A DNA stretch of 64,000 nt from a virus: positions 1 through 64,000 of IMG/VR virus record IMGVR_UViG_3300045131_002463. One strand, written 5' to 3'. Of the stretch, positions 1 to 64,000 are shown piece after piece. Within the stretch, counting starts at the first letter, position 1, and every line of letters starts with the position of its first letter. Made by a program: the position numbers and the translations under genes. The notes beneath the pieces are model-generated. The model searched no databases. It worked only from the letters and a program-made list of their open reading frames with translations, and had not been told where the DNA came from.

Positions 1-367
1 CCGTATGCACGGGATTGCATGCTAGGCGCAGTCCGGTGCTCTGTCCGTTGGTGGACATCGGCACCAATTTCGCATCCGTGCTACCGGTGGCCGTCACACA
101 CAAAAATCGGTAGCAAAATCAATAGGTTGGCTCCCCGCCCAACATATCGAAATCACATACGAATCACTAAGTAATTGAATTACTTAATCAATCAATGTTT
201 CGTAATATCACTATAACATGCTTTTTTAAAACTGGAAAATAAGTTTAATGTAATCAATAACTTGCAAGACAGCTAATCATATCAATAACTTAGCGTTTTT
301 ATTTCTCTTGTAATATCAACAGGTTATCTTTTATTCGACATTTTCCAGCTAAGTTATTGATTTTAGG
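1..367. other. Non-coding left edge with hairpin and short repeats
   Basis: No convincing gene is seen. The first 150 bases are GC-rich and contain a two-tier inverted repeat (GGTGC and GTCC pairing with GGAC and GCACC, about 33-64). From 170 on the DNA is AT-rich and holds three copies of ATCAATAACTTRGC-like sequence: 253-265 and 281-295 direct, 348-362 inverted. A short + frame (1-174) is open but has no start, ribosome site or recognisable protein. Confidence 0.5.
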
Positions 368-368
368 C

Positions 369-394
369 AAAAAAAACCGCCCTTTCGGGCGGTT
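369..394 (-). terminator. Rho-independent terminator after the 361-aa gene
   Basis: Stem AACCGCCC/GGGCGGTT with a TTTC loop. The A-run on the + strand becomes a U-run for leftward transcripts. It sits 25 bases past the stop of the gene at 419-1504. Confidence 0.85.
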
Positions 395-418
395 CGGGGA
401 ATCAAGGGTTTATGTCGA

Positions 419-1504
419 CTATCTGAAGGAACCCTTCATAACTTGTCTATCAAGAAGGGATAACCGCTTGACTTCATTGTAGATTTCCAGTGCCTCTCCT
501 TCCAGTCTAGGAATTGGAGTCACTCGTTTCTGAATTTCCTTGCGATTCTGCGCCTTTGACTCCATCTCTTCAATTACTTCATAATATATTGGAGACCCTT
601 CACCTAAGTCTATGAACCTAAGTCGCAGGAACCATTGATTATTTGAACCCTCCTTCTTGAAAGATGTGTGCTCAACCACATCCTCCAGGCATTTCACACG
701 GTTACCTCCAATATTGAGAATTCCTTCAGCCCACGGTCTCACTTTTTGAATTAACCTGACCTTTTTACTGAGAATTTCGCTCATAGGCTTCAACCAAGAT
801 TGAGGCATGAAGCTAGCTTTCTTGGCTAACCCATTGATACCATTGATTTTTTCCTGCTCCTCCTGATCAAGCAATGTCCACTCACGAGACGGTTTATCGT
901 ATCTTATTCGAGACTTATCGGCAAGCTCTGAAAGATAATTCTGAAACATATCTAAGTTACTGAAATCATGACCATAGCTTCCCATGGTCTCCCACTGGGC
1001 CAATCTCTTCAGGTTAAACAGCTCTCTAAGAGCGTTCATAAAAGCCTCGTATGCGAAATTCTTGGTAACTTCCCGATTTCCTTTGGTTTGTTCGGCTGTG
1101 TAGATTGTTGACCATCCACCCAGCTCGTCAAACCTCTTTTGAATCGCAGCCTTAGCCGCAGGACATAAAGTGGTTGAATTGATTAACTCTCTAGCTTTGC
1201 GGATTTGTTCGGTTATTTCTTCCTGCGTGAATCCCTTCGGCTCTTTCTCAATGATAAGAGCAGCTTGCGCAGGAGTTTTACAAAACCCTACAGTCATGTT
1301 AGGTAAGACCACGTTTTTATTGGTCTTTACTTTGAACGTCTCCAAGTGTTTTTGGACTGCTTGAAGCTGCTCTTGAATCTTTGCGGCTAAACTAGCGTTT
1401 TTACCGCATCTTCCGAGATCCGACTTGTAGCGTTTGATCCGGTTCCGACAAAGTGTAGCGTTTTCAAGACCTTCCAAGACTTTCTTCATTTCTCTTTTTG
1501 TCAT
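419..1504 (-). CDS. Hypothetical 361-aa basic protein
   Basis: I do not recognise this protein. It is Lys/Glu-rich, and residues 1-60 are charged and probably helical. No signal peptide, membrane segment or enzyme motif is visible. It starts MTKREMKK, has its own terminator, and is the leftmost gene of the window. It lies between two non-coding stretches (253-362 and 1720-2260) that share short repeats of the type TAACTTAG. By position alone it could be a DNA-binding or replication protein acting on those repeats, but nothing in the sequence proves this. Confidence 0.75.
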   Translation of the reverse strand: MTKREMKKVLEGLENATLCRNRIKRYKSDLGRCGKNASLAAKIQEQLQAVQKHLETFKVKTNKNVVLPNMTVGFCKTPAQAALIIEKEPKGFTQEEITEQIRKARELINSTTLCPAAKAAIQKRFDELGGWSTIYTAEQTKGNREVTKNFAYEAFMNALRELFNLKRLAQWETMGSYGHDFSNLDMFQNYLSELADKSRIRYDKPSREWTLLDQEEQEKINGINGLAKKASFMPQSWLKPMSEILSKKVRLIQKVRPWAEGILNIGGNRVKCLEDVVEHTSFKKEGSNNQWFLRLRFIDLGEGSPIYYEVIEEMESKAQNRKEIQKRVTPIPRLEGEALEIYNEVKRLSLLDRQVMKGSFR

Positions 1505-2239
1505 TTTCTCTAACCCTTCAAAACTCTTACATTAGTCGTTTACGACCATGAAAAAATTGTAACATATCAGGTATTTAATGTCAAGCTATAAATAACATTG
1601 GATTTTTTCGCGCTCTTATTAATGCCTTATGTAATATAATTAGAATAGATTAATACAATAATAGATAACCTATTGAATAAGCTAATAGTATAGACTAGGG
1701 CCTGGGCGTGACCGGCTTTGCGTTATATTTTAATAACTTACGTTTTACTTAGATTTTACCATTAAAGTGTTGTGTTACATAGGTTTTATAAGTAGTTGAA
1801 ATCGTTAAAGAAAATAGAACACGGTATTACCTGCTAATAACCATTATTTATTAATAATCATTCTCCTTAAGCCAATTTGTGCAATGATAACAATAGCTTA
1901 CTTACTAGGAATGGTTACTATTTAACCTTTTCTTTAATAATTTCAGTAACTTAGCTATCTCTCAGTATTCTATTTTAAGATAAGACCGCCCAGCCACGCT
2001 TCTTCAATGATTTCAGTAACTTGCCCAGCTTCTGTGATCCTCTCCTTGAGCTTTATTCCACTTACAGTCAATAGTTAAAGTAACCTTATTTTCACTTAGG
2101 CCAAATAGTTAAAGTAACAGTTAAAGTGATACTTTAAGTTAAGATGTTAGTTGGAAATCTGGCCTATCCTATTGATATTACTAGCTTTATTTATCTCGAT
2201 TTCCTAGAATTTACTTTAACTATACTTCACTAATATGGC
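1505..2239. other. 735-bp AT-rich non-coding region with iterated short repeats
   Basis: No gene is seen. Repeated motifs include TTTCAGTAACTT (around 1940 and 2010), AATAGTTAAAGTAAC (around 2070 and 2104), its inverted form (TTACTTTAACTAT near 2211), and GTAGTTGAAATC (near 1792, and again near 2301 inside the next ORF). The copies are degenerate and irregularly spaced, so this is not CRISPR. They resemble iterons or operator clusters. The region also serves as the long upstream leader of the 361-aa gene. Confidence 0.5.
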
Positions 2240-2518
2240 CTAAGTCATTGATATTGTTACCTTTGCATAGCTAGAAACAAGGTGATGTGATGGTCGTAAG
2301 TAGTTGAAATCATTGTGCTTTTTAGCTCGCGGGGTGCCGAAGGCGGGGTCCCAGAATCTCCACCCGACATCCACGCACTCCGTAAAATGAGTCTTTTTTG
2401 TTGGTTCAGAAGGCGGGAAATCGTCTCGGTCAAAAAAGTTAAGTAGCTGATATCCTGCGATATTTTCTCCCCGCTCTAGGGGTAATATTTTCGATATTTG
2501 CTCTTCAGAAAATTCCAA
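2240..2518 (-). CDS. Doubtful 92-aa ORF, TTG start, running into a decayed cassette
   Basis: The frame opens at a TTG with only a weak ribosome site. Residues 1-48 look protein-like (MEFSEEQISKILPLERGE...). The C-terminal half is encoded by a degenerate copy of the cassette stem-loop (2325-2363) that is non-coding elsewhere. It may be a gene whose 3' end was replaced when a cassette decayed, or no gene at all. Confidence 0.35.
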   Translation of the reverse strand: MEFSEEQISKILPLERGENIAGYQLLNFFDRDDFPPSEPTKKTHFTECVDVGWRFWDPAFGTPRAKKHNDFNYLRPSHHLVSSYAKVTISMT

Positions 2519-2550
2519 TATTCACTCATTTTTTCCGCAGAGTGAGTAAT

Positions 2551-2568
2551 GGGGCCCTTTCGGGCCCC
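2551..2568 (-). terminator. GGGGCCC/GGGCCCC hairpin
   Basis: Perfect GC stem with a TTTC loop, 7 bases past the stop of the 55-aa gene. The U-run is missing, so termination may be weak. The stem matches the gggcccTTTCgggccc stems used throughout 2.5-9 kb. Confidence 0.55.
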
Positions 2569-2574
2569 TGCTCT

Positions 2575-2742
2575 TTAATCTCCACACTGCAGAAGCTTCA
2601 GTCCAAAGAGCCCAAAGCGATTCACTCTCTCAAAATCTCGCTGGGTTATCCATTCCTGCTGCCCCCTGCGTCGGTAACAACCTTCCTCCTTGATGAAGAC
2701 AAATTCTGTTAGTCTAGCAAGTCTCTTAGCATGGTATCTCAT
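2575..2742 (-). CDS. Small basic early protein, 55 aa
   Basis: The ATG follows a strong ribosome site (AAAGGAGATTCAAA). The product begins MRYHAKRLARLTEFVF and ends LKLLQCGD. It is Arg/Lys-rich with no known domain. The frame sits between two GC hairpins exactly like its neighbours, which supports a real gene. Its ending resembles the [IL][QH]xGD endings of the genes at 5130, 5779 and 6026. Confidence 0.7.
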   Translation of the reverse strand: MRYHAKRLARLTEFVFIKEEGCYRRRGQQEWITQRDFERVNRFGLFGLKLLQCGD

Positions 2743-2764
2743 TTTGAATCTCCTTTCTGGAAAT

Positions 2765-2784
2765 GAGGGCCCTTTCGGGCCCTC
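2765..2784 (-). terminator. GAGGGCCC/GGGCCCTC hairpin
   Basis: Perfect 8-bp stem with a TTTC loop, 9 bases past the stop of the 118-aa gene, between two co-oriented small genes. Confidence 0.55.
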
Positions 2785-2793
2785 GGGTTAGTC

Positions 2794-3150
2794 TTACATT
2801 CCTATCCAGTTAATACCCTGAGACTCAATGTCTCGAGTATATCTCAACTCGCTCTGGATACGGAGCCTTAGGTGATCAATACCGTCAAGTCTGCGGTAAT
2901 CGCTTTCCAGTCTCTCGCCCTCAACCGCTGGCTTGCAAAAGATGCAAGCAATCTCGCCATTCGGCTTCCTGAACAGTTCACTCCAGCGGAGAATCTGACC
3001 CTTCCGCTGGCCTCCTTCATGCCTGTAAGTGAAGCGGATCAATCTTCCGCTATTGAGTATCCAGTTCATCAAGACTTCCGTCATCACGTTAACAGTCTCT
3101 CCGATGTAGACTTCCATAAATCTGCTGCTGCTTCCGATTCTTTCTCTCAT
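2794..3150 (-). CDS. 118-aa protein, possibly WYL-like fold
   Basis: Residues 36-100 read RLIRFTYRHEGGQRKG...DYRRLDGIDHLRL. The order 'Φ-x-F-x-Y ... RxFRLDxI' loosely resembles WYL ligand-binding domains. A full WYL protein is longer and carries an HTH, absent here, so this is only a weak fold suggestion. The gene has its own sigma70-like promoter at 3200-3227 and is followed by a hairpin. Confidence 0.7.
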   Translation of the reverse strand: MRERIGSSSRFMEVYIGETVNVMTEVLMNWILNSGRLIRFTYRHEGGQRKGQILRWSELFRKPNGEIACIFCKPAVEGERLESDYRRLDGIDHLRLRIQSELRYTRDIESQGINWIGM

Positions 3151-3199
3151 AGTAATCTCCTTCTTCTAGTAACTTCAGTGGTTTACCACCATAAAAAAT

Positions 3200-3290
3200 A
3201 GTATATCACATATAAAAAATATGTCAAGAACAATGATTAGTTACGGGGTGGCGAAGCCGGGGTCCTAGATTGACCACCATCCGTCCGAGC
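3200..3290 (-). promoter_or_regulatory. PeSL-like cassette 1 (promoter plus stem-loop)
   Basis: Promoter for the 118-aa gene: TTGACA (3222-3227), 16-bp spacer, TATACT (3200-3205). Upstream of the -35 lies the conserved stem-loop block at 3242-3290 (GTGG...CCGGCTTCGCCACCCCGT on the - strand). Unlike the other copies its spacer is 16, not 17. Confidence 0.75.
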
Positions 3291-3318
3291 ACTAGTAGGT
3301 GATGTTGTATTGTGGGGC

Positions 3319-3342
3319 GAAAAAAAGGCCCCTTTCGGGGCC
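3319..3342 (-). terminator. Rho-independent terminator
   Basis: Stem GGCCCC/GGGGCC with TTTC loop followed on the - strand by a 7-base U-run. It lies 8 bases past the stop of the 111-aa gene. Confidence 0.8.
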
Positions 3343-3349
3343 CGAAGGG

Positions 3350-3685
3350 TTAGTCTATGTTCATTCTCTCGGCCTCAGCGGCGTCTTCCGCTTCCATCTG
3401 CCTCCAGAGATCGCTTTCTTCGAGACCTCTTACTGTAGAGAGAATCTCATCTTTTCTCTCATCATAATACTTATCAGCTAATATAAAGGCCTCAGTCAGT
3501 GTCTCAACCTTTTTCTGCTGCCTCTTCTTGTTAACATAGTCCAGAGAAGTTACAACATAATAAGTCTCACTGGGTTTGAAACAAACATGAGTATTATGCT
3601 CATACACATTTACCTCTACACAAAAACCGTCAAGGGAAAATTTCCACTCCCAAATACACTCGCCTTGTCCTGAATATTTCTCCAT
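3350..3685 (-). CDS. Hypothetical acidic 111-aa protein
   Basis: Begins MEKYSGQGECIWEWKF and ends AEDAAEAERMNID. The N-terminal half is beta-rich with a run of aromatic residues; the C-terminal half is acidic and helical. No known family. It has a good AAGGAGAT ribosome site and lies in the same cassette unit as the 89-aa gene upstream. Confidence 0.75.
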   Translation of the reverse strand: MEKYSGQGECIWEWKFSLDGFCVEVNVYEHNTHVCFKPSETYYVVTSLDYVNKKRQQKKVETLTEAFILADKYYDERKDEILSTVRGLEESDLWRQMEAEDAAEAERMNID

Positions 3686-3735
3686 GTTTCATCTCCTTTT
3701 TTTTGAAGAAGGCGGCCCAAAGGCCGCCGGTTGGT

Positions 3736-4005
3736 CTAGCATGCGAAGGCAAAGTCCTCGGCTTTGTAAGACTGCCTTTTCGCATTACGGTTTTCGACAA
3801 AACGTTTTCTGGACTCTGCATCATGGAGCATATCCATAGCGTCCATGACTTTCCCTCTTGCATCGTCCAATGCCTCGAAGAATTCAGAGGCATCGTCCAT
3901 ATACATCTCTAGTTCCTCGATTTCTATTCCGTCTACGGCTTCCGGGCCTTCCATAGCTTCCAGCACTCCCTGAAGCATACTCCATGTCTCTCCCATTGTC
4001 ATCAT
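3736..4005 (-). CDS. Hypothetical acidic helical 89-aa protein
   Basis: Begins MMTMGETWSMLQGVLEAMEG. Residues 1-70 are strongly acidic and methionine-rich, and the last 20 are basic, so the charge is bipolar. The first ATG is placed by the upstream GGAGATAGGAC. It ends with TAG, which shows that TAG is used as a stop here. Its promoter is cassette 2. Confidence 0.75.
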   Translation of the reverse strand: MMTMGETWSMLQGVLEAMEGPEAVDGIEIEELEMYMDDASEFFEALDDARGKVMDAMDMLHDAESRKRFVENRNAKRQSYKAEDFAFAC

Positions 4006-4044
4006 GTCCTATCTCCTTTTTTCTAACATATTCAACTGTTAATG

Positions 4045-4138
4045 AGTATAACATAGGCAAAAAATATTGTCAAGAGAAACTATTGGTTACGGGGTGGCGG
4101 AGCCGGGGTCCTAGAAGCTCCACAATCCGTCCGAGCAC
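4045..4138 (-). promoter_or_regulatory. PeSL-like cassette 2
   Basis: TTGACA (4068-4073), 17-bp spacer, TATACT (4045-4050), with the cassette stem-loop at 4089-4138. It drives the acidic 89-aa gene and probably the 111-aa gene after it. Confidence 0.85.
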
Positions 4139-4171
4139 CTTTTCATTTGCAATCGATTGCAAATGAAAAGG
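4138..4171. repeat. 34-bp perfect palindrome, copy 1 of the TGCAATnnATTGCA family
   Basis: The core TGCAATCGATTGCA is at 4148-4161, and perfect dyad symmetry extends over 4138-4171. The next stem (the terminator of the amber-containing gene) begins at its right edge. The core recurs at 15813, 20217, 34564, 38705, 49787, 53900 and 63485. Confidence 0.8.
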
Positions 4172-4185
4172 GCCCTTTCGGGCCC
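4165..4185 (-). terminator. Rho-independent terminator
   Basis: Stem GGGCCC/GGGCCC with TTTC loop and a CTTTTC tail. It lies 8 bases past the TAA at 4193, the distance seen after the other early genes. Confidence 0.75.
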
Positions 4186-4192
4186 AGGGTTG

Positions 4193-4375
4193 TTACCATA
4201 TTTCCTTTTTCCAGTCATTCTCTGGCTTTGGGAGCGGTTTTCCTTCTTCTACCTAAGTGCCGCAGGGCCAAACAGTCGCCTCAACCCTCTCGCCTTTTGT
4301 CGTCCTGGTGAAGTATTGTCCTCTCTTCTTGTAAAGCAGAGGCACTTTCTCGCTGTCTCTCCAAACTTTCTTCAT
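4193..4375 (-). pseudogene. Small early gene (60 codons) with an in-frame TAG at codon 41
   Basis: The ATG at 4375 follows an excellent ribosome site (AGGAGGAAAT). The product starts MKKVWRDSEKVPLLYKK and meets TAG at 4253-4255 after 40 aa. The same frame then continues VEEGKPLPKPENDWKKEIW to a TAA 8 bases before the terminator, the spacing of intact neighbours. The simplest reading is a nonsense mutation in a 60-aa gene. Amber read-through or a genuine 40-aa product are alternatives. TAG ends neighbouring genes, so genome-wide TAG recoding is unlikely. Confidence 0.55.
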
Positions 4376-4419
4376 ATTTCCTCCTCGGGAGAGGGCCCTT
4401 TCGGGCCCCTGTTGTTTTG

Positions 4420-4698
4420 TTATCCCTGTTTATCTGTTCCTATAGCAATTCGATAAGCATATCGCCATGCACTTTCGTAATTTCTCGCGGTATTTCCTCT
4501 CCATGTTTTACTCACAAGTCTTCCAGTGGGGGCTCTATGTATAGTGCTAGAAAAACCCACCGTATTAATTTCCCTAGGATAAAGTTGAACCTTAGCTTCT
4601 CCCACTGATTTTGGAGAATTATCATAATAGGCTCTTATATACACAGTCGGAATACCATAAACCGTCGCACCTTTGTTAATCAATACTCTCATAGTCAT
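4420..4698 (-). CDS. Hypothetical basic 92-aa protein
   Basis: Begins MTMRVLINKGATVYGIPTVYIRAYY with a strong AAGGAGAT site. It alternates short beta-like stretches and turns, with an Arg-rich C-terminal helix (TARNYESAWRYAYRIA). No known family. It shares a transcription unit with the 62-aa gene upstream, with a GGCGGCC/GGCCGCC hairpin between them (4717-4735). Confidence 0.75.
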   Translation of the reverse strand: MTMRVLINKGATVYGIPTVYIRAYYDNSPKSVGEAKVQLYPREINTVGFSSTIHRAPTGRLVSKTWRGNTARNYESAWRYAYRIAIGTDKQG

Positions 4699-4740
4699 CT
4701 CCTTTTTTTGGAAGAGGGCGGCCCGAAGGCCGCCGGTTGG

Positions 4741-4929
4741 TTAGATGAGCCACTCACGCTGGGTGACACCCTGGGCCGCCAGTCGGCGAAGCTGGCGGCG
4801 AATCTTCTTCACCTGTTTGTCGGTGAAGGTGTATCCGTTACCGATCATCGACACAATCAAGGGCTTCCGTGGCACGCCAAAGGCGCGCTCGAAAATCTCA
4901 TCTTTCCAGTTTCTCTTGTCCTTTGCCAT
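4741..4929 (-). CDS. Hypothetical basic 62-aa protein
   Basis: Begins MAKDKRNWKDEIFERAFGVPRKPL. The C-terminal half (FTDKQVKKIRRQLRRLAAQGVTQREW) looks like a basic helix-turn-helix, so DNA or RNA binding is possible. It is first in its transcription unit, driven by cassette 3. Confidence 0.75.
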   Translation of the reverse strand: MAKDKRNWKDEIFERAFGVPRKPLIVSMIGNGYTFTDKQVKKIRRQLRRLAAQGVTQREWLI

Positions 4930-4969
4930 ACTAAAATCTCCTTTTCTCTAGTATTTCCAACTGTTAATA

Positions 4970-5063
4970 AGTATAACATAGGTGAATTTTATAGTCAAGA
5001 ACATTATCATGCTACGGGGTGGCGGAGCCGGGGTCCCAGAATCGCCACCATCCGTCCGAGCGC
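4970..5063 (-). promoter_or_regulatory. PeSL-like cassette 3
   Basis: TTGACT (4993-4998), 17-bp spacer, TATACT (4970-4975) with a TG one base upstream (extended -10), and the stem-loop at 5013-5063. Confidence 0.85.
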
Positions 5064-5100
5064 TGGGTCTGTGTGTGAATAGTATGTGGCGCGGAGCCAA

Positions 5101-5123
5101 AAGAAAAGGGCCCTTTCGGGCCC
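5101..5123 (-). terminator. Rho-independent terminator
   Basis: GGGCCC/GGGCCC stem, TTTC loop and CTTTTCTT tail, just past the stop of the 69-aa gene. Confidence 0.8.
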
Positions 5124-5129
5124 TAGTGG

Positions 5130-5339
5130 CTAGTCACCGTATTGGATATTATATCTTCTAAGGCCTCTGTCTATCAGAGCCGACGGAGTGGAAATCCAAT
5201 ACATTCTAAAACAGATTGAAGTGTTAGATTCTCTACCCCATGCGTTCCACCATTCAATACTAGTGGAGTCATCATACATAAACTCTTGTAACCATGACAA
5301 TCTAGATGCTAACCAACAGTGTCTTTGAGAATCAGTCAT
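5130..5339 (-). CDS. Hypothetical Trp-rich 69-aa protein
   Basis: Begins MTDSQRHCWLASRLSWLQEF and ends RRYNIQYGD. It has five tryptophans and no known domain. Ends with TAG. It is second in a unit started by cassette 4. The C-terminal IQYGD resembles IQHGD, LHYGD and LQCGD in three other early genes. Confidence 0.75.
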   Translation of the reverse strand: MTDSQRHCWLASRLSWLQEFMYDDSTSIEWWNAWGRESNTSICFRMYWISTPSALIDRGLRRYNIQYGD

Positions 5340-5393
5340 TTTGTATCTCCTTTTTTGTTGGAAAGTGGGGCCTTTCGGCCCCGGTTGAATACT

Positions 5394-5588
5394 TTAGCGA
5401 AGCGTCCAGACTGTCCAGCCGCCTGCCTCTAGACGGCGGCGTTCGTCCAGGTAAGAGCCATGAAAACCGTAACGAACATAGTTTTCGCCTTTGGCAAAGA
5501 ATCCGACCATCCGGTCGGAAACGTGAATCTGAGCGACCTTCTGGCCTGCGTCCAGCTGTTCCTGCAGTAAATTCGGATGTGGGTGCAT
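5394..5588 (-). CDS. Hypothetical 64-aa protein
   Basis: Begins MHPHPNLLQEQLDAGQKVAQIHV. It looks like a small alpha/beta fold with several aromatics (VRYGFHGSYLDERRRLEAGGW). Not recognised. First gene after cassette 4, with an AAGGAGAC ribosome site. Confidence 0.75.
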   Translation of the reverse strand: MHPHPNLLQEQLDAGQKVAQIHVSDRMVGFFAKGENYVRYGFHGSYLDERRRLEAGGWTVWTLR

Positions 5589-5627
5589 TTTAAGTCTCCT
5601 TTTCCTTTGTATTCTTAACTGTCTATG

Positions 5628-5720
5628 AGTATACCATGTCTGATTTTTCCTGTCAAATAGTTTGTTGTGTCTCGGGGTGGCGGAGCCGGGGTCCTAGTAT
5701 CGCCACGTTCCGTCCGAGCG
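5628..5720 (-). promoter_or_regulatory. PeSL-like cassette 4
   Basis: TTGACA (5651-5656), 17-bp spacer, TATACT (5628-5633), and the stem-loop at 5671-5720. Confidence 0.85.
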
Positions 5721-5750
5721 CTAGTCGGTGTGTGAATGGTATGTGGCGAA

Positions 5751-5772
5751 AGGAAAGGGCCCTTTCGGGCCC
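5751..5772 (-). terminator. Rho-independent terminator
   Basis: GGGCCC/GGGCCC stem with TTTC loop and a short U-rich tail, 7 bases past the stop of the 65-aa gene. Confidence 0.75.
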
Positions 5773-5778
5773 TGGGAA

Positions 5779-5976
5779 TCAGTCTCCATAGTGGAGGGTC
5801 AGAGGATTCTTGGAAAGGTATTCAAGAGAAGGGCAGGACAGCCAACAGTATTTTTCCCATTCTCGTTCCACTGGATACCAAACATCACCAAAGCATATAG
5901 TTCTGTGAGCAGGATAAGAACGGGCAAATGCCTCGAAAGGCAGCCAGTCATAATTTCCTTCGTAATCGTTCCTCAT
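5779..5976 (-). CDS. Hypothetical aromatic-rich 65-aa protein
   Basis: Begins MRNDYEGNYDWLPFEAFARSYPAHRT and ends NPLTLHYGD. Rich in Tyr and Trp with two cysteines. No family recognised. Third gene of the cassette 5 unit (56-aa, 74-aa, then this one). Confidence 0.75.
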   Translation of the reverse strand: MRNDYEGNYDWLPFEAFARSYPAHRTICFGDVWYPVEREWEKYCWLSCPSLEYLSKNPLTLHYGD

Positions 5977-6025
5977 TGCAATCTCCTTTCAGATTGTGGC
6001 AGCCCTTTCGGGCTGCCAGTTGATG

Positions 6026-6250
6026 TTAGTCGCCGTGTTGGATGTCAGCGAAGCTATGAGAGGATTCGCCGAAGATAGCCACTGGCTGCCCGTATATCTT
6101 GGAGCGGAAGCCAGCGCCCTGTATATCATACAGAATGTTCGCCCAAGAAAATGAAGTCTGAAACAGGTGTTCCTTCTTGACTAGACGGCTCGACAGCTCA
6201 GCGTGGAAAGTAGGAAATCCAGTTCGAAATCTTGAGTAGCTCTCTCTCAT
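6026..6250 (-). CDS. Hypothetical 74-aa protein
   Basis: Begins MRESYSRFRTGFPTFHAELSSRL and ends SFADIQHGD. Not recognised. AAGGAGAAACG ribosome site. It sits between the 56-aa and 65-aa genes with GC hairpins on both sides. Confidence 0.75.
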   Translation of the reverse strand: MRESYSRFRTGFPTFHAELSSRLVKKEHLFQTSFSWANILYDIQGAGFRSKIYGQPVAIFGESSHSFADIQHGD

Positions 6251-6300
6251 CTCGTTTCTCCTTTTAGGTTGTGAGGCCTCTCTCGAGGCCTCGTGGTTGA

Positions 6301-6471
6301 CTACTTACATTTACCGTCGCACTTGCAGAATCCATCTGCCATCATGGTCTGGAACATTTCAGAATTCTGCGTGAATGACCACGCTGCGAAAGCCAGCGCA
6401 TCCTCGTCTCCCGAATACCTGAGAAAATTCTCCATCCAGCACACAAAAAACTTCTTAGCTGAACATTCCAT
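6301..6471 (-). CDS. Hypothetical Cys-rich 56-aa protein
   Basis: The start is set at the ATG at 6471 because AAGGAGACTAAG precedes it; a longer frame from 6501 has no ribosome site. The product MECSAKKFFVCWMEN... ends GFCKCDGKCK. Five cysteines, three of them in the last eight residues, could bind a metal. First gene after cassette 5. Confidence 0.75.
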   Translation of the reverse strand: MECSAKKFFVCWMENFLRYSGDEDALAFAAWSFTQNSEMFQTMMADGFCKCDGKCK

Positions 6472-6510
6472 CTTAGTCTCCTTTTTCCTGTGTATTCTCA
6501 ACTGTTAATA

Positions 6511-6604
6511 AGTATAACATAGCTGAAATTTATAGTCAAGAGAATAAACACGGCACGGGGTGGCGGAGCCGGGGTCCTAGAATCGCCACGTTCCGTCCGA
6601 GCGC
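6511..6604 (-). promoter_or_regulatory. PeSL-like cassette 5
   Basis: TTGACT (6534-6539), 17-bp spacer, TATACT (6511-6516) with extended -10 TG, and the stem-loop at 6554-6604. It is the clearest example of the cassette. Confidence 0.88.
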
Positions 6605-6640
6605 TAGTCTGTGTTTGTGTGGTATGTGGCGCGGAGCCAA

Positions 6641-6662
6641 AGAAAAGGGCCCTTTCGGGCCC
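6641..6662 (-). terminator. Rho-independent terminator
   Basis: GGGCCC/GGGCCC stem, TTTC loop and CTTTTCTTT tail, past the stop of the 109-aa gene. Confidence 0.8.
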
Positions 6663-6667
6663 TTCTT

Positions 6668-6997
6668 CTACCTTACCTTGTTTGGAGGCCAGTAACCAAG
6701 GTAGGAATCGCGGTCTGCAAGATAACCAAACACGGTACCCGCAGGAGCAATATCGCTCATTGCTTTCCAGAGGACCGCGAGAAATCTCTCTGGAGCGTTG
6801 AAATCCATGGGGTCCTCGGGGCGGCCCTCAACAGCCCTGTCAAAGGACTGCAAAGTCAACACCTTGTAGAGAAACTCGGAAAGTTTCTCACAAATATCCT
6901 CGAGGTCATTCTTATCGAGGATTTCCCAATACCCTGATCCTTCGCTGTAATTCGAAGGACGTGTTCCAAAACCTTTTCGAAAATTCAATGTGGACAT
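6668..6997 (-). CDS. Hypothetical acidic 109-aa protein
   Basis: Begins MSTLNFRKGFGTRPSNYSEGSG. The middle is helical and acidic (KNDLEDICEKLSEFLYKVLTL), and the end (FGYLADRDSYLGYWPPNKVR) is aromatic. No family recognised. Second gene of the cassette 6 unit, with AAAGGAGGATACAAT before the ATG. Confidence 0.75.
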   Translation of the reverse strand: MSTLNFRKGFGTRPSNYSEGSGYWEILDKNDLEDICEKLSEFLYKVLTLQSFDRAVEGRPEDPMDFNAPERFLAVLWKAMSDIAPAGTVFGYLADRDSYLGYWPPNKVR

Positions 6998-7049
6998 ATT
7001 GTATCCTCCTTTCTGGGAAAGGGCGGCGTGACGCTCGCCGCCGGTTGGT

Positions 7050-7244
7050 TTAGCAGTATTGCTTTTTGAATTTTCGAACTAATCTCTCCAGCTTCTTGTC
7101 GAAGCGAGAGAATGCCCTGATCATGTCGCGCCCTTCCGTTTTGTGGAAGTTTCCGTCGTCCAACACCCTAGCGAGATCGAATCCGCTCTCCAGCATATCC
7201 AGCTCGTCGACTACCCTTAACCTCAAATGTCTTTCTTCTACCAT
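7050..7244 (-). CDS. Hypothetical charged 64-aa protein
   Basis: The start at 7244 follows AAAAAGGAGACGAAAC. An in-frame upstream extension to 7415 would read through the promoter and is rejected. Product MVEERHLRLRVVDELDMLESG... ends VRKFKKQYC. Helical, highly charged and basic at the C-terminus. Unknown function. Confidence 0.75.
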   Translation of the reverse strand: MVEERHLRLRVVDELDMLESGFDLARVLDDGNFHKTEGRDMIRAFSRFDKKLERLVRKFKKQYC

Positions 7245-7284
7245 GTTTCGTCTCCTTTTTCCTGTGTATTTCCAACTGTTAATA

Positions 7285-7379
7285 AGTATAACATAAAGCA
7301 ATTTTCCTGTCAAATAGTTTGTTGTGTTACGGGGTGGCGGAGCCGGGGTCCTAGTATCGCCACCATCCGTCCGAGCGCT
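7285..7379 (-). promoter_or_regulatory. PeSL-like cassette 6
   Basis: TTGACA (7308-7313), 17-bp spacer, TATACT (7285-7290), and the stem-loop at 7328-7379. Confidence 0.85.
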
Positions 7380-7414
7380 GGGTCTGTGTGTCAATGGTAT
7401 GTGGCGCGGAGCCA

Positions 7415-7437
7415 AAGAAAAGGGCCCTTTCGGGCCC
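7415..7437 (-). terminator. Rho-independent terminator
   Basis: GGGCCC/GGGCCC stem, TTTC loop and CTTTTCTTT tail after the 78-aa gene. Confidence 0.8.
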
Positions 7438-7443
7438 TGAGGA

Positions 7444-7680
7444 TCAGGAGAGGTCTGCGTATTCAGTGGCGCGGTTGGCGAAATTCTCGCTCCCCGTTAT
7501 GGCGAACAGGATTACCGACAATAGCGAACGACGCTCGCGGTAACTCCAGCCAAGGCCCTCTATGTTAAGGGTCGCCACTTCCAACACTCGATCGGCTTCG
7601 TGCCGCATAACCAATATATCCCCATCGCACTGCACCGCCGACCACATATCTTGCATCCATAATACATCATTTTGTCTCAT
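7444..7680 (-). CDS. Hypothetical 78-aa protein
   Basis: Begins MRQNDVLWMQDMWSAVQCDGDILVM. It appears alpha/beta with no recognisable motif. Strong AAAGGAGACTTAGG site. Second gene in the cassette 7 unit. Confidence 0.75.
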   Translation of the reverse strand: MRQNDVLWMQDMWSAVQCDGDILVMRHEADRVLEVATLNIEGLGWSYRERRSLLSVILFAITGSENFANRATEYADLS

Positions 7681-7730
7681 CCTAAGTCTCCTTTTTTGGA
7701 AAGCGGGCCCTTTCGGGCCCGGTTGACAGC

Positions 7731-7961
7731 CTAGCTATGGTATCCATATCCATACATCATAGCGTCTCTACGCTCTACGGCGGAGCGTAGTAGCTCCAAA
7801 TACATCTCCGCTACGCCGTAGTCATTAGCGGAGTCAGCGCTCTCATAGCGCTCCCCAAGGGCCTGGATCTCGTCCAGGACTTTCTCGAAATCCGACGCTT
7901 CCGTCGGTCTTCCAAACGCTCCTGCGACTACCCTTGGGCAGTCTGGCTCTATACGTAACAT
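7731..7961 (-). CDS. Hypothetical acidic 76-aa protein
   Basis: Begins MLRIEPDCPRVVAGAFGRPTEAS and ends MMYGYGYHS. The central region (FEKVLDEIQALGERYESADSA) is likely helical. Not recognised. First gene after cassette 7. Confidence 0.75.
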   Translation of the reverse strand: MLRIEPDCPRVVAGAFGRPTEASDFEKVLDEIQALGERYESADSANDYGVAEMYLELLRSAVERRDAMMYGYGYHS

Positions 7962-7999
7962 CTCAATCTCCTTTTCTCCAGTATTCTCGACTGTTTAAG

Positions 8000-8092
8000 A
8001 GTATACCATAGGTGATTTTTATTGTCAAATAGTTTGTGAGGTCTCGGGGTGGCGGAGCCGGGGTCCTAGTAGTGCCACTAGGCATCCGAGCG
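8000..8092 (-). promoter_or_regulatory. PeSL-like cassette 7
   Basis: TTGACA (8023-8028), 17-bp spacer, TATACT (8000-8005), and the stem-loop at 8043-8092. The far arm has diverged (AGTGCCACTAGGC). Confidence 0.82.
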
Positions 8093-8112
8093 CCACCGGC
8101 ACGCTCGGAAGG

Positions 8113-8135
8113 AAAAAAAGGGCCCTTTCGGGCCC
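8113..8135 (-). terminator. Rho-independent terminator
   Basis: GGGCCC/GGGCCC stem, TTTC loop and U-run of seven, 5 bases past the stop of the 62-aa gene. Confidence 0.82.
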
Positions 8136-8139
8136 TCCC

Positions 8140-8328
8140 CTAGGAGGAAATTCCAGATATCAGGAATTTTCCTTCAGGGGTGATTTGGATAGCCGCCACG
8201 AAACGGCGATCCTCTTGGAAAGTTAGTGTGACAGCATTGAACTCTGTCACTTTCGCTCCCTGCGTTAACAGGGAGTTGTAAAACGCTTGTGCTTCCACAA
8301 GCGTCGTTATTTGTTGGTTTAATGCCAT
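8140..8328 (-). CDS. Hypothetical 62-aa protein
   Basis: The start at 8328 follows GAAAGGAGGCTAAA; the longer frame to 8397 overlaps the upstream gene and lacks a site. Product MALNQQITTLVEAQAFYNSLLTQGAKV... has one helix then three beta-like strands (AVTLTFQ, RFVAAIQI, KFLISGI). Unknown family. Confidence 0.75.
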   Translation of the reverse strand: MALNQQITTLVEAQAFYNSLLTQGAKVTEFNAVTLTFQEDRRFVAAIQITPEGKFLISGISS

Positions 8329-8378
8329 TTTAGCCTCCTTTCGGGGTTGTGGGAGCGTGACGCTCGCTCCCGGGGTTG

Positions 8379-8633
8379 TTAGTCCTTGAGTCTCCAAGAC
8401 TCAAGATTTCCATCATGGAGCATACCCTTCAGGTATGCTACAGTGAACTGCGACAGCGGGATAGACGTCTCTTCGTCCATTAGCTCCCTACCGCAGTCAT
8501 CCTGCTTTACGAAACGGATGACGGGAGTGAAGAAGGTCTCCACAAACACTCTCGTCGTTGTTCCGTCGGAATACTGCAGATAGAGCATTCCGAGATCCCC
8601 AACTATCCTCTCAAAAACCTCAATAATCTTCAT
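8379..8633 (-). CDS. Hypothetical 84-aa protein
   Basis: Begins MKIIEVFERIVGDLGMLYLQYSDGTTTRVFVETFF. Mixed alpha/beta with two cysteines. Not recognised. Driven by cassette 8. Confidence 0.75.
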   Translation of the reverse strand: MKIIEVFERIVGDLGMLYLQYSDGTTTRVFVETFFTPVIRFVKQDDCGRELMDEETSIPLSQFTVAYLKGMLHDGNLESWRLKD

Positions 8634-8663
8634 TATTTATCTCCTTTCCTTCAACGTAAATAC

Positions 8664-8758
8664 AGTATATCATAGGTAAATTTTATAGTCAAGAGAAAGT
8701 ATTCGTTACGGGGTGGCGGAGCCGGGGTCCTAGAATCGCCACGTTCCGTCCGAGCACT
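8664..8758 (-). promoter_or_regulatory. PeSL-like cassette 8
   Basis: TTGACT (8687-8692), 17-bp spacer, TATACT (8664-8669), and the stem-loop at 8707-8758. Confidence 0.85.
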
Positions 8759-8793
8759 GGTCTGTGTGTGAATGGTATGTGGCGCGGAGCCAA

Positions 8794-8815
8794 AGAAAAG
8801 GGCCCTTTCGGGCCC
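8794..8815 (-). terminator. Rho-independent terminator
   Basis: GGGCCC/GGGCCC stem, TTTC loop and CTTTTCTTT tail after the 82-aa gene. Confidence 0.8.
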
Positions 8816-8824
8816 AGGTGGAGG

Positions 8825-9073
8825 TCACTCCATAAGAGTCTCATGAATCTCTCTCCACCTTTCCTCTTGTTGTTCCTCAAAAGCCTCCTTTTCCTTTTCC
8901 TCCCAATATCCAGTCACTGCGTCCTGGATATTCTTGTAATGAGTCCAGGATAAACAACCGGTAAGGTCAGAAAGATACCGGTAATGCAAAGAAGTTTTCC
9001 ACTGCTCTTTTGAGCGACCTGTTCGGATTGCCCAAACAGATACGTTGTCTACTACTATTCTTTCTATCTTCAT
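8825..9073 (-). CDS. Hypothetical acidic 82-aa protein
   Basis: Begins MKIERIVVDNVSVWAIRTGRSKEQWK. The C-terminal third is an acidic helix (YWEEKEKEAFEEQQEERWREI). Unknown. Second gene of the cassette 9 unit. Confidence 0.75.
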   Translation of the reverse strand: MKIERIVVDNVSVWAIRTGRSKEQWKTSLHYRYLSDLTGCLSWTHYKNIQDAVTGYWEEKEKEAFEEQQEERWREIHETLME

Positions 9074-9084
9074 TTTGAATCTCC

Positions 9085-9192
9085 TTTTTTTGGTTGAACC
9101 CGGCAGCCTTTGCCAGAGGCTGCCGAGCGATTGTGATGGGATTGTTCCTGGCTCAAAGCGCCGAGCCAGGGAGCGGGCCGTTCGGGGCGGCC
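9085..9192 (-). other. Intercistronic region with three GC hairpins
   Basis: Between two small genes lie three stems: GCAGCC/GGCTGC (about 9103-9123), CCTGGCTC/GAGCCAGG (about 9148-9171) and GGCCG/CGGCC (about 9176-9193). No ORF is seen. It is longer and more structured than other gaps in this array and may act as terminator or mRNA-stabilising element. Confidence 0.5.
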
Positions 9193-9432
9193 TTATATCA
9201 TCATGTTATCTTCAAAACAATTGCTGCGTTTGCAACGGCGTTCGAAGATAGCATGAGCGACCTGGAGACATTTGATACCAGTAATGGTATCAAATGGTCG
9301 GTCCATGACCGGCTCTATGGTCGACGTGATGGTGTATCCATCGGCGTCTTTCCATAGCTCCACCTGCGTCCACATATGGCCACAGGCCTTCCAAGTCGCT
9401 TCGTAGTTTGACTTTCCGTCTAGGAATGTCAT
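9193..9432 (-). CDS. Hypothetical 79-aa protein
   Basis: Begins MTFLDGKSNYEATWKACGHMWTQVELW. The Cys and His residues (ACGHMW; KCLQVAHAIFERRCKRSNC) could form a metal site, but no known motif fits. First gene after cassette 9. Confidence 0.72.
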   Translation of the reverse strand: MTFLDGKSNYEATWKACGHMWTQVELWKDADGYTITSTIEPVMDRPFDTITGIKCLQVAHAIFERRCKRSNCFEDNMMI

Positions 9433-9486
9433 TCTACGGATCTCCTTTCCTTAATCATTTTAATGAGCTATGCTCAACTGTTAATA

Positions 9487-9580
9487 AGTATAACATAGGT
9501 GAATTTTAGAGTCAAGAGAATGTTTGTGTCACGGGGTGGCGGAGCCGGGGTCCTAGATTGTCCACTAGGCATCCGAGCGC
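9487..9580 (-). promoter_or_regulatory. PeSL-like cassette 9
   Basis: TTGACT (9510-9515), 17-bp spacer, TATACT (9487-9492), and the stem-loop at 9531-9580 (far arm diverged, TTGTCCACTAGGC). Confidence 0.82.
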
Positions 9581-9655
9581 GACTCCGTGAATCGTTCTGG
9601 GGGAATTTGGCTCTGAAAGAGTGAGCCTTTTTCCGCCGTGCTCAGGGCGTCCACC

Positions 9656-9727
9656 CTAATCCAGAAAGTCTAGGGTGGAGAGAATGATATAGGCAATTCC
9701 AAATAACAACAACGTAATCTTTTCCAT
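9656..9727 (-). CDS. 23-aa single-span membrane peptide
   Basis: ATG at 9727 after GAAAGGAGACTCGAG, one of the best ribosome sites here. The product is a short hydrophobic helix with charged ends (MEKITLLLFGIAYIILSTL then DFLD). The stop lies inside a CCACCCTA/TAGGGTGG inverted repeat (9651-9678). Too short for homology; a membrane micro-protein is the only inference. Confidence 0.6.
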   Translation of the reverse strand: MEKITLLLFGIAYIILSTLDFLD

Positions 9728-9780
9728 CTCGAGTCTCCTTTCAAGGTTGTGGGAGCGTGACGCTCGCTCCCGGGGTTGGT

Positions 9781-9945
9781 CTACTTCTCGTCTTCTTTTC
9801 GAAGAGTTTGCAGGAAAGCCTCAAAGGACTTTCTCTGTATCTCTTCGCGGGTATGTTTCATACCCTGGAGAAAACTGCCTATCTTTAGTGCCGTTTGCGG
9901 CACGGAGGATAGCTTCTCTTCAGCTATCCATACTCTAATTGCCAC
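9781..9945 (-). CDS. Hypothetical basic 54-aa protein, GTG start
   Basis: GTG at 9945 follows GAAAGGAGATTTCAA; an ATG at 10056 in frame lies inside the next gene and is rejected. Product MAIRVWIAEEKLSSVPQTALKIG... ends FLQTLRKEDEK. Helical, unknown. Confidence 0.7.
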   Translation of the reverse strand: MAIRVWIAEEKLSSVPQTALKIGSFLQGMKHTREEIQRKSFEAFLQTLRKEDEK

Positions 9946-10000
9946 TTGAAATCTCCTTTCGGGGTTGTGGGAGCGTGACGCTCGCTCCCGGGGTTGTTGG

Positions 10001-10183
10001 TTAGTAGGAGGCGGCCTCTTCGCTGGCGAGCCAGCGGCGTGACGCCTCCATGTCATCTCCGAAGCGCGCGTCCAGCGCCTCGGAGAGGATCCGGCGGAAA
10101 CCCTCTCGGGTTTCCGGATCCACGGGGCGCGCGGAGAGGCGGAGCGCCTCTGCCATCGCGGCCTCTAGGTAACTTTCTCGCAT
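10001..10183 (-). CDS. Hypothetical GC-rich 60-aa protein
   Basis: Begins MRESYLEAAMAEALRLSARPVDPETREG. Ala/Arg/Glu-rich and helical. It is the most GC-rich gene of the window, which suggests a different donor from the AT-rich core. First gene after cassette 10. Confidence 0.72.
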   Translation of the reverse strand: MRESYLEAAMAEALRLSARPVDPETREGFRRILSEALDARFGDDMEASRRWLASEEAASY

Positions 10184-10221
10184 TTTGATCTCCTTTTCTG
10201 TAACATTCTCGACTGTTTAAG

Positions 10222-10314
10222 AGTATACCATAGGTAATTTTTATAGTCAAGAGAATGTTTACGTTACGGGGTGGCGGAGCCGGGGTCCTAGTATCGCCAC
10301 GTTCCGTCCGAGCG
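10222..10314 (-). promoter_or_regulatory. PeSL-like cassette 10
   Basis: TTGACT (10245-10250), 17-bp spacer, TATACT (10222-10227), and the stem-loop at 10266-10314. Confidence 0.85.
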
Positions 10315-10377
10315 CAGATCTGTGTGTGGGTGGTATGTGGCGCGTATGCGGGTATCCACGATATGTGCTACAAGCAC

Positions 10378-10402
10378 AAAAAAAGGCAGCCTTTCGGCTG
10401 CC
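10378..10402 (-). terminator. Rho-independent terminator
   Basis: Stem GGCAGCC/GGCTGCC with TTTC loop and a U-run of seven, 7 bases past the stop of the PcfJ-like gene. Its stem sequence differs from the gggccc type. Confidence 0.85.
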
Positions 10403-10408
10403 TTCGTG

Positions 10409-11359
10409 TTAGTAGCGTGTAAGATATGAAACAACTTTTGACAATTGACGCATTGTCAATTTTGTGCTCAACTTTTTTGACTCTCTTGTCCTGTATGAAC
10501 CATAAAGGATAGAAAACTTGTCATTGGTATCATAGCTAGTCCAACAAATAGCTTCCAGTAACTGATGATGATACCGTAAACAAGCATCGAATTCTTCATC
10601 AGTAAGATAGTATATAAAATCATGAAACATCTTAACAGTGGTATTCTTATTTTTCATCACGTCAAGGATTGCATATTTGTCAATCCATGTATTGTTGATT
10701 CTATGAATACCACAATCAGTTTCAACGGTATCCATGCCGTATTCTTCATATTCATAACCATTGGCGTCAATATGATTCAACAATGAAGTTATTGCTGAAA
10801 AATATTTAGACTTTGGGAAAACATTTTGTTTTCCATATATTTGCGCGACATTCCAATTGCTATCAACAGCAATTGCGACACATGGTTTTGTGCTTTTCAT
10901 CAATATGAATAGCATGTAGTTATTGAGATAATGCCTGCCTGAGCTTGTTAGACAATTGTGTAATTCTTGTCCAACAAAATGAACCGTTAGAAGATCATTA
11001 GTTGTGATCCAATGATAACCTTCGCAATCCAAAACCTTTTCAGCCTGCGCAAACAAGGATTGCTTCATAAAGACAACAAAGCGCGCCAAGAGTTTGTCCA
11101 TTGGAGTAGTCGATAAACTCTTGAATTGATTGCGCATATTCGGCTGGTTCAACCATTGCGCAATCAGTATATGTATCTGTAACAATGTGCGGTAAAATAC
11201 CGCTGGTCTGGAATTGCGGTATTTATTGCAAAGCATTTCCCCTGGGCATACTGGCTGCCATTGACAATCATCACAAGCGCCAGTATCAGTAAGACTATGA
11301 AGGATTGTGCCTAGCATGCGCACAATGTTTTCAACCAACAACGTGATAAATGATAACAT
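10409..11359 (-). CDS. PcfJ-like protein, 316 aa
   Basis: The segment around residues 125-185 (VHFVGQELHNCLTSSGRHYLNNYMLFILMKSTKPCVAIAV... IYGKQN) matches the pattern of the PcfJ family, G-x-x-L-x-x-C ... Y ... I/L ... P ... I-x-x ... Q-x-x-G-x-x-N. The N-terminal CDDCQWQPVC...C may bind metal. PcfJ-family proteins occur on conjugative plasmids and phages; their activity is not settled. It is more AT-rich and much larger than the other genes under cassettes. A weak promoter may lie at 11393-11419. Confidence 0.6.
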   Translation of the reverse strand: MLSFITLLVENIVRMLGTILHSLTDTGACDDCQWQPVCPGEMLCNKYRNSRPAVFYRTLLQIHILIAQWLNQPNMRNQFKSLSTTPMDKLLARFVVFMKQSLFAQAEKVLDCEGYHWITTNDLLTVHFVGQELHNCLTSSGRHYLNNYMLFILMKSTKPCVAIAVDSNWNVAQIYGKQNVFPKSKYFSAITSLLNHIDANGYEYEEYGMDTVETDCGIHRINNTWIDKYAILDVMKNKNTTVKMFHDFIYYLTDEEFDACLRYHHQLLEAICWTSYDTNDKFSILYGSYRTRESKKLSTKLTMRQLSKVVSYLTRY

Positions 11360-11432
11360 GGCCTTGTCCTTTGCTTTGTTTTTTCCTTTGATTGTATATC
11401 ACAAAACAAGTCAAGACAAGAGAATAAATGAG

Positions 11433-11484
11433 TTACGGGGTGGCGGAGCCGGGGTCCTAGATTGTCCACTAGACTGAGGAGCGC
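11433..11484 (-). promoter_or_regulatory. PeSL-like cassette 11 (stem-loop, weak promoter)
   Basis: The conserved block GGGTGGCGGAGCCGGGGTCC is intact, but the promoter next to it is not: TTGACT (11409-11414) has no -10 at 17 bp. TATACA at 11393-11398 could pair with an upstream TTGTCT at 15-bp spacing. Confidence 0.6.
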
Positions 11485-11590
11485 AAGGGCAGGGGGAGGG
11501 GGAGGGGAAGACAAGGAGAAGAAGAGGGACAGGAGGCACAGGGAGAGGAGAAAGAGAAGAAGGAGTAGGAGAGGAGGGGAATAGTATAAG
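11475..11590 (-). promoter_or_regulatory. C-rich, G-poor tract: candidate Rho utilisation site
   Basis: On the + strand about 110 bases are almost pure purine (gagg, aagg and gggg runs). A leftward transcript leaving the core operon would therefore carry a long C/U-rich, G-poor, unstructured stretch, the hallmark of rut sites. It falls between the last core gene (11880) and the cassette region. A frame across it (11311-11640) is low-complexity and not called as a gene. Confidence 0.5.
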
Positions 11591-11656
11591 ATGCAGGAGT
11601 ATGGACGTGAGAGGCCTTTAAAGGGATGCCTCAGAGACAAAGGAGAAGAGATATAA

Positions 11657-11668
11657 GGGGGTACCCCC
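11657..11668. repeat. GGGGGTACCCCC palindrome
   Basis: Perfect 12-bp palindrome alone between the C-rich tract and the triple repeat. Confidence 0.5.
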
Positions 11669-11713
11669 GCCTTGGTTACAAAAAGCTTATTTATTTTCTT
11701 CTCCCTATACCTT

Positions 11714-11887
11714 AAAGGCGTTCTAAAAATATACTCACTTTTTCCAGAGGTGTTTAATGTGCTTACATGTCTAAAAATATACTCACTTTTTCAGAAGTTA
11801 TCACTTGTGCTCACGAGTCTTATTTTCTTTGAAGGCATTCTAAAAATATACCCAATTTTTCCAGGGGTATTAAATGTGCTTACTTGC
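11714..11887. repeat. Three tandem ~50-57 bp imperfect repeats
   Basis: Copies at 11714-11770, 11771-11818 and 11831-11887 share TCTAAAAATATACTCACTTT, then a CCAGRGGT-like block and a TGTGCTTAC-like end. The third extends into the last codons of the gene at 11880. No ORF or CRISPR-like spacing. Function unknown. Confidence 0.7.
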
Positions 11888-12359
11888 ACACAACAATAGA
11901 ACGACGGTGAAAGTTATTGACACTGGAAATATTATCAGTAATCGCTTTTACTTTTTTTCTATTTATTTTATGATACGCATACTTAAGAGCATAACATACT
12001 AAATATCTATCATTTCCCTCTATAGGGTTCCACTCCATAATAGGATGAAATATATTTAATCTGTAGGCGGACCAATCTTTGACTTTAGCTTCTTCCAATA
12101 AAAGCCCAGGAAATTCCTCACATATTCTCTCTTCTCCTTCTGACAAAAGTCTCACTCTTTCCCAATTCTCATATAGACATTCGTCAAAACCAAAGAATGC
12201 TTCTCTATGAAGACTAGTATACCCACCTATATCTATAGTTATACCTTTAAAACTATCATGAGCTATTATAACAGAACGAAGCTTTTCTAAAAGAGAATTA
12301 GGGTATAGCACCCTAGAAAACACCGGATCTATATCTAGTTCTATTCCTAAAAAGGGCAT
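11880..12359 (-). CDS. Hypothetical 159-aa protein with IVVCK tail
   Basis: Begins MPFLGIELDIDPVFSRVLYPNS. The middle is acidic (FDECLYENWERVRLLSEGEERICEEFPG). It ends HRRSIVVCK, one of nine proteins in the window with this kind of C-terminal tail. No family recognised. It is the last gene of the core operon before the repeats and C-rich tract. Confidence 0.75.
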   Translation of the reverse strand: MPFLGIELDIDPVFSRVLYPNSLLEKLRSVIIAHDSFKGITIDIGGYTSLHREAFFGFDECLYENWERVRLLSEGEERICEEFPGLLLEEAKVKDWSAYRLNIFHPIMEWNPIEGNDRYLVCYALKYAYHKINRKKVKAITDNISSVNNFHRRSIVVCK

Positions 12360-12378
12360 TTTACTTTACCTTTTCTAT

Positions 12379-12591
12379 TTAAGCAAGATCGTCGTTGGAG
12401 GCAGAGACCTCTTTAGTTTTATTATCAGACGCATACCAGCCCCCACCTTTAAGAATAAATGTTGAGGGAGAGATCAGCCTTTCAACCACGCCTCTACAAA
12501 GGGGGCAGCGCTCTAGCGAAGCCTCTGTTATTCGTTGGACTTTTTCGAAATCGTTTCCGCATTTTTTGCAGCGATACTCATAAGTCGGCAT
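12379..12591 (-). CDS. FmdB-type zinc-ribbon protein
   Basis: Start at 12591 because GAAAGGAAACAAG precedes it; an ATG 15 bases earlier overlaps that site. MPTYEYRCKKCGNDFEKVQRI...CPLCRG...FILKGGGWYASD is the classical FmdB/CxxC_CxxC-SSSS domain: CxxC (residues 8-11), CxxC (about 29-32), then the FxLxGxGW motif. The family is a single zinc ribbon, often annotated as a regulator. The tail (NKTKEVSASNDDLA) is acidic. Confidence 0.88.
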   Translation of the reverse strand: MPTYEYRCKKCGNDFEKVQRITEASLERCPLCRGVVERLISPSTFILKGGGWYASDNKTKEVSASNDDLA

Positions 12592-12607
12592 CTTGTTTCC
12601 TTTCATT

Positions 12608-13042
12608 TCATTTACATATTATTATATTTCTGGTGCCCACCACTTTGGGAGGGGACTTCATTTCTTTGAGGACAGGTTCTGACATCCCATTAAAGAGCCA
12701 GAAGCCATCGTAATTATATTGCGCATCGTGGGGGGAAATTTGCCAGATGTTGATCCAGATGTTTCCCTCTTCTAATTCTTGGTGTATATCAAAAAGGTTA
12801 TACCATATTACTCTATTGAACTGAATGTGGAGGCGGCGCGCATATTCTTTCCTTGGATCCACTCCCTCTATAGGCTTCATGTGATAGTCATAACAGAACT
12901 GATCTCCCCGCACTTGACCTAGGTAGCGAAGAAGGTGTAGATCTCTGAAGGCTTCTTCTACACCGGGTTCGCTGGTGGCTAAAAGGGCATCTTTGATGAA
13001 ACAGCAGAGGCCCAAGCATTTGTAGTAGTTGTTGGTAGGCAT
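12608..13042 (-). CDS. Hypothetical 144-aa protein with IIICK tail
   Basis: Begins MPTNNYYKCLGLCCFIKDALL and ends VVGTRNIIICK. The central region is aromatic (FNRVIWYNLFDIHQELEEGNIWINIW). Unknown family. The tail is a variant of R-x-I-V-V-C-K. Confidence 0.75.
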   Translation of the reverse strand: MPTNNYYKCLGLCCFIKDALLATSEPGVEEAFRDLHLLRYLGQVRGDQFCYDYHMKPIEGVDPRKEYARRLHIQFNRVIWYNLFDIHQELEEGNIWINIWQISPHDAQYNYDGFWLFNGMSEPVLKEMKSPPKVVGTRNIIICK

Positions 13043-13234
13043 TTATTTTTTTATAAATTTGTCCTTTAGACCTTCAGCAACTAGCTCTAAAATTGTGTTG
13101 AAGCCGAGTGCCATGAGGGCCCCGCCGGTCCACCAGCCGAAGGGAGTGTCTGCGTCGTAGGTTATAGCGATTCCCAGGATTATTGTGGGAGCTAGGAGTA
13201 TATAAGGGATAGCCTTTATGGTTGAATCTTTCAT
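13043..13234 (-). CDS. Small membrane protein, 63 aa, two spans
   Basis: Hydrophobic stretches at residues 8-25 (AIPYILLAPTIILGIAIT) and 35-50 (WTGGALMALGFNTILEL) with a basic end (KDKFIKK). Inner-membrane protein of unknown role. The AAGGA ribosome site is supplied by the last codons of the upstream gene, so the two are translationally coupled. Confidence 0.75.
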   Translation of the reverse strand: MKDSTIKAIPYILLAPTIILGIAITYDADTPFGWWTGGALMALGFNTILELVAEGLKDKFIKK

Positions 13235-13235
13235 T

Positions 13236-13646
13236 TTATTCCTTGCACACCACTAAGTTTCTTAGGTTAGAAAAAGGGGGAGTGGCTTCTTTAGTTTTGT
13301 TAAAGGAGGTGAGGGCTCCTTTTAGATCTTGGATTATTTTGGAGCAAGCGGAGACCCGGCCTTCGTGCTCTGGAGCGATTGTGTAATCAGAGCGGGCGGT
13401 TCCCCGGAAACTTGATTCTCTGTGCTGTTCTGTATGAAGGATTATCTCTATAAAATAGGAGAGGGAGGCGTCATTACTAGAGTGGTTAAGAGCGTTAATC
13501 AATTGAGTGATTACGTAATTGTATTCGTAGACTTCACCTTTGGCTGGCGTATATTTTTCAATGGTTAAATCCTTAGACGAAGTTTTAAGGCTGACTGCTC
13601 TTTTGTGGTAGCGATTAGCTAAGGTTCTTATTCTACTTCTAAGCAT
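13236..13646 (-). CDS. Hypothetical 136-aa protein with LVVCKE tail
   Basis: Begins MLRSRIRTLANRYHKRAVSL and ends NLRNLVVCKE. Mostly helical. No family recognised. Its ATG overlaps the 3' end of the next upstream gene by 8 bases and has no clear ribosome site of its own. Confidence 0.75.
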   Translation of the reverse strand: MLRSRIRTLANRYHKRAVSLKTSSKDLTIEKYTPAKGEVYEYNYVITQLINALNHSSNDASLSYFIEIILHTEQHRESSFRGTARSDYTIAPEHEGRVSACSKIIQDLKGALTSFNKTKEATPPFSNLRNLVVCKE

Positions 13647-13962
13647 TTTTGCACACCACTATTTGTCTGGTTATATTATTGGAGGTCAGCTTTGGGGTTG
13701 GGTCGGCTTGGGTTGTTGATAGGAGCTGGTCCCGCCAGATGGATAGGATTTCTCTGTATTGAAGGAAAACCACTACGGTTTTTATTTGTTCATTGATTGC
13801 GTCGTATTTAGTTTTACCCCCGTAATTAGTTTTACCACCATAAATAAAATCTGAACTCTTGGCTATATTGTATATCCGTTTTACGGTATCAGGGTAGTGG
13901 AACAAAAGCCCCTGCCACGTATCTTCAGATACGCCTTTAGGTCTTAAGTATATATCTACCAT
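13639..13962 (-). CDS. Hypothetical 107-aa protein with RQIVVCKNA tail
   Basis: Start at 13962 (MVDIYLRPKGV...) because AAGGA lies 8 bases upstream; an ATG at 13971 sits on the site itself. Contains an internal duplication YGGKTNYGGKTKY from an 18-nt tandem repeat. Ends TRQIVVCKNA with TAG. Unknown function. Confidence 0.72.
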   Translation of the reverse strand: MVDIYLRPKGVSEDTWQGLLFHYPDTVKRIYNIAKSSDFIYGGKTNYGGKTKYDAINEQIKTVVVFLQYREILSIWRDQLLSTTQADPTPKLTSNNITRQIVVCKNA

Positions 13963-14681
13963 GTCGCCCATCCTTCTAGAGTGGGTTTCATCTTTGCGAT
14001 GCAGGTCCAGAAGTCCTCCCTGGTTCGTAAGTCGCTGGGATCTTTACCTTTACCCTCTACATTCCAGTTTATCCACCACACTCTTTTTTGCTTCCCTAAT
14101 CTGTAGGTGGTTTGTTTCATGCCGTGGAGCCCCGCTTCGTCAGCATCGAATCCCAAGTATATAACCTTATTAGGAATGATTCCTATTTGTGATTTGGTGG
14201 GGCCCATGCCTCCTGGTGATATCACGTTAGTGAAGCCACATTGGTAGGCGAACATCGCATCTATCTCTCCTTCTACAATGAGAAGAGATCGGGCTATATC
14301 TATTAGATGGAGTCCGAACCATGCGCCCATGCGAGCCTTTTTAGGGAGTTCAATGCCGTCTTCTATGAGGGCAGGGATTTTAAGGCCCGAGATCTTCTTG
14401 GTTTCTATATTTCTAAAAACAACGCCAATGGTGTTGCCTATAATGCTGGTGTAAGGAAAGACGAGTTCATCCCACTCGTTGTATCTCACGCCAAAGCGTT
14501 GATACGTCGCTTGCGAGATTCCGCGGCTCTTGAGGTAAGAGTGCAACTTATAGTTGCCCCCAGCACTCAAGAGCGGGAATAGATTGAGGATGGGAGTTGG
14601 CAGGAATGTGAGGAGGGGCGGGACTCCGGAGAGTCTCCATTCGTGAGAGTATAAACTTGGCGAGTGATGTTCGTGATTCAT
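13956..14681 (-). CDS. TOPRIM primase-like protein, 241 aa
   Basis: Residues ~130-190 read LLIVEGEIDAMFAYQCGFTN...GFDADEAGLHGMKQT, the TOPRIM motifs EGxxD and DxDxAG of DnaG-type primases. Residues 45-110 (YLKSRGIS...GVRYN...LVFPYTSIIGNTIGVVFRNIETK) match the core of the primase at 53921-55021, so the two are paralogues. There is no N-terminal CHC2 zinc finger. It could be a degenerate second primase, a recombination mediator or an inhibitor. Confidence 0.8.
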   Translation of the reverse strand: MNHEHHSPSLYSHEWRLSGVPPLLTFLPTPILNLFPLLSAGGNYKLHSYLKSRGISQATYQRFGVRYNEWDELVFPYTSIIGNTIGVVFRNIETKKISGLKIPALIEDGIELPKKARMGAWFGLHLIDIARSLLIVEGEIDAMFAYQCGFTNVISPGGMGPTKSQIGIIPNKVIYLGFDADEAGLHGMKQTTYRLGKQKRVWWINWNVEGKGKDPSDLRTREDFWTCIAKMKPTLEGWATW

Positions 14682-15256
14682 GAGTTTAGGTGCTCTTTTA
14701 TTGTAATTCTTATATCTTTACCGTTTATCTCGTTACCCATGACATCCCAGCCGGGTCTTTGTTTACGGGCAAAAATGTCAAGGCGTCTATCCCCGAGAGG
14801 CTCCACCATGGTGTAGAATTCTTGAGGTTTTTGGGAGTGGAAGAAACTTTTAGCAAAAAAGTAAGAGGGGATGGATTGCCCTTTTTTGAAGAGTTCTTTT
14901 TTGCCCCTGCGTCCCACCACTATGAATTCGGTTCTGAAGTGGAAGCCACCCACGCAGATACCATTCTTTTTGTCCCAGGTGATGGTGAGCAAATAGGAGA
15001 AACCCCACGTCTCTATGAATTGAAGGGCGTGAAGAAGGTATTTTTGGGTAGTCCATACAAAGAGATGACAAGCTTCTTCCTTATTATAAGGAGCTAAGCT
15101 TTCAATTGGTAGAGATTGTATATCCCATAAAGTCATAAGTGAATAGTCTAGTTCTCTTGTCTTACCTCTAGCTTTATCCTTTTCGTTTCCGGTTTTTTGG
15201 AGAGGCCAGGGGGGATCTATAACTATAAGATTATAATTTTTGTGTATTAAAGGCAT
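14678..15256 (-). CDS. MT-A70-family adenine methyltransferase
   Basis: The N-terminal LIVIDPPWPLQ has the DPPW catalytic motif of MT-A70-type N6-adenine methyltransferases. Later motifs (CHLFVWTTQKYLL, FSYLLTITWDKKNGICVGGFHFRTEFIVVGRRG, SQKPQEFYTMVEPLG, RLDIFARKQRPGWDVMGNEI) follow family order. 192 aa is normal for the phage form. It probably methylates adenine in phage DNA against host restriction. Overlaps the TOPRIM gene by 4 bases. Confidence 0.92.
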   Translation of the reverse strand: MPLIHKNYNLIVIDPPWPLQKTGNEKDKARGKTRELDYSLMTLWDIQSLPIESLAPYNKEEACHLFVWTTQKYLLHALQFIETWGFSYLLTITWDKKNGICVGGFHFRTEFIVVGRRGKKELFKKGQSIPSYFFAKSFFHSQKPQEFYTMVEPLGDRRLDIFARKQRPGWDVMGNEINGKDIRITIKEHLNS

Positions 15257-15520
15257 TTAGCACCAAAGCATTTGAATGAGAAGACGAAGGCCAAGAAGAG
15301 CGAATGTTACTATTACATAAAATACAAGAGTTATTATTATTGCGGCTCCCTTAGTTATATATCTATTAATATGTTCTGGAATGTCTTCGCTGCGTCTTTC
15401 CAGAATACGTGGGTATTCCTTCACTACACCTATAGTTACTGCTCTTAGAAGAGGGAACCATGAAAGGAAGAGCCAGAATGTGATGAGACCTGGGATATCT
15501 TGTGGTATAGGTATGTTCAT
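15257..15520 (-). CDS. Small membrane protein, 87 aa
   Basis: Two or three hydrophobic segments (LITFWLFLSWFPLLRAVTIGV; AAIIITLVFYVIVTFALLGLRLLI) separated by a charged loop. Unknown role. It overlaps the next membrane-protein gene by 4 bases, so the two may act together. Confidence 0.75.
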   Translation of the reverse strand: MNIPIPQDIPGLITFWLFLSWFPLLRAVTIGVVKEYPRILERRSEDIPEHINRYITKGAAIIITLVFYVIVTFALLGLRLLIQMLWC

Positions 15521-15711
15521 TTACAATTTTCTCCTACATATATTAAGAGCGCGAAAAAGAAGGTGAACCACACAGTAAGGGCGAAAGCAGGAGCCCACCC
15601 GCTATCTGTACATTTAGTAGTTATCTTCAATACTCCTAATGTGGAACCCACCATAAATAATAGTAAGCCTGCATAGACAGAGGAGATTAATAGCGCATTT
15701 AAGAAAGTCAC
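15517..15711 (-). CDS. Small membrane protein, 64 aa, GTG start
   Basis: Two spans (ALLISSVYAGLLLFMVGSTLGVL and APAFALTVWFTFFFALLIYVG). The GTG overlaps the upstream stop as GTGA. Holin-like size and topology, but nothing identifies it as a holin. Confidence 0.72.
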   Translation of the reverse strand: MTFLNALLISSVYAGLLLFMVGSTLGVLKITTKCTDSGWAPAFALTVWFTFFFALLIYVGENCK

Positions 15712-15980
15712 TTTACTTCCCCAAGTTCATGGTACTGAGTAGAATCTCCAGCACCAGCATGTATATTCATTAGGCGCATATCTAGGGGATCTCCCTCTTG
15801 ACTAATGGGGATTGCAATCAATTGCAAATCTAGTCTAGAGTTTTGTTTATATTTAGGTATAAATTTATTTCCAGCATTTATGCTATCTTCAATATGTCTA
15901 AAATATTTCTCTGCTTCCCACTTTGAAGAGTAGACGCGAAAAATATACTCATCGGATCTTATGATGTAAATCTTATCCAT
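15708..15980 (-). CDS. Hypothetical 90-aa protein
   Basis: Start at 15980 (MDKIYIIRSDEYIFRVYSSKWEAEKYFRHIEDS) with GAAAGGAAAAATA upstream; the longer frame to 16067 overlaps a membrane-protein gene. The pattern of short strands plus helix resembles the gene at 24757. Codons for LQLIAI coincide with a TGCAATCAATTGCA palindrome (15813-15826). Confidence 0.75.
   Translation of the reverse strand: MDKIYIIRSDEYIFRVYSSKWEAEKYFRHIEDSINAGNKFIPKYKQNSRLDLQLIAIPISQEGDPLDMRLMNIHAGAGDSTQYHELGEVK
15813..15826. repeat. Palindrome copy 2 (TGCAATCAATTGCA)
   Basis: Lies inside a coding region. Member of the eight-copy family. Confidence 0.75.
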
Positions 15981-16146
15981 TATTTTTCCTTTCGTATTCT
16001 CTGCGTTCTCTATAACGTTTCTTCCTATTCTCAGAATCTCTAGTGAGATAGTACTGAAAACCCGCACACACTATAGTTATAGGAGTCCCTATGACTATAG
16101 CTATCCATATCTTCATCTCAATATATAATTTAAAAAACTCCCACAT
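15973..16146 (-). CDS. Small membrane protein, 57 aa, one span
   Basis: ATG at 16146, two bases after the stop of the upstream gene. Product MWEFFKLYIEMKIWIAIVIG... has one span (IWIAIVIGTPITIVCAGF) followed by a very basic tail (RKKRYRERREYERK), so cytoplasmic C-terminus. It overlaps the downstream start by 8 bases. Ribosome site weak; coupling is likely. Confidence 0.65.
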   Translation of the reverse strand: MWEFFKLYIEMKIWIAIVIGTPITIVCAGFQYYLTRDSENRKKRYRERREYERKNNG

Positions 16147-16148
16147 GC

Positions 16149-16493
16149 TTATATTGTTTCTTCCTCTTCTATAAAAAGATGATCTAATATTGCTAAAGCG
16201 TTTTCTACTATTTTTTCATTAGCAGGAAAAGATTTTAAAAGAGTTCTAAGACATAGCTCAAATCCTCTAGCATGAGCCCAGCATTCGGCAATAGTATAAG
16301 GATCATCATCTGGAAATCTCCTGGTTTCAGGGTTTTCTTCTCTTATTATATCGGCATAAGAATAAGCTAAGTAACTTATTAATTTAGCTAATATACAAGC
16401 CATAGGAGGAGCGGCGTTATCTCTATAACCTACAGGAGACATTATTCCAGTTAACACATTAGAATACATCATAAATGCCGAATTAACTCTCAA
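16149..16493 (-). CDS. Hypothetical 114-aa protein, TTG start
   Basis: The TTG at 16493 has GGAGAAGATCA upstream, better than the internal ATG. Helical, with ILAKLISYLAYSYADIIREENPETRRFPDDDPYTIAECWAHARGFELCLRTLL in the middle. Phage proteins of this look are often of unknown function. Confidence 0.7.
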   Translation of the reverse strand: MRVNSAFMMYSNVLTGIMSPVGYRDNAAPPMACILAKLISYLAYSYADIIREENPETRRFPDDDPYTIAECWAHARGFELCLRTLLKSFPANEKIVENALAILDHLFIEEEETI

Positions 16494-16665
16494 TGATCTT
16501 CTCCTCTATCTTTAAAATTTTCCAGAAATCTCTAGTAGGTTGATACATCTCAATATACTTATCAATAATTTGCTGGGCCTGTGTTTTACTATATACACGA
16601 TAAGTAGGAACACCCTCTGTTAAAAATGAAATTTTATAAACTGTTTTAGTCTGCGGGTTCGTCAT
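16483..16665 (-). CDS. Hypothetical 60-aa protein
   Basis: Begins MTNPQTKTVYKISFLTEGVPTYRVYSKTQAQQIIDKY. Short strand-strand-helix pattern like the 15708 and 24757 products (K-I-x ... YRVYSK/FRVYSS ... helix), so these may be a small paralogous family. Overlaps both neighbours. Confidence 0.72.
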   Translation of the reverse strand: MTNPQTKTVYKISFLTEGVPTYRVYSKTQAQQIIDKYIEMYQPTRDFWKILKIEEKIIES

Positions 16666-17011
16666 ATATTTTATGAAGACTCCCTGCCCAAAGTTTTACA
16701 GTTACCGATAGTTCATTTTCTCCAGTCTTCTCAAAATCAAGAAGTTCAGCATCCAACACTATAGAATGTATATAGTCTGTATCTGGGAATAACTTAATCT
16801 GAAATAAGCCCTTTTCATGGGCTATGTCTTCAAAGATGACGTCGTTATTTCCTCTGTTATTTGAAATAGTAAAAGTATGCATAGGTGCTTTCCCAAAATT
16901 GTCAAAGAGAGTGAGTATGGAGGTGTCATCAAATTCTATAAGGTCCCCCATACTGTACTCAACCCCACCTGTAAAGTAATCCTCAATGGCAAACCACACA
17001 TTAATCTTCAT
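16646..17011 (-). CDS. Hypothetical 121-aa beta-rich protein
   Basis: Start at 17011 (MKINVWFAIEDYFTGGVEYSMGD) with GAAGGACCTTAATC upstream. Many strands, acidic. No family recognised. Confidence 0.75.
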   Translation of the reverse strand: MKINVWFAIEDYFTGGVEYSMGDLIEFDDTSILTLFDNFGKAPMHTFTISNNRGNNDVIFEDIAHEKGLFQIKLFPDTDYIHSIVLDAELLDFEKTGENELSVTVKLWAGSLHKIYDEPAD

Positions 17012-17300
17012 GATTAAGGTCCTTCTTTTTACTCCCAAGGAGAGAAGTTAATAGTAATTCCATGGCATCCGCTTGAGATAGATTTTTTACTATGAAATCT
17101 TGTAAAAAAGATAATGTTAGCATAGCTATTAAAGGGAAAGCATACTTGAAGGCTTCCTTAAAGTTATCTTCTCCTACTGCGTTAGCCATAGAAGTAATGC
17201 AATTAACGGCATAATTAAACTGCTCTTGAGGAGCATTGTCCAATTTACGAGCAGTCTCACACAACTTTTCCATTTCAGTTAAAAAATTGTTCTCAGCCAT
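17001..17300 (-). CDS. Hypothetical 99-aa helical protein
   Basis: Start at 17300 (MAENNFLTEMEKLCETARKLDN) with AAGGAAAAGAAAG upstream. All-helical, with one moderately hydrophobic helix (FPLIAMLTLSFLQDFIV). Unknown. Confidence 0.75.
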   Translation of the reverse strand: MAENNFLTEMEKLCETARKLDNAPQEQFNYAVNCITSMANAVGEDNFKEAFKYAFPLIAMLTLSFLQDFIVKNLSQADAMELLLTSLLGSKKKDLNHED

Positions 17301-17640
17301 CTTTCTTTTCCTTATAAGTAATCTCTGAATTCTCATCCATATTCTGTATAGCCGCTATAGCCATGTCAAGAGGTATATCATACGTAACTCCATCTAGTTC
17401 CATAGAGGCAGACTTTACAGTGGTTTCAAATACTCGCCTAGGGCTGTAGTCATCATCTAACTCAAAAATAGTTAGCGGCATCTCTTCTATAGAAGACTTT
17501 CTAGGTTTTTTAGGAACCACTCTTTTCATCCATTCAGCAAAAAAATCTGTGGCTGTCCCCTGTTGCTGCTCTTCTATTTCTTTATTAGAAACTTCTAATT
17601 TAAAACCGCCGTCTTTAGTTGGAAGTTTTTTACCAATCAT
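17293..17640 (-). CDS. Hypothetical 115-aa protein
   Basis: Begins MIGKKLPTKDGGFKLEVSNKEIEEQQQG. Charged, partly disordered N-terminus, then IFELDDDYSPRRVFETTVKS. Unknown. Confidence 0.72.
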   Translation of the reverse strand: MIGKKLPTKDGGFKLEVSNKEIEEQQQGTATDFFAEWMKRVVPKKPRKSSIEEMPLTIFELDDDYSPRRVFETTVKSASMELDGVTYDIPLDMAIAAIQNMDENSEITYKEKKDG

Positions 17641-17641
17641 G

Positions 17642-17854
17642 TCAACACCATCCTATGAAGCCAGTAGCAAACATAGTGATAACAATGATAGCATATATAA
17701 CCCCGGAAGTTACCCAACCTAGGTACTTATCCATTATATTACACAGCGTAACTCCAAGATAGGTACTTAAAGGAATTATTATAAGCCACGCAAATACTTT
17801 ATTAGGATCACTAAGAGAATCCCAGAAAAAATAAAACAGTTCTGTAAGACACAT
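17642..17854 (-). CDS. Small membrane protein, 70 aa
   Basis: Two hydrophobic segments (VFAWLIIIPLSTYLGVTLCNIM and VIYAIIVITMFATGFIGWC). Start overlaps the upstream stop as TAATG. Confidence 0.72.
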   Translation of the reverse strand: MCLTELFYFFWDSLSDPNKVFAWLIIIPLSTYLGVTLCNIMDKYLGWVTSGVIYAIIVITMFATGFIGWC

Positions 17855-18153
17855 TAGAACACCGCCAAATCTTCGGCTTTATCGCCTTCTTTAAAGTCTA
17901 TAGGAAGGGAGGCCGGATATCTAACGCCTTCAAAGTCTACTATGAAATACAAACGTTTATTAGTTCTAATATACACTGAATAAGGATCCATAGCTCGAGG
18001 AAAATAATAGTCATCCCAATTAGGATCTATTAACTTAACATCCCTATTAATCTGCCCTGCAGTCGCAGTGCATATCACCACGTCGTCCCATGTTTCCTCG
18101 AAATTCTGCATTTCTTCTAGAAAAATCGACATCCACGAAATTTTTTCGGACAT
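17854..18153 (-). CDS. Hypothetical acidic 99-aa protein
   Basis: Begins MSEKISWMSIFLEEMQNFEETWDDV with GAGGAAGTGGT upstream. Residues 60-85 are beta-like (YSVYIRTNKRLYFIVDFEGVRYP). It overlaps the upstream frame by 107 bases, unusual in this tightly packed operon. Confidence 0.7.
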   Translation of the reverse strand: MSEKISWMSIFLEEMQNFEETWDDVVICTATAGQINRDVKLIDPNWDDYYFPRAMDPYSVYIRTNKRLYFIVDFEGVRYPASLPIDFKEGDKAEDLAVF

Positions 18154-18307
18154 ACCACTTCCTCAGTGTATTTATTACATAAAGCATTCCACTTGCATAT
18201 TCTGCTTCGTCTTGTACATTTTCCATATATTCAGCTTCGTTTTCAAGGTTATCCAGCACACCAGAAAAGACACTCTCTTCTACTGCGTCAATCATACCTG
18301 CCTTCAT
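18047..18307 (-). CDS. Hypothetical acidic 86-aa protein
   Basis: Begins MKAGMIDAVEESVFSGVLDNLENEAEYMEN. Residues 1-50 are acidic and helical; the last 35, in the overlap with the next gene, are basic and Cys-rich (RGDMHCDCRAD). The protein may originally have ended earlier. Could start at the fifth codon. Confidence 0.6.
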   Translation of the reverse strand: MKAGMIDAVEESVFSGVLDNLENEAEYMENVQDEAEYASGMLYVINTLRKWYVRKNFVDVDFSRRNAEFRGNMGRRGDMHCDCRAD

Positions 18308-18525
18308 AGTGGTTTAGGGTCCGTATGGTAGGATTCACTTATACTGTCCCATGCTTCACCCACCTTATTCCAGAAAGCCTCTATCACTTCTCTGTGCTCG
18401 GCAGATTCCGGGTGTTCCCAAAGATATGTATAAACTAACTTACTCATCTTATCACAGTTTTCTGCAGAAGCGGGCTCCATAAAAAACTGTTTCCTCCATT
18501 CATCAGCGAATTCTTTAAATTCCAT
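18304..18525 (-). CDS. Hypothetical 73-aa protein
   Basis: Begins MEFKEFADEWRKQFFMEPASAENCDK. Helical and acidic. Strong TAGGAGATTATT site and its own promoter at 18548-18576. Unknown. Confidence 0.75.
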   Translation of the reverse strand: MEFKEFADEWRKQFFMEPASAENCDKMSKLVYTYLWEHPESAEHREVIEAFWNKVGEAWDSISESYHTDPKPL

Positions 18526-18547
18526 AATAATCTCCTAGTGTTTCTTC

Positions 18548-18576
18548 TATATACCACAAATTTAAAACTTTGTCAA
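18548..18576 (-). promoter_or_regulatory. Core sigma70-type promoter, extended -10
   Basis: TTGACA (18571-18576), 17-bp spacer ending TGTGG, TATATA (18548-18553). Same layout as the promoters at 24732, 34454, 38668, 48693, 53853 and 57391. Confidence 0.8.
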
Positions 18577-19109
18577 GCTTTATTTTTTCTCCTCGATATA
18601 ATTATGCTTCGTTCCCCGTTACTAACTTCTATATATTTACTCTTCTTAGGTTTCTCTACCACACCCAGAGAAAACTCTATTGTATCAAATTTAACTTGGG
18701 GCTGAACTATATATTGTAATTCCCCATAATGTATTATTTCTATATCATATTCAGGGCTATTAGTATTAATACCCTGAAAGAAAATATTTACGTTGGAGAG
18801 CCGAGTGGTAATGGCAGTACTACCACTATCCCATCCTACTCCTATAGCAGATTTTTTTCCTTCCTCTACTATATAAAACGGAGGAAAAGGGGTATGCACA
18901 TAGGATCTTAAATTTTCTATAGCATTCCTGTCTAATTCTATACATCTTTTTAAAGTTATAGTCGTGGGAGAAGGCCCCCTAAAGACAGGAAAAGAGTATC
19001 CACTTCTAGCAGCAGTGGACCACATATCACTATCACCTGATTTTATATAAACATTCCCTATTTTAAAAACGTCTGGACCGCCAAGCGCCCATTTTAAGAC
19101 ATACGACAT
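18573..19109 (-). CDS. Hypothetical 178-aa protein with RSIIIS tail
   Basis: Begins MSYVLKWALGGPDVFKIGNVYIKSGDSDMW. Beta-rich. Residues 70-125 (LRSYVHTPFPPFYIVEEGKKSAIGVGWDSG) align loosely with the gene at 19094 (RLIYTPMDMIPLFYIKEEEENSYLKV), so the two are probably diverged duplicates. Ends ERSIIISRRKNKA, a variant of the shared tail. Confidence 0.75.
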   Translation of the reverse strand: MSYVLKWALGGPDVFKIGNVYIKSGDSDMWSTAARSGYSFPVFRGPSPTTITLKRCIELDRNAIENLRSYVHTPFPPFYIVEEGKKSAIGVGWDSGSTAITTRLSNVNIFFQGINTNSPEYDIEIIHYGELQYIVQPQVKFDTIEFSLGVVEKPKKSKYIEVSNGERSIIISRRKNKA

Positions 19110-19567
19110 ATCACTATCTGCCTTTCTGGAATGATTACCCTTTTCTGCCTGGGTTTATTTTTGGGCTTTTCTTTATTTAGTTCATCTACTGTGCCAAAAA
19201 TTAAACGCTCTATATCTCTTATGGACATCGTTAAAGAAAAATTTTCACTAGGGCTGTATTCACTATCTGAAAAATTCCACTTAACAATGCTGCTCTGCAT
19301 CACCTTTAGATAAGAATTTTCCTCTTCTTCCTTAATATAGAAAAGAGGAATCATATCCATAGGAGTATAGATCAATCTATTAAAAAATACTACACTTAAC
19401 TCGTCACATACTCCTTCTAGTTCCAAATCTCTCCATCTATAACCTACTGGCTCCCTCCAGTTACTGGAGCCGTGAGTATATTGTTGTGTATGTATGTTTC
19501 TTGTATAACTAATACGAGTTAAATTTAAAACTTCAGGCTTATCTAGTTCATAGTACAACTTATACAT
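19094..19567 (-). CDS. Hypothetical 157-aa protein with RQIVICR tail
   Basis: Begins MYKLYYELDKPEVLNLTRISYTRN. Beta-rich, probable paralogue of 18573. Ends PERQIVICRMS. The start overlaps the upstream gene by 8 bases without a clear ribosome site. Confidence 0.75.
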   Translation of the reverse strand: MYKLYYELDKPEVLNLTRISYTRNIHTQQYTHGSSNWREPVGYRWRDLELEGVCDELSVVFFNRLIYTPMDMIPLFYIKEEEENSYLKVMQSSIVKWNFSDSEYSPSENFSLTMSIRDIERLIFGTVDELNKEKPKNKPRQKRVIIPERQIVICRMS

Positions 19568-20099
19568 CTCTACACACCATTATCTGCCGTATTCTTGGAA
19601 CTTCTTCTGAATGATATATTACTGTAATCTTCTGTACTGGCTTTTCTATAGGTTTTTCTACGGGCTTATCCGCTATAGTTATAAAAATCTCTCCGCCCCA
19701 TCTAGAGGCACCATAGAATATACTCGTTAGGGGGCGATTAAACCTACTTTTTTTAACTGCTTTAATTGATATATTCAGTATCAATTTCTCTTCGTAAATC
19801 TTATAAAAATCACAATATTCATTTAAAGCTGTAATAGCAGCAGATGTAATAATAGCAGCCCGTTTGTCGTAACTTTTAAACCACAGAGAAGGCTCCCAGG
19901 TAAAGTCTATAGTCCTGGTTATTGGCATAGGTCCTTCTATAGGAACAGAATCTGCTTCTGGTAAAGCACTCCGTAAATCATAAAAGCAGTAATGTTTAAT
20001 CCAACTCTTAATAATGTAAACTCTATATATTATAGATATAATCACTGCAGACAATATCATTCCTAAAAAAATAAAAAGATCCATATATGCTAGCGACAT
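19560..20099 (-). CDS. Membrane-anchored 179-aa protein with RQIMVCR tail
   Basis: N-terminal span at residues 6-28 (MDLFIFLGMILSAVIISIIYRVYII), then a soluble domain. A Pro/Lys/Glu repeat (KPVEKPIEKPVQK) links to the tail RIRQIMVCRDV. The first of three consecutive genes with this tail. Unknown function. Confidence 0.75.
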   Translation of the reverse strand: MSLAYMDLFIFLGMILSAVIISIIYRVYIIKSWIKHYCFYDLRSALPEADSVPIEGPMPITRTIDFTWEPSLWFKSYDKRAAIITSAAITALNEYCDFYKIYEEKLILNISIKAVKKSRFNRPLTSIFYGASRWGGEIFITIADKPVEKPIEKPVQKITVIYHSEEVPRIRQIMVCRDV

Positions 20100-20100
20100 A

Positions 20101-22071
20101 TTATTCCGCCAATCTTGGAATGTGTAAAACAGTGTGTATTCTTTTTATGCGCGGCTCTTCCTTCTTATCCCATTTCTGAATATCAGGAGCAAGACGGCGA
20201 TAAGGAAGAGGCTGATTGCAATTGATTGCAAAATTAATTAAATCCCAAAGCCATTTATTGATATAATGTACTTCGTCTGGAATAAGTCTGTCACTCATAC
20301 AAGTGAGAACGCCCTTAATTCTGGGTACCATCTCATTTTTCATCTTATCTATTCGCTTAGTCTTATTTGTTTCTTTATAATCAATAGTACAATCATCAAG
20401 TATATACTGAATAGTCTCCATCATACCCGCATGATTTTTCTGTAGTCCCTCCCAAATCTCTTGTTCAGAAGCAACTTTAATTCTTTCAAACTCGACTTGG
20501 GGATTTTTATTGTAAGAATGAGCATTAGCTAAATCATTAAGATTACACACACCTTGGGAGGCTAGTGCTACCTCTTGCTCTTCTCCAATAAAAGGAGAGG
20601 GAGCGGTTAGTCCTTCTCTAAATCTTTCAAGTTGTTCAGGATTTAATGTACCCTCTGAGTCGCTTACCCCAGTGGCATTAAAACTATATCTGTATTCCTG
20701 TCCTTGTGGCTCTTCTTGCATTTCCATACCACGATAGGGAGCAGATGTGCCTATAGTTAAAGCCTCTCTAAATCTTTCAAACTGTTCTGGATTTAATCTG
20801 CCTCCGCCTTCATTTAAAAGCTGATGCATAGATATATTAGAGGGCTGCGTATTCTCTCTAGTAACACTTACTGTTCTACCCGCATACAAATCAGTCATTG
20901 CGTCTTCTACTTGTTGATCAGTCAACTCTTCCATTAATATTTCTATTACATCTTCAGGGATACCTATTGTTGTTAAATAATTTCTTAATGTTGTTCTAGG
21001 GGAGAATAGTAAATGATTCTCGTCTACCATATCTGCAACCCTAGAAAGATTAATTAGCGCTCTTCTTGTGCTAATAGTAGTCAATACACTATCAGTATTT
21101 ATTGTATCTATCTGTGCTAAAATCTCTTCACTAGTATGTGTAACTTCAGGATCTACTGTTACAGTATAGTCATATGGTACAGGAAGAAAAGCATTTTCAA
21201 AGGGGGCCCATAAGCTAGTATTATATAATAATGTTGCTAGTTCCCGCCTTTCAGAAAGACTGCCTAAATTGTTCTCTGGTTGCATTAAAATATATAAGTT
21301 ACCGGGATCAATATCTAATCTTATACCCAGTTCCTGTCTTATATATTCTTTCTCTTCTTCAGTCAAAACATGAGAATGAGCAATATGCCTAGCCTGCAAT
21401 GCTACTGTTCTACACACATTACCTAAATATAGTAGTCTTTCATCTAAAGTATTAAAAGTTAAGTTAGCATACTGAGTAGCAGATGAGGAAATATACTGCA
21501 TTAAAGCAGGGCAAAGAGCCCGTAGTCTAGTCTCTACAGGTACCGACAGCGTAGTATAAGAGGAATCAACAGTAGGGAATGACATATTTATATCGCTATA
21601 CACCCTATGTAATATATACACCCATCTTGATAATAACCCTATAGCACCTGAGTTCAACCCTACCGGAGCTATAATATCTTCTATTCTTCTAGTTAGTATA
21701 TTAGCAATATCATGCGCCTGATATCCAGTCATGTTGCTCATAAAATTATAAATAAATATTCTAACGCTAACCATAAGATCTCTATGGTTATCCCATAAAT
21801 CTCTCCATGCCGGATAATTTCTACCATAATCAAAGATATAATTAAGATGCTCTCTATAAGCTGATGTGGTGTCTAAGTATAAAATGTGAGCCAACCCTCT
21901 AAAATTATCTTCTGAAAAACTATTCCAGTAATATTCTAGATTCCTGCCTTCAGAATAAGGATTCCTTAAAACATCGGGCATTATCTCCACTAAGTCCTCT
22001 ATTCTATAGGTTACACGAGAGGCACCTAGCCCAGGTCTTGATGGAGTATTTTCAGTAACTTCTGGCGGCAT
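20101..22071 (-). CDS. Large hypothetical protein, 656 aa, with duplicated motif
   Basis: Begins MPPEVTENTPSRPGLGASRVTY. Residues 1-330 are helical and aromatic; around residues 420-500 a motif is duplicated (GGRLNPEQFERFREALT and EGTLNPEQLERFREGLT) in a disordered Glu/Gln-rich stretch; the last 150 residues are basic and helical. No catalytic motif or membrane span. Size and repeats would fit a structural or ejected internal protein, but this is a guess. Confidence 0.72.
   Translation of the reverse strand: MPPEVTENTPSRPGLGASRVTYRIEDLVEIMPDVLRNPYSEGRNLEYYWNSFSEDNFRGLAHILYLDTTSAYREHLNYIFDYGRNYPAWRDLWDNHRDLMVSVRIFIYNFMSNMTGYQAHDIANILTRRIEDIIAPVGLNSGAIGLLSRWVYILHRVYSDINMSFPTVDSSYTTLSVPVETRLRALCPALMQYISSSATQYANLTFNTLDERLLYLGNVCRTVALQARHIAHSHVLTEEEKEYIRQELGIRLDIDPGNLYILMQPENNLGSLSERRELATLLYNTSLWAPFENAFLPVPYDYTVTVDPEVTHTSEEILAQIDTINTDSVLTTISTRRALINLSRVADMVDENHLLFSPRTTLRNYLTTIGIPEDVIEILMEELTDQQVEDAMTDLYAGRTVSVTRENTQPSNISMHQLLNEGGGRLNPEQFERFREALTIGTSAPYRGMEMQEEPQGQEYRYSFNATGVSDSEGTLNPEQLERFREGLTAPSPFIGEEQEVALASQGVCNLNDLANAHSYNKNPQVEFERIKVASEQEIWEGLQKNHAGMMETIQYILDDCTIDYKETNKTKRIDKMKNEMVPRIKGVLTCMSDRLIPDEVHYINKWLWDLINFAINCNQPLPYRRLAPDIQKWDKKEEPRIKRIHTVLHIPRLAE
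20217..20230. repeat. Palindrome copy 3 (TGCAATTGATTGCA)
   Basis: Inside the coding region of the 656-aa protein (codons for AINCN). Confidence 0.75.
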
Positions 22072-22072
22072 A

Positions 22073-22345
22073 TTAAATCCCTAATAAGCTTTTAAAGTAT
22101 CGTTTAAAGAGAGTTTTTCTAAAATGTTTTCTGTATAGTTTAGTATAATCCTGCAAGTGGCACTGGCAAGCGGGGCATACGATTCTATCTTGGTTATCTT
22201 CAATATTATCAAAAGTAACTATAACGTCTTTCTCTTTACACCAAGAACATTCTTTTATCTCTACCCACCTAAAATTACTTTGTATTCTAAACGGAACTTC
22301 GAAAGGCTCAAAATATTTAAGATTACCATAAGGGTCGTATTTCAT
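22073..22345 (-). CDS. Zinc-ribbon 90-aa protein
   Basis: CSWCKEKD (about residue 33) and CPACQCH (about 57) form a CxxC...CxxC zinc ribbon. The C-terminus is very basic (KLYRKHFRKTLFKRYFK), suggesting nucleic-acid binding. Confidence 0.75.
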   Translation of the reverse strand: MKYDPYGNLKYFEPFEVPFRIQSNFRWVEIKECSWCKEKDVIVTFDNIEDNQDRIVCPACQCHLQDYTKLYRKHFRKTLFKRYFKSLLGI

Positions 22346-22348
22346 ATT

Positions 22349-22678
22349 CTAGCCTACCATAACTACATGGGTATATTTTTTAAAGTCGTAACGAATATGA
22401 TCTGTATGATACTGATTTTCCTCTTCCATGCCTTTTAATATTTTATACAAACCTATTCTAAATGCCGTTTCTATATTAGATGCTGTTATGTCCAGCCACC
22501 AATAATCTCCTAGATATCCAGTTAGACATTCCTCTTCTATTTCATCTATAGACCACCAGTTAGCAAATCTATATTGGTCCTGACAGTCTCCAAAAGTATA
22601 AGTATCATTTTGTCGTATATACCAACGCAATATATACGGATCAAACTCTAACCGCTCACAAGACATTTGATATATCAC
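22349..22678 (-). CDS. Hypothetical 109-aa protein, GTG start
   Basis: The GTG overlaps the upstream TGA (GTGA) and follows GGAGAAATGAA. Aromatic and acidic (YWWLDITASNIETAFRIGLYKILKGMEEE). Unknown. Confidence 0.72.
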   Translation of the reverse strand: MIYQMSCERLEFDPYILRWYIRQNDTYTFGDCQDQYRFANWWSIDEIEEECLTGYLGDYWWLDITASNIETAFRIGLYKILKGMEEENQYHTDHIRYDFKKYTHVVMVG

Positions 22679-22905
22679 TTCATTTCTCCATTAAATATCA
22701 TTAATGCCTGAGAAAAAGCAGCTAACGGAGTTGGTTGCTCCACCCATACTATTTCTCCTGGGACTGTAGGTGTGGGGCCTCCCTTATCTATCTCTATATC
22801 AGTGTCATAGATAATATTATGATTAAAAGTAAGCATGCCTTTTGTTACTTTTTGGATCCACCATCTATCCTCGTTCACCGTTCTATCTACTCTATATACT
22901 GGCAT
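22675..22905 (-). CDS. Hypothetical 76-aa protein
   Basis: Start placed at 22905 (MPVYRVDRTVNEDRWW) after GTGAGGATGAGG, although earlier in-frame starts reach 22941. Contains VTKGMLTFNHNIIYDTD. Unknown. Confidence 0.65.
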   Translation of the reverse strand: MPVYRVDRTVNEDRWWIQKVTKGMLTFNHNIIYDTDIEIDKGGPTPTVPGEIVWVEQPTPLAAFSQALMIFNGEMK

Positions 22906-23281
22906 CCTCATCCTCACAATCTGAGTAAATAGTATACCCATAAGGGACCCAACCGGCTGTTATTTTATCTAGGTGTCTTCTTACCATAGGAGTAATAGTA
23001 ACATCTTTCTCTTTAGCTTCTTTTACAATAAGACCAGCAAGATCTCTAATATTTTCCATTATTTCGGGTGGGATAGTCTTATCAAATTCCTCAGAAAAGG
23101 GAGAAAGCATTTCCCCAAAATCAATAATCCTAAGATAAGGGGAGTCTTGCTTGTTAGTAAGCATACGCACCACGCCCCACATAACCTCTCCGGCGTTAGT
23201 AAATGTGTATGGCTCTCCCTGTTTAGCTAGTTCTTCTTTTATACAGCTCTTCACTGCGTCTACAACTTTTTCTAAATCCAT
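22892..23281 (-). CDS. Hypothetical 129-aa protein
   Basis: Begins MDLEKVVDAVKSCIKEELAKQGEPYTF and ends SDCEDEDASI. Helical, acidic end. Unknown. Confidence 0.75.
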   Translation of the reverse strand: MDLEKVVDAVKSCIKEELAKQGEPYTFTNAGEVMWGVVRMLTNKQDSPYLRIIDFGEMLSPFSEEFDKTIPPEIMENIRDLAGLIVKEAKEKDVTITPMVRRHLDKITAGWVPYGYTIYSDCEDEDASI

Positions 23282-23284
23282 AAT

Positions 23285-23494
23285 TTATTCCTTCCACTCT
23301 AATGTTAGTATAAAAGCCTCATCTGACTTTCTATGTATATCAAACTTCCAGCTTCCATTTTTCTGACATATAATATTCCTCACTATACCTGTTATCTTTT
23401 TTCCTTTATTTGAAGTAATATGCACATCATAGCCCTGCTTTACAACGGAAGCAGAGGTAAGAAATTCGTCCTCTTCATTTTTTTTCTTTTTCAT
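23285..23494 (-). CDS. Hypothetical 69-aa basic protein
   Basis: Begins MKKKKNEEDEFLTSASVVKQGYDVHITSNKGKKITGIVRNI. Small beta-barrel-like pattern. Overlaps the upstream membrane peptide by 20 bases. Confidence 0.72.
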   Translation of the reverse strand: MKKKKNEEDEFLTSASVVKQGYDVHITSNKGKKITGIVRNIICQKNGSWKFDIHRKSDEAFILTLEWKE

Positions 23495-23609
23495 TATTCA
23501 TCCTTAGCCAGTCTATTATCAGGCAAGTAATACAAAATACTACTATGAAGAAGCAAGAAAAAATACTTATTAGCAGATACCAATAGAAAATTGTATATAG
23601 ATCAATCAT
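23475..23609 (-). CDS. Small membrane protein, 44 aa
   Basis: ATG overlaps the upstream stop as ATGA. One long hydrophobic segment from residue 4 to 35 (YTIFYWYLLISIFSCFFIVV, then FCITCLIIDWL) with a charged end (NNEKEKK). Coupled translation in a run of small membrane proteins. Confidence 0.65.
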   Translation of the reverse strand: MIDLYTIFYWYLLISIFSCFFIVVFCITCLIIDWLRMNNEKEKK

Positions 23610-23854
23610 TTAACCAATCTCCAGCTACCATACGCCTGATCCCACCTTACTTTTCTCATAGACTGGTCTATCCATATAATATCCTTAATCTCTCCGTCTC
23701 GGTATCCCTCTGGTCCTATGGAGGAATCTCTCCCTTCCAATAATCTTACAGTCAGTATGTGATTTATCTCGTGATCTTTCTTGGTTGGCATAACTAGCGC
23801 CCCAAGAAGAAAAATAAGTAAACTAACCATGAGTAATACTATAGCCATTTCCAT
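23606..23854 (-). CDS. Membrane-anchored 82-aa protein
   Basis: N-terminal hydrophobic helix (MAIVLLMVSLLIFLLGALVM) followed by a charged domain. Ribosome site GGGAGAGAATAAT. Unknown. Confidence 0.72.
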   Translation of the reverse strand: MEMAIVLLMVSLLIFLLGALVMPTKKDHEINHILTVRLLEGRDSSIGPEGYRDGEIKDIIWIDQSMRKVRWDQAYGSWRLVK

Positions 23855-23855
23855 A

Positions 23856-23975
23856 TTATTCTCTCCCTATAAGGTACCCTAGAAATAAACCCCCACATAG
23901 AGAAATAGTGGATAGTATAAACATAGAACCAATACTAATCTTTACATTATAAAATTCATGAAGTATATCTAGCAT
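23856..23975 (-). CDS. Small membrane protein, 39 aa
   Basis: MLDILHEFYNVKISIGSMFI... with one span (IGSMFILSTISLCGGLFLGYLIG). It starts one base after the upstream stop and ends one base before the next start, which supports coupled translation despite a weak ribosome site. Confidence 0.6.
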   Translation of the reverse strand: MLDILHEFYNVKISIGSMFILSTISLCGGLFLGYLIGRE

Positions 23976-23976
23976 A

Positions 23977-24210
23977 TTAAAACCATCTTATTTTCCTGCC
24001 GTCTTTTTTTATAATCCCACGAAAACCCCTACGTTTACTGAAGCGGATCTTACATATATCACCAAATATTTCAATATAGTCATCTAAAGTAGTAACAGCA
24101 GTTTTTTTACCTAAGCCAAATCCAATTTGTACATCTTGATTTGGATATGCCACTTTCCAGTATTCCGCTAATTCATAGAAGGGCGAACCTTCTTCTAATT
24201 TAGACGTCAT
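23977..24210 (-). CDS. Hypothetical 77-aa basic protein
   Basis: Begins MTSKLEEGSPFYELAEYWKVAYP and ends RGIIKKDGRKIRWF. Unknown. Confidence 0.72.
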   Translation of the reverse strand: MTSKLEEGSPFYELAEYWKVAYPNQDVQIGFGLGKKTAVTTLDDYIEIFGDICKIRFSKRRGFRGIIKKDGRKIRWF

Positions 24211-24490
24211 TTTCTTCTCCTTTTCTAATTAACTTTCTAATATATCCAGCTACCTTATTTGCGGTAGATTGATATTCCTCATCCAACTCTGGATCATTAG
24301 GGCAATACTCTTTTAAAATCTTCCTCATATTATGAGGTGACCCAAAATTCAAGCGTAACATGCCAATTAATATACGATATGTATCTTCTGACGGAGTAGG
24401 ATGAACAAAGCGCACATGCTCCAATATAGATATTGCCTCTTCTTCTTGTTCCACTCCAAATTCCTCAAGTATTTTAAAGTAACTATCCAA
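24200..24490 (-). CDS. Hypothetical 96-aa helical protein
   Basis: Begins MDSYFKILEEFGVEQEEEAISILEHV. Helical, acidic N-terminus and basic C-terminus (IRKLIRKGEEND). Unknown. Confidence 0.72.
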   Translation of the reverse strand: MDSYFKILEEFGVEQEEEAISILEHVRFVHPTPSEDTYRILIGMLRLNFGSPHNMRKILKEYCPNDPELDEEYQSTANKVAGYIRKLIRKGEENDV

Positions 24491-24493
24491 TTA

Positions 24494-24694
24494 TCACGCC
24501 CCATAAGTGAAACTGACTACAAATTTCTTTTCGTCCCATACTAATATGACTACTGTAGACTCTGGGATTATTCCAGTTTCAAGAAAACTCATAACCTCTA
24601 TTGGATTATAAGTTATTTTTTTTGTATAAGCAGGATCCTCATCCTCCCGATTATTATAATCTCTATTAAAGCGGGTGATTTCATATGCGAGCAT
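24494..24694 (-). CDS. Hypothetical 66-aa protein
   Basis: Begins MLAYEITRFNRDYNNREDEDPAYT. First gene after the promoter at 24732-24760, so it opens a transcription unit. Unknown. Confidence 0.72.
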   Translation of the reverse strand: MLAYEITRFNRDYNNREDEDPAYTKKITYNPIEVMSFLETGIIPESTVVILVWDEKKFVVSFTYGA

Positions 24695-24731
24695 AAAAAA
24701 AACTCCTTCATATTTTATTTTCTATGAAAGA

Positions 24732-24760
24732 GTTATAACATATTTTTTAATGCTTGTCAA
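24732..24760 (-). promoter_or_regulatory. Core sigma70-type promoter
   Basis: TTGACA (24755-24760), 17-bp spacer ending TATGT, TATAAC (24732-24737). The -35 lies in the dyad TTGCTTGACAAGCA. Confidence 0.8.
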
Positions 24761-24945
24761 GCAATTTTTTTAGATGGCACGTTTTTCTTATCAAGGTGTC
24801 GTTTTAATGATATTCTATAACTTTCACCGTATTCCTTATCAAGCTTTTCTTTTAGCTGATTCGCTAGTTTTTCTTTGTACACAAAATATTTAGGAGCCCC
24901 GGGAGACTCCACGGAAATTTCAAATATTTCTTGTGTTTGTTCCAC
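24757..24945 (-). CDS. Hypothetical 62-aa protein
   Basis: Begins MEQTQEIFEISVESPGAPKYFVYKEKLANQL. Same strand-strand-helix pattern as 15708 and 16483. Unknown. Confidence 0.72.
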   Translation of the reverse strand: MEQTQEIFEISVESPGAPKYFVYKEKLANQLKEKLDKEYGESYRISLKRHLDKKNVPSKKIA

Positions 24946-24955
24946 ACAACCTCCA

Positions 24956-25594
24956 TTAAAAGGTTAGAAGAAAATTAATCGAAGGCCCACTTATTTTAAT
25001 ATTGTCATATACTCTATATGAATAGCCTAGCCCTAAGGCGGCCCTATTATTAAAACGATTATATCTAAAATCTAAAAAGTAGTCCTTTGGAGTATAGAAT
25101 CCCTTTATACTAGCATTGTTTCCTTTATATAATAGTTGAGAATAATATACGCCAAGACCCCTTGTGTTACTTGTTAAATTATCTACATAATTTATTTTAT
25201 CTCCCACAACAGTATTATAATTTCTTGTATAAGAGTCTACAAAAAAAGGTTCAATTAATGCACCAGAGAAACGAAAAGGATACCCTATCTCCATTCTACT
25301 GGCACTAAATCCATAAGTAAATGTAGCAGGTAGGCTCTTCTTCTCCTTCTCATCAAAGATACTAACAGCTGCATTATACTCCCTATTACATAGGTGATAG
25401 CCCCTAATAGTACAAACTGATACTAGCCCTACTTCCACCTCACAAGAAATATTTTTATTTTCAAAGACACTGTTCAAAAATAAATTTTGTGTGGTCTGAG
25501 TGGAATATATAGGCGAAGCTCCAATAGATACTTGTGCATTAGCTATAGTGGCTAATGCTAGAATGCTCATGCAAATTGCTATTATTTTTGTCAT
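24956..25594 (-). CDS. Exported protein resembling an outer-membrane beta-barrel, 212 aa
   Basis: Start at 25594 after a GGGAG ribosome site; upstream codons to 25642 lack one. A signal peptide is clear (MTKIIAICMSILALATIANA, cut before QVSIG). The rest is a series of amphipathic strands with Tyr/Gly-rich turns and ends INFLLTF, the terminal aromatic pattern recognised by the BAM machinery. It may change the host surface (superinfection exclusion or receptor masking); that role is inferred. Confidence 0.72.
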   Translation of the reverse strand: MTKIIAICMSILALATIANAQVSIGASPIYSTQTTQNLFLNSVFENKNISCEVEVGLVSVCTIRGYHLCNREYNAAVSIFDEKEKKSLPATFTYGFSASRMEIGYPFRFSGALIEPFFVDSYTRNYNTVVGDKINYVDNLTSNTRGLGVYYSQLLYKGNNASIKGFYTPKDYFLDFRYNRFNNRAALGLGYSYRVYDNIKISGPSINFLLTF

Positions 25595-25730
25595 TTTTCG
25601 CTCCCTCTCCCGTTTCCTTAAAATGATTATATATCTTCTCATGAATTTCTATAAAAAATCCCCTCTCAACTTTCAACAGCCTACATATTCTTTCCTCCAC
25701 GTAGCAATCAATATCGAGTCTTTCTAGCTC
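25539..25730 (-). CDS. Hypothetical 63-aa protein
   Basis: Start at 25730 (MELERLDIDCYVEERICRLLKVERG) with GGAGGACTAGC upstream. The His/Asn/Ser-rich tail overlaps the next gene's signal peptide by 56 bases. Unknown. Confidence 0.65.
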   Translation of the reverse strand, partial: ELERLDIDCYVEERICRLLKVERGFFIEIHEKIYNHFKETGEGAKNDKNNSNLHEHSSISHYS

Positions 25731-25734
25731 CATG

Positions 25735-25977
25735 CTAGTCCTCCATCCACTCTGGTCTCTTTCTAGGAACAAATTCAGTTCCAGTAGCTTCTGCTAATAT
25801 TTTTCGTTGAGCTTCCGTAATTGCGTGAAAGGACCACAACCCTTTAAGTATGTTAGCAAAGTCCTTTTTTTCCTGTAAAGAAAGGGCATTAAAAGCACTC
25901 CAAAGTTGCCCTGGTCTTTCTGTATTATACAGCTTAATCATATCTTTAAATAACTGTAAAGCTTTCTCATCTGTCAT
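25735..25977 (-). CDS. Hypothetical 80-aa helical protein
   Basis: Begins MTDEKALQLFKDMIKLYNTERPGQLW. Helical, unknown. Confidence 0.72.
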   Translation of the reverse strand: MTDEKALQLFKDMIKLYNTERPGQLWSAFNALSLQEKKDFANILKGLWSFHAITEAQRKILAEATGTEFVPRKRPEWMED

Positions 25978-25978
25978 T

Positions 25979-26185
25979 TTATTTCTCCGGTCCAGTTATA
26001 ACTTCCCACCTACCATCTGTAGTATCTAGCCTAACAATATACCAACCATGTGTTTCTAACTCGTCATAGTTATCAAGAAAGACTCTTTGTATAGCGGGTT
26101 TAGTATCCATACGTAAGTCTAACTTAATTCTTTTCTCTTCCTTCCGGAAGAAAGATAGCAGCCACTCTTTCAATTTAGTAATCAT
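25979..26185 (-). CDS. Hypothetical 68-aa protein
   Basis: Begins with an amphipathic basic helix (MITKLKEWLLSFFRKEEKRIK) that could sit on a membrane. Unknown. Confidence 0.72.
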   Translation of the reverse strand: MITKLKEWLLSFFRKEEKRIKLDLRMDTKPAIQRVFLDNYDELETHGWYIVRLDTTDGRWEVITGPEK

Positions 26186-26198
26186 CTACTCTCCTATC

Positions 26199-28121
26199 TT
26201 AATAGTCAATCCTATAACAAAATCCAGGACTTACATCTTCCAGACCCGGACTCTCAGGGCAAAAACATACGGCCCAAGGATACCTCAATTCTTCTAACAC
26301 TCTTCTACCTGAAAAATTATAATGCACACTTTTCCCTACATCATGCATAATTATTATTCCTGTCTTTTTAAGTTTAGGAATCCAGATATCTAGTTCTCTC
26401 TTACCTGCTTCATACGAGTGACTAGCTACATCATGGTGGATTATATCAAGTGAATTATCCTCAAACTGCTCCGCTGCATTCTCTGCCAAGTCCTGTATAA
26501 AAAATGTTTTTTGATTATCAATAAGCGGAAAAAGGTGAGGATGTATATTTGTGTCTATAAACGTAGCTTTTCTAAGTGTATACCCTAAGTTATTAATAAA
26601 GAAACGCGCACTCAATCCCTGATCTGATCCTAATTCTACAATATTAATAGGTCCGCCACTAACTCTATTTAAAGCAAAATCTACTGCAAATTTATAGAAT
26701 TCCTCAAATAGTGTAAATTGTGTGGGATGAACAAGATCTTCATAAGAATAATTTCGAATTTGTTCTTTTTCTTCCTCCGTCATAATTTCTTTAAAATCAT
26801 TATAGCCCTTAAAGATAACAGCAGCCGCTTCAGGTGTTCCTTCATTTAATATTCTAACAATAGCCATTTCTTCATTATAACATATTATAGATTTAATACT
26901 TTCTTTGATCTCTACATTATTAAAATTTTTTACTATCATATAATTATTAGGATCAATATGTATTTCTGTGGCCTGAAAATGAGGCTTTAGATAATCAGGG
27001 ACGTGTTTATTACTAAATAACCAAACACTATTATGTTCCTGTAATCCATCCTGTATCTCACAGTTACCACATCTCATGTGATAATAAGAAGCTTCATCCA
27101 TTCTACCTAATCTCTGACAGGCTACAGACATCCACCTCAGGGGGGCTATAGTCCTCATAGCAACAAAATCAAAAATAACAGGAGCAGATACCGCATTAAT
27201 AGCGTGCTCGTACCAGACAGCCGCTAAGGCCCATTTTTCTTGAACTCTATAAATATCCCCTAGCAGGGTAGAGGCAAAAGCAGCTTTAGGGTACATATTT
27301 ACAGCAGTAAGCCCGGTATCAATCGCTTTATCAAATTCTCCCTGAGCTACATAGATATTCATTAGATCTAAATATGCCTGATATTTTTCGGTGACATTGT
27401 CACTTATATTTAAGTAAACATAATAACTAGGAATAGCATTATAGTAATCGTTGTTATTATACAACTCTCGGGATAAATAAAATAAATTTCTAGCATTACC
27501 GGGTTCCTTTTGTAACGCATCCTGTAGAATTTTTATATTACGGGTACGTTTCTTATTACTTTCCTCTGGGGTTTCCATTTTATTATGAATAAGCTTATAT
27601 TCATCCCAAGTAACCTCTCCTGCATATTCAGGCAAAACAAGTTGCTCTACTTCGTGTGCGGCCCCCACCCATGTATAAGGACTTTTTCCGTCTTCTGTAA
27701 CTTTCCAAAAACGTTTTCTATTTAAAATTAATCCTTCAGTATAATTATAGGGAAGAATAACTGAGTTAGGTTTGGCTGCTTCTAATCTTTCTGTAAGCCT
27801 ATCAAAATTCACAGAGGGATCCCACACATCATCACTATCCACCCAGTAAACATAATCACATTCTGGATATTTTCCTAGTAGTATAGATAAGCAATTATTT
27901 CTAGCTTTAGAAAAATCATTTTCCCACATTTGTTTATATACATATAAATCAGGAAGATAGGTCTCTCTAAATTCAAGCAATTTATCAGTAAGCTCTTTAG
28001 AAGCGGGGGCATCTATAGCTAAAACTACAACATTAGCTAGTGTCTCTTGTGCTTTAAGACACTCTACAATTTCATCTAAATCATTTCTCGCAATAACATA
28101 ACATCCGATAATTATTGACAT
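26199..28121 (-). CDS. Glycosyltransferase (GT2) - TPR - methyltransferase fusion, 640 aa
   Basis: Residues 1-190: GT2-like domain (IIIGCYVIARNDLDEIVECL, then ECDYVYWVDSDDVWD with the DxDD metal/sugar-nucleotide site near residue 96). Residues 200-340: helical repeats of TPR type (ARNLFYLSRELYNNNDYYNAIPSYYVYL and following). Residues 480-620: Rossmann methyltransferase-like domain (INIVELGSDQGLSARFFINNL, LDIIHHDVASHSYEAGKRELDIW, GIIIMHDVG). It could decorate a surface glycan, phage DNA or a virion protein. AGGAGAAAAA ribosome site. Confidence 0.82.
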   Translation of the reverse strand: MSIIIGCYVIARNDLDEIVECLKAQETLANVVVLAIDAPASKELTDKLLEFRETYLPDLYVYKQMWENDFSKARNNCLSILLGKYPECDYVYWVDSDDVWDPSVNFDRLTERLEAAKPNSVILPYNYTEGLILNRKRFWKVTEDGKSPYTWVGAAHEVEQLVLPEYAGEVTWDEYKLIHNKMETPEESNKKRTRNIKILQDALQKEPGNARNLFYLSRELYNNNDYYNAIPSYYVYLNISDNVTEKYQAYLDLMNIYVAQGEFDKAIDTGLTAVNMYPKAAFASTLLGDIYRVQEKWALAAVWYEHAINAVSAPVIFDFVAMRTIAPLRWMSVACQRLGRMDEASYYHMRCGNCEIQDGLQEHNSVWLFSNKHVPDYLKPHFQATEIHIDPNNYMIVKNFNNVEIKESIKSIICYNEEMAIVRILNEGTPEAAAVIFKGYNDFKEIMTEEEKEQIRNYSYEDLVHPTQFTLFEEFYKFAVDFALNRVSGGPINIVELGSDQGLSARFFINNLGYTLRKATFIDTNIHPHLFPLIDNQKTFFIQDLAENAAEQFEDNSLDIIHHDVASHSYEAGKRELDIWIPKLKKTGIIIMHDVGKSVHYNFSGRRVLEELRYPWAVCFCPESPGLEDVSPGFCYRIDY

Positions 28122-28140
28122 TTTTTCTCCTGATTTATTT

Positions 28141-28216
28141 TGGTAGGACGGGCCGGTTATGCTCCGGCTACCTCAGGGGCCACAACCCTGTGTTCTGCTA
28201 ATTGAACTACCGCCCT
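28141..28216 (-). tRNA. tRNA-His (GTG)
   Basis: Acceptor AGGGCGG/CCGTCCT, D stem GTTC/GAAC, anticodon stem CAGGG/CCCTG with loop TTGTGGC, T stem GCCGG/CCGGC, ACCA encoded. Anticodon GTG reads CAC/CAT. The T-loop (AGCATAA) departs from TTCRANY. The base before position 1 is G, as the extra G-1 of tRNA-His requires. Confidence 0.9.
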
Positions 28217-28226
28217 CGTACACATT

Positions 28227-28451
28227 CTAATAGTTCTCACCTAATTTAGATATTACAAAACCATCATTCTCTGGACGCTCCGCTTTATTCAAAGCAATAA
28301 TTATATCTATTAATCTAAACTCTTTATGACACTCGTTACGTTCGTAATTAAAAGTAGTGTCATCTCCTATAGTCCATCTTTTAGCTTCTCTATAGTCCAT
28401 ACAGGAGGGACAAAAAACTCTAGGTATAATATCAAACAATGTATCTGTCAT
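28227..28451 (-). CDS. Hypothetical 74-aa protein with CxxC
   Basis: Begins MTDTLFDIIPRVFCPSCMDYREAKRW. The CPSC and a later Cys-His (ECHKEF) may bind zinc. It ends just before the tRNA-His. Unknown. Confidence 0.7.
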   Translation of the reverse strand: MTDTLFDIIPRVFCPSCMDYREAKRWTIGDDTTFNYERNECHKEFRLIDIIIALNKAERPENDGFVISKLGENY

Positions 28452-28453
28452 GT

Positions 28454-28774
28454 CTAAAACCAGTCGAATACGCCGTCATTTAGAAAGCAACAAACCATAT
28501 TCTGACGATTTGCTACCTTAACACATTCAGTAAAATTACTACGAACTTTTTTTCCATTTTCGTATTCGTTTTCTTCTACTTTTACTTTAGCAGCCCACTC
28601 TCCATCATGACAAAAAAAAGTATCAGGTACCCATCTATCAGAACCATCTTCGGGCTCTGTATAGTTATAATAACAATAATACTGAAGACTCCCATCTTCA
28701 TCAATGTCATTATCTATGTTACTATAGATACAGTTTTTACAAGTAAGGTCTTCAATTTTTTGGCATAGTTCCAT
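28454..28774 (-). CDS. Hypothetical Cys-rich 106-aa protein
   Basis: Begins MELCQKIEDLTCKNCIYSNIDND. Cysteines at CxxxxxxxCKNC, YYCYYNY, FFCHDGEW, ECVK and MVCCF suggest zinc binding; the spacing resembles small zinc-ribbon proteins seen in phages. Acidic. Unknown role. Confidence 0.72.
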   Translation of the reverse strand: MELCQKIEDLTCKNCIYSNIDNDIDEDGSLQYYCYYNYTEPEDGSDRWVPDTFFCHDGEWAAKVKVEENEYENGKKVRSNFTECVKVANRQNMVCCFLNDGVFDWF

Positions 28775-29390
28775 TATTTTGACTCCTTTTTATTATATTC
28801 TCCGCTGCGGGGTGTCCGGGCCCAAAAATAGAGCAGCTCTTTTTTGCAATTTTATCAGGATCTAATTGACAATAGAATTTGTGATTTAATTCAAAAGAAT
28901 CAGGATTTTGATGTATCCCTTTGGAAACTTCCTTCGCCATAAACCACGTTTTCTTTTCTTTTTGATGCATAAATTTTCCAACATAAAAATCAAATAATTT
29001 AGCTATTATAATAGTAGAAGCAATGTTTGCCTGAGGCCCTTTAAAATAAAAGAAAGGACCATCTCCTGAACTATCTCGTATACTTCCTACATTTAAATTA
29101 TAATCTCTCAAAACTTCATTAGCAATAGCAGAATTAAATCCACCTTTAGAAATACCCGCAACGCTTCTCTCGGGACCTTTATTAAGGCCGTCTTCTAATA
29201 TCTGTCTCGATAAAGCTCTTTGGGCCATAATAGGGCCAATTGGGCCTTTAAAATCTTTCTCCTCTAACTTAGATATTACCACTGGTAAATGTTTTTCAAA
29301 ATAAATAGCATGTGGGTCCATACTTGTATAAGAAGGCATTGGTGCCACACCTGTTATTACAACCGCCATAAACATTAGAAATATTCTCAT
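28752..29390 (-). CDS. Hypothetical exported 212-aa protein
   Basis: The N-terminal MRIFLMFMAVVITGVAPMPS is a likely signal sequence. Domain of unknown kind with GPIGPIMAQRALSRQILEDGLNKGPERS and SGDGPFFYFKGPQANIAST. Very strong TAGGAGGTTATA site. Probably periplasmic; no lytic-enzyme motif recognised. Confidence 0.7.
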   Translation of the reverse strand: MRIFLMFMAVVITGVAPMPSYTSMDPHAIYFEKHLPVVISKLEEKDFKGPIGPIMAQRALSRQILEDGLNKGPERSVAGISKGGFNSAIANEVLRDYNLNVGSIRDSSGDGPFFYFKGPQANIASTIIIAKLFDFYVGKFMHQKEKKTWFMAKEVSKGIHQNPDSFELNHKFYCQLDPDKIAKKSCSIFGPGHPAAENIIKRSQNNGTMPKN

Positions 29391-29399
29391 TATAACCTC

Positions 29400-29477
29400 C
29401 TATGCATATAGCACAAGCCATGTAGGTACAACTGTTATAATCATGTAGTAACTACCTAAAATGTCTACAATAATCAC
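29400..29477 (-). CDS. Putative 25-aa hydrophobic peptide, GTG start
   Basis: The GTG overlaps the upstream TGA as GTGA with AGAGG upstream. The product (MIIVDILGSYYMIITVVPTW then LVLYA) is one hydrophobic span. Its stop precedes the ribosome site of the exported protein. Too short to be sure. Confidence 0.4.
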   Translation of the reverse strand: MIIVDILGSYYMIITVVPTWLVLYA

Positions 29478-29647
29478 AGCTCTAGCCTCTTAGGTAATGC
29501 CGGAAGTAGAGCCACTATTATTAGGGACACTATCCCAAAGAAGAAACCCAGCACAAGCCACGCTCCGACTGAGCGATTTTTCTGGCTTGCAATGTAGCCG
29601 CTTCCAACAAAGCAAGCGGCCCATAAAAGAAGTCCAAATGCTTCCAT
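29474..29647 (-). CDS. Small membrane protein, 57 aa, two spans
   Basis: ATG at 29647 after AAGGATAACAAA. MEAFGLLLWAACFVGSGYIA, a short SQKNRSVGAW loop, then LVLGFFFGIVSLIIVALL and a KR end. It resembles small bacterial hydrophobic proteins with an 'R-x-x-x-x-W-x-x-x-G-x-x-x-G' second span. Its GC content is higher than its neighbours', suggesting recent host origin. Confidence 0.72.
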   Translation of the reverse strand: MEAFGLLLWAACFVGSGYIASQKNRSVGAWLVLGFFFGIVSLIIVALLPALPKRLEL

Positions 29648-29657
29648 TTTGTTATCC

Positions 29658-30014
29658 TTATCTAACTGACTGTAATTGCTGCTGAAGCGACTGTAACTGT
29701 TGCTGCCGCTGAGCCTCCTGCGCTTGCATTTGTTGCTGTGCTGCCTGCTGTTGCTGCTGCATTCTCATAGCGTCCTGCTGCCGTGCAACGTTCTGCTGCT
29801 GTTGCATGTTTTGTATTTGCATCTGAATTTGATTACGTTGGGCTTGGGCAGCCTGTTGTCTAGCCATTTCCTGTTGCTGCATTTGAATTTGAGGATTCAT
29901 TTGAGGAGCAGGCATAGGAGGTGCATTTTGTGCATAGATAAAAGAACTGGTTAACAATACAAATAATAGCGCTACTGCTATATTCACGCTTCCTCTAAAA
30001 ATTGTCGATGACAT
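29658..30014 (-). CDS. Exported Gln/Met-rich protein, 118 aa
   Basis: Signal peptide at residues 1-28 (ending SSFIYAQ). The mature part is almost only Gln, Met, Ala, Arg and Asn (runs of QQQ, QMQ, ARQQ). Likely a helical or coiled secreted polypeptide. Function unknown. Confidence 0.75.
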   Translation of the reverse strand: MSSTIFRGSVNIAVALLFVLLTSSFIYAQNAPPMPAPQMNPQIQMQQQEMARQQAAQAQRNQIQMQIQNMQQQQNVARQQDAMRMQQQQQAAQQQMQAQEAQRQQQLQSLQQQLQSVR

Positions 30015-30061
30015 TTAAAACTCCTTAGTTTTAATTACGGGCCTAAGCCAGTTGTTTTTAT

Positions 30062-30466
30062 TTAGTCACTAGAACTAAAACTTCCACCAGAATCATACGA
30101 AGAAGAGCTATAATCACTAGAAGAAGAACTATAGTCAGAACTTTCCAAGTCTGAAGAAGAGTACGAATTAGAATAATCAGGATCAGTATCTACAGTTGGT
30201 GTACTTTGATCATAACTCTCCCTGCTGCTATAACTTTCAGAGCCGTCGCTCAGCCACATATAAGCCAGCCCAGCTAAAATAAGTGCGTCTGAAAAATCTA
30301 TACCGTCATCTCTTACGTCTCTAATAAAATCTGATCTTCGCATTCCTTCTGATTTTCTTAATCGGTTCCATGCTATTTCACAAGACGCATTAGCCTGTCT
30401 ACTGGACTTCCCAGCAGTGATTAGATCATTAGTACACCGTGCCATAAAAGATTCTTTTGTTTCCAT
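30062..30466 (-). CDS. 134-aa protein: FMARC motif, short hydrophobic helix, Ser/Tyr/Asp tail
   Basis: Residues 6-40 (SFMARCTNDLITAGKSSRQANASCEIAWNR) share the F-x-x-R-C...C...W/F pattern with the products at 35677 and 35869. A short hydrophobic helix follows (DALILAGLAYMWL), then about 60 residues of Ser/Tyr/Asp low-complexity sequence. The motif is seen at the N-terminus of some phage prohead-region proteins. Confidence 0.72.
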   Translation of the reverse strand: METKESFMARCTNDLITAGKSSRQANASCEIAWNRLRKSEGMRRSDFIRDVRDDGIDFSDALILAGLAYMWLSDGSESYSSRESYDQSTPTVDTDPDYSNSYSSSDLESSDYSSSSSDYSSSSYDSGGSFSSSD

Positions 30467-30480
30467 TTTTTCTCCGTAGT

Positions 30481-31500
30481 TTATTTTTCTTTTAGAAGAT
30501 ACTCATTATTATGGACCTTCGCACTGAGTAAACTGTAACCTAGCGCAGGTGAAAGCCTAGACACAACAGGTCTTATAACTATACCTTCTCTCTGATTCTT
30601 AGTGCCTTCATAATACCCTTCTGCCTTCTTCAGTAGATCATCAAGTGTATGATTAAAAGTATACTCATCTTCAATAGGGACTGTTTTAAGCCCTAATTTC
30701 TTACAGACCTCAAGAAGCTCTTCTTTACCTCCATACACTCCCCTATCTAAGAAGAACACGTTAAAAGCGAAAGCATCTAAACCTTTTAACTGTAAAGGAT
30801 TTTTCTGCACGCCTTCTCCGCATAACTCAAGTTGAATGTATATATTCTCATTCAACGCCGCAAACTTTTCTTCTAAACCATAACTAAGGGCTACCTTCCA
30901 GAAAGCATTGGTTTCGTCTTTATCTAAATTCAAATTTCTAGAGCATACGCCAAAAGGATCTTCAATTCCTTTATTATAATACACTGTCATAGAAGATCCG
31001 TCAAGCTTTATTGTCTGATATATATCTAGTCCGGCGAATTCATAGAAAAGTTTAAGGTGACTCTGTAGGCGGTATTCATCAGTTTTTCTAACGAATACAG
31101 GCAGCGTTCCTTTAGTATTTCCGCCTAGTTTAGCAGAAGGACCTGAGGCCTCATAAGGATCATATTTCTTAACCCCAAGTTGCCGAGTGACATCATCCCC
31201 TTCCTGAAGATAACTCTTATTAAGATTAAGAGAAGCAATAGGAAGAGCTAGGCCCTGACTTAGTGTCCCTTTCAATCTCATTGTCTTTACCCGAAATTTT
31301 CTCGGGCGCATAAATTCGAAAACTTCCTGCTCAGGAAGGATAGAGTCTACTTCAAAATAAGCGCATAAGTCTCCTACCTGAAATTCCCCCTTCCTAGTTA
31401 CCGCTCTCCATCCCATTACCTCGGCAAGTTCAATAAAATCGGCACCTTCTATCGGGGTTAAAGACTTAATACGCTGAATTGTAACTAACGATCTTTCCAT
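30481..31500 (-). CDS. RNA ligase, Rnl5 (DRB0094) type
   Basis: The N-terminal part (~110 aa, MERSLVTIQRIKSLTPIEGADFIELAEVMGWRAV...VGDLCAYFEVDS) matches the N-terminal OB domain of the DraRnl family. Around residue 164 the nucleotidyl-lysine motif KLDGSS appears, followed by IQLELCGEG (motif III-like), DAFAFNVF and EGIVIRP (motif IV) and a late Lys (SAKVHNNEYLLK, motif V). It seals nicked or broken RNA with ATP via a lysyl-AMP. 339 aa is the usual length. It lies next to tRNAs, RtcB and Ro60. Confidence 0.9.
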   Translation of the reverse strand: MERSLVTIQRIKSLTPIEGADFIELAEVMGWRAVTRKGEFQVGDLCAYFEVDSILPEQEVFEFMRPRKFRVKTMRLKGTLSQGLALPIASLNLNKSYLQEGDDVTRQLGVKKYDPYEASGPSAKLGGNTKGTLPVFVRKTDEYRLQSHLKLFYEFAGLDIYQTIKLDGSSMTVYYNKGIEDPFGVCSRNLNLDKDETNAFWKVALSYGLEEKFAALNENIYIQLELCGEGVQKNPLQLKGLDAFAFNVFFLDRGVYGGKEELLEVCKKLGLKTVPIEDEYTFNHTLDDLLKKAEGYYEGTKNQREGIVIRPVVSRLSPALGYSLLSAKVHNNEYLLKEK

Positions 31501-31746
31501 TTATTTCTCCGTCAACCATTTTATGTTAATTTTTAAATGACTACAAATCTCATCAACAGAATATCTTTCCTCTCCCTCCTGCCCATACCAGATATCAACA
31601 TGCTCAGACATACCATCAACTTTCACCATGACATTTACTCTATATCCTTCTTCCTGCCTAGTAAAAATGGCATTACCTGCTGTATATAAATTATCATACT
31701 CATCCTGTCCCGGAAATAAAGTTATTTTATAATTGAAGGAATCCAT
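31501..31746 (-). CDS. Hypothetical 81-aa protein
   Basis: Begins MDSFNYKITLFPGQDEYDNLYTAG. Acidic alpha/beta. Overlaps the DUF3310 gene by one base. Unknown. Confidence 0.72.
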   Translation of the reverse strand: MDSFNYKITLFPGQDEYDNLYTAGNAIFTRQEEGYRVNVMVKVDGMSEHVDIWYGQEGEERYSVDEICSHLKINIKWLTEK

Positions 31747-32054
31747 TATTTTTCCATTTCCTCAATTTTTTTATTCAGAAACCAAGCGGCCTTTTTCAGG
31801 TCTTCTAGCGGCTTACCCTTTCTCTGATATCTCGATAGATATTTTATCACTGACCCAAGATAAAAATCAAGCTCCCATGCGTTTATCACATCAATAGGCT
31901 GTATAGAAGAGTACTGATAATGCTCTGGTTTATTTACTGGATCAGCCTCTTCCTTAGGAGGTTTACATTTAGGCATAGGAGGGAACTTAGTTACCCTAGG
32001 CAAGCCATAAGAATATGAACCATAATGCCCTACTAGTAGATTATTCTCGCTCAT
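31746..32054 (-). CDS. DUF3310 protein
   Basis: DPVNKPEHYQYSSIQPIDVINAWELDFYLGSVIKYLSRYQRKGKPLEDLKKAAWFLNKKI is the DUF3310 signature (PxHY...IQPIDVI...F..G..IKYL.R...KG...DLKKA.W). The family is frequent in phages; its role is not established. Here a Pro/Lys-rich 40-aa N-terminus precedes it. Confidence 0.9.
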   Translation of the reverse strand: MSENNLLVGHYGSYSYGLPRVTKFPPMPKCKPPKEEADPVNKPEHYQYSSIQPIDVINAWELDFYLGSVIKYLSRYQRKGKPLEDLKKAAWFLNKKIEEMEK

Positions 32055-32061
32055 TTATTAG

Positions 32062-32919
32062 TTATCCTTTCAACGATGCCACAGGAGTTAACTCAATAAC
32101 TATATCTACTAAATCTTCCTGGTTTTTCATTACGACTGTAATATCTTTATAGCTTCCTACGGCTTCGTCTAAATCTGCTTGGTTTCTAATACCATGGACA
32201 ATGCCTTGATCATCTAGCATCTTTTTTTCTACTTCTAAATTTAACTCGGCCTTAGCCCTAGTTCTACTCATTGTCCTTCCTGCTCCATGAGAACTAGAAA
32301 AGAAAGAATCAGGATTACCTTTTCCCTTTACAATATAGCTTTTAGTGCCGAGACTGCCGGGGATTATTCCTATTTCTCCTTTTTTAGCGGAGGTAGCCCC
32401 TTTTCTATGCACTATAAAATTTTCTTTAAAATGATGCTCATAAGAGGCATAGTTATGAGCGACGTAATATTCCTGAATTACGCTACCTTTAAATCTTTCT
32501 TCTAAAATGTCTTTAATAGTATTAGCTACAATAGCATGATTAAATTTAGCATAAGTCAGACATAAATTCATAGCAGTCCAGTATTCTTCCCCTAGATAAG
32601 AATTTCTGGGTAAAAAATGTAATTCCCAATTAGGGTCTACTTTACTATAATATCTATCGTTTTCTTCCCTAGCCTTTTTATTATAGTAGTTGCCTACTTG
32701 TTGTCCTAAGTTTCTGCTCCCAAAATGTAACATAAACCATATGTTACCTTCATTATCTTTCTGTAATTCACAAAAATGGTTCCCTTCTCCGCAGCTACCA
32801 CACCTAGGAATCTGATGCCTTATAACTTTTCGTATTTCGGGTGGAAGAGAAATATATATCTTTTTAAACTCTTCCGATTTTACCCATTCTTCATAGTCTT
32901 TTGTAATCAAAATGAACAA
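32062..32919 (-). CDS. rtcB: RtcB RNA ligase, C-terminal half
   Basis: Contains the RtcB motifs GEGNHFCELQ and HFGSRNLGQQ, then HRKGATSAKKGEIGIIPGSLGTKSYIV and SSSHGAGRTMSRTRA with the histidine that is guanylylated. Together with the 133-aa N-terminal half at 33646-34047 this gives about 418 aa, the normal RtcB length. A homing endonuclease gene lies between the halves. The start (a TTG near 32919 or 32910) is poorly supported. The halves may assemble as a split enzyme, or this half may be translated by coupling. Confidence 0.88.
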   Translation of the reverse strand: MFILITKDYEEWVKSEEFKKIYISLPPEIRKVIRHQIPRCGSCGEGNHFCELQKDNEGNIWFMLHFGSRNLGQQVGNYYNKKAREENDRYYSKVDPNWELHFLPRNSYLGEEYWTAMNLCLTYAKFNHAIVANTIKDILEERFKGSVIQEYYVAHNYASYEHHFKENFIVHRKGATSAKKGEIGIIPGSLGTKSYIVKGKGNPDSFFSSSHGAGRTMSRTRAKAELNLEVEKKMLDDQGIVHGIRNQADLDEAVGSYKDITVVMKNQEDLVDIVIELTPVASLKG

Positions 32920-33653
32920 CTCTCCCAGTTGAGATAATTATCTATATTAGACACAGTGCCTTCTTTGTCTGCTTTAAATTCAGACTCCCACACAACTATC
33001 ACCAAATAACCCATATCCCGTAAGGACTGCATTCTAGCTTCATCCTTATCCCATATACTTTGGGCAGGTATTCCTTTTATTAGATCATCGGTATTATACC
33101 TAGAAGGATTAGCATGCCAGTAATCGCCAAAGAATTCAATAATAGTTCCTTCTTTCTCCGCGACTGCGTCCGGTAAGAACCATTTACCCTCTTCGTTGTG
33201 AAGTGTTATTTTTTCTACATCACATACTTCTTTCAACATAGAGAATAGTTCAAGTTCTAATTTGCTTTCATTACATGAAAAATTATTATTGTTTGGAGAT
33301 ATCTTTTCCTCTCTCCAACTTTTTGTCATATGCTCACTTCTAATTGTTTTCTGTTCCGGGTTGTCCTTATACCATTTAGCGATACGCTTGCTTTGCTCCT
33401 CCTTAAACCCCTCTCTCCTAGGCTTAGATACCGCTTTTATAACCTTGGCTCTGTACTCAGGGTCCTTCCATTTTTCCACAGAGGCTACTTTGTTTATTGC
33501 TACTAATTTATCTTTAGTAGCTTGTGTATGCTTTTTACCATAAAAAGGATTATTGATGCCCGACCTATCTCTGTGTTTGGTACAAAATCCACTTTTATTT
33601 TTTAAGGATAAAGTTCTACCACAAACAGGGCACACTCTATCTATGTTATTCAT
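32907..33653 (-). CDS. Homing endonuclease (NUMOD3 + Vsr/PD-(D/E)XK-like), inside rtcB
   Basis: N-terminal zinc-ribbon CPVCGRTLSLKNKSGFC, then NNPFYGKKHTQATKDKL (NUMOD3 DNA-binding motif) and a second repeat-like basic region. C-terminal nuclease like Vsr-type homing enzymes: FLPDAVAEKEGTIIEFFGDYWHANPSRYN ... DKDEARMQSLRDMGYLVIVVWESEF. The ORF overlaps the rtcB N-terminal ORF by 8 bases and the C-terminal ORF by 13, so there is no room for an intron. Confidence 0.85.
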   Translation of the reverse strand: MNNIDRVCPVCGRTLSLKNKSGFCTKHRDRSGINNPFYGKKHTQATKDKLVAINKVASVEKWKDPEYRAKVIKAVSKPRREGFKEEQSKRIAKWYKDNPEQKTIRSEHMTKSWREEKISPNNNNFSCNESKLELELFSMLKEVCDVEKITLHNEEGKWFLPDAVAEKEGTIIEFFGDYWHANPSRYNTDDLIKGIPAQSIWDKDEARMQSLRDMGYLVIVVWESEFKADKEGTVSNIDNYLNWESCSF

Positions 33654-34047
33654 TATTCATCTCTTTTTCTAGTGTTTCTAAATAGTTTACTAAATCTTCA
33701 TCAGGTTCTGGATAATTACCCAACCCGGACGGCACCGCTTCCCTAATTGTCCCTATGGTTTTTTTTAAGTCTTCCTTTGTAAGATTTTTAATGTTTAAAT
33801 TTGTTTTATAGGCAGACATTGAGCATCCAATATCTACCCCTACGCCATTGATAACGAGAGTGTTTTTCGTAGCAAAGATTGCGCCAATGCAGGGACCTTT
33901 TCCAAAATGAGCGTCCCCCATAATGGCTATATATCTACAAGTAAATGGAGCATTGGCTAAGTTCTTAGCTTGCTGCAATGCTCCATCTTCAATGTCATCT
34001 AGCCACATCTTAATAGGAATACGTTCAGAAGAAATTACTTTTTTCAT
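33646..34047 (-). CDS. rtcB: RtcB RNA ligase, N-terminal half
   Basis: MKKVISSERIPIKMWLDDIEDGALQQAKNLANAP...IMGDAHFGKGPCIGAIFATKNTLVINGVGVDIGCSMSAYKTN. The DAHFGKG and GVDIGCSM motifs hold metal-binding Asp, His and Cys residues of RtcB. It stops after EKEMNNE, where the endonuclease gene begins. Start at 34047 because GAGGACTAAT precedes it. RtcB joins 2',3'-cyclic phosphate or 3'-phosphate RNA ends to 5'-OH ends. Confidence 0.88.
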   Translation of the reverse strand: MKKVISSERIPIKMWLDDIEDGALQQAKNLANAPFTCRYIAIMGDAHFGKGPCIGAIFATKNTLVINGVGVDIGCSMSAYKTNLNIKNLTKEDLKKTIGTIREAVPSGLGNYPEPDEDLVNYLETLEKEMNNE

Positions 34048-34048
34048 A

Positions 34049-34426
34049 TTAGTCCTCTTCATTATCCTGCGTTTTCCCTATTCTTTCCATGAATCTTCTG
34101 ACATCTTCAGCCACATCTCCTAGAAGCTCATATACTTTAGCTCTCTCCCAATCAGTAGAGCATTCTAGAATCAAATCATTAAGCTCCCCTATAAAACTAT
34201 AGGTTTCCTGAATAACCGCTTCTACTACTATATCATAAGGTTTATTTACCGGTTCTTCTATGATAGGTTCTTCTTTAGATTTGTTGGTAAAGTCTATTCC
34301 TGAAAAAGCTGTGGGCTCCCATGTACCCCATTCAGCGGTAGGGTCTGTTACTTTCCATGCTTCCCCTGCGTTATGAAGAAAAAAGGGTCTTCCGTATTCA
34401 TCACGTACAATTTTTGGTTCCATCAT
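34049..34426 (-). CDS. Hypothetical 125-aa acidic protein
   Basis: Begins MMEPKIVRDEYGRPFFLHNAGEAWKVTDP. A Pro/Glu linker (EEPIIEEPVNKPYD) is followed by an acidic helical region. Own promoter at 34454. First gene of the unit that leads into rtcB. Unknown. Confidence 0.75.
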   Translation of the reverse strand: MMEPKIVRDEYGRPFFLHNAGEAWKVTDPTAEWGTWEPTAFSGIDFTNKSKEEPIIEEPVNKPYDIVVEAVIQETYSFIGELNDLILECSTDWERAKVYELLGDVAEDVRRFMERIGKTQDNEED

Positions 34427-34453
34427 TTTGCTCCTATTTTAAATTCTTTTCTA

Positions 34454-34482
34454 TGTATACCATAAATTTTAATGCTTGTCAA
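34454..34482 (-). promoter_or_regulatory. Core sigma70-type promoter for the rtcB unit
   Basis: TTGACA (34477-34482), 17-bp spacer ending TATGG, TATACA (34454-34459). Confidence 0.8.
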
Positions 34483-34563
34483 GCTTTTTTTGAAGAGGGC
34501 GAAAAAAATGCGGAGAATAGGTCATACATTCTCCGCAAACCCAATGTCGGCATGGTTAGAATT

Positions 34564-34577
34564 TGCAATCAATTGCA
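34564..34577. repeat. Palindrome copy 4 (TGCAATCAATTGCA)
   Basis: Intergenic, between the lipoprotein stop and the promoter at 34454-34482. Flanking bases extend the dyad to ATTTGCAAT..ATTGCAAAT. Confidence 0.78.
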
Positions 34578-34594
34578 AATATCAGATCAATCGG

Positions 34595-34867
34595 TTATTT
34601 TGTGCGCTTTTTAAACGATTCTTCAGTAACATCTTCTTTTGTAATTTTTACTGTTCCTGGAACATCCCAGATACGACCATCTATATCACGTATACGAAAA
34701 GTATTTCCATCCCATTCGCCATAGCCCACAACATAATGAAGATCATCTACCTCAAAAGCCTGAAGCTTACCAGACTCTTTAGCTTCTCTAGCAGCATCTC
34801 TACTGGCTTTATCTCCACATCCCGCTAATAAAAATAAACATAAGCAAAGTAAAATATATTTTTTCAT
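34595..34867 (-). CDS. Lipoprotein, 90 aa
   Basis: MKKYILLCLCLFLLAGCGDKASRD has a basic start, hydrophobic core and the lipobox LAGC, so the Cys at residue 17 is lipidated. The remainder is a small charged domain (VVGYGEWDGNTFRIRDIDGRIWDVPGTV). It could act in superinfection exclusion, as other phage lipoproteins do; not shown. Confidence 0.85.
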   Translation of the reverse strand: MKKYILLCLCLFLLAGCGDKASRDAAREAKESGKLQAFEVDDLHYVVGYGEWDGNTFRIRDIDGRIWDVPGTVKITKEDVTEESFKKRTK

Positions 34868-34882
34868 AATAAACTCCTAAGT

Positions 34883-34968
34883 TGGTGCCGTGGGATCGAT
34901 TTGCACGACCGGTGTTTCTTATGTAAATGCTCTACAGGCATTCGCCTTCGCTACTAGGCAACCACGGC
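34883..34968 (-). tRNA. tRNA-Tyr (GTA)
   Basis: Acceptor GCCGTGG/CCACGGC, D stem GCCT/AGGC, anticodon stem AATGC/GCATT with loop CTGTAGA, long class II variable region, T stem GGTCG/CGATC, ACCA encoded. The long variable arm fits bacterial tRNA-Tyr. Confidence 0.9.
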
Positions 34969-34972
34969 AAAA

Positions 34973-35052
34973 TGGAGGCAGGGGCAGGAATTAAACCTGC
35001 GTATAAGGGTAGTTTTGCAAAACTACCCACCTAATCTCTCGGTCACCCCGCC
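34973..35052 (-). tRNA. tRNA-Cys (GCA), 8-nt anticodon loop
   Basis: Acceptor GGCGGGG/CCCTGCC with discriminator T73 (the Cys identity base) and CCA encoded; T arm GCAGG/CCTGC with loop TTTAATT. The anticodon arm is a perfect inverted repeat (GTAGT...ACTAC), which leaves an 8-nt loop TTTGCAAA instead of 7 and makes the tRNA 80 nt. The identity rests on GCA and T73. Confidence 0.75.
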
Positions 35053-35058
35053 TTATCT

Positions 35059-35379
35059 TTACCCACCACCCATAAGGCGAGTAATATCGTGTTTTTCTTT
35101 TTCTAAATCTTTGCGCGCTTTTTCTGCTAAAGATTCAAGAAACTCAGCCTTCTCTCTAGTAGAGACTAAAATTTGGGCCACCGCTTCTTTAGATCTTCCT
35201 AAATAACTATTTAGTTCCTCATGCAAATTAGTCGCAAGTGCAGGAAACTGCCCATTATTTACTATTACAGGAGCAGGGTTTATAATTTCCATTTCTGGTT
35301 CAGACATAACAACTTCCTCTATCGCTTCTTGTTTTTTCTTCTTCGGGAAAGTATAATTATTTACAATTTCTATTGTCAT
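35059..35379 (-). CDS. Hypothetical 106-aa coiled-coil protein
   Basis: Begins MTIEIVNNYTFPKKKKQEAIEEVV. Residues 55-100 (LNSYLGRSKEAVAQILVSTREKAEFLESLAEKARKDLEKEKHDI) are a charged helix with coiled-coil pattern. It lies within the tRNA cluster. Unknown. Confidence 0.75.
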   Translation of the reverse strand: MTIEIVNNYTFPKKKKQEAIEEVVMSEPEMEIINPAPVIVNNGQFPALATNLHEELNSYLGRSKEAVAQILVSTREKAEFLESLAEKARKDLEKEKHDITRLMGGG

Positions 35380-35388
35380 ATTTTTTAT

Positions 35389-35464
35389 TGGCGACTCCTG
35401 CGGGGTATGATCCCGCTCCGATAGTTCGACAGACTATCATGCTGCCAGCTTACACTAAGGAGCC
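35389..35464 (-). tRNA. tRNA-Asp (GTC)
   Basis: Acceptor GGCTCCT/AGGAGTC, D stem GTGT/GCAT, anticodon stem ATAGT/ACTAT with loop CTGTCGA, T stem GCGGG/CCCGC, discriminator G73 and CCA encoded, all as in tRNA-Asp. Confidence 0.9.
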
Positions 35465-35472
35465 TTTAAAAT

Positions 35473-35592
35473 AACGCGGGTTGGATTTTAACCAACGGTT
35501 GTCTTAGCATGAACACAATTGTTGCCTAGGCTATAGTGCCCCGCCTTGATCACGCCTCTCAGGCGCTCCTCTAAACACTCGGATACCGCGTT
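35473..35592 (-). ncRNA. Aberrant 120-nt tRNA-like sequence (Leu/Ser-like)
   Basis: Acceptor-like stem AACGCGG/CCGCGTT and a T arm (GTTGG/CCAAC, loop TTAAAAT). The D region (TATCCGAGTGTTTAGAGGAG) resembles class II tRNAs. A possible anticodon stem GCGC/GCGT with loop CTGAGAG would give GAG (Leu). About 55 extra bases separate it from the T arm, and CCA is not encoded. Could be a decayed tRNA, an interrupted tRNA or a tRNA-mimic RNA. Confidence 0.45.
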
Positions 35593-35596
35593 ATAT

Positions 35597-35672
35597 TGGT
35601 AGCGGGGACCGGGGATGATCCGGCACAGACTGCCTTATGAGGGCAGTGCTCTACCAATTAAGCTACCCCGCA
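35597..35672 (-). tRNA. tRNA-Met (CAT), mismatched 1:72
   Basis: D stem GCTT/GAGC, anticodon stem CTGCC/GGCAG with loop CTCATAA, T stem GCCGG/CCGGT, ACCA encoded. Acceptor pairs 2-7 are perfect, but position 1 (T) faces T at 72. An unpaired 1:72 is a mark of initiator tRNA, but the anticodon stem lacks three consecutive G:C pairs of initiator type. A CAT anticodon could also be lysidine-modified Ile; elongator, initiator and Ile2 roles are all open. Confidence 0.85.
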
Positions 35673-35676
35673 ATAA

Positions 35677-35868
35677 TTATTCATCAAATTCAATGTTATC
35701 TAAACTAGACATGGCATCAAATTTTCTGCCTTTGGACTTCTTATTGAACATCCCACTACATATTCCAGCTGCTTGTGCGGGAAATGATCCTTCTTTTATT
35801 AGGGCGGGAATACATCTATCCATAAAGTCTTTTTCCGCTTCTCCTGGCTTGGGGTAAGGTATAGGCAT
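35677..35868 (-). CDS. 63-aa FMDRC-motif protein
   Basis: MPIPYPKPGEAEKDFMDRCIPALIKEGSFPAQAAGICSGMFNKK matches an N-terminal motif found in proteins of phage head-gene regions (P-P-G-E...F-x-x-R-C...A..IC). The tail is short and acidic. It neighbours a second copy at 35869. Confidence 0.75.
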   Translation of the reverse strand: MPIPYPKPGEAEKDFMDRCIPALIKEGSFPAQAAGICSGMFNKKSKGRKFDAMSSLDNIEFDE

Positions 35869-36081
35869 TTAAGGAGTCTCCTCTAGTGTAGGGAAGCCCC
35901 AGGTCGATTCATTATCGAGCGATGCCCCCAGGTCTGGATTTCTTTGTGATCTATTAAAAATAGCATTAGATATAATACGCGCCTCTTTCTCAGTCTTACC
36001 ATTTTCCCTTAACAAGGGAATACAACGCGCTACAAAATCATCTACATTTTCTCCTTTTACAGGATCCGGAGTTAAATTCAT
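35869..36081 (-). CDS. 70-aa FVARC-motif protein (paralogue)
   Basis: MNLTPDPVKGENVDDFVARCIPLLRENGKTEKEARIISNAIFNRS aligns with the 35677 product; it ends with a Pro/Thr/Glu-rich acidic tail. The two arose by tandem duplication. Confidence 0.75.
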   Translation of the reverse strand: MNLTPDPVKGENVDDFVARCIPLLRENGKTEKEARIISNAIFNRSQRNPDLGASLDNESTWGFPTLEETP

Positions 36082-36377
36082 GTCTTATCCTCTTTTTCAA
36101 TAATTATTCTCCTAGTCCCTAGATCTGGAGTAGAAGAAGGAGAAGCGCAACATATAGTTGCGCTTTGTTCCAATTCGAACTTGGTCTGTATTTTTTCTAT
36201 CGGCTCTCTACCCATGATTAGACCTACTATATTTTTAAATTCAAGGGAGCTGAGGCTATCGTAGGGTAGTTTGTTGTAGATATCTTCTATCTCTTCTAAA
36301 GTAGTGCTAAACCTCAATACTACATCTTGATTTCTTCCTACTGGGCTGAAGTATGAGGCGCACTCCTTTAATTCCAT
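36078..36377 (-). CDS. Hypothetical 99-aa protein with RRIIIEK tail
   Basis: Begins MELKECASYFSPVGRNQDVVLRFSTTLEEIEDIYNKL and ends GTRRIIIEKEDKT, a variant of the shared R-x-I-[VI]-[VI] tail. It lies directly downstream of Ro60 and is probably co-transcribed with it. Unknown. Confidence 0.75.
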   Translation of the reverse strand: MELKECASYFSPVGRNQDVVLRFSTTLEEIEDIYNKLPYDSLSSLEFKNIVGLIMGREPIEKIQTKFELEQSATICCASPSSTPDLGTRRIIIEKEDKT

Positions 36378-36378
36378 T

Positions 36379-37911
36379 TTACATTCCCATAATATGTCTC
36401 TTTAATGCTTTCCAAGAATCTAGCCCACCTAAAACGTGAAAAATATTAGGGGACCAGCCAGAGACCATATAAACATCTTTTTGCATAATGTCAATGGGGT
36501 AGGTACCGTAAGAAGACAAATCAAACATATATATCTTAGCAGTTGGGTTTAATTGTTTATACTTATTCCACGAACGCTCAAACGCTGATCTATTCACACT
36601 GGAATCTCGAGCCCCATAAAAATGGCTATGCCTACCAAGACCCAGATCTGAATATATCTGTGAATCCGAGAAAAACATTACATTATCTACGTGCAAATTT
36701 CCAGAAATAAGCCAATCAATTACGCGATAACCATACGTGCTTAATCCTACTGAGGGCAGCTGAACTCCGCCTATTATTTGGTTTCCAAAAGGCGCTACAG
36801 CCCAGTCATTTCCGAAAACTCCAGTTATAACTTTCCCGCATTTCTTAGCCAGCATTCTTCCTAAAAGGATGCCTACATCTATAAGTCTTATAGAAGAGTT
36901 TTTTGAAAGTGGATCATTCATAGAACCACTTACATCACACGCTATAAGCGTGGCTTCTTTTTTAAGATCCCCTATACCGGGAATATTATCAATAGAAATT
37001 ATAAGAGCTTTCTCAAACACTTCCTGAAACCTATTCATGTTCATTTGAATCTCAGGATCGCGCTCTTCCATCAATCTAGCAAAAGCAGAATACCATCTAA
37101 ATGGAAATTGTTTAGATTTAAGGATCTGTTGTTCATTCCCTAAAAGTGCTATCAATTTTTGAATATGCTCTTCACTAATACCAGCCTTCAACATGTTTTT
37201 AATATTACGAAGAGCTGCCATATAAGGAATACTATTAGTATCTAGTAGATTCTCCCATGCAGCTTTCTTAGCTACTGGATCAGAACCAGCGGCTGATATA
37301 TCCACTTCCCATGTGGTAATAGGATCTAGGGCATCCTCTAGTATCTGTTTGTATACAGAGCTTTCTTCTCCTGTTCTGGGCTTAGGGTGACATAAGCATA
37401 GGACATCTTTAAATGTAATCTTTTCTTTACTCTGCTTATCGTATTTTCTAAACTGATAACTATTAAATTTACTAAAAGATTCCGCTATACCTTTCTTTAA
37501 GGCATTAGGAATTTTTCTAATATCATGTCCGCCTTTACCTTTTATCCCCTGCCAAGCAGCTAATAGTTCTTTTATTTCATCTGCCCTAGATACAACCCTA
37601 GATACCATAGAGGCAGTAAGTTTATCGTTAAGAGCCAGCCCAACTAGCAGCACTAACGGTACCGACCTAAGGTACATATCTTTACGTAGGTAAACCGCTA
37701 AATTAGCCACGAACTGTGGGTCACATTTAGGAATTAAATCTAGAATAGTAGCAATAGTCTGATCGGTTTTCTTATAGAAAGTGTCTTGCAGTAGGTTACA
37801 AGCTGTAACCGAGTAAAGCTGTTGCTCTGGATCCAGACCTATATATGCTACTGCCCCTTCTTCGTTTACTGTTCTTCTTCGATTCTCTGCAACTTCATTA
37901 AACCTAGACAT
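36379..37911 (-). CDS. rsr: Ro60/Rsr orthologue (TROVE + VWA), 510 aa
   Basis: Residues ~10-300 are a TROVE domain (helical repeats; LYSVTACNLLQDTFYKKTDQTIATILDLIPKCDPQFVANLAVYLRKDMYLRSVPLVLLVGLAL is typical). The C-terminal VWA domain has the MIDAS motif ACDVSGSMNDP near residue 318. Ro proteins form a ring that binds misfolded RNA ends in the hole and Y RNA on the outside. 510 aa is close to the usual length. AAGGAGTTAAAAAT ribosome site; six Y-RNA-like units start 30 bases upstream. Confidence 0.95.
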   Translation of the reverse strand: MSRFNEVAENRRRTVNEEGAVAYIGLDPEQQLYSVTACNLLQDTFYKKTDQTIATILDLIPKCDPQFVANLAVYLRKDMYLRSVPLVLLVGLALNDKLTASMVSRVVSRADEIKELLAAWQGIKGKGGHDIRKIPNALKKGIAESFSKFNSYQFRKYDKQSKEKITFKDVLCLCHPKPRTGEESSVYKQILEDALDPITTWEVDISAAGSDPVAKKAAWENLLDTNSIPYMAALRNIKNMLKAGISEEHIQKLIALLGNEQQILKSKQFPFRWYSAFARLMEERDPEIQMNMNRFQEVFEKALIISIDNIPGIGDLKKEATLIACDVSGSMNDPLSKNSSIRLIDVGILLGRMLAKKCGKVITGVFGNDWAVAPFGNQIIGGVQLPSVGLSTYGYRVIDWLISGNLHVDNVMFFSDSQIYSDLGLGRHSHFYGARDSSVNRSAFERSWNKYKQLNPTAKIYMFDLSSYGTYPIDIMQKDVYMVSGWSPNIFHVLGGLDSWKALKRHIMGM

Positions 37912-37940
37912 ATTTTTAACTCCTTGAAATTTATGAAAAA

Positions 37941-38052
37941 GCGCGGGGAAAGGACTATAACGGGTTTACTGCAGGATTCCAACCTGCAATCCTAGATTGT
38001 TGTCTAGTGTGTTTAGCATTTCACGAAGTATCCGTTATATACGCCGCCGCAC
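37941..38052 (-). ncRNA. Y-RNA-like unit 6 (tRNA-like T arm)
   Basis: Outer stem GTGCGG/CCGCGC, conserved CGGCGTA, inner 8-bp helix TATAACGG/CCGTTATA, conserved ATACTTC, 3' internal loop GTCCTTTCC. The head holds a CTAGA/TCTAG hairpin and a T-arm mimic GCAGG/CCTGC with loop TTGGAAT. It is the unit nearest the Ro60 gene. Confidence 0.8.
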
Positions 38053-38068
38053 CACAAAAGCCAATGTA

Positions 38069-38194
38069 AAGCGCTAGGAAAAAGCTAGAAGAGAAATGCG
38101 TCTCACCAACTGACGCCCTCAACTTTCGTTGGGATCGATTCGAACGATTACTCATTTTTAATAAGAAGTAACTCTTCTATACGCCGTAGCGCTT
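38069..38194 (-). ncRNA. Y-RNA-like unit 5 (YrlA-like, circularly permuted tRNA mimic)
   Basis: Outer stem AAGCGCTA/TAGCGCTT (8 perfect bp), CGGCGTA, inner helix TAGAAGAG/CTCTTCTA, TTACTTC, 3' loop GCTTTTTCC. The head holds in order a T arm (ATCG/CGAT, loop TTCGAAT), a CAAC-GAAA-GTTG hairpin in the place of the acceptor stem, and a D arm (GCGTC/GACGC, loop AGTTGGTGA). T before D is the permuted order of the YrlA effector module. Confidence 0.85.
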
Positions 38195-38204
38195 AATTAA
38201 AAAG

Positions 38205-38332
38205 TTTGGCAGGAAAAAAGCTGAAAGAGGTGTTTGTGCCCTTTTTTATTTTTACAAGGAAAAACCTATTGCTAGGATAAAACCTTTGGTGGACATTTAC
38301 TGTGAAGTATCTCTCTCATACGCCGTGCCAAA
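38205..38332 (-). ncRNA. Y-RNA-like unit 4
   Basis: Outer stem TTTGGCA/TGCCAAA, CGGCGTA, inner helix TGAGAGAG/CTCTTTCA (one G-U), ATACTTC, 3' loop GCTTTTTTCC. The 128-nt unit contains a GNRA hairpin CCTA-GCAA-TAGG; a tRNA-like fold is less obvious here. Confidence 0.78.
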
Positions 38333-38343
38333 TAGGTAAAAGA

Positions 38344-38414
38344 TACCGGGGTAAAAGCGATTAAGGAGTCGTCCTAAACTAAAGATGAAGTAACCTTATT
38401 CTACGCCGCCGGTA
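38344..38414 (-). ncRNA. Y-RNA-like unit 3 (short form)
   Basis: Outer stem TACCGG/CCGGTA, CGGCGTA, inner helix GAATAAGG/CCTTAATC (one mismatch), TTACTTC, 3' loop GCTTTTACC. Only 71 nt: it keeps the putative Ro-binding stem but lacks the tRNA-like head. Confidence 0.78.
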
Positions 38415-38427
38415 ATTTTTTTTAAAA

Positions 38428-38555
38428 AAAGAGGGAAAAAATGATTAGAGAGATTTTCGCGTTTTAGTTAAACTATCTCCACAAAGTGAAGAGCAGAATT
38501 CTATATCTGCATCACGTCATTGGCATTGAAGTAACTCTAATCTACGCCGCTCTTT
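38428..38555 (-). ncRNA. Y-RNA-like unit 2
   Basis: Outer stem AAAGAG/CTCTTT, CGGCGTA, inner helix GATTAGAG/CTCTAATC, TTACTTC, 3' loop ATTTTTTCC. The head has a GCAGA/TCTGC hairpin followed by CTTCAC/GTGGAG, the same arm order as unit 5. Confidence 0.78.
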
Positions 38556-38569
38556 TTATTTTTTTATTT

Positions 38570-38639
38570 AAAGCGGGAAAAAACGAGCAAAGTTTTGGTT
38601 TCATTTTCAGTGAAGTATCTCTGCTCTACGCCGCGCTTT
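38570..38639 (-). ncRNA. Y-RNA-like unit 1 (short form)
   Basis: Outer stem AAAGCG/CGCTTT, CGGCGTA, inner helix GAGCAGAG/CTTTGCTC (one G-U), ATACTTC, 3' loop GTTTTTTCC. 70 nt without tRNA-like head. First unit after the promoter at 38668-38696. Confidence 0.78.
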
Positions 38640-38667
38640 TATATCAAAGATCTCAAATTCTAAATAT

Positions 38668-38696
38668 ACTATACCACATTTTTAAAAGCTTGTCAA
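38668..38696 (-). promoter_or_regulatory. Promoter of the Y RNA-Ro60 operon
   Basis: TTGACA (38691-38696), 17-bp spacer ending TGTGG, TATAGT (38668-38673). The -35 lies in the dyad AAAGCTTGACAAGCTTT. The predicted start is about 20 bases before unit 1. A TGCAATCAATTGCA palindrome begins 9 bases upstream of the -35. Confidence 0.85.
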
Positions 38697-38704
38697 GCTT
38701 TTTC

Positions 38705-38718
38705 TGCAATCAATTGCA
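38705..38718. repeat. Palindrome copy 5 (TGCAATCAATTGCA)
   Basis: Sits between the thyX stop and the -35 of the Y RNA promoter, an operator-like position. Confidence 0.8.
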
Positions 38719-38719
38719 A

Positions 38720-39418
38720 TTATTTTTTAAATTTTTCTACTATGTCTTCAAATAATGAAGGTGTTGCAGTATAAACTATATCTAAGAGCATGAAGGCAAT
38801 TCTTCTAATCTCCCACTCAGCAGCAGTATCTAGACGTAATTTAAAGAAATCTCTAAGAGCGCGCGCATTAGCCCATGCATTACGAGTAGTTGCTACATTA
38901 ACAGGCATAATTAAGCGCGCATCTTGTTTTTTTGCCCCTGTATCAATAAGAAATTTATAAGCCCTATAAGCATTTTCACATGCCCCTGACATTAATTGAT
39001 AAGTAGCTTCTACCTCATCTTTGTTCTTTATATACTCTAAAGGAGGATAAATAAACTTAGGTTGTTGTTGTGTATAACGTCGAGATAAACTTACATGCGC
39101 CTGAGTGCGGTGTCGGCTCCATTGCGCCCCCGCAGCTTTTGATAAACCAGTAACATAAAAGTTATATTGTATAGATTCTATAGGAACGTTGTGCCCCATT
39201 TTAATAAGTTTCTTATTGAGCGCTTTTGCTTTTTCTATAGAATTAGCTTCTTTATTGTATGAGGTTCCAGCGGCTATAGCGGGTATACATTCAATATTTC
39301 CTTTAGGATCTTCCGGATCATAGTTACCTATGGGTGTAGTAACAGCAATAAGCTTAATTTCCGGTTCTTCGTTCCCGAAGTTATCCTGTCTCAAACTAAA
39401 CCAAGGATCAAATATCAC
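38720..39418 (-). CDS. thyX: Flavin-dependent thymidylate synthase ThyX
   Basis: The ThyX signature RHRTQAHVSLSRRY (RHRxxSxxxxSxRY form, with A/H variation in the middle) is near residue 105. The final third (RNAWANARALRDFFKLRLDTAAEWEIRRIAFMLLDIV) is typical: the NxRxLxxFxxLRxxxxAxxEIR motif. It makes dTMP from dUMP with FAD and methylene-THF, feeding phage DNA synthesis. Confidence 0.95.
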   Translation of the reverse strand: MIFDPWFSLRQDNFGNEEPEIKLIAVTTPIGNYDPEDPKGNIECIPAIAAGTSYNKEANSIEKAKALNKKLIKMGHNVPIESIQYNFYVTGLSKAAGAQWSRHRTQAHVSLSRRYTQQQPKFIYPPLEYIKNKDEVEATYQLMSGACENAYRAYKFLIDTGAKKQDARLIMPVNVATTRNAWANARALRDFFKLRLDTAAEWEIRRIAFMLLDIVYTATPSLFEDIVEKFKK

Positions 39419-39651
39419 TTTATTTCTCCTATAGGCCAGTATCTCGCCTCTTCTCCCCCCGAGAAGATAATGGGTTCATCATACCAAAACATGCTTCCTT
39501 TTACAACACCTTTTTTAACAGTATAATTTTCGTTAGGGTTATCCTTCTTTGGGATCTTACCAGTGTACACTTTATCTAAACAAGTGTGATGCTTATCGCT
39601 AATGTAACAAAGCAGGGATGCCTTTTTTTCTTTCGGTGGCTTTTTTGCCAT
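39415..39651 (-). CDS. Hypothetical 78-aa basic protein
   Basis: Begins MAKKPPKEKKASLLCYISDKHHTCLDKVYTGK. A disordered basic start, then a short beta domain. Overlaps thyX by 4 bases. Unknown. Confidence 0.75.
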   Translation of the reverse strand: MAKKPPKEKKASLLCYISDKHHTCLDKVYTGKIPKKDNPNENYTVKKGVVKGSMFWYDEPIIFSGGEEARYWPIGEIK

Positions 39652-39653
39652 AA

Positions 39654-39866
39654 TTAAAACTCCTGAAAAAAAACGTCTGGGTCTTTAAAATCCCCTACTA
39701 TGCTAGAGTCTACATCAACAGTGCCCGAGAGTCCAGAGTTTTTTAGCGCTATTTCAGCATTATTTTTATACTTGTTAGCTGCGTATAGACTTGTAAATAT
39801 CCCCAGTACTCCACTTTTAACAGAGAATTCTGAGATCGCATAGGTTACAACATATAACACTTTCAA
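39654..39866 (-). CDS. Hypothetical 70-aa protein
   Basis: Begins MKVLYVVTYAISEFSVKSGVLGIFTSLYAANKYKNNAE. Pattern typical of short phage proteins that begin with 'YVV...F....A..Y'. Unknown. Confidence 0.72.
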   Translation of the reverse strand: MKVLYVVTYAISEFSVKSGVLGIFTSLYAANKYKNNAEIALKNSGLSGTVDVDSSIVGDFKDPDVFFQEF

Positions 39867-39876
39867 CTTATAACTC

Positions 39877-40569
39877 CTACTTTTTCACTTTGCCTATATT
39901 ATGTAGTACAGCAAGTTCTTCTATTTCTCGCATAGAAAGACCTTTCTTTAAACGGCGTGAGATAAAAGAGCCATTTACACCCCACTCTCTTCCCCAGGCG
40001 GCTAATATTTTATCTTCCCCTTTATACTTTATATGTACATTGTCTGCTCTATTGGCATTCTGAATCTCTAGGGAAACATAACGACAGTTTTCTGGACTAT
40101 ATCCTTTGGTTCCATCTATTCTATCCAATTGATATCCCTCAGGACAAGGGCCCATATCAGCAAAAAAATTCTCAAAGCCACTATCACCAGACCATCTAGC
40201 GCACACTTTTATTCCCCTAGCTCCATATCTCTCATACCCTCTATGCCCGGGCTCTTCACATCTTCTATGCATTTCTACGTATCTTCTGTATACTTCTGTT
40301 CCACCCTTAAATATTCTACTGGTATGTCCATGTTTTGTTCTAGAACACCCACAGCTTTTAGAAGCTCCGGATTTTAATCTATAAGAAGGAATGGTAACTT
40401 CTTTGCCACATCCATGACATAGGCATAGATAATGTATATGTCTGCTGGTGCCTTTTTTACTTCCAATACCTAAAACCTCTAAGTCACCAAAAGTATCTCC
40501 TTTCTTTATATCCCCTTCTGGGTCTTTACCTGAAAGCACTCGTCTAATAGTTTTGGATAAATCACTCAT
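39877..40569 (-). CDS. HNH homing endonuclease, 230 aa
   Basis: An N-terminal zinc-ribbon-like part (YLCLCHGCGKEVTIPSYRLKSGASKSCGC) precedes RRYVEMHRRCEEPGHRGYERYGARGIKVCARWSG...FFADMGPCPEGYQLDRIDGTKGYSPENCRYVSLEIQNAN, the common phage HNH pattern (W/M..RC...Y..YG.RGI.VC.RW...F..DMG..P.G..LDRID...Y.PENCR). It probably moves as a free-standing homing gene. The C-terminal GREWGVNGSFISRRLKKG looks like a DNA-binding HTH. Confidence 0.88.
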   Translation of the reverse strand: MSDLSKTIRRVLSGKDPEGDIKKGDTFGDLEVLGIGSKKGTSRHIHYLCLCHGCGKEVTIPSYRLKSGASKSCGCSRTKHGHTSRIFKGGTEVYRRYVEMHRRCEEPGHRGYERYGARGIKVCARWSGDSGFENFFADMGPCPEGYQLDRIDGTKGYSPENCRYVSLEIQNANRADNVHIKYKGEDKILAAWGREWGVNGSFISRRLKKGLSMREIEELAVLHNIGKVKK

Positions 40570-40850
40570 CTTAGTCCCTGTTTTAATTCTTTAGTTTTCT
40601 CTTTCATCCATTGTTTATCTAGAGCGGATATTAATTCTTGCTCAGTTAGCTCTTCGTTCCTATAGTTTCTTAAGAATGAATATGATAATCCGCTAAGATA
40701 AGAGGCCTCCGCTACTGACATTTTGCGTCCTTTAAAGGTTATGAAAGTATTACCTTTCATTTTATTTATTTTTCTATCTACTCCATAATATGCGCCTTTT
40801 TCTAATTTATCTATTATGTCTAACCATCTTTCCTTACGTGTTATTAGCAT
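40566..40850 (-). CDS. Hypothetical 94-aa protein with HTH-like segment
   Basis: Residues 45-65 (SVAEASYLSGLSYSFLRNYRN) have a helix-turn-helix look. Basic overall. It may be part of the HNH module next to it. Unknown. Confidence 0.7.
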   Translation of the reverse strand: MLITRKERWLDIIDKLEKGAYYGVDRKINKMKGNTFITFKGRKMSVAEASYLSGLSYSFLRNYRNEELTEQELISALDKQWMKEKTKELKQGLR

Positions 40851-41052
40851 TACACATCTCCAACTTCTTAATTTTATTTCTTCTAAACCCAGACCTACAA
40901 AACTTATCTCTCATATAATCTTCTATAAGTCTACATTCAAAAAGCAAATCATATTGTAGATCCTCTGGGAGATTTTCTATTTTACTTCTAATACGGGTTA
41001 GATTAGAAGTAATTTTATTTACCTTTTCTATGTTTTCCTGCGCTATTTCCAT
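40834..41052 (-). CDS. Hypothetical 72-aa helical protein
   Basis: Begins MEIAQENIEKVNKITSNLTRIRSKIENLPED. Helical, basic C-terminus (RRNKIKKLEMC). Directly downstream of terL. Unknown. Confidence 0.7.
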   Translation of the reverse strand: MEIAQENIEKVNKITSNLTRIRSKIENLPEDLQYDLLFECRLIEDYMRDKFCRSGFRRNKIKKLEMCNANNT

Positions 41053-41063
41053 TTCATTTCTCC

Positions 41064-43076
41064 TTAAAGCTTATTTATTACTATTTGTCTATGCGCCGGT
41101 ACTTTATCTGTAACCTTAGCATCTTTTCTACTTCTTTTGTAGGAAGCAATTTTATGTGTAAGTATGTGAACCACTGCTGCTCCAGAATCGACTACGTCCT
41201 TTGTCTTGGTTGGAATGTGATCGATACGCTGCTTTTTTGGATCATACTCTAAAAAAAGTAATTCGTCAATATAAATATCATGTTTCTGATGAATTATTCT
41301 ACCTTCAATATAAGCGCTCTTTAGTTCCATAAAAGGAACTGGTGTAGTAACCGTAGAAAGAGGGCCACTTCTTACTTTAAGTTTTCTTAAACCTTGAATA
41401 AAAGATACATTTTGATATGTATCCATTGTTACTATTTTCATATTTAAAAGGTCACATAAATAAAACATGAAACCCCTAAGCATGTCTACATCTATTTCTC
41501 CTCCTTGTGGGGGGCGAATCTGGAGCATTCCATCTATACAGATAACAGGCGCTTCCATATCTAAGACTTCTGTAAAGTCATTACGTTCCTTTGAATAAAA
41601 AGAAGTGGAGGGAAGACTTTTATATTCCTGTATATGTCCTACAGATAATCCCACACAGTCTTTACTTATACCTAAATCCACATGCATAACAAAAGAAGCA
41701 TCTTTATCAAAAGCTATTTGTTTTATATAGTCCTTATCTATTAATAAATCCCATTCCCAAGGACCTACAAAATAATCATTTATAACAATTGATTCTTCTT
41801 TAAATAAAGAATGCCCGCTATAATATGATTCATACACCGTATAAGCATCTATTATGCTTTCTTTAAAGGGCATAAAAGCACGCCTGTGTCCCGTAGCTAA
41901 TCCCGCGAAGTCTCTAAGAGCCGTTTCAATATCTCGTTCAAAATCAGACCTGTATTCCTCAGGGACCTCTAAAATATCAGCTTCAGGTATAGCAAATTCT
42001 TTATCTTCTATAATCCTAGAGCTACGATCTAAAGTTCCTATTTCTACTAAGAACTTCTTACCTGAAAATCTATCTGGAGATAAGGTATCCCATATTGCAT
42101 GCTTTACTACATATATTTGATCATCCCACTTAGCCTCTTCTATTTTTTTAGAAAGAAAATCTCCCGGATAATGTACAGCCGAATCCAAAATAAGGCATCC
42201 TGGTATTTTACCATAGGTCTGAAACCTACTCTTAAGTCTCTGGATTAAGTTAGTGTAAGCATTAGATGCTTGGTCGTAGGTTGTATCTTCTTGTCCTCTC
42301 ATAGTTAACTGTTTACTGTTCTCAACTACAGAGAAATAATTAAGCTCTGACATGACACCAGCATAAACATCTAGTCCTAGAGTTGCCATTTCGCTGCCCG
42401 ATACGGGGAGAATGTAGATATTCTTAGGAAATTGTAACTCAGAGGTAACATGTTTATTGAAAGGAAAATTCTTAGTAAAGTAAGGACTAGATGAAAAGGC
42501 AGAAAGTAGTGGATCGAAAAGTATTTTCTTACTCAAGCGTAGAGATAGAGATTGCAATATCATAACAATAGAGGAACCTGGAGCCAATCCATATTGATAT
42601 TGAGGATTGTGAAGCATACTTAGTTTATATAACATATACTCTATAAGTGCTCGAGATAGGTAGGATTTTCCCCAACCTGTTGCCCCTGTGAGTACAACCT
42701 CTCTAGTATTATCTATTCTTTCTATTATATTCTGTAATTCATACTTCACTACAGGGCGCACTGAGCCTTTTTGGTCCATATATTCCTTACTTTCCAAAAA
42801 TTCCTCAATGTCAACTAGCCTGCCCTTATACCCTTTTTCCTTATATAGAAAGGAACCATCATTTTCCTTTAGAGCCTGTATAAAATTTCTACAGAAGTTA
42901 TTAAGATCATCTTTTAAAATATAAGCATCTGCACCATCAGAGATCTGTGGGCATGCTAACACCAACGCTTCTAACATAGACTCGTCTCTAGTAGAAAGCC
43001 TATTCTCTCTTAGAACATCAAATACCAATTCAAAGGCAGTGTTAAGGGGTATTACTTGTAAATTTTCTAATGCCAT
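41064..43076 (-). CDS. terL: Terminase large subunit, 670 aa
   Basis: ATPase domain: Walker A TGATGWGKS near residue 130 and Walker B-like YAGVMSELNYF. Nuclease domain: HVDLGISKDCVGL, MDTYQNVSFIQGLRKL and KDVVDSGAAVVHIL supply the acidic RNase H-like residues expected for headful terminases. It cuts and translocates DNA into proheads. It ends HRQIVINKL, a variant of the tail seen on eight other proteins. It is on the strand opposite to the head genes. Confidence 0.9.
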   Translation of the reverse strand: MALENLQVIPLNTAFELVFDVLRENRLSTRDESMLEALVLACPQISDGADAYILKDDLNNFCRNFIQALKENDGSFLYKEKGYKGRLVDIEEFLESKEYMDQKGSVRPVVKYELQNIIERIDNTREVVLTGATGWGKSYLSRALIEYMLYKLSMLHNPQYQYGLAPGSSIVMILQSLSLRLSKKILFDPLLSAFSSSPYFTKNFPFNKHVTSELQFPKNIYILPVSGSEMATLGLDVYAGVMSELNYFSVVENSKQLTMRGQEDTTYDQASNAYTNLIQRLKSRFQTYGKIPGCLILDSAVHYPGDFLSKKIEEAKWDDQIYVVKHAIWDTLSPDRFSGKKFLVEIGTLDRSSRIIEDKEFAIPEADILEVPEEYRSDFERDIETALRDFAGLATGHRRAFMPFKESIIDAYTVYESYYSGHSLFKEESIVINDYFVGPWEWDLLIDKDYIKQIAFDKDASFVMHVDLGISKDCVGLSVGHIQEYKSLPSTSFYSKERNDFTEVLDMEAPVICIDGMLQIRPPQGGEIDVDMLRGFMFYLCDLLNMKIVTMDTYQNVSFIQGLRKLKVRSGPLSTVTTPVPFMELKSAYIEGRIIHQKHDIYIDELLFLEYDPKKQRIDHIPTKTKDVVDSGAAVVHILTHKIASYKRSRKDAKVTDKVPAHRQIVINKL

Positions 43077-43082
43077 AAGTAT

Positions 43083-43784
43083 TTAAGAAGTGATTTTAAC
43101 TACTTCTTTCTCTTCCTCTTTGGTAGTTATAGAATAACTACCGTCTTCATCTAATTTTAATATTAAAGAACGTTCCTCTGCTAATGAAAGTAACTTATGG
43201 GTGGCCTGAATCATAGTTTCACCGTCATCTTTAAAGCCCTCTACTAGTCCCTTTAATTTTTCAGTAGTCTCGGCGGTAATTACGTTACTATCATCTAACT
43301 TTAGTTCTTGCTGTGCTTTCAGCAGGCTATGCAACATTTTATCTAATATAGCAATATTATCAGTGGTCTTATCCATAGGAAGAGTTTTAGCTTCTATATC
43401 CATAAGCTTTAAAACTCTTTGAGTTTGCTGGTCTACTAACCAACTAAGCCTACCAAAGGCATCTACTTTAGATGTAAGTCCTCGCAATTTAGTTGCTAGT
43501 TGAGATGCAACTTTATTCTTCTGCGCTTCCTCAAGGACCATTAAAGCTTTATCATCTAGAACTTTAGTTCTAAACCTGACCAGATCAGGCAACAGATCCT
43601 GAAGAGTAGCTTTCTTCTTTACATTAAAAATAGTCTGACAAGTTCGAATTATTTCACTATTAGTAACACCCTTCTTTAGCATCTCATGAAGTTTTACCAA
43701 TTGCTTGTCATCTAATATAGATAACCAGCTATTAACAGGTATTGCTTCTTTTATTTTTGCTATTAAGAACTTGTCTTCTGCCAT
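43083..43784 (-). CDS. Hypothetical 233-aa helical protein, possible terminase partner
   Basis: Begins MAEDKFLIAKIKEAIPVNSWLSILDDKQLVKLHEMLKKGVTNSEIIRTCQ, with an HTH-like segment. All helical, acidic C-terminus. It directly precedes terL, where a small terminase subunit is often found; no sequence motif confirms this. Confidence 0.72.
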   Translation of the reverse strand: MAEDKFLIAKIKEAIPVNSWLSILDDKQLVKLHEMLKKGVTNSEIIRTCQTIFNVKKKATLQDLLPDLVRFRTKVLDDKALMVLEEAQKNKVASQLATKLRGLTSKVDAFGRLSWLVDQQTQRVLKLMDIEAKTLPMDKTTDNIAILDKMLHSLLKAQQELKLDDSNVITAETTEKLKGLVEGFKDDGETMIQATHKLLSLAEERSLILKLDEDGSYSITTKEEEKEVVKITS

Positions 43785-43788
43785 AATA

Positions 43789-44673
43789 TTACTCAGTTAC
43801 TTCTTCTTCTATTGGATTTGCAGAAGGAAGATCTAAAAGACTATCAAGATCCTGCTCCCCGTCGTCTATCTTCTCGAGCGTAGTTACATGCTCTTCTATA
43901 TAAGATACAACATCCAGCTCTGCCAGCATGTGTTGCAACACCGAGCTTACTTTGTAGCCTGAGGCAAAGATGTCTCTAAACTTATCCGTAGTTAAGGCTA
44001 GATACTCTTTATCCATAGTTACCCACAGATGCCTCTGACTTCCGTAATCAAGAATAAAGAAATTTGCAGGAACTGTATTTGAATATTTAAGCCACAGCTT
44101 TTCAATAATTTTAGCCAGCTGACTTACACTTCCCTGAACATTCTTAACTGCTTTATCATATTCCTTACGTGCCTCTTTAGGCAGCTGTGCTCTCCCTTGC
44201 TTTACTAAAGCGTCAAATTCATCCTCATCTGCGAAACCAAGTTCTTCAGCTAAATCTTCAAAAGGTATATCATGTTTATTTACTAGTTGGTCTATAAGTG
44301 CATTAAACTTCTCAGAATTAAGGGAGCCCCTAATTTTATTAAGGCGTACCGTTTGAAGCATAAGCATTTTTTCATCAAATATTTCTGGAGATACAATAAT
44401 ACACGGTACTTCAGCATCGCCCGCAATCTTTACTGCCTCTAATCTGTGATACCCATCACACACAACGTAGGAACCATCATCCATAGGAACTACTATAATA
44501 GGAGAAATAAAACCAACAGAATCTATATTGTCTGAAAGCATATTAAACGAGATGTCATCTAATTCATTTGGATTCCAAAGGTTGGGCACTATTAAGCCCA
44601 CAGGTAAAGTAACTAGAGCACCATGTTCTACTTCTTTACCGTCGTGTAGTAATATTTTATTAGTCTCTTGCAT
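43789..44673 (-). CDS. ParB/Srx-fold protein, 294 aa
   Basis: Residues 20-115 match the ParB-like N-terminal domain: LIVPNLWNPNELDDISFNMLSDNIDSVGFISPIIVV...YVVCDGYHRLEAVKIAGDAEVPCII (motif GxHRxxA as DGYHRLEA). A helical middle part follows. Phage ParB-like proteins act in DNA binding, partition or as nuclease/CTPase; which one is unclear. Confidence 0.85.
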   Translation of the reverse strand: MQETNKILLHDGKEVEHGALVTLPVGLIVPNLWNPNELDDISFNMLSDNIDSVGFISPIIVVPMDDGSYVVCDGYHRLEAVKIAGDAEVPCIIVSPEIFDEKMLMLQTVRLNKIRGSLNSEKFNALIDQLVNKHDIPFEDLAEELGFADEDEFDALVKQGRAQLPKEARKEYDKAVKNVQGSVSQLAKIIEKLWLKYSNTVPANFFILDYGSQRHLWVTMDKEYLALTTDKFRDIFASGYKVSSVLQHMLAELDVVSYIEEHVTTLEKIDDGEQDLDSLLDLPSANPIEEEVTE

Positions 44674-44993
44674 TATAGATTATCTCCGTTTTTATTTTTG
44701 TCTAATTTAATTTTAGTTTGATACTCTATGAAACGTCTTACAGATAGTTTATTTCTTGTAACTTCACAATCATTACAAATATTTACTGCCTTTAGTCCTT
44801 TATCTATATAACCGCTCTCGGGGGCAATAGGTATTGCCTTTCTTAGAATATCGCAGAAACGAGTATGCATACGTGCTGATCTTTTTTTACAGTATACTAA
44901 TTCTCCATCTGTCTCTACTTGTTTTAACCAATCTTCCGGATTTTGTGTTTTAATCTGCTTATATTTATAATCCGGCTTAGGGGTTTTTGCCAT
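44673..44993 (-). CDS. Hypothetical 106-aa Cys-containing protein
   Basis: Begins MAKTPKPDYKYKQIKTQNPEDWLKQVETDG. Cys pairs (YCKKRSARMHTRFC and NICNDC) may bind zinc. AAGGA site inside the upstream gene; the overlap is 17 bases. Confidence 0.75.
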   Translation of the reverse strand: MAKTPKPDYKYKQIKTQNPEDWLKQVETDGELVYCKKRSARMHTRFCDILRKAIPIAPESGYIDKGLKAVNICNDCEVTRNKLSVRRFIEYQTKIKLDKNKNGDNL

Positions 44994-45762
44994 AGGGCAT
45001 CCTTATTTCCGATATATCTTTTAATAAAGCCTCAGTATAAGGCTGTAACGTCTCAACCCAAAGTTCTTCTAAATATTCATTTTGTGCTCCTAGCACCGAT
45101 AATTTTGCATCTTCCCAGTAATTTTCATGTTCCATTTTTCTTACTATTTTATTTATTTCAAACAAATAAATTATATTTGATATGTTACTTGAATTATAAA
45201 TAATTCTTAAAGAATTGTCAATATGTTTATAAAACCATGAATCTTTTCCTAAGAGGTACATAGGATTTATTTTAGTGGAAATAAGAATACGATCCTCTGG
45301 AAGAGCGTTATAAGAAAAATAATCTTCAGATATATCTAGTTCATCCATCTGTAAGTGTTTGATAGCTGCATATACTATTCTGTCTTCTACTGAACTAAAA
45401 TTATGAGCGTTGTCTTTATTACGATCTGCCCAAGATTTAAATGAACGTACCGTCTTAGTATTACTGTTATTAGACAACATTAAAAATAAAGATAACGCTC
45501 GTTTGTCTAAACAAGAATTACACATCCCAGAAATTATTTTCCATATACTATTGTTTTCTAAATGAATTATCTCGGAAGGAAGCGCAGAAAAGTGGAAAGC
45601 AGACGCCTTCCACAATATTGACGAAAAAATATTATAAGAATTATTATAAAGAGAAATATACCTGTAGGCTAAATTTGCAGAGGACAAATCTCCTCTGCAA
45701 ATACTGATATAAAGTATTGAAGTGTAAATACTTAAGTTTTCTGGAATACGAAGGAAGATCAA
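44977..45762 (-). CDS. Hypothetical 261-aa protein, TTG start
   Basis: The TTG overlaps the upstream TGA and follows GAGGAACTTTT. Ser/Ile/Asn-rich and helical. No domain recognised. Confidence 0.72.
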   Translation of the reverse strand: MIFLRIPENLSIYTSILYISICRGDLSSANLAYRYISLYNNSYNIFSSILWKASAFHFSALPSEIIHLENNSIWKIISGMCNSCLDKRALSLFLMLSNNSNTKTVRSFKSWADRNKDNAHNFSSVEDRIVYAAIKHLQMDELDISEDYFSYNALPEDRILISTKINPMYLLGKDSWFYKHIDNSLRIIYNSSNISNIIYLFEINKIVRKMEHENYWEDAKLSVLGAQNEYLEELWVETLQPYTEALLKDISEIRMPYGKNP

Positions 45763-46547
45763 AAAAGTTCCTCAAATTCATCAGAGTCTTCTTTATTTTT
45801 AGTTACAGAAACCTCATCATCTTCCTCTTCCTCTTCTTCATGCGTAGATATGGTACCCTGAATTGATAATCTACGTCCATAAATACGTTCCAGATGCTCA
45901 ATGTGATCCTCTAAAGTAGTCAATATAGGAACTATACCTTTAGATTCGCTCCATTCCTGACAAATGTTAGCGAAAGCTAGTGCTATATCTTCTGTATTTA
46001 TAAGGCGGGCGCTCTCTTCTAAGGCGTCCTTTATAATAGCGTGCTCTACCATTCCTAACTTCAAAGTGATAGTGGTTATAGTAGGAGTGTCATCTATAAC
46101 AGAGGACTTATCTCTCTGTGAGTCTTTTTCTGTTTTTACTTTAAAGTTTAGTTCTTTGGCTGTAGAATTTTCAGCTATCTCTATCCACTCTTCAGCATTA
46201 CTCTGGTCCACTACTCTAATTAGTTCTTTAGCTTTTGTCCATCCTAGTCTCTCTAACCTATCCATATCCATATTAAGCATAAGAGCTTTATTATAGATCT
46301 CTACTAGGTACATAGCTTTTCTATAGTTAAATTGTAATTCTGAATCAATATAGTTTTCAAAATTAGGGAAATCCCATACCTGATATACATTTTGTGTGTA
46401 TATGTCATATAAACATTTAGCTAACTTCATATACCCTATTTCAACCATGTCTTTAGCTCTAATAGCTTCTTCCCTCAAAGAAGAAGCGTTCGACAGAATA
46501 GAAGATACTTCTGAATTACTTCTTTCCACTAATGTAGTTGATGCCAT
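45759..46547 (-). CDS. Hypothetical 262-aa protein, probable DNA-associated
   Basis: Begins MASTTLVERSNSEVSSILSNASSLREEAIRAKDM. Residues 60-130 (FPNFENYIDSELQFNYRKAMYLVEIYNKALMLNMDMDRLERLGWTKAKELIRV) resemble helical segments of phage/plasmid proteins that accompany ParB-like factors. It ends with a very acidic tail (EEEEEEDDEVS...DEFEELF). Confidence 0.7.
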   Translation of the reverse strand: MASTTLVERSNSEVSSILSNASSLREEAIRAKDMVEIGYMKLAKCLYDIYTQNVYQVWDFPNFENYIDSELQFNYRKAMYLVEIYNKALMLNMDMDRLERLGWTKAKELIRVVDQSNAEEWIEIAENSTAKELNFKVKTEKDSQRDKSSVIDDTPTITTITLKLGMVEHAIIKDALEESARLINTEDIALAFANICQEWSESKGIVPILTTLEDHIEHLERIYGRRLSIQGTISTHEEEEEEDDEVSVTKNKEDSDEFEELF

Positions 46548-46558
46548 TTTATTTCTCC

Positions 46559-48136
46559 TTAGTCTTTCCTAATTAAACTTAAATTTGTTTTTTTCTTGAC
46601 AGGGTCTTCTAAATTCTCTTCGCTGTTTGATACCGGTCTGGCTCTATTCTTCATCCATTCTTTTATCCTAACCATATCCTCGCTTTCTATATTATTTTGT
46701 GGGTTTGTCTCAGAAATAGACTTTAATATATGTCTATTCTCCAATTCTACTCCTTCATAAAAAGAATTAAATAGTGCGTCTTCTATAGTAGCTTCTATTT
46801 CTGCCCCAGTAAAGTTTTCTGAATTTTTTGAAAGCAAAGCTAGGTCATAGTTAGACGCATCTCTTTTTCTTCTTTCTATATGTATCTTATATATAGACTG
46901 CCTTTCTTCAAAGGTAGGGAGTTCAACTGCCCATATTTCATCTAAGCGGCCTTTTCTGTATACCATAGAAGGCATCATGTCTGGATCATTAGCTGTAAAT
47001 ATCATAAATACAGGGCTCTTAGTTTCTTGCCTCCAGGTAAGTAAGGTAGATAACACTCTGGCAGTAACTCCTGAGTCTGTTTTCCCGCTAGATTCCATAC
47101 CAGCAAAAGCTTTATCTGCTTCATCTAGGAGTACAACTGCAGGTGCTATGGCCTCTATAACATCTAACGCTCTTCTTATTTTAGATTCGCTGTCCCCGAC
47201 GAATTTAGAAAATACACTACTTATGTCTAGTCTCAATAATGGCAACTCTAAAAAAGAAGCTATAGATTTTCCTATGTGAGACTTTCCTGTACCCGGTAAG
47301 CCAAGTAATAATATACCTTTAGGAGAATTTAATCCATATTCTTTAGCAGTATCTCCGAAAGCTGTTTTTCTCTTATCTAACCATTCTTTTAAAGAACCAA
47401 AACCTCCTACATCTTCTAATGTAATATCTGTATCTATACACTCTAGAACCTCAGATTTTTTAACATGCTGTTCTTTTTGTGATTGGATAATTTTATAATT
47501 GGGTTCTTCGGTGAGACTAACCGCAAGCGCTATTGCGTTTTCAGCTGAAAACAAATCTAATCCCAGGGCAGAAGTAGCCGCTTTACTTATTAATTTTTTC
47601 TTTTCTTTCTTATTCTTTTTACCAAATAAAATATGAGGCTCCCATTCCTTCATCAACTTAGCATAAAGCTCTTCAATTTCTTCTTTAGTAGGAAGAGGGA
47701 AATCACAATATGTAACTATATTATATAACTCAGGAGGTAGATCTAAATAAGCGCCAACAAATATAATAGTAGAAAAGTTACGTTTAGCGATATAGGCGGC
47801 GTCTATTATAGACTGTATTACATTGGCTTCTTTAAGTAGACCTCTAATATGATAGAAAACTCCTATAGTCTTAGAGTTCTGTGCAACGTGATTTAAAGCG
47901 GGTATAAAATCTTTTATAGGCCTATCTTTGGTAGACGGAACTAATTCTTTTATCCACGCTCCTCTTTCATACCGTTGTGCACCAGACGTAACTTTCCAGA
48001 TACATAACTCTCTGTCTATAAAGTTTAAGTCAACCATAGTAGATATAATATGTTTTTCTGCTTTTACATCTTCCACCGTTGGCATAAATAGACAGGGATT
48101 AGAACTAGCTAAATAATTTTTAAGCTTTGGGACCAT
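46559..48136 (-). CDS. AAA+ ATPase, Ycf46-like, 525 aa
   Basis: Residues 1-180 match the N-terminal region of Ycf46-type AAA proteins. The AAA module has Walker A GLPGTGKS near residue 280, Walker B VVLLDEADKAF, sensor 1 FTANDPD and an arginine-finger region YRKGRLDEIW. The tail is basic. It is likely a remodelling ATPase in phage replication or assembly; the substrate is unknown. Overlaps ruvC by 17 bases. Confidence 0.85.
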   Translation of the reverse strand: MVPKLKNYLASSNPCLFMPTVEDVKAEKHIISTMVDLNFIDRELCIWKVTSGAQRYERGAWIKELVPSTKDRPIKDFIPALNHVAQNSKTIGVFYHIRGLLKEANVIQSIIDAAYIAKRNFSTIIFVGAYLDLPPELYNIVTYCDFPLPTKEEIEELYAKLMKEWEPHILFGKKNKKEKKKLISKAATSALGLDLFSAENAIALAVSLTEEPNYKIIQSQKEQHVKKSEVLECIDTDITLEDVGGFGSLKEWLDKRKTAFGDTAKEYGLNSPKGILLLGLPGTGKSHIGKSIASFLELPLLRLDISSVFSKFVGDSESKIRRALDVIEAIAPAVVLLDEADKAFAGMESSGKTDSGVTARVLSTLLTWRQETKSPVFMIFTANDPDMMPSMVYRKGRLDEIWAVELPTFEERQSIYKIHIERRKRDASNYDLALLSKNSENFTGAEIEATIEDALFNSFYEGVELENRHILKSISETNPQNNIESEDMVRIKEWMKNRARPVSNSEENLEDPVKKKTNLSLIRKD

Positions 48137-48686
48137 GTAAGCCTCTCACCTTTAGGATACATTCTTTTTCTGAAGTAGTCGCTATTGTAGTAAGTTTACT
48201 ACCTATTTCCAGGTACTTCAACCCAAACATAGTTAACGCATAAGCATCAGCCTCATCTGAGTTTTTAAATTCCTTATGATATTTTTTATAAAGAGCTAAT
48301 TTAATATCCTCCTTCTTAGCATTTCCCTTTCCCGTAATAAACTTTTTTAATACAGTAGGAGGAACATCAATATAAAACCTCTCTCTGTTAGTTAGATCAT
48401 ATTTGATTATTCCTCCTAATTCTATTAAATTGGACATTGAACTGGACTTCCCAAAGGAACCAAAAGAATATCCTTCTATAAAGTAAATTGCGGCAGGGAC
48501 TATAAAATGATCTATCTCAGTTATCCTATCAAGAATAATTCTATAGCGTTGCATATAAGAATTCTTATTAGAAGTCTTTATACTCTCAGTAATAATAGTA
48601 TCACCCGGAATAGAGTATACGCTAACTCCTGTGGAGGTAAGAGAAAGATCTAAACCGATAATAAGTTGTGTATCTTCAGTAATCAT
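48120..48686 (-). CDS. RuvC-like Holliday junction resolvase
   Basis: RuvC motifs in order: IGLDLSLTSTGV (first Asp), YFIEGYSFG (Glu), VPPTVLKKFITGKGNAKKEDIKLAL, and NSDEADAYAL (C-terminal acidic pair). 188 aa is the usual size. It resolves recombination junctions before packaging. The promoter -10 ends 6 bases before the ATG and no ribosome site is present, so the mRNA may be leaderless. Confidence 0.92.
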   Translation of the reverse strand: MITEDTQLIIGLDLSLTSTGVSVYSIPGDTIITESIKTSNKNSYMQRYRIILDRITEIDHFIVPAAIYFIEGYSFGSFGKSSSMSNLIELGGIIKYDLTNRERFYIDVPPTVLKKFITGKGNAKKEDIKLALYKKYHKEFKNSDEADAYALTMFGLKYLEIGSKLTTIATTSEKECILKVRGLHGPKA

Positions 48687-48692
48687 TTTCTA

Positions 48693-48721
48693 TCTATACC
48701 ACATTTTTAAAAGCTTGTCAA
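48693..48721 (-). promoter_or_regulatory. Core promoter, probably leaderless start of ruvC
   Basis: TTGACA (48716-48721), 17-bp spacer ending TGTGG, TATAGA (48693-48698). The -35 lies in AAAGCTTGACAAGCTTT, the same dyad as at 38691. The ATG of ruvC is at the expected transcription start. Confidence 0.8.
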
Positions 48722-49590
48722 GCTTTTTCTTTCTGCATCTTACAAAAATTTAATACGGGACAATTTTTTGCAAGATATGTTGAGTAACCAGAGTCATAGC
48801 AAGATGCTATCCTAGGTGGGAGTATGTTCTCTGTGTACCCCTTTTTAAACTCCGTTAATTTGTTGAAAATATCTCTAAGTATAACTTTGTCATGTTTTAC
48901 TAGAAAGGTTTTAACTGGAGAGGTCTTCATCTTGAATCCCTTAGAAATATACATTATATACCCATATTTAGAATCAAAAGAAATATGTTTAGCTAAACGA
49001 TCTTTTCCTATTCCCCACATATATGTTTGTATCTGCCAGAGGTGTTCAATAAGGGGGGCCTTTAATTTATCGAATCCAACCGTATCTATTGTCTTTAATT
49101 CCAATACTCTAAAATTGTTTTCTGGCTTTTCTACGAACATATCGGGATGGCCCGTAACAAATAATGGCTTTTCCATTTTTAATGAATACTCGGTATACTC
49201 AAAGGCTTTAGGATTTGCGCCGCACACTGGACACTTTTCTTTAACTTTCTTTGTAAAAGGTGTCATATAATCGCATGCTCTACACCTCCAGAAACCACTT
49301 CTTAAATCATCAGATATAAAAGATTTAGTATTTTGGGCCCAAAAATGTACGGAATTTCCTATATCAAAGACTACTGTGTTAGAAAATTTTACATATTCCT
49401 TTTCTTCTATTTTACATTTATTAATTAAAACAAGCTGCCTCATACAATCTTTGTATAGAGAAGAAGCGCGAGGATATCTAGGTAGTATCTTAGTATGTAA
49501 CTTACTTTTTACTGATACAAAATCTCGTGTTATTAGCTCGGGATCCCCTGATTTTTCATTCGAAGTGAGGGTCACTGTATTCAAACTCAC
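48718..49590 (-). CDS. PD-(D/E)XK nuclease with zinc ribbon (Cas4/RecB-like)
   Basis: The nuclease core GHPDMFVEKPENNFRVLELKTIDTVGFDKLKAPLIEHLWQIQTYMWG has GxxD, ELKT and QxxxY motifs. A ribbon CRACDYMTPFTKKVKEKCPVCG is inserted at residue ~100, and a late Cys-rich segment (CYDSG...NCPVLNFC) may hold a Cas4-like Fe-S cluster. Probably an end-processing nuclease for recombination with RecA and UvsW-like helicase. GTG start. Confidence 0.85.
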   Translation of the reverse strand: MSLNTVTLTSNEKSGDPELITRDFVSVKSKLHTKILPRYPRASSLYKDCMRQLVLINKCKIEEKEYVKFSNTVVFDIGNSVHFWAQNTKSFISDDLRSGFWRCRACDYMTPFTKKVKEKCPVCGANPKAFEYTEYSLKMEKPLFVTGHPDMFVEKPENNFRVLELKTIDTVGFDKLKAPLIEHLWQIQTYMWGIGKDRLAKHISFDSKYGYIMYISKGFKMKTSPVKTFLVKHDKVILRDIFNKLTEFKKGYTENILPPRIASCYDSGYSTYLAKNCPVLNFCKMQKEKA

Positions 49591-50074
49591 TTCGCATCGT
49601 CCACGGTATAAATATAAAATTTACGTCAGGATATGCTAATTTAAATTCTGTCAATTTAGTTTTACCTCTAATAGCAAACTCCCCCTTGACCTCTAGGAAA
49701 CAGTCATAAGGGGGAGGAATATAGAAATCAGGTGTATAAGTGTATTTGCCTATGGAAAAACAATAAGGTTCATATAAAAAATCAATTGCAATCGATTGCA
49801 AATATTCCGCCACTCTTCCCTCAAACTCAGACCTAAAATATTTATCAAGTTTGTTTGAATAAAACATACAGGCAGAACAATTTACATCAGATATCTCCGG
49901 AGCGTCATATCTCCAGTCAGGATTTATAACTCCCTCATCTTTATAGCAACTTTTTATTTTATTTACTAAACATTCTTTACTACAGAAAAAATCGAGACCA
50001 CTATGCTGGTATTTCCAATCTTTCTGTGCTACTACTATTGTTTTTTTGCAACTGGCGCAGAGTCTTCTGGGCAC
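49556..50074 (-). CDS. Endonuclease with zinc finger and PD-(D/E)XK core, 172 aa
   Basis: An N-terminal CASCKK...FFCSKEC finger is followed by SEFEGRVAEYLQSIAIDFLYEPYCFSIGKYTYTPDFYIPPPYDCFLEVKGEF, the E...PDF...EVK pattern of small restriction/junction endonucleases. GTG start with GAGGTAAAGGC. Overlaps the recA 3' end by 40 bases. It contains palindrome copy 6. Confidence 0.78.
   Translation of the reverse strand: MPRRLCASCKKTIVVAQKDWKYQHSGLDFFCSKECLVNKIKSCYKDEGVINPDWRYDAPEISDVNCSACMFYSNKLDKYFRSEFEGRVAEYLQSIAIDFLYEPYCFSIGKYTYTPDFYIPPPYDCFLEVKGEFAIRGKTKLTEFKLAYPDVNFIFIPWTMRSEFEYSDPHFE
49787..49800. repeat. Palindrome copy 6 (TGCAATCGATTGCA)
   Basis: Perfectly symmetric core, located inside the endonuclease gene (codons for SIAID). 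Confidence 0.78.
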
Positions 50075-51228
50075 GCCTTTACCTCTTTAGGCACGGATTT
50101 AATCGCGCCTTCTTTTTTAATAATTTTATCTTTTATATGGTTTATCAGTTGTATTTGTGTTTCAAAATATAAATCCTTGTTTTTCTTCCACATTTCAACA
50201 AAGTCTTTCTGAGATCCACTACTTTTACCCATTGTATATTTAGTGGTCCCTTTTGTCATTAAACCATGATTAAGAAGCTCTGTTATAACTAACTTATGAT
50301 CTATAATATCCCCCCTAGAAAACTCTAGCTCAGGGATATCTGCGGTTACTCTTATAAATTCTCCAGATTCAGAGAGTTTTAAGGATTTAAATTTTTCAAT
50401 ATAAAAGGAATGCTTCTGCGCCATATGCAGATCTTTTTCTTTATCGTAATACTTCTCTTTATCCTGGAGTGCTTTTTTTGAGATATGGATAGTAAGAGCA
50501 GAAAAAAAGCGTATAGCGTAGCCCCCCGGCTGTGTTGTAGAGGGACCATAGAACACTCCTATATTAGCACGAAGTTGATTAGTAAGAAGTACTAAACAGG
50601 GGTGGCCTCTTTTGTACTCTTTACTTAACCTACTATTAACCTTATTAATTAGATTGGTTACAAGTTTTGCTTGGTTCCCTATAACTTTGTCATCAAGAGA
50701 AGAGTCCATCATATCAGATGGAAATAGAGCCGCCACGGAATCTAATATAACTAAACCGCAATCGTCAGCCCTTAATGAATAATCTATGATGTCTCCATAC
50801 TGGTTACCGGCATCACTCACATTTAAATAGTAATCTTCAGGATTACACCCAATACTTTGTGCCCAAAACTTATTGAAGGTACCTTCTACATCACACCATA
50901 CAGATTTCATCCTTATTGATGGAAGAGAACACTCACATTGACTTAAAGGCTTAAAACATCTCCAGCATATTTTTGCTACTTTTGCCATAGCAGACATAAG
51001 TAAAGAAGTCTTACCTCCATGTTCTGGGCCCTTAACTAGAGAGTATTGGTGTATAGGAAAGCCGCCCCCCGTAGCATAATCAAAAGTAAATATACCTGTA
51101 GGTAATCTCTGTGCATCGTCTAAAGCTTCAGTTCCTTGTATACAAGATCTATCGCCGTATCTTTGATTTAAAGATGAGGATATAGCAGAAAGGTTTGCTA
51201 TTTTTGCAATATCTTTAAGATCAGCCAT
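50035..51228 (-). CDS. RecA/UvsX recombinase, 397 aa
   Basis: Walker A KGPEHGGKTS near residue 66, Walker B CGLVILDSVAALFPSD and the loop 2 region LLTNQLRANIGVFYGPSTTQPGGYAIRFFSALTIHI identify the RecA fold. An unusual Cys cluster (CWRCFKPLSQCEC) is inserted after the first helix, so a zinc ribbon may decorate the filament. Drives recombination-dependent replication and repair. Confidence 0.93.
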   Translation of the reverse strand: MADLKDIAKIANLSAISSSLNQRYGDRSCIQGTEALDDAQRLPTGIFTFDYATGGGFPIHQYSLVKGPEHGGKTSLLMSAMAKVAKICWRCFKPLSQCECSLPSIRMKSVWCDVEGTFNKFWAQSIGCNPEDYYLNVSDAGNQYGDIIDYSLRADDCGLVILDSVAALFPSDMMDSSLDDKVIGNQAKLVTNLINKVNSRLSKEYKRGHPCLVLLTNQLRANIGVFYGPSTTQPGGYAIRFFSALTIHISKKALQDKEKYYDKEKDLHMAQKHSFYIEKFKSLKLSESGEFIRVTADIPELEFSRGDIIDHKLVITELLNHGLMTKGTTKYTMGKSSGSQKDFVEMWKKNKDLYFETQIQLINHIKDKIIKKEGAIKSVPKEVKACPEDSAPVAKKQ

Positions 51229-51613
51229 TATTCACCAATCCCATATGCGTTAATTTTCTTTCCATTATCTTATCAACCAGATCACTAGTCTGCTTATAAA
51301 CGCTTCCTATTTCCTCAGTATAACAAGGGATACTTAAATCTATAGCTACGGTAATATTTCCTTCGTTTGGTCCCAAGGGTATATGTCTCTTAGCATGAAC
51401 TGTAACCCTGGCTGGGGTTGTTACAAAAGGTCTTATCTTAATTATTTTAGGTTCTTGTGTTTGTTTACCTACTACGGTTTGCGTTACTTCCAAGTATCCT
51501 TCTTCAGAAATACTCTCAGCGGCAGGAGGTATTTGATCTATAGCTACTACCTTTTCTTCTGGTGCAGCGACTTCTTTGTCAATTTTTTTAATTGCTGGTT
51601 TTGCTTTTTTCAT
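51221..51613 (-). CDS. Hypothetical 130-aa protein with disordered start
   Basis: Begins MKKAKPAIKKIDKEVAAPEEKVVAIDQIPP (Lys/Pro/Glu-rich linker), then a beta-rich domain (KIIKIRPFVTTPARVTVHAKRHIPLGPNEGNITVAIDLSIPCY). Between helicase and recombinase genes, so possibly an accessory factor. Unknown. Confidence 0.72.
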   Translation of the reverse strand: MKKAKPAIKKIDKEVAAPEEKVVAIDQIPPAAESISEEGYLEVTQTVVGKQTQEPKIIKIRPFVTTPARVTVHAKRHIPLGPNEGNITVAIDLSIPCYTEEIGSVYKQTSDLVDKIMERKLTHMGLVNNG

Positions 51614-52971
51614 TTATTACGAACTTCCTTTATTTGTAATCCACGTTCTTGGTAGAACTTTATTCTAGATTGTGCACTATTTTTAGTTTCTTTATAGAAC
51701 ATATCAATAATATCTATAACTACTGGGGTTTTTTTCCCAACTAAAAAACGCTCTATCCTTCCCAGTGTCTGACGCATATCAGTTCTAACAGTACCTAGTA
51801 TTAATGTATCCATTCTAGGTATATCAGTCCCTCTTGACATTAGCCCAAAGGTTGCTAGTATTATAGACGCTTCTTCTGCTGATCTATCTTTCTCTTCTTG
51901 CTTTAACATCTTACCATTTAAAGAGCGTACAAAATATCCAATTCTTTTAGGGCTTATATTATATACCTTCACTAAAAGTTCTTTAATATTTTGTAGTTGC
52001 TCTTTACGGTCTGACATTATAAGAGTTACTCTACCAGAACTAAAGCTTTTAGAAGCATAGCTGGCTATAAGATCATTTCTTACAGCATTTTTAGCAAGAT
52101 TAGATATTAGCACTCCTCTACGTTGAATGTCTTTTAAGTAGGAAGGGATAAGACCAGAGGATCCATAGAATCTATGAAGTACAACCATAGGAGTCATAGT
52201 TTTTGTATTTTTACACTTAATACGAAACTGTGCTAAACTTTCTTCAAAGATAACATGAAGCCCATCCATACGGGTAGCGGAGGCAGTTACGCCTATTCTC
52301 CACTTAGCTGGAAACATACCAGATGCGGAAGAAAATGTTTTAGGAGGAAGAGAACTATCACATTCATCAAAGAATATTGCCCCAAAGCTGTTCTTAAACT
52401 CACGCGTAGCTATTCTAGGAATTACTATGGAATGTATTAAGCCAATTACCACTTTCTTATTTTCATAATCAGACTTTCCCGCTTCTACTATCCCAATATC
52501 TTCTTCCTTTAAATCTGTAAATTGTAAAATTCTATCCTTCCATTGTTTTACAAGATCACTCTTTGGCACTACAATTAATGTGGTAGTATGAAGTAATGAT
52601 ATCATTTTTAATCCCATCACTGTCTTGCCCGAGCCTGGGGCCGCCTCTAAAAAGAATCCGGTGGCCCCCTTATCTAGTAAAGCAGTAAACTCATCTATGG
52701 CTTTTATTTGGTAATCCCAGAGAGTCCCTTTAAATCTAAAATCCACTTTACTGCCAATGACTCTATTATCTACGATAGTTGTAGCCATTTCTTTACTTAA
52801 GCGTAAGGCATGACGAGGGATACCAATGTAATCTGAAGTTTCTTTGTAGTAAGTAATAGTAGGGCTATTCTTATATTTACCCGTAATGGTATATCTCTGT
52901 TTATAATCGGAGACATTTATCTCAGATTTTGGAATATACAAATATTCAGATAGTATTACTTTTTTAAACAT
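51610..52971 (-). CDS. SF2 DNA helicase, UvsW-like, 453 aa
   Basis: Motif Q region LWDYQIKAID, motif I EAAPGSGKTVMG near residue 110, Ia VVPKSDLVKQW, II FFDECDSS, III GVTASATR, then C-terminal motifs ILATFGLMSRGTDIPRMDTLIL and RQTLGRIER. Branch migration and recombination role expected beside RecA. Confidence 0.9.
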   Translation of the reverse strand: MFKKVILSEYLYIPKSEINVSDYKQRYTITGKYKNSPTITYYKETSDYIGIPRHALRLSKEMATTIVDNRVIGSKVDFRFKGTLWDYQIKAIDEFTALLDKGATGFFLEAAPGSGKTVMGLKMISLLHTTTLIVVPKSDLVKQWKDRILQFTDLKEEDIGIVEAGKSDYENKKVVIGLIHSIVIPRIATREFKNSFGAIFFDECDSSLPPKTFSSASGMFPAKWRIGVTASATRMDGLHVIFEESLAQFRIKCKNTKTMTPMVVLHRFYGSSGLIPSYLKDIQRRGVLISNLAKNAVRNDLIASYASKSFSSGRVTLIMSDRKEQLQNIKELLVKVYNISPKRIGYFVRSLNGKMLKQEEKDRSAEEASIILATFGLMSRGTDIPRMDTLILGTVRTDMRQTLGRIERFLVGKKTPVVIDIIDMFYKETKNSAQSRIKFYQERGLQIKEVRNK

Positions 52972-52998
52972 AAGAAAGCCCTAACTATGATCTGCTAA

Positions 52999-53817
52999 TT
53001 AAAGCAGATCATTGAGATCGTCTTTTTTGGGGTCTGTAGTCAATTCTGACGAGACTTCTTCTTCATCCATAGTTTCATCAGTATCTTCAAAGAAGTCATC
53101 TGTAGTTTCAGATGAGGGGGCTTTTTCTTCAAGCCCTAAACCAAACTCATCCTCAAGATCAGTTGACTCGTCAGTTCCCATAGGTTCTCCTATGCCAGCA
53201 ATAACTCTAAGTTCTTTATCTGACTTAGGTGCCAATACTGTAAAGTAATCAATAGGTTTAAGAAATTCCTTAGGATCAGCTTCGATCTTTTTAGCTATAG
53301 CCTCAAGCGCTGAAATAGTAACCTTTTTACCTAAAGAAAAATATTCCCCGCAAGCTACGGACTGTTTATCAGTGTCACGTTCAATTTCCATGGAGTAATG
53401 TGTAAGATCTACTTTATTTCCCTCTAGAAATTGACGCATAACCGCCCTAATACCTTTACCCTTCAAAACTAGCAAAACTTTCTGAAACTGATATTCTTTA
53501 CCAGTTTTTTGACTGACAGTTTTACGAGTATCAATAACCGTAGAGACTAAAATAGGACTACGTTTATTATTAATCTGACAAAGAGGACAGGTTTCTGTAT
53601 CAGAGGTGCACGTAAAGGTTTCCCATCTACCATCTACCTGAATACTATGCTCATAAAGCCACGTTGTAGGATTTTCCAGAAAAATAACTTTAGCCTTCTC
53701 AGTTGGCTTTAGTCTAAATCTACGGATGTTTGTTTGTTTTGTTGTAATTGCTCTCAGAGCTTCCATTTCTTTGAATTTTTGTTGACCTGCTAGGCCGGTG
53801 CTGTACCAGTTTGACAT
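52999..53817 (-). CDS. gp32-like ssDNA-binding protein, 272 aa
   Basis: The FLENPTTWLYEHSIQVDGRWETFTCTSDTETCPLCQINNKRSP segment has the zinc-type CPLC and OB-fold layout of T4 gp32. It ends in a long acidic tail finishing DDLNDLL, the usual docking tail of phage SSBs. SD AAAGGTAAAAACAC and its own promoter at 53853. Confidence 0.88.
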   Translation of the reverse strand: MSNWYSTGLAGQQKFKEMEALRAITTKQTNIRRFRLKPTEKAKVIFLENPTTWLYEHSIQVDGRWETFTCTSDTETCPLCQINNKRSPILVSTVIDTRKTVSQKTGKEYQFQKVLLVLKGKGIRAVMRQFLEGNKVDLTHYSMEIERDTDKQSVACGEYFSLGKKVTISALEAIAKKIEADPKEFLKPIDYFTVLAPKSDKELRVIAGIGEPMGTDESTDLEDEFGLGLEEKAPSSETTDDFFEDTDETMDEEEVSSELTTDPKKDDLNDLL

Positions 53818-53852
53818 GTGTTTTTACCTTTCACAAGTTTTATTTAATAAAT

Positions 53853-53881
53853 AGCTTACCACATTTTTTAATAGTTGTCAA
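53853..53881 (-). promoter_or_regulatory. Core promoter of the SSB gene
   Basis: TTGACA (53876-53881), 17-bp spacer ending TGTGG, TAAGCT (53853-53858). A palindrome (53900-53913) begins 19 bases upstream of the -35. Confidence 0.75.
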
Positions 53882-53899
53882 GCTTTTTTTTTGATGATT

Positions 53900-53913
53900 T
53901 GCAATTGATTGCA
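53900..53913. repeat. Palindrome copy 7 (TGCAATTGATTGCA)
   Basis: Between the primase stop and the SSB promoter. With flanks the dyad is ATTTGCAAT..ATTGCAAAT. Confidence 0.78.
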
Positions 53914-53920
53914 AATTTTG

Positions 53921-55021
53921 TTAAAAATATTTCCTATGTCTCGCTTTCTTATCCACTAGGACTTTTTTATTAAGTGCCCGGACTATGTCCAAACGATTCT
54001 CTGCATCTCCTGGGTCCTTTCCTCCGGCATTTTCCCAGTTTATAACGTGAACCAACTTTCCATTAGATATATCTATTAACTTTTTTGTGGCCCTCCTTCC
54101 GGCATCATCATTATCAAAACCCACCCAGAGATTTGGGGAAGGTATACTATAAATCTGAGTCTTAGAGAAACTAGCAGAAGTAGTAGCAATTACATTATTA
54201 AAGCCATATGTTTTTAATAATAAACAATCTGTTTCAGATTCCACTATAATTGCAGGCTTATCCACTGTTATCTTATTGAGACCGAAGCATGCCCCACTGT
54301 CTCTTATAGTAGGAAGTGCATATTTGTTCCCAAATTGCTTAGGAGAGATAGTAAACATTACTTTTGTATTTATATCACATACTCGAGCTCTTAATACTTG
54401 AATATTACCCCTTATATCAGTAAGAGGAAATATTATTAAATTACGTTGCTTATTATAACGTATTCCCATTTCAGCTATTATAGCTAAAGAAATACCTCTA
54501 ACATTAATAAGATAGTCCTTAATATTCATAGCCACACTGTCGTTATTTTCCACTACAAGTGGAAAATTTCTTAGTAAAGGTAGTGGAAAAATAGGGGGAA
54601 CTTCTTCCTTCTGTTGCTGCTCGGATATTTTAGGGACCACCCATTTATTAAACTTTAACGTTCCTTCTTTTGCCTCTTTCTCAAAGAGAGCATCATCCTC
54701 TCTATCATCTTCACTAAGTGCAGATATTTCGTATGCTTGATAATAAGCGGCTAGTCTCTTATCCCTATATTCGTTATACATGGATTTTTGAATAATTAAA
54801 CTCAAGAGCTTAACAGGAGTAGGCGTGCAGGAAAAACACTTAAATACAGAATTTCCAGAGGGATTTATAGAAATTCCCGCACTAGGATGGTAATCCTGTC
54901 CTGATGAGTGCTTATGAGATGCCAGCGGACAAGGTACATTAACCCAGTCATCCCTAACAACCATAGCAGAGTCATCATAACCCATAAGACGTAGAAGCTT
55001 TATGATATTAATTTCTTTCAC
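53921..55021 (-). CDS. DnaG-type primase, 366 aa
   Basis: N-terminal zinc-binding CHC2-like domain (VPCPLASHKHSSGQDYHPSAGI...FKCFSC), central RNA-polymerase-like region, and TOPRIM motifs AIIVESETDCLLLKTYGFNNV and LWVGFDNDDAGRRATKK. It makes primers for lagging-strand synthesis with the adjacent helicase. It is the full-length paralogue of the 241-aa protein at 13956. Confidence 0.92.
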   Translation of the reverse strand: MKEINIIKLLRLMGYDDSAMVVRDDWVNVPCPLASHKHSSGQDYHPSAGISINPSGNSVFKCFSCTPTPVKLLSLIIQKSMYNEYRDKRLAAYYQAYEISALSEDDREDDALFEKEAKEGTLKFNKWVVPKISEQQQKEEVPPIFPLPLLRNFPLVVENNDSVAMNIKDYLINVRGISLAIIAEMGIRYNKQRNLIIFPLTDIRGNIQVLRARVCDINTKVMFTISPKQFGNKYALPTIRDSGACFGLNKITVDKPAIIVESETDCLLLKTYGFNNVIATTSASFSKTQIYSIPSPNLWVGFDNDDAGRRATKKLIDISNGKLVHVINWENAGGKDPGDAENRLDIVRALNKKVLVDKKARHRKYF

Positions 55022-55031
55022 AGCAACTCAC

Positions 55032-56321
55032 TTATTCTTCTGTAGCTTCTGGCTCCATATAACTATCTTCAGAGAGAAGGGGTCTAGTAGGAGAAGGCTC
55101 TATAATCTTTGTGTGTATCGTATCTATTATTATCATAGTACTACCTTCTTCTCCGTCTCTACCCTTCGTTATGCTTAAACGCTTAGGTTTATTTCTATTA
55201 TCCCACATTCCTGTGCCAATGCTTTCATTTTCGTAATCTGACATCTCTACTACAATACTAGCTAACTGTCTAACTACAGCGCTTTGATAAATATCCTCTG
55301 ACTTTTTATTTAATTGATAAGTTGCAAATATAGGGATATTCATTTCCTTAGCTAGGGTCTTAAGAGATTCAGCTACAGAGGAAACAATCTCGTAGCGGGT
55401 TTTAGCATAAAATTCAGGTTTAAGCAAATACGCTCCGTCTACATAGATGGCATCTGGTTTATAGACATAGGCAGAGGATTTAACATCTAATACCCCTAAA
55501 CTCATAGAAGCGTCTGTCATATAAAATTTATTAGGTAACTCTGATAATAGTTGCTTATCGTATTTTATAACTTCTTCTCCTATAGTAGTAGTTAGTTTAC
55601 CAAATTTAATCCTATTTACACTTAGATTATTTCGTAAAGCAATAGCTCTCCTATGATATTGGATTTCTGACATTTCCGTAGGGATAAATAAAACTGAGCT
55701 ACCCTGAGCGTGTGCTGCTAATGCCATATGCATTAATATAAAAGTTTTACCGCTGGAAGGGAGCCCCGCTAAACAAATAAGATCTCCTCCCTGAGCTCCA
55801 CCAGAACTAGAGTCTAAAAAATCTAGACCAAAAGGAACTCCGAATTCTCTAATATTTAAACGAGCTTTATTATGTAAATCTAATAAGTTATCTATGGTGT
55901 CTTCTAATGAATATACTCTAGTTTTAGTCTGACCTTCCACTAGTATCCTAGTGAGTTTAGTGGCTATATTAGCTGCACTATCTATATCGCCTTCAGTTAT
56001 TTTAGCCATAGCCTCTTTACATAAAGAGAAAGAATTCTCTACAGCGTATCTTTTTCTTACCTCATCTGCCCAGAATTGTACATTATTATCTATAGGAATA
56101 TCTGGTAAACTGTATCCAGATTCTACTTCTACTGTAGATTTAGATGGAAGTTCTTTATATAATTCTACATACTTAGACATTACATCTAGTATAACTTGTT
56201 CTTCTCTAGTAAAGAACTCCCTAACTAAACGAAAACTAGCTAGGAAGGAAGAAGGTCCCTTATTTCCCAATACGGCTAATGAAAAAAGTAATCCTGTTGT
56301 GGGCTCTAATTGTTTTGACAT
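55032..56321 (-). CDS. DnaB-like replicative helicase, 429 aa
   Basis: Start at 56321 (MSKQLEPTTGLLFSLAVLG) after TTGGGAGGATTA; it overlaps the upstream stop as TAATG. The RecA-like domain has GGAQGGDLICLAGLPSSGKTFILMHMALAA (Walker A near residue 190), VLFIPTEMSEIQYHRRAIALRN and PDAIYVDGAYLL (Walker B). Replicative helicase of the fork, next to the primase. Confidence 0.9.
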   Translation of the reverse strand: MSKQLEPTTGLLFSLAVLGNKGPSSFLASFRLVREFFTREEQVILDVMSKYVELYKELPSKSTVEVESGYSLPDIPIDNNVQFWADEVRKRYAVENSFSLCKEAMAKITEGDIDSAANIATKLTRILVEGQTKTRVYSLEDTIDNLLDLHNKARLNIREFGVPFGLDFLDSSSGGAQGGDLICLAGLPSSGKTFILMHMALAAHAQGSSVLFIPTEMSEIQYHRRAIALRNNLSVNRIKFGKLTTTIGEEVIKYDKQLLSELPNKFYMTDASMSLGVLDVKSSAYVYKPDAIYVDGAYLLKPEFYAKTRYEIVSSVAESLKTLAKEMNIPIFATYQLNKKSEDIYQSAVVRQLASIVVEMSDYENESIGTGMWDNRNKPKRLSITKGRDGEEGSTMIIIDTIHTKIIEPSPTRPLLSEDSYMEPEATEE

Positions 56322-56986
56322 TAATCCTCCCAAAGAGATTTTTTGCTTTCGCAAGTTTGTATAATAACGGGGGTTACCTTAAATTGAAAAGTCTGCTCGA
56401 ATGCAGGTGAATAAAAAGTACGCAATTTATACATAGTGTCTTCTTTTATTTTGGAAGGAATAATCTGCAAAGTATGTGCAGTGAATACTACTTTTCTACT
56501 AAATATTAATGGCTCTATTATTCCTTCTAGCGAAGAAGACATAGATGATATTCTATTGTCTCCAGAAAAAATATTACCTATCATAACTAAATCTTTATTT
56601 ATTCTGGAAGGCATCTCCGCTGATATATCTTTGTCTAGCAGACTGTCAAGTAAATGCTTTAGAGAAATTTTAAATATGGATTCGCCTTTCGGACTATTAA
56701 GAGCATAGATTAGGGGGAAATACTTATGAATTTCCCACAATAACTGAGAGGTATCTATTATTACTAAAGCTGAGTTATGCTCTAATAACGCTTTCTTTAT
56801 CTTATTACAGTGTGACATAAAGAAAGGATTATCATCTAGAAATTTTGATAAAGAAGATAAATCTAGGCCGAATCCATTTTCTATTAATTTGTTTTTTATT
56901 TCTTTGTATAAGAATGCCTCCGATGTATCGGAGCACATATACTTACCATCAAGTTCTTTTAAGGTTTTATATCCTGTATCTGCCAT
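56321..56986 (-). CDS. Hypothetical 221-aa protein
   Basis: Begins MADTGYKTLKELDGKYMCSDTSEAFLYKEI. Mixed alpha/beta with no recognised motif. Directly upstream of, and coupled to, the helicase gene; a replication accessory protein is possible. Confidence 0.72.
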   Translation of the reverse strand: MADTGYKTLKELDGKYMCSDTSEAFLYKEIKNKLIENGFGLDLSSLSKFLDDNPFFMSHCNKIKKALLEHNSALVIIDTSQLLWEIHKYFPLIYALNSPKGESIFKISLKHLLDSLLDKDISAEMPSRINKDLVMIGNIFSGDNRISSMSSSLEGIIEPLIFSRKVVFTAHTLQIIPSKIKEDTMYKLRTFYSPAFEQTFQFKVTPVIIQTCESKKSLWED

Positions 56987-57383
56987 CTAAGTCCTCCTCT
57001 ATCTTAAATTTTAACCATATATAATCAATGGGCTCTTTAGTTGAATTTATTATGCGAAGAGCGGAAATAAAATAATCAAGATTCCGCTTAAGGTTAAAAA
57101 TATTAAAAGTTTCAAAGTTTCCAGTTTTAATTCCGGTTAAAGATAATGATTTATTTATGAGGATATAGTATTTAATGAATTGTTCAAACTTTATATAATC
57201 CTGACCTATTTTTTCTAAGATTCCTTTATAGGCCCCATTCCATTGGTGCTTATCTTCAGTCTTAATATCTTGTATTTTTAGATAATATTTATCACATAAA
57301 AAAATTAAGTACTGCAGAGACACCTTTGACGGCTTTTTTTTTGATTCAGGTTTCTGTAAATCCTTGAGTAATAATTTTTTCAT
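56967..57383 (-). CDS. Hypothetical 138-aa basic protein
   Basis: Start at 57383 (MKKLLLKDLQKPESKKKPSKVSLQYL...); the longer frame to 57449 crosses the promoter. Helical, Lys-rich. The ATG lies 7 bases after the -10, so translation may start on a leaderless mRNA. First gene of the leftward replication operon. Confidence 0.75.
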   Translation of the reverse strand: MKKLLLKDLQKPESKKKPSKVSLQYLIFLCDKYYLKIQDIKTEDKHQWNGAYKGILEKIGQDYIKFEQFIKYYILINKSLSLTGIKTGNFETFNIFNLKRNLDYFISALRIINSTKEPIDYIWLKFKIEEDLDGRYRI

Positions 57384-57390
57384 GTAACGA

Positions 57391-57419
57391 TCTTTACCAC
57401 AAAAAATTTTGTTTGTCAA
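57391..57419 (-). promoter_or_regulatory. Core promoter of the leftward replication operon
   Basis: TTGACA (57414-57419), 17-bp spacer ending TGTGG, TAAAGA (57391-57396). The predicted start falls at the ATG of the first gene. Confidence 0.75.
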
Positions 57420-57847
57420 GTAAAAAATTTGGGGAGAGGGGGAGCGCAATGGGAGTGGGGTCTTGAAATCCGGATCTTTAAGGAAGATAGGGGGAAGAAA
57501 AAATTTTTTAATCCCTTATGAAAATTTAAAATCGTAAAAATTTTTTTCTTTTTTACTTTGGCCCATTAAGAGAAAGAGAAAATTTTCTTACAATTTCCCT
57601 GGAGAAAAAAATTTTTTTCTTCTCTCTCTCCATGGAGAAGAGTATATATCTATACTCTACCCTGAATTACTATATTACTATTCTTTTACTATCTTTAAAA
57701 AAAAAGCTTTCGCTCCAATACTGCAATCAGTAATATCATATTTTTAAAAGTTTGTCAAGAAAAAAATGCACGCATTTAAAAATAAATTTTATTTCCTATG
57801 AAACGCAGTTCTTTTAATATTAATTTAAAATTAGTATTACTTTTTTC
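57420..57847. other. Divergent AT-rich control region
   Basis: No gene seen. Several A/T tracts (AAAAAATTTTTT types) and an imperfect inverted repeat around CTCTCTCTCCATGGAGAAGAG (57620-57645). A further leftward promoter is at 57730-57758. It separates the leftward replication genes from the rightward virion genes and could hold an origin, but there are no clear iterons. Confidence 0.55.
57730..57758 (-). promoter_or_regulatory. Second leftward promoter in the divergent region
   Basis: TTGACA (57753-57758), 17-bp spacer ending TATGA, TATTAC (57730-57735). It would give a leader of about 340 nt before the first gene. Confidence 0.65.
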
Positions 57848-57877
57848 TTGACATTAGGTACGCCGACAGATTATTTT
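57848..57877 (+). promoter_or_regulatory. Possible rightward promoter of the virion operon
   Basis: TTGACA (57848-57853), 18-bp spacer, TATTTT (57872-57877). The -10 is weak. It overlaps the TTG that could otherwise start the protease ORF. Confidence 0.5.
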
Positions 57878-57886
57878 AAAGAATCA

Positions 57887-58537
57887 ATGGGTTATGATTT
57901 TCATAAAATATTATACCTCAAAGGGTGGCCTAAAGCAAGCATGATTCCTAGAAAATTAGTTATTAAAGATGACAAAGAGTATGAACGTGTTGTTTTTGGG
58001 GAGATATATGTCCCCGGGCAGGAAGATGCTCATGGCGACATTATGACAGCGGAAGAGATAAAAAAGGCCGCTTATGGATTTATGAAAAATCAGCGCACTC
58101 ATAATATTGACTTAATGCATAATAACGAACCCACAGGGGATTATTTAGTTGAGACTTTTATAGCGCGTTCTTCGGATCCGGATGGCTTCGTAGAAGGGGC
58201 GTGGGTTGGCGCTACTAAAATAGAATCAGATGAAGTTTGGGGTAAAATTCTTAAGGGTGAAATAAATTGTTATTCTCTTGAGGGTCTTACTAATTTAGAC
58301 CAGAAGATTGAAACAGTTCAACGAGTAGTGGAGGCAGAGGGAGATACCCAGGAAAATTTGGATGAATTAATTCCGCCTCATACGCACACCTTTAAAATAA
58401 AATTTGATGATGAAAATAAAATAATAGTAGCAAATACAGGAATGTCCCAGGGACATAATCATATTATAAGATCAGCTTCAACCACTGAGGTTAGATTTGG
58501 TCATGCCCATAGATATTCTTTTAATGAGGTAATATAA
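57887..58537 (+). CDS. XkdF-type prohead protease, 216 aa
   Basis: VIKDDKEYERVVFGEIYVPGQEDAHGDIMTAEEIKKAAYGFM...HNIDLMHNN...VETFIA...WVGATKIESDEVWGKILKGEINCYSLEGLT is the XkdF (Peptidase_S78_2) pattern with candidate His (LMH) and Ser (YSLEG). Start set at ATG 57887; an in-frame TTG at 57848 lies in the promoter. It cleaves scaffold and capsid precursor. Confidence 0.85.
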   Translation: MGYDFHKILYLKGWPKASMIPRKLVIKDDKEYERVVFGEIYVPGQEDAHGDIMTAEEIKKAAYGFMKNQRTHNIDLMHNNEPTGDYLVETFIARSSDPDGFVEGAWVGATKIESDEVWGKILKGEINCYSLEGLTNLDQKIETVQRVVEAEGDTQENLDELIPPHTHTFKIKFDDENKIIVANTGMSQGHNHIIRSASTTEVRFGHAHRYSFNEVI

Positions 58538-58541
58538 TTAA

Positions 58542-59633
58542 ATGCCAAACATAGTTGAAGAAGTAGAGACTGAAGTACAGTATATGAATGATGTGGATGT
58601 TCAGTGGATTTCTTTAGTAAATAAAGGAGCAAACAGAACACCCTTTAAAATTATAAAAACGGAGGACGCGATGGAAGAAGTTATTCAGAGTATTATAACT
58701 CCATTAGCTAAAGATTTTGATAAATATAAGGAGTTGCATGAATGGTCTAAAGAATTTAAAATATTGAAGACTGAAAACCATGGTGAGTATAGCAAATTCA
58801 TTAGCATACCTATTGATGAACTGGAGCCAGCTTCAGTTAAATTGGTTAGACTTAGTGAGGATGAGCATGTTTTTGCCGTGGTGGGCGTCCCTTTAAAAAT
58901 GGAAGGATCCAATATTGTTTACAAATCTATAATTATGGATAGACCGATAAAATTGGATGATAGGGGGATTACAACTTTTAGAGATACCTTCTATAGTGAG
59001 ATTAATAATTTGATGTCTATCGTAAATGGTACGATGGAATTGAATGAAATGGATAATAAGAAGAAGAGGGATATTATTGGTAAATCTCTTGATGCATTTA
59101 AGAGTTTTATTTCTGCTGGTTTAGATATAAGCGCAGATAATATTATATTTGCAAAACAAGAACAAAAAAGTGAGGTTAATATGGATGTAAAGGATGAAAA
59201 GGTAACAGAGGTTATCGTTGAAAAGGTGGAGGCTTCTGTGCCTGCTCCTGTAGCTGAGCCCGTTGTGGCCGAGACTGTAAATAAGAGCGAAGAAAAACTT
59301 TTGGAGATGCTTGCGGTTCTTACTCAGAAAATTGAAGATTTGTCTGCGAAGACGGATTCTATGGTTAAGAAAGAAGAGCCAGAAGTCGTAGAAAAAGTTG
59401 AAGAAGTTCAGGTAGAAGTTGCTAAGGCGGAAGAAGTCCCCGTGGTTCCTTTTGCTAAGTTTGAGGAAACTCTTGACACCATGAAGGTTAAATTAGAGAA
59501 ACTCGAGCAACTTGTAGAAAAGATTGATGCGGATGTACCGGAACCCTCAGTTCAGGAGCCCGTGATTAAAGAAGAGCCTACTGTTAAGAGCGAAAGTCCT
59601 TTTTCTGGGATTTTTGGAAATCTTCGAAGGTAA
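58542..59633 (+). CDS. Scaffold / prohead core protein, 363 aa
   Basis: The N-terminal VDVQWISLVNKGANRTPFKIIKTED is the segment that usually follows XkdF-type proteases. Residues 200-360 are Val/Glu/Pro-rich with coiled-coil potential (EKLLEMLAVLTQKIEDLSAKTDSM, LDTMKVKLEKLEQLVEKI), like scaffolds. The end SPFSGIFGNLRR may be the capsid-binding part. Confidence 0.78.
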   Translation: MPNIVEEVETEVQYMNDVDVQWISLVNKGANRTPFKIIKTEDAMEEVIQSIITPLAKDFDKYKELHEWSKEFKILKTENHGEYSKFISIPIDELEPASVKLVRLSEDEHVFAVVGVPLKMEGSNIVYKSIIMDRPIKLDDRGITTFRDTFYSEINNLMSIVNGTMELNEMDNKKKRDIIGKSLDAFKSFISAGLDISADNIIFAKQEQKSEVNMDVKDEKVTEVIVEKVEASVPAPVAEPVVAETVNKSEEKLLEMLAVLTQKIEDLSAKTDSMVKKEEPEVVEKVEEVQVEVAKAEEVPVVPFAKFEETLDTMKVKLEKLEQLVEKIDADVPEPSVQEPVIKEEPTVKSESPFSGIFGNLRR

Positions 59634-59664
59634 TTATAAAAAAAATTTAGGAGGATTTATTTAG

Positions 59665-60621
59665 ATGGGAAAACTTAGTCCAAAAACTATAGTAGAAAAG
59701 GCTGATATAGCCGTACAGAACCTTATTGACAATGGTGGTTATTTGAACCCGATACAGGCAAATACTTTTATTCGTATGCTGGTGGATCAACCTACCATCC
59801 TTAATGAAATGCGTGTTGTCCCTATGAATGCGCCTACGATGGAAATCAATAAAATTGGTTTTTCTAGTAGAATTCTTAGGGCGGCTCCTGCATCTGGGAC
59901 GGCTCTTAGTGGAACTGGTTATCAGACCAGAGCGGCTGCTTCTACTGATAAGGTAGAGCTTCTGACTAAAGAAATCATAGCAGAAGTCTGGTTGCCTTAT
60001 GATGTGTTGGAAGACAACATTGAGCGCGGGACGTTGGAATCGACGATCATGTCGATGATCACTGAGAGAGCCTCTATTGATCTGGAAGAGCTTATTATAT
60101 TGGGCTTTACCTCAGCGACTGACCCTTACATTGGGCTTATGAATGGTCTATTGGTAACTGCTAATGATCATTTAGTAAATTATACCAGCCCGCCGTCTGA
60201 TATTGATGTTGATATCTTTAAGCGCGGCCTTCAGGCTATGCCTACAAAGTACCTCAGAAATAGAGGACAGATGAAGTTTTATGTGTCTCATTACCTAGAG
60301 TCAGAATTTGCGGCTCAGATGTCTTTTAGAGAGACTGCGATGGGTGATGTTAGAATCACTAATGATTATGCTTCTATGTTGAAGGCTTTTGGGGTGCCAG
60401 TAGTTCCGTGTGCCATGATGCCTGACGCTAATTATATTTTTACGCTTCCTCAGAATTTGATTCTTGGAATTCAGCGTAAAATTCAGATCGAAACCGATAG
60501 GTTGGTTAGGGAACGTGCACATGTCATCGTCTTGACGATGCGTCTCGCGTTCGCTATAGAGGAAACCGACGCAGTCGTTAAGGCCACTGGCTTGACAGCG
60601 ACGGGTACCACAACTTACTAA
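59665..60621 (+). CDS. Major capsid protein, 318 aa
   Basis: Begins MGKLSPKTIVEKADIAVQNLIDNGGYLNPIQANTFIRMLVDQPTILNEMRVVPMNAPTMEINKIGF, the layout of HK97-fold capsid proteins (early helix, then E-loop region around RILRAAPASG). Strong AGGAGGATTTATTTAG ribosome site, a terminator right after it, and a more GC-rich, biased codon use than neighbours all mark a very highly expressed gene after the protease and scaffold. Confidence 0.88.
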   Translation: MGKLSPKTIVEKADIAVQNLIDNGGYLNPIQANTFIRMLVDQPTILNEMRVVPMNAPTMEINKIGFSSRILRAAPASGTALSGTGYQTRAAASTDKVELLTKEIIAEVWLPYDVLEDNIERGTLESTIMSMITERASIDLEELIILGFTSATDPYIGLMNGLLVTANDHLVNYTSPPSDIDVDIFKRGLQAMPTKYLRNRGQMKFYVSHYLESEFAAQMSFRETAMGDVRITNDYASMLKAFGVPVVPCAMMPDANYIFTLPQNLILGIQRKIQIETDRLVRERAHVIVLTMRLAFAIEETDAVVKATGLTATGTTTY

Positions 60622-60628
60622 ACAACAA

Positions 60629-60655
60629 GGGCCGCCAATCGGCGGCCCTTTTTTC
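60629..60655 (+). terminator. Rho-independent terminator after the capsid gene
   Basis: Stem GGGCCGCC/GGCGGCCC with AATC loop and a run of six T. It likely limits read-through from the highly expressed capsid gene to the connectors. Confidence 0.9.
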
Positions 60656-60684
60656 CTTATATTTAATTTTTGGAGTAATGATCT

Positions 60685-61011
60685 ATGAGCGAATATAAAG
60701 TCACATGTCAGGGTAGACCTGGATCGACTTATAATTATATTTTTGATAAAGCAGATATAACTTTTATAGGCGGCGCAGTAAAAACCGTGGATGAAAGTAT
60801 AGCAAAATTCTTAGTTAAGCAGAAATTTTCTTCAGGTAAATCAATATTTAGAATTGAAAAAAATATTCAAGAGAAAATTGTAGAAGAGAAAGTTGAAGAT
60901 GCATTACAAAAAGCAGTAGAAGAGACAGAAATAGAGAAAAAGATAACTCCAGTAAAAACTACTACAATTAAGCCGCCTATTAATAATAAAAAACAGGATA
61001 AATTAATATAA
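60685..61011 (+). CDS. Hypothetical 108-aa protein after the capsid gene
   Basis: MSEYKVTCQGRPGSTYNYIFDKADITFIGGAVKTVDESIAKFLVKQ looks like a short beta domain; the rest is a charged Lys/Glu/Thr linker (EEKVEDALQKAVEETEIEKKI). Position suggests head decoration or connector. Confidence 0.75.
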   Translation: MSEYKVTCQGRPGSTYNYIFDKADITFIGGAVKTVDESIAKFLVKQKFSSGKSIFRIEKNIQEKIVEEKVEDALQKAVEETEIEKKITPVKTTTIKPPINNKKQDKLI

Positions 61012-62003
61012 TGCTTATAACTACAGTAGGAGCATATTCGTCTAATAGTTATATTACTCTAGAAGAGGCGGAAGAAATTCTTTCAAATTTAGGTATGAGG
61101 ACAGACGCTTGGTTGGCTCTTACGGCTGATTCCGCGTGTAGAACAACCGGAACTGTAGCAGGCCCTTTCATTATAATCCCAGGTGTAAATGATAGCTTAC
61201 TTTTCTCAATAGTTGAGGGAGATGAAGACGATCAGTTAGTAACTTTTGTTGGCGGCGGGGAGAGTGAAGATGAGTCAGTTACTTTAACGGCTACTCAGGT
61301 TTGTGTAATAATAAACGCACAAACAGAAGGTTTTACTGCTACTCCTACAATAGATAATAAGATAAAGTTAAGCGTAGTTACTCCATCGTGTACTTTATAC
61401 ATTAAAGATGTACAGAAGTCGTTAAACTCAACCTTTGGTTTTGTGTCTGGTTACTACCCTGATATAGTTTCTTATAAAAAAGAATATATGTTAAAAGTGG
61501 CTGCTATGTTAATGGGCATGCTTCCTCTTTCTGGTAGACGTATTTATCAACAGCAAACTCTAGACTTCCCTAGAACTAGTGTTGTAGATTATAATATAAT
61601 ACCACCAGAAGTAAAAGAAGCGCAGGCTTTGATAGCATGTTTAGTTGTTCAGCCTAACCTAGATAAACAAACAGATATATCTGATAGCTTTTATATACCT
61701 ATTGGTATGCAAAATACTGTAGTAGACAGTGTACAGGTAGCTGGTATAATGACTGTTAAGTCTTCAGCGTCTACTAGTGTAGATGTAAATATTACAAGTA
61801 GAACACTTTTAGAATCAGTATCTGGTGTTTTTATGCTTCCAGTATATATGAGACTTAAACCGTATCTAACTCAAATTGGACGTGTAGGGGCGCTCATAGC
61901 ACCAGAAGACTATCAAGAGTTATTGCTTCCCCCTGTTGAAGAAATTGATTTATCCGAGCTTGATCTTGAGATAGATCTTGATGGTGGGGATTTTACTCCA
62001 TGA
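61011..62003 (+). CDS. Head-tail connector (adaptor), 330 aa with inserted beta domain
   Basis: The N-terminal YSSNSYITLEEAEEILSNLGMRTDAWLAL and the later YKKEYMLKVAAMLMGMLP...QQTLDFPRTSV...IPPEVKEAQALIACLVV are the two halves of the usual head-tail adaptor pattern (SYxTxxEAxxYF...W...Q.LxWPR...IP..V..A..E.A). Between them (residues ~45-150) is a beta-rich insertion. The acidic tail (EEIDLSELDLEIDLDGGDF) may contact neck partners. Confidence 0.78.
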   Translation: MLITTVGAYSSNSYITLEEAEEILSNLGMRTDAWLALTADSACRTTGTVAGPFIIIPGVNDSLLFSIVEGDEDDQLVTFVGGGESEDESVTLTATQVCVIINAQTEGFTATPTIDNKIKLSVVTPSCTLYIKDVQKSLNSTFGFVSGYYPDIVSYKKEYMLKVAAMLMGMLPLSGRRIYQQQTLDFPRTSVVDYNIIPPEVKEAQALIACLVVQPNLDKQTDISDSFYIPIGMQNTVVDSVQVAGIMTVKSSASTSVDVNITSRTLLESVSGVFMLPVYMRLKPYLTQIGRVGALIAPEDYQELLLPPVEEIDLSELDLEIDLDGGDFTP

Positions 62004-62461
62004 GTAATTTAATGGGACTTCAAGCTAAATATATACTTGAGTCTACATTTGATGCTGTAGCTAATAAGACTATATCGTGCATTACAGACACTACGGTTAT
62101 AAATTACAAAGCTATAGTTCATGATGAAATAGTTAGAGCAAGAAGAGAGCATTTAGAAATAGATAACGATGCCGGTATCTTAAATCAAAACTCAAAGAGA
62201 GTTATCTTACTTACAAGAGATATATTGGCTTCGGGTTTAGAGGCTTTAGATTCTTCTTGGTATTTTTTGATAGCAAATAAGAGGTATGATTTCTCTGTTA
62301 ATGAACCGTTTTGTGATGTAGATACTACTCCATTTGCGGACGCTGATCAGATTTTTTCAGTATTTTATGTAAGAAGAGCGGAAGAACTAGAATCACAAAT
62401 ATCCCCAGTACCGGGCGGAACTGGAGAGTTTTCTTTTGACTCTTGGGCACTTTCTAAATAA
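62000..62461 (+). CDS. Head completion / neck protein, 153 aa
   Basis: Begins MSNLMGLQAKYILESTFDAVANKTISCITD. The ATG overlaps the upstream stop (ATGA). Position and size fit a stopper or neck protein; no motif proves it. Confidence 0.68.
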   Translation: MSNLMGLQAKYILESTFDAVANKTISCITDTTVINYKAIVHDEIVRARREHLEIDNDAGILNQNSKRVILLTRDILASGLEALDSSWYFLIANKRYDFSVNEPFCDVDTTPFADADQIFSVFYVRRAEELESQISPVPGGTGEFSFDSWALSK

Positions 62462-62463
62462 AA

Positions 62464-62862
62464 ATGGCTTCCTTTTTTTCAGGAAAATTAGGACTATTGT
62501 TTCATAGAAATATGCTAGAAGCTATGGACGTCTATGGAGAAAGGTTATCAAAAGATTTTCAGGCAGAAACAGGAATACCAGTAATATCTAGTTTTGCAAA
62601 TAGATCTATGGGTGGAATGAGATTAAGATTTAAGCCCGGTATTAGTAAAGAAGGTATACCTGAGGATTTTAAAGCTAAAATAGGAAGTTTTTTAAAGAAA
62701 AAAAAAGATTATCTTAAAGTTTATATAGGAGCAGCTATGAAGTGTACCTTAAATGATACAGATATAAAATCTGCTCTTCGTGCAATAGATCCAGAAAAAG
62801 CAGAATCAACCCAGTGGATAGGTGCCTCACTTAAGGTAGATGTAAAGGAAAAAAAGATTTAA
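62464..62862 (+). CDS. Neck/tail protein, 132 aa
   Basis: Begins MASFFSGKLGLLFHRNMLEAMDVYGERLSKDF. Residues 70-90 are a Lys-rich helix (FKAKIGSFLKKKKDYLKV). HK97 gp10-like by position and size only. Confidence 0.65.
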   Translation: MASFFSGKLGLLFHRNMLEAMDVYGERLSKDFQAETGIPVISSFANRSMGGMRLRFKPGISKEGIPEDFKAKIGSFLKKKKDYLKVYIGAAMKCTLNDTDIKSALRAIDPEKAESTQWIGASLKVDVKEKKI

Positions 62863-63480
62863 GTGTCTAATAATATAATTCCAGACGTAGATGAGTTTAT
62901 AGTAAATAGATTAAGGCTTATAGCTATTGATGGGGTTACTTTACCAGTACTTCCTTATGAACCAGCAAGAGAAAGAGATAATAATGAGTACCCGTTTGCT
63001 AGTGTATCAAGGGTAGGTTTTGAAGAGGATAAAGTAAGACGTAGATATGGCATAGAAACTTTAGTACCAAAGACTACAAAGAAAACTATACAATTAGCTA
63101 ATGGTAATGTTAGAGTGGTACCGACTGGGTATGATGTTAAACAATATCCAGGGGTTTACATATTAAGGTATATAATAGATACAGAAGCGGTTATAAAAGA
63201 GCATGCAGATACGCTTATTGTGATGATGGATCAGGCTTTTCCTTTTGGTTTTGAGCCTAATATATCAGGACAGTATTTGCTCTTTGATTTTACAACGCCC
63301 ATAAATAAGGATGTACTCCATAGACCATTATTTAAAGTATCATATCTTTTTGATGTCTATGGTGTTCATATAGAGAAGCTAGAATCGTACACAGTAGCGC
63401 CCATGTCTGAGCTACTATTTGATAAAGAAATTGATAATACTCCCACTCAAATGGGCTTGTGGGAACGTCCAGCTGAATAA
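62863..63480 (+). CDS. Tail terminator-like protein, 205 aa, GTG start
   Basis: GTG start directly after the previous stop. MSNNIIPDVDEFIVNRLRLIAIDGVTLPVLPYEPARERDNNEYPFASVSRVGF then beta strands and VYILRYIIDTEAVIKEHADTLIVMMDQAFPFGF; a layout seen in tail-completion proteins. Position immediately before the sheath supports this. Confidence 0.68.
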   Translation: MSNNIIPDVDEFIVNRLRLIAIDGVTLPVLPYEPARERDNNEYPFASVSRVGFEEDKVRRRYGIETLVPKTTKKTIQLANGNVRVVPTGYDVKQYPGVYILRYIIDTEAVIKEHADTLIVMMDQAFPFGFEPNISGQYLLFDFTTPINKDVLHRPLFKVSYLFDVYGVHIEKLESYTVAPMSELLFDKEIDNTPTQMGLWERPAE

Positions 63481-63484
63481 AATT

Positions 63485-63498
63485 TGCAATTGATTGCA
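63485..63498. repeat. Palindrome copy 8 (TGCAATTGATTGCA)
   Basis: Intergenic on the + strand module, between the tail-terminator stop and the ribosome site of the 69-aa gene. Flanks extend it to ATTTGCAAT..ATTGCAAAT. Confidence 0.78.
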
Positions 63499-63531
63499 AA
63501 TAGCAATATAAAAATTTGGAGGCAAAAATAA

Positions 63532-63741
63532 ATGGCCGAAAGACTCGTAAAAGTAGTGAATAATACAAACGCTGATTTAGAGATACAGCTACATAGTGGT
63601 ACTTCTCTGAGTATGACTCAGTTTAGACAAGGTAAAACAACGCATATGTCTAAAGTTGTAGATTTTTCAGATCTTCCTGATAGTGTTACTAAGAAGAATG
63701 GTATGTTAGCTAGAAAAATGGTAAGTGTAGTAGATGTGTAA
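63532..63741 (+). CDS. Hypothetical 69-aa protein
   Basis: MAERLVKVVNNTNADLEIQLHSGTSLSMTQFRQG...: small beta domain with TTGGAGGCAAAAATAA ribosome site. Such short proteins occur before sheath genes in myoviruses. Unknown function. Confidence 0.72.
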   Translation: MAERLVKVVNNTNADLEIQLHSGTSLSMTQFRQGKTTHMSKVVDFSDLPDSVTKKNGMLARKMVSVVDV

Positions 63742-63761
63742 AAATATATTAAAGTAATTAC

Positions 63762-63810
63762 CTACATACTTAATACTAAACATATTAATTGATATCTTTT
63801 AAGTATGTAG
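63762..63810 (+). promoter_or_regulatory. Stem-loop upstream of the sheath gene
   Basis: Perfect 12-bp inverted repeat CTACATACTTAA/TTAAGTATGTAG with a 25-nt loop. No T-run follows, so it may stabilise or regulate the sheath mRNA rather than terminate. Confidence 0.6.
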
Positions 63811-63843
63811 CCCGACTTATAATTAGTATTGGAGGTTAGTAAT

Positions 63844-64000
63844 ATGACGCTTGGCGCAGCCAGAGTAATATGGAGAATAAACGATCTTAGCCTATTTGTA
63901 GATGAAGTGGTTCGCGGGTATGTAACCATGGTCATCAAGGCAGAGCGTGGAGAGATGGGAAAAGCCCGTATCATCTCTACCATGGAGGAATACAGAAGAC
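63844..64000 (+). CDS. Tail sheath protein, N-terminal fragment (runs off the window)
   Basis: MTLGAARVIWRINDLSLFVDEVVRGYVTMVIKAERGEMGKARIISTMEEYRR matches the start of contractile sheath proteins: 'DLS.FV..V..G...V...A.RGP.GK..L....E.Y...F'. GGAGGTTAGTAAT precedes the ATG. Only 52 residues are in the window. Confidence 0.72.
   Translation, partial: MTLGAARVIWRINDLSLFVDEVVRGYVTMVIKAERGEMGKARIISTMEEYRR

What the first reader, a model, noticed from the sequence alone, without database searches (positions are those of the whole stretch)
32062..34047. rtcB split into two ORFs by a homing endonuclease gene
The N-terminal half (DAHFGKG, GVDIGCSM) ends at 33646 and the C-terminal half (GEGNHF, SSSHGAGR) begins near 32919. 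The NUMOD3/Vsr-like endonuclease gene overlaps both ends (8 and 13 bases). No space for an intron or intein is visible, so the product should be a two-chain RtcB. Free-standing endonucleases splitting phage genes into functional halves are known for other enzymes (for example nrdA in phage Aeh1). The metal-binding Cys and the guanylylated His would lie on different chains.
Basis: partly seen in the sequence, partly recalled or inferred. Interest (0 to 1): 0.75.

Follow-up and report, generated by a model that had tools for sequence, protein, structure and literature searches.

The report
RNA ligase gene split by endonuclease
In this bacteriophage the gene for the RNA-repair enzyme RtcB is cut into two separately translated halves by a selfish DNA-cutting gene sitting in a tolerant loop of the enzyme, and the same arrangement recurs in other phages, so the enzyme probably works as two chains.

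Summary
On the minus strand lie an RtcB N-terminal part (34047-33646), a 248-aa homing-endonuclease-like gene (33653-32907) and an RtcB C-terminal part (32910-32062; best-supported start TTG 32910, not 32919). The seven catalytic or metal-binding residues checked against Pyrococcus RtcB are all present, divided between the chains (Asp and Cys on the first; Asn and four His, including the guanylylated one, on the second). Nothing is missing: the break lies in the most variable loop, longer here (74 aa) than in close intact relatives (46-60 aa). There is no intron, intein or non-coding space. A sister phage (many flanking proteins 91-100% identical) has an uninterrupted rtcB at the same locus. 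The same arrangement occurs in a second phage (L014, about 50% identity in all three genes) and, with a frameshift, in a phage-like contig of a Treponema bin (L275); a related endonuclease lies directly upstream of intact rtcB in L024. The endonuclease joins an I-TevI-type DNA-binding region to a Vsr/I-Bth0305I (EDxHD) nuclease. Activity as a two-chain ligase is inferred, not shown. It is a new case, in a new enzyme, of the known phage genes-in-pieces phenomenon (Aeh1 nrdA).

The parts
33646..34047 (-). RtcB N-terminal chain (133 aa; MKKVISS...LEKEMNNE), with D77 and C80 (numbered in the 138-aa ORF from 34062), equivalents of P. horikoshii D95 and C98
   Evidence: Pfam RtcB 1.1e-19; PDB alignment; start shared with L013
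32907..33653 (-). Homing-endonuclease-like gene, 248 aa: I-TevI-type zinc finger/NUMOD3 DNA-binding region plus Vsr/EDxHD nuclease
32062..32910 (-). RtcB C-terminal chain (282 aa, TTG start) with N44, H45, H62, H152, H208 = P. horikoshii N202, H203, H234, H329, H404
   Evidence: Pfam RtcB 2.1e-73; PDB alignment; predicted fold matches RtcB
33646..33653 (-). 8-base stop/start overlap ATGAATAA joining the N half to the HEG; same layout (ATGAGTAA) in L014
32907..32926 (-). 3' end of the HEG (codons ..W E S C S F stop) containing GGGAGAG Shine-Dalgarno and the TTGA start/stop overlap for the C half
31985..33945 (-). Approximate tract that is divergent from the sister phage L013 (contains the HEG); flanks about 90% or more identical on both sides for at least 100 bases

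Best explanation
A free-standing EDxHD (Vsr-like) homing endonuclease gene invaded a phage rtcB in the variable loop between the Cys-containing part (GVDIGC) and the GNHF motif. The insertion split the gene into two coding units translated separately: the HEG by stop-start coupling to the N half, the C half from a ribosome-binding site inside the last codons of the HEG. The two RtcB chains are inferred to associate without covalent joining and rebuild one active site, with the metal-binding Asp/Cys from chain 1 and the Asn, His ligands and guanylylated His from chain 2. Shown: gene order, absence of a splicing element, conserved residues, empty site in a sister phage, recurrence. Inferred: that the endonuclease cuts rtcB, that it spread by homing, and that the two chains form an active 3'-P/5'-OH RNA ligase.
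For: Three contiguous overlapping ORFs; both halves RtcB with all seven active-site residues checked; break in the variable loop with no loss; uninterrupted rtcB at the same locus in sister phage L013, which lacks the HEG; same arrangement and junction in L014 at about 50% identity and a distant case in L275; good Shine-Dalgarno for the C half, weak one for the HEG; HEG fold = Vsr / I-Bth0305I with I-TevI-like DNA-binding part; mosaic rtcB consistent with co-conversion; precedent of functional split NrdA in phage Aeh1 (PMC2988022).
Against: No expression or activity data. Window chain 2 deviates at some nearly invariant positions (LHFGSR for HSGSR, NH for NR, SSSHGAGR for SCSHGAGR). L275's C half has a frameshift. 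Other nearby genes of the sister phages also differ in blocks without a HEG, so the mosaic need not come from homing. The L014 contig ends inside the C half.
Confidence: 0.8

Rival explanations
1. The insertion inactivated rtcB; the halves are remnants of a dispensable gene and only the endonuclease is maintained.
For: No activity shown; a second RNA ligase (TIGR02306 type, 30481-31500) lies next to it; L275's C half is frameshifted; substitutions at a few nearly invariant sites.
Against: Both halves are open and keep all catalytic residues in window and in L014 (as far as its contig reaches) although the alleles have drifted to about 50% identity; the C half has a strong Shine-Dalgarno.
Confidence: 0.15
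2. The endonuclease gene is part of a group I intron or a split-intein system that joins the halves after transcription or translation.
For: Relatives do carry inteins and a group I intron in rtcB; Vsr-like endonucleases occur in phage introns and fractured genes.
Against: No intron signal at E up to 10 in window or L014 while the control L008 scores 66.9 bits; no intein domain; zero non-coding bases, whereas phage introns carry about 350 (PMC11878797); the first 36 residues of the C half fold as RtcB-attached helices.
Confidence: 0.03
3. Assembly artefact or chimera.
For: Metagenome-derived record; rtcB is mosaic relative to L013.
Against: An independent contig (L014) has the same junction at about 50% protein identity; both junctions are orderly stop/start overlaps.
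Confidence: 0.02

Closest known systems
nrdA split by mobE in Aeromonas phage Aeh1 (genes-in-pieces ribonucleotide reductase); also T4 gene 60/mobA and gene 43 of Aeromonas phage 25
   Same: A free-standing HEG splits an enzyme gene into two separately translated parts that keep all active-site residues; no splicing element
   Different: Target is an RNA ligase; HEG is Vsr/EDxHD type, not HNH or GIY-YIG; break lies in a variable loop; activity of the pair untested
I-Bth0305I / EDxHD homing endonucleases
   Same: Vsr-fold nuclease domain (3r3p match) attached to modular DNA-binding parts
   Different: I-Bth0305I is intron-encoded; here free-standing, with an I-TevI-like zinc finger/NUMOD3 part
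Fractured genes with split inteins and Vsr-like endonucleases (Dassa et al. 2009, cited in PMC10448857; the paper itself not held)
   Same: Gene broken by a free-standing Vsr-like endonuclease gene (from memory of that paper)
   Different: No split intein here, so chains stay separate
Inteins and group I intron in rtcB of related phages (L003, L005, L008)
   Same: rtcB is the target
   Different: They sit at GVDIGC and are spliced out to one chain; here another loop, two chains

Membership tests
RtcB RNA ligase (PF01139) | Family profile match over both halves | tested here: met
   71 and 248 bits, cut-off 27
RtcB RNA ligase (PF01139) | Metal ligands and guanylylated His conserved | tested here: met
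   D95, C98, N202, H203, H234, H329, H404 equivalents, from the alignments
RtcB RNA ligase (PF01139) | GTP/Mn-dependent 3'-P/5'-OH ligation | not testable with these tools
   needs bench assay
EDxHD / Vsr-like homing endonuclease | Vsr-like nuclease fold with conserved D, E, H | tested here: met
   Foldseek to 1cw0 and 3r3p, probability 1.00; D162, E173, H180 invariant in 18 sequences
EDxHD / Vsr-like homing endonuclease | Modular DNA-binding domain (NUMOD) | tested here: met
   NUMOD3 24.6 bits over cut-off 20.4; I-TevI DNA-binding domain E 1.7e-4 by profile
EDxHD / Vsr-like homing endonuclease | Cuts the uninterrupted allele and is copied into it | not testable with these tools
   indirect only: occupied/empty pair and mosaic flanks
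Genes-in-pieces by free-standing HEG (Aeh1 nrdA type) | Uninterrupted allele at the same locus in a relative | tested here: met
   L013
Genes-in-pieces by free-standing HEG (Aeh1 nrdA type) | Two chains form an active enzyme | not testable with these tools
   not shown
Group I intron | Conserved catalytic RNA core | tested here: not met
   no match; positive control
Split intein / fractured gene with trans-splicing | Intein N and C fragments fused to the halves | tested here: not met
   no intein domain up to E = 1

The most novel reading that the evidence does not exclude
Phages hold an obligate two-chain RtcB RNA ligase, created and spread by a lineage of Vsr-like homing endonucleases specialised on rtcB that carry, inside their own last codons, the ribosome-binding site and start for whatever lies downstream, so that insertion does not kill the host gene.
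Probability: 0.45. Interest if true: 0.62.

Novelty: new member of a known kind. Interest (0 to 1): 0.5.

Why it matters
It extends HEG-made split enzymes from DNA and nucleotide metabolism to an RNA-repair ligase, offers a natural two-chain RtcB with metal ligands and nucleophile on separate chains, and gives an occupied/empty pair of sister phages in which to study how a homing endonuclease can split a gene without destroying it.

Tried and rejected
Group I intron and intein: no signal, control positive. Read-through or frameshift fusion: many in-frame stops lie between the halves. Simple monophyly of split rtcBs: a quick tree puts the window with intact L013 (SH-aLRT 96) and L014 elsewhere (the careful tree did not finish); site-by-site comparison shows a mosaic. 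Profile scans of viral contigs with N half, C half and HEG found no further split allele besides L014. Dassa 2009 is not in the library. Text searches found no paper describing a HEG-split rtcB. A spread of 60 of 649 phage records with RtcB showed no interrupted case, though some cover only part of the query.

Full report
What is there. The window lies in a 98-kb virus record. On the minus strand, a 133-aa RtcB N-terminal part (34047-33646), a 248-aa endonuclease gene (33653-32907) and a 282-aa RtcB C-terminal part (32910-32062) follow each other with no intergenic space. Pfam RtcB matches the first over profile positions 1-85 and the last over 139-426. About 5% of random positions score as well, so the energy alone is only suggestive.

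Nothing is lost at the junction. Read against P. horikoshii RtcB (positions counted from the printed alignments), chain 1 carries the equivalents of D95 and C98, chain 2 those of N202, H203, H234, H329 and the guanylylated H404. The break lies between VPSG and GNHF, a loop of 46-60 residues in dozens of intact close relatives and 63-73 in four phage enzymes of the E. coli type; here it is 29+45 residues. The C half alone is predicted with mean pLDDT 86, its first 36 residues as three helices, and it matches RtcB structures (4dwq, TM 0.77 by query length).

No splicing element. Permissive Rfam scans of the window and of L014 show no intron, whereas the same scan finds a 66.9-bit group I intron in rtcB of L008. 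No intein domain is found in the three proteins. Relatives do carry inteins and an intron in rtcB, but at the GVDIGC motif, so rtcB is a frequent target and the window's case is of another kind at another site.

The endonuclease. Its N-terminal part resembles the I-TevI zinc finger/NUMOD3 DNA-binding region and its C-terminal half Vsr. The predicted structure matches Vsr (1cw0) and the catalytic domain of I-Bth0305I (3r3p), the EDxHD prototype; D162, E173 and H180 are invariant in 18 homologues. Its own Shine-Dalgarno is at background level (-2.9) and its start overlaps the N-half stop by 8 bases, which suggests coupled, low expression; several T4 free-standing endonuclease genes overlap the upstream gene in the same manner (PMC2988022).

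Occupied and empty sites. L013 (102.7-kb record) is a sister phage: same gene order, many flanking proteins 91-100% identical, an uninterrupted 391-aa rtcB and no copy of the endonuclease. Base-level comparison shows about 90% identity up to about codon 35 of rtcB, then a divergent tract that ends inside the next gene (DUF3310), where identity returns to 95% or more. Among sites where the window agrees with only one of L013 and split L014, those left of about residue -64 from the junction agree with L013 (27 of 30), and those from there on with L014 (50 of 65); 0 of 500 shuffles were as extreme. Co-conversion of flanks during homing would leave this pattern, but other nearby stretches also diverge in blocks without a HEG (RNA ligase, end of TROVE), so ordinary recombination cannot be excluded.

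Recurrence. L014 (152-kb record; only these three genes match the window in the 6.6 kb held) has N-HEG-C with the junction at the same residue; the last eight residues of the N half are identical (LEKEMNNE) while all three genes differ by about half. The Treponema-bin contig L275 has N half, HEG (41%) and C half in the same loop of a much more distant RtcB, with AGGAGG at the HEG end, but its C half carries a 5-base frameshift at GGG|NH. In L024 a 52% identical HEG lies directly upstream of an uninterrupted (contig-truncated) rtcB, and its last codons (NWESCSI*) supply the Shine-Dalgarno and overlapping ATG of rtcB as they do for the C half in L014. A more distant Vsr-type HEG precedes intact rtcB in L215. 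Other family members sit elsewhere (L025, L274), so the association with rtcB is strong but not exclusive. The window HEG is no closer to L014's (47%) than to L024's (52%), so whether the two split alleles stem from one insertion is open; the shared residues around the junction favour a common split segment.

Interpretation. The simplest account is insertion of a free-standing homing endonuclease into the most tolerant loop of rtcB, with translation signals at both ends that keep both halves expressed, giving a two-chain ligase, as shown experimentally for Aeh1 NrdA (reviewed in PMC2988022). Conservation of the catalytic residues in two split alleles that have drifted to about 50% identity argues against decay. 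Ligase activity, subunit association and DNA cleavage are not shown. The phenomenon is known; the enzyme, the nuclease type and the recurrence at one loop in divergent rtcBs appear new as far as the searches here reach.

Noticed in passing
window 30481-37911 (-): An RNA-repair island: split RtcB, an ATP-dependent RNA ligase (TIGR02306), a TROVE/Ro60-like protein and tRNA-Tyr, -Asp and -Met genes (tRNA-His at 28141-28216); all on the minus strand.
   Followed up: partly
L003, L005, L200, L239, L264; L008/L006/L011: rtcB of related phages carries extra in-frame inserts: L003 and L005 read as inteins at the GVDIGC motif (the long ORFs of the others look alike by length only); L008 has a group I intron there.
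   Followed up: partly
L275:3838-3960: The C half of the third split rtcB has five extra bases (TAGGT) at the GGG|NH codons, a frameshift in the most conserved motif; sequencing error, decay or something else.
   Followed up: no
L274:1293-4218: A relative of the HEG (49%) lies between a Rad50/SbcC-like ORF that stops just after a CPFC zinc-hook-like motif and an SbcD-like phosphoesterase gene; possibly another gene broken or bordered by this family.
   Followed up: partly
window 36050-36850 and 30520-31500: Between the sister phages, the end of TROVE and the whole RNA ligase gene fall to about 55-75% DNA identity in blocks with sharp edges, without any HEG nearby.
   Followed up: no
window 26199-28121 (-): 640-aa protein joining a family 2 glycosyltransferase, TPR-like repeats and a methyltransferase domain.
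   Followed up: no
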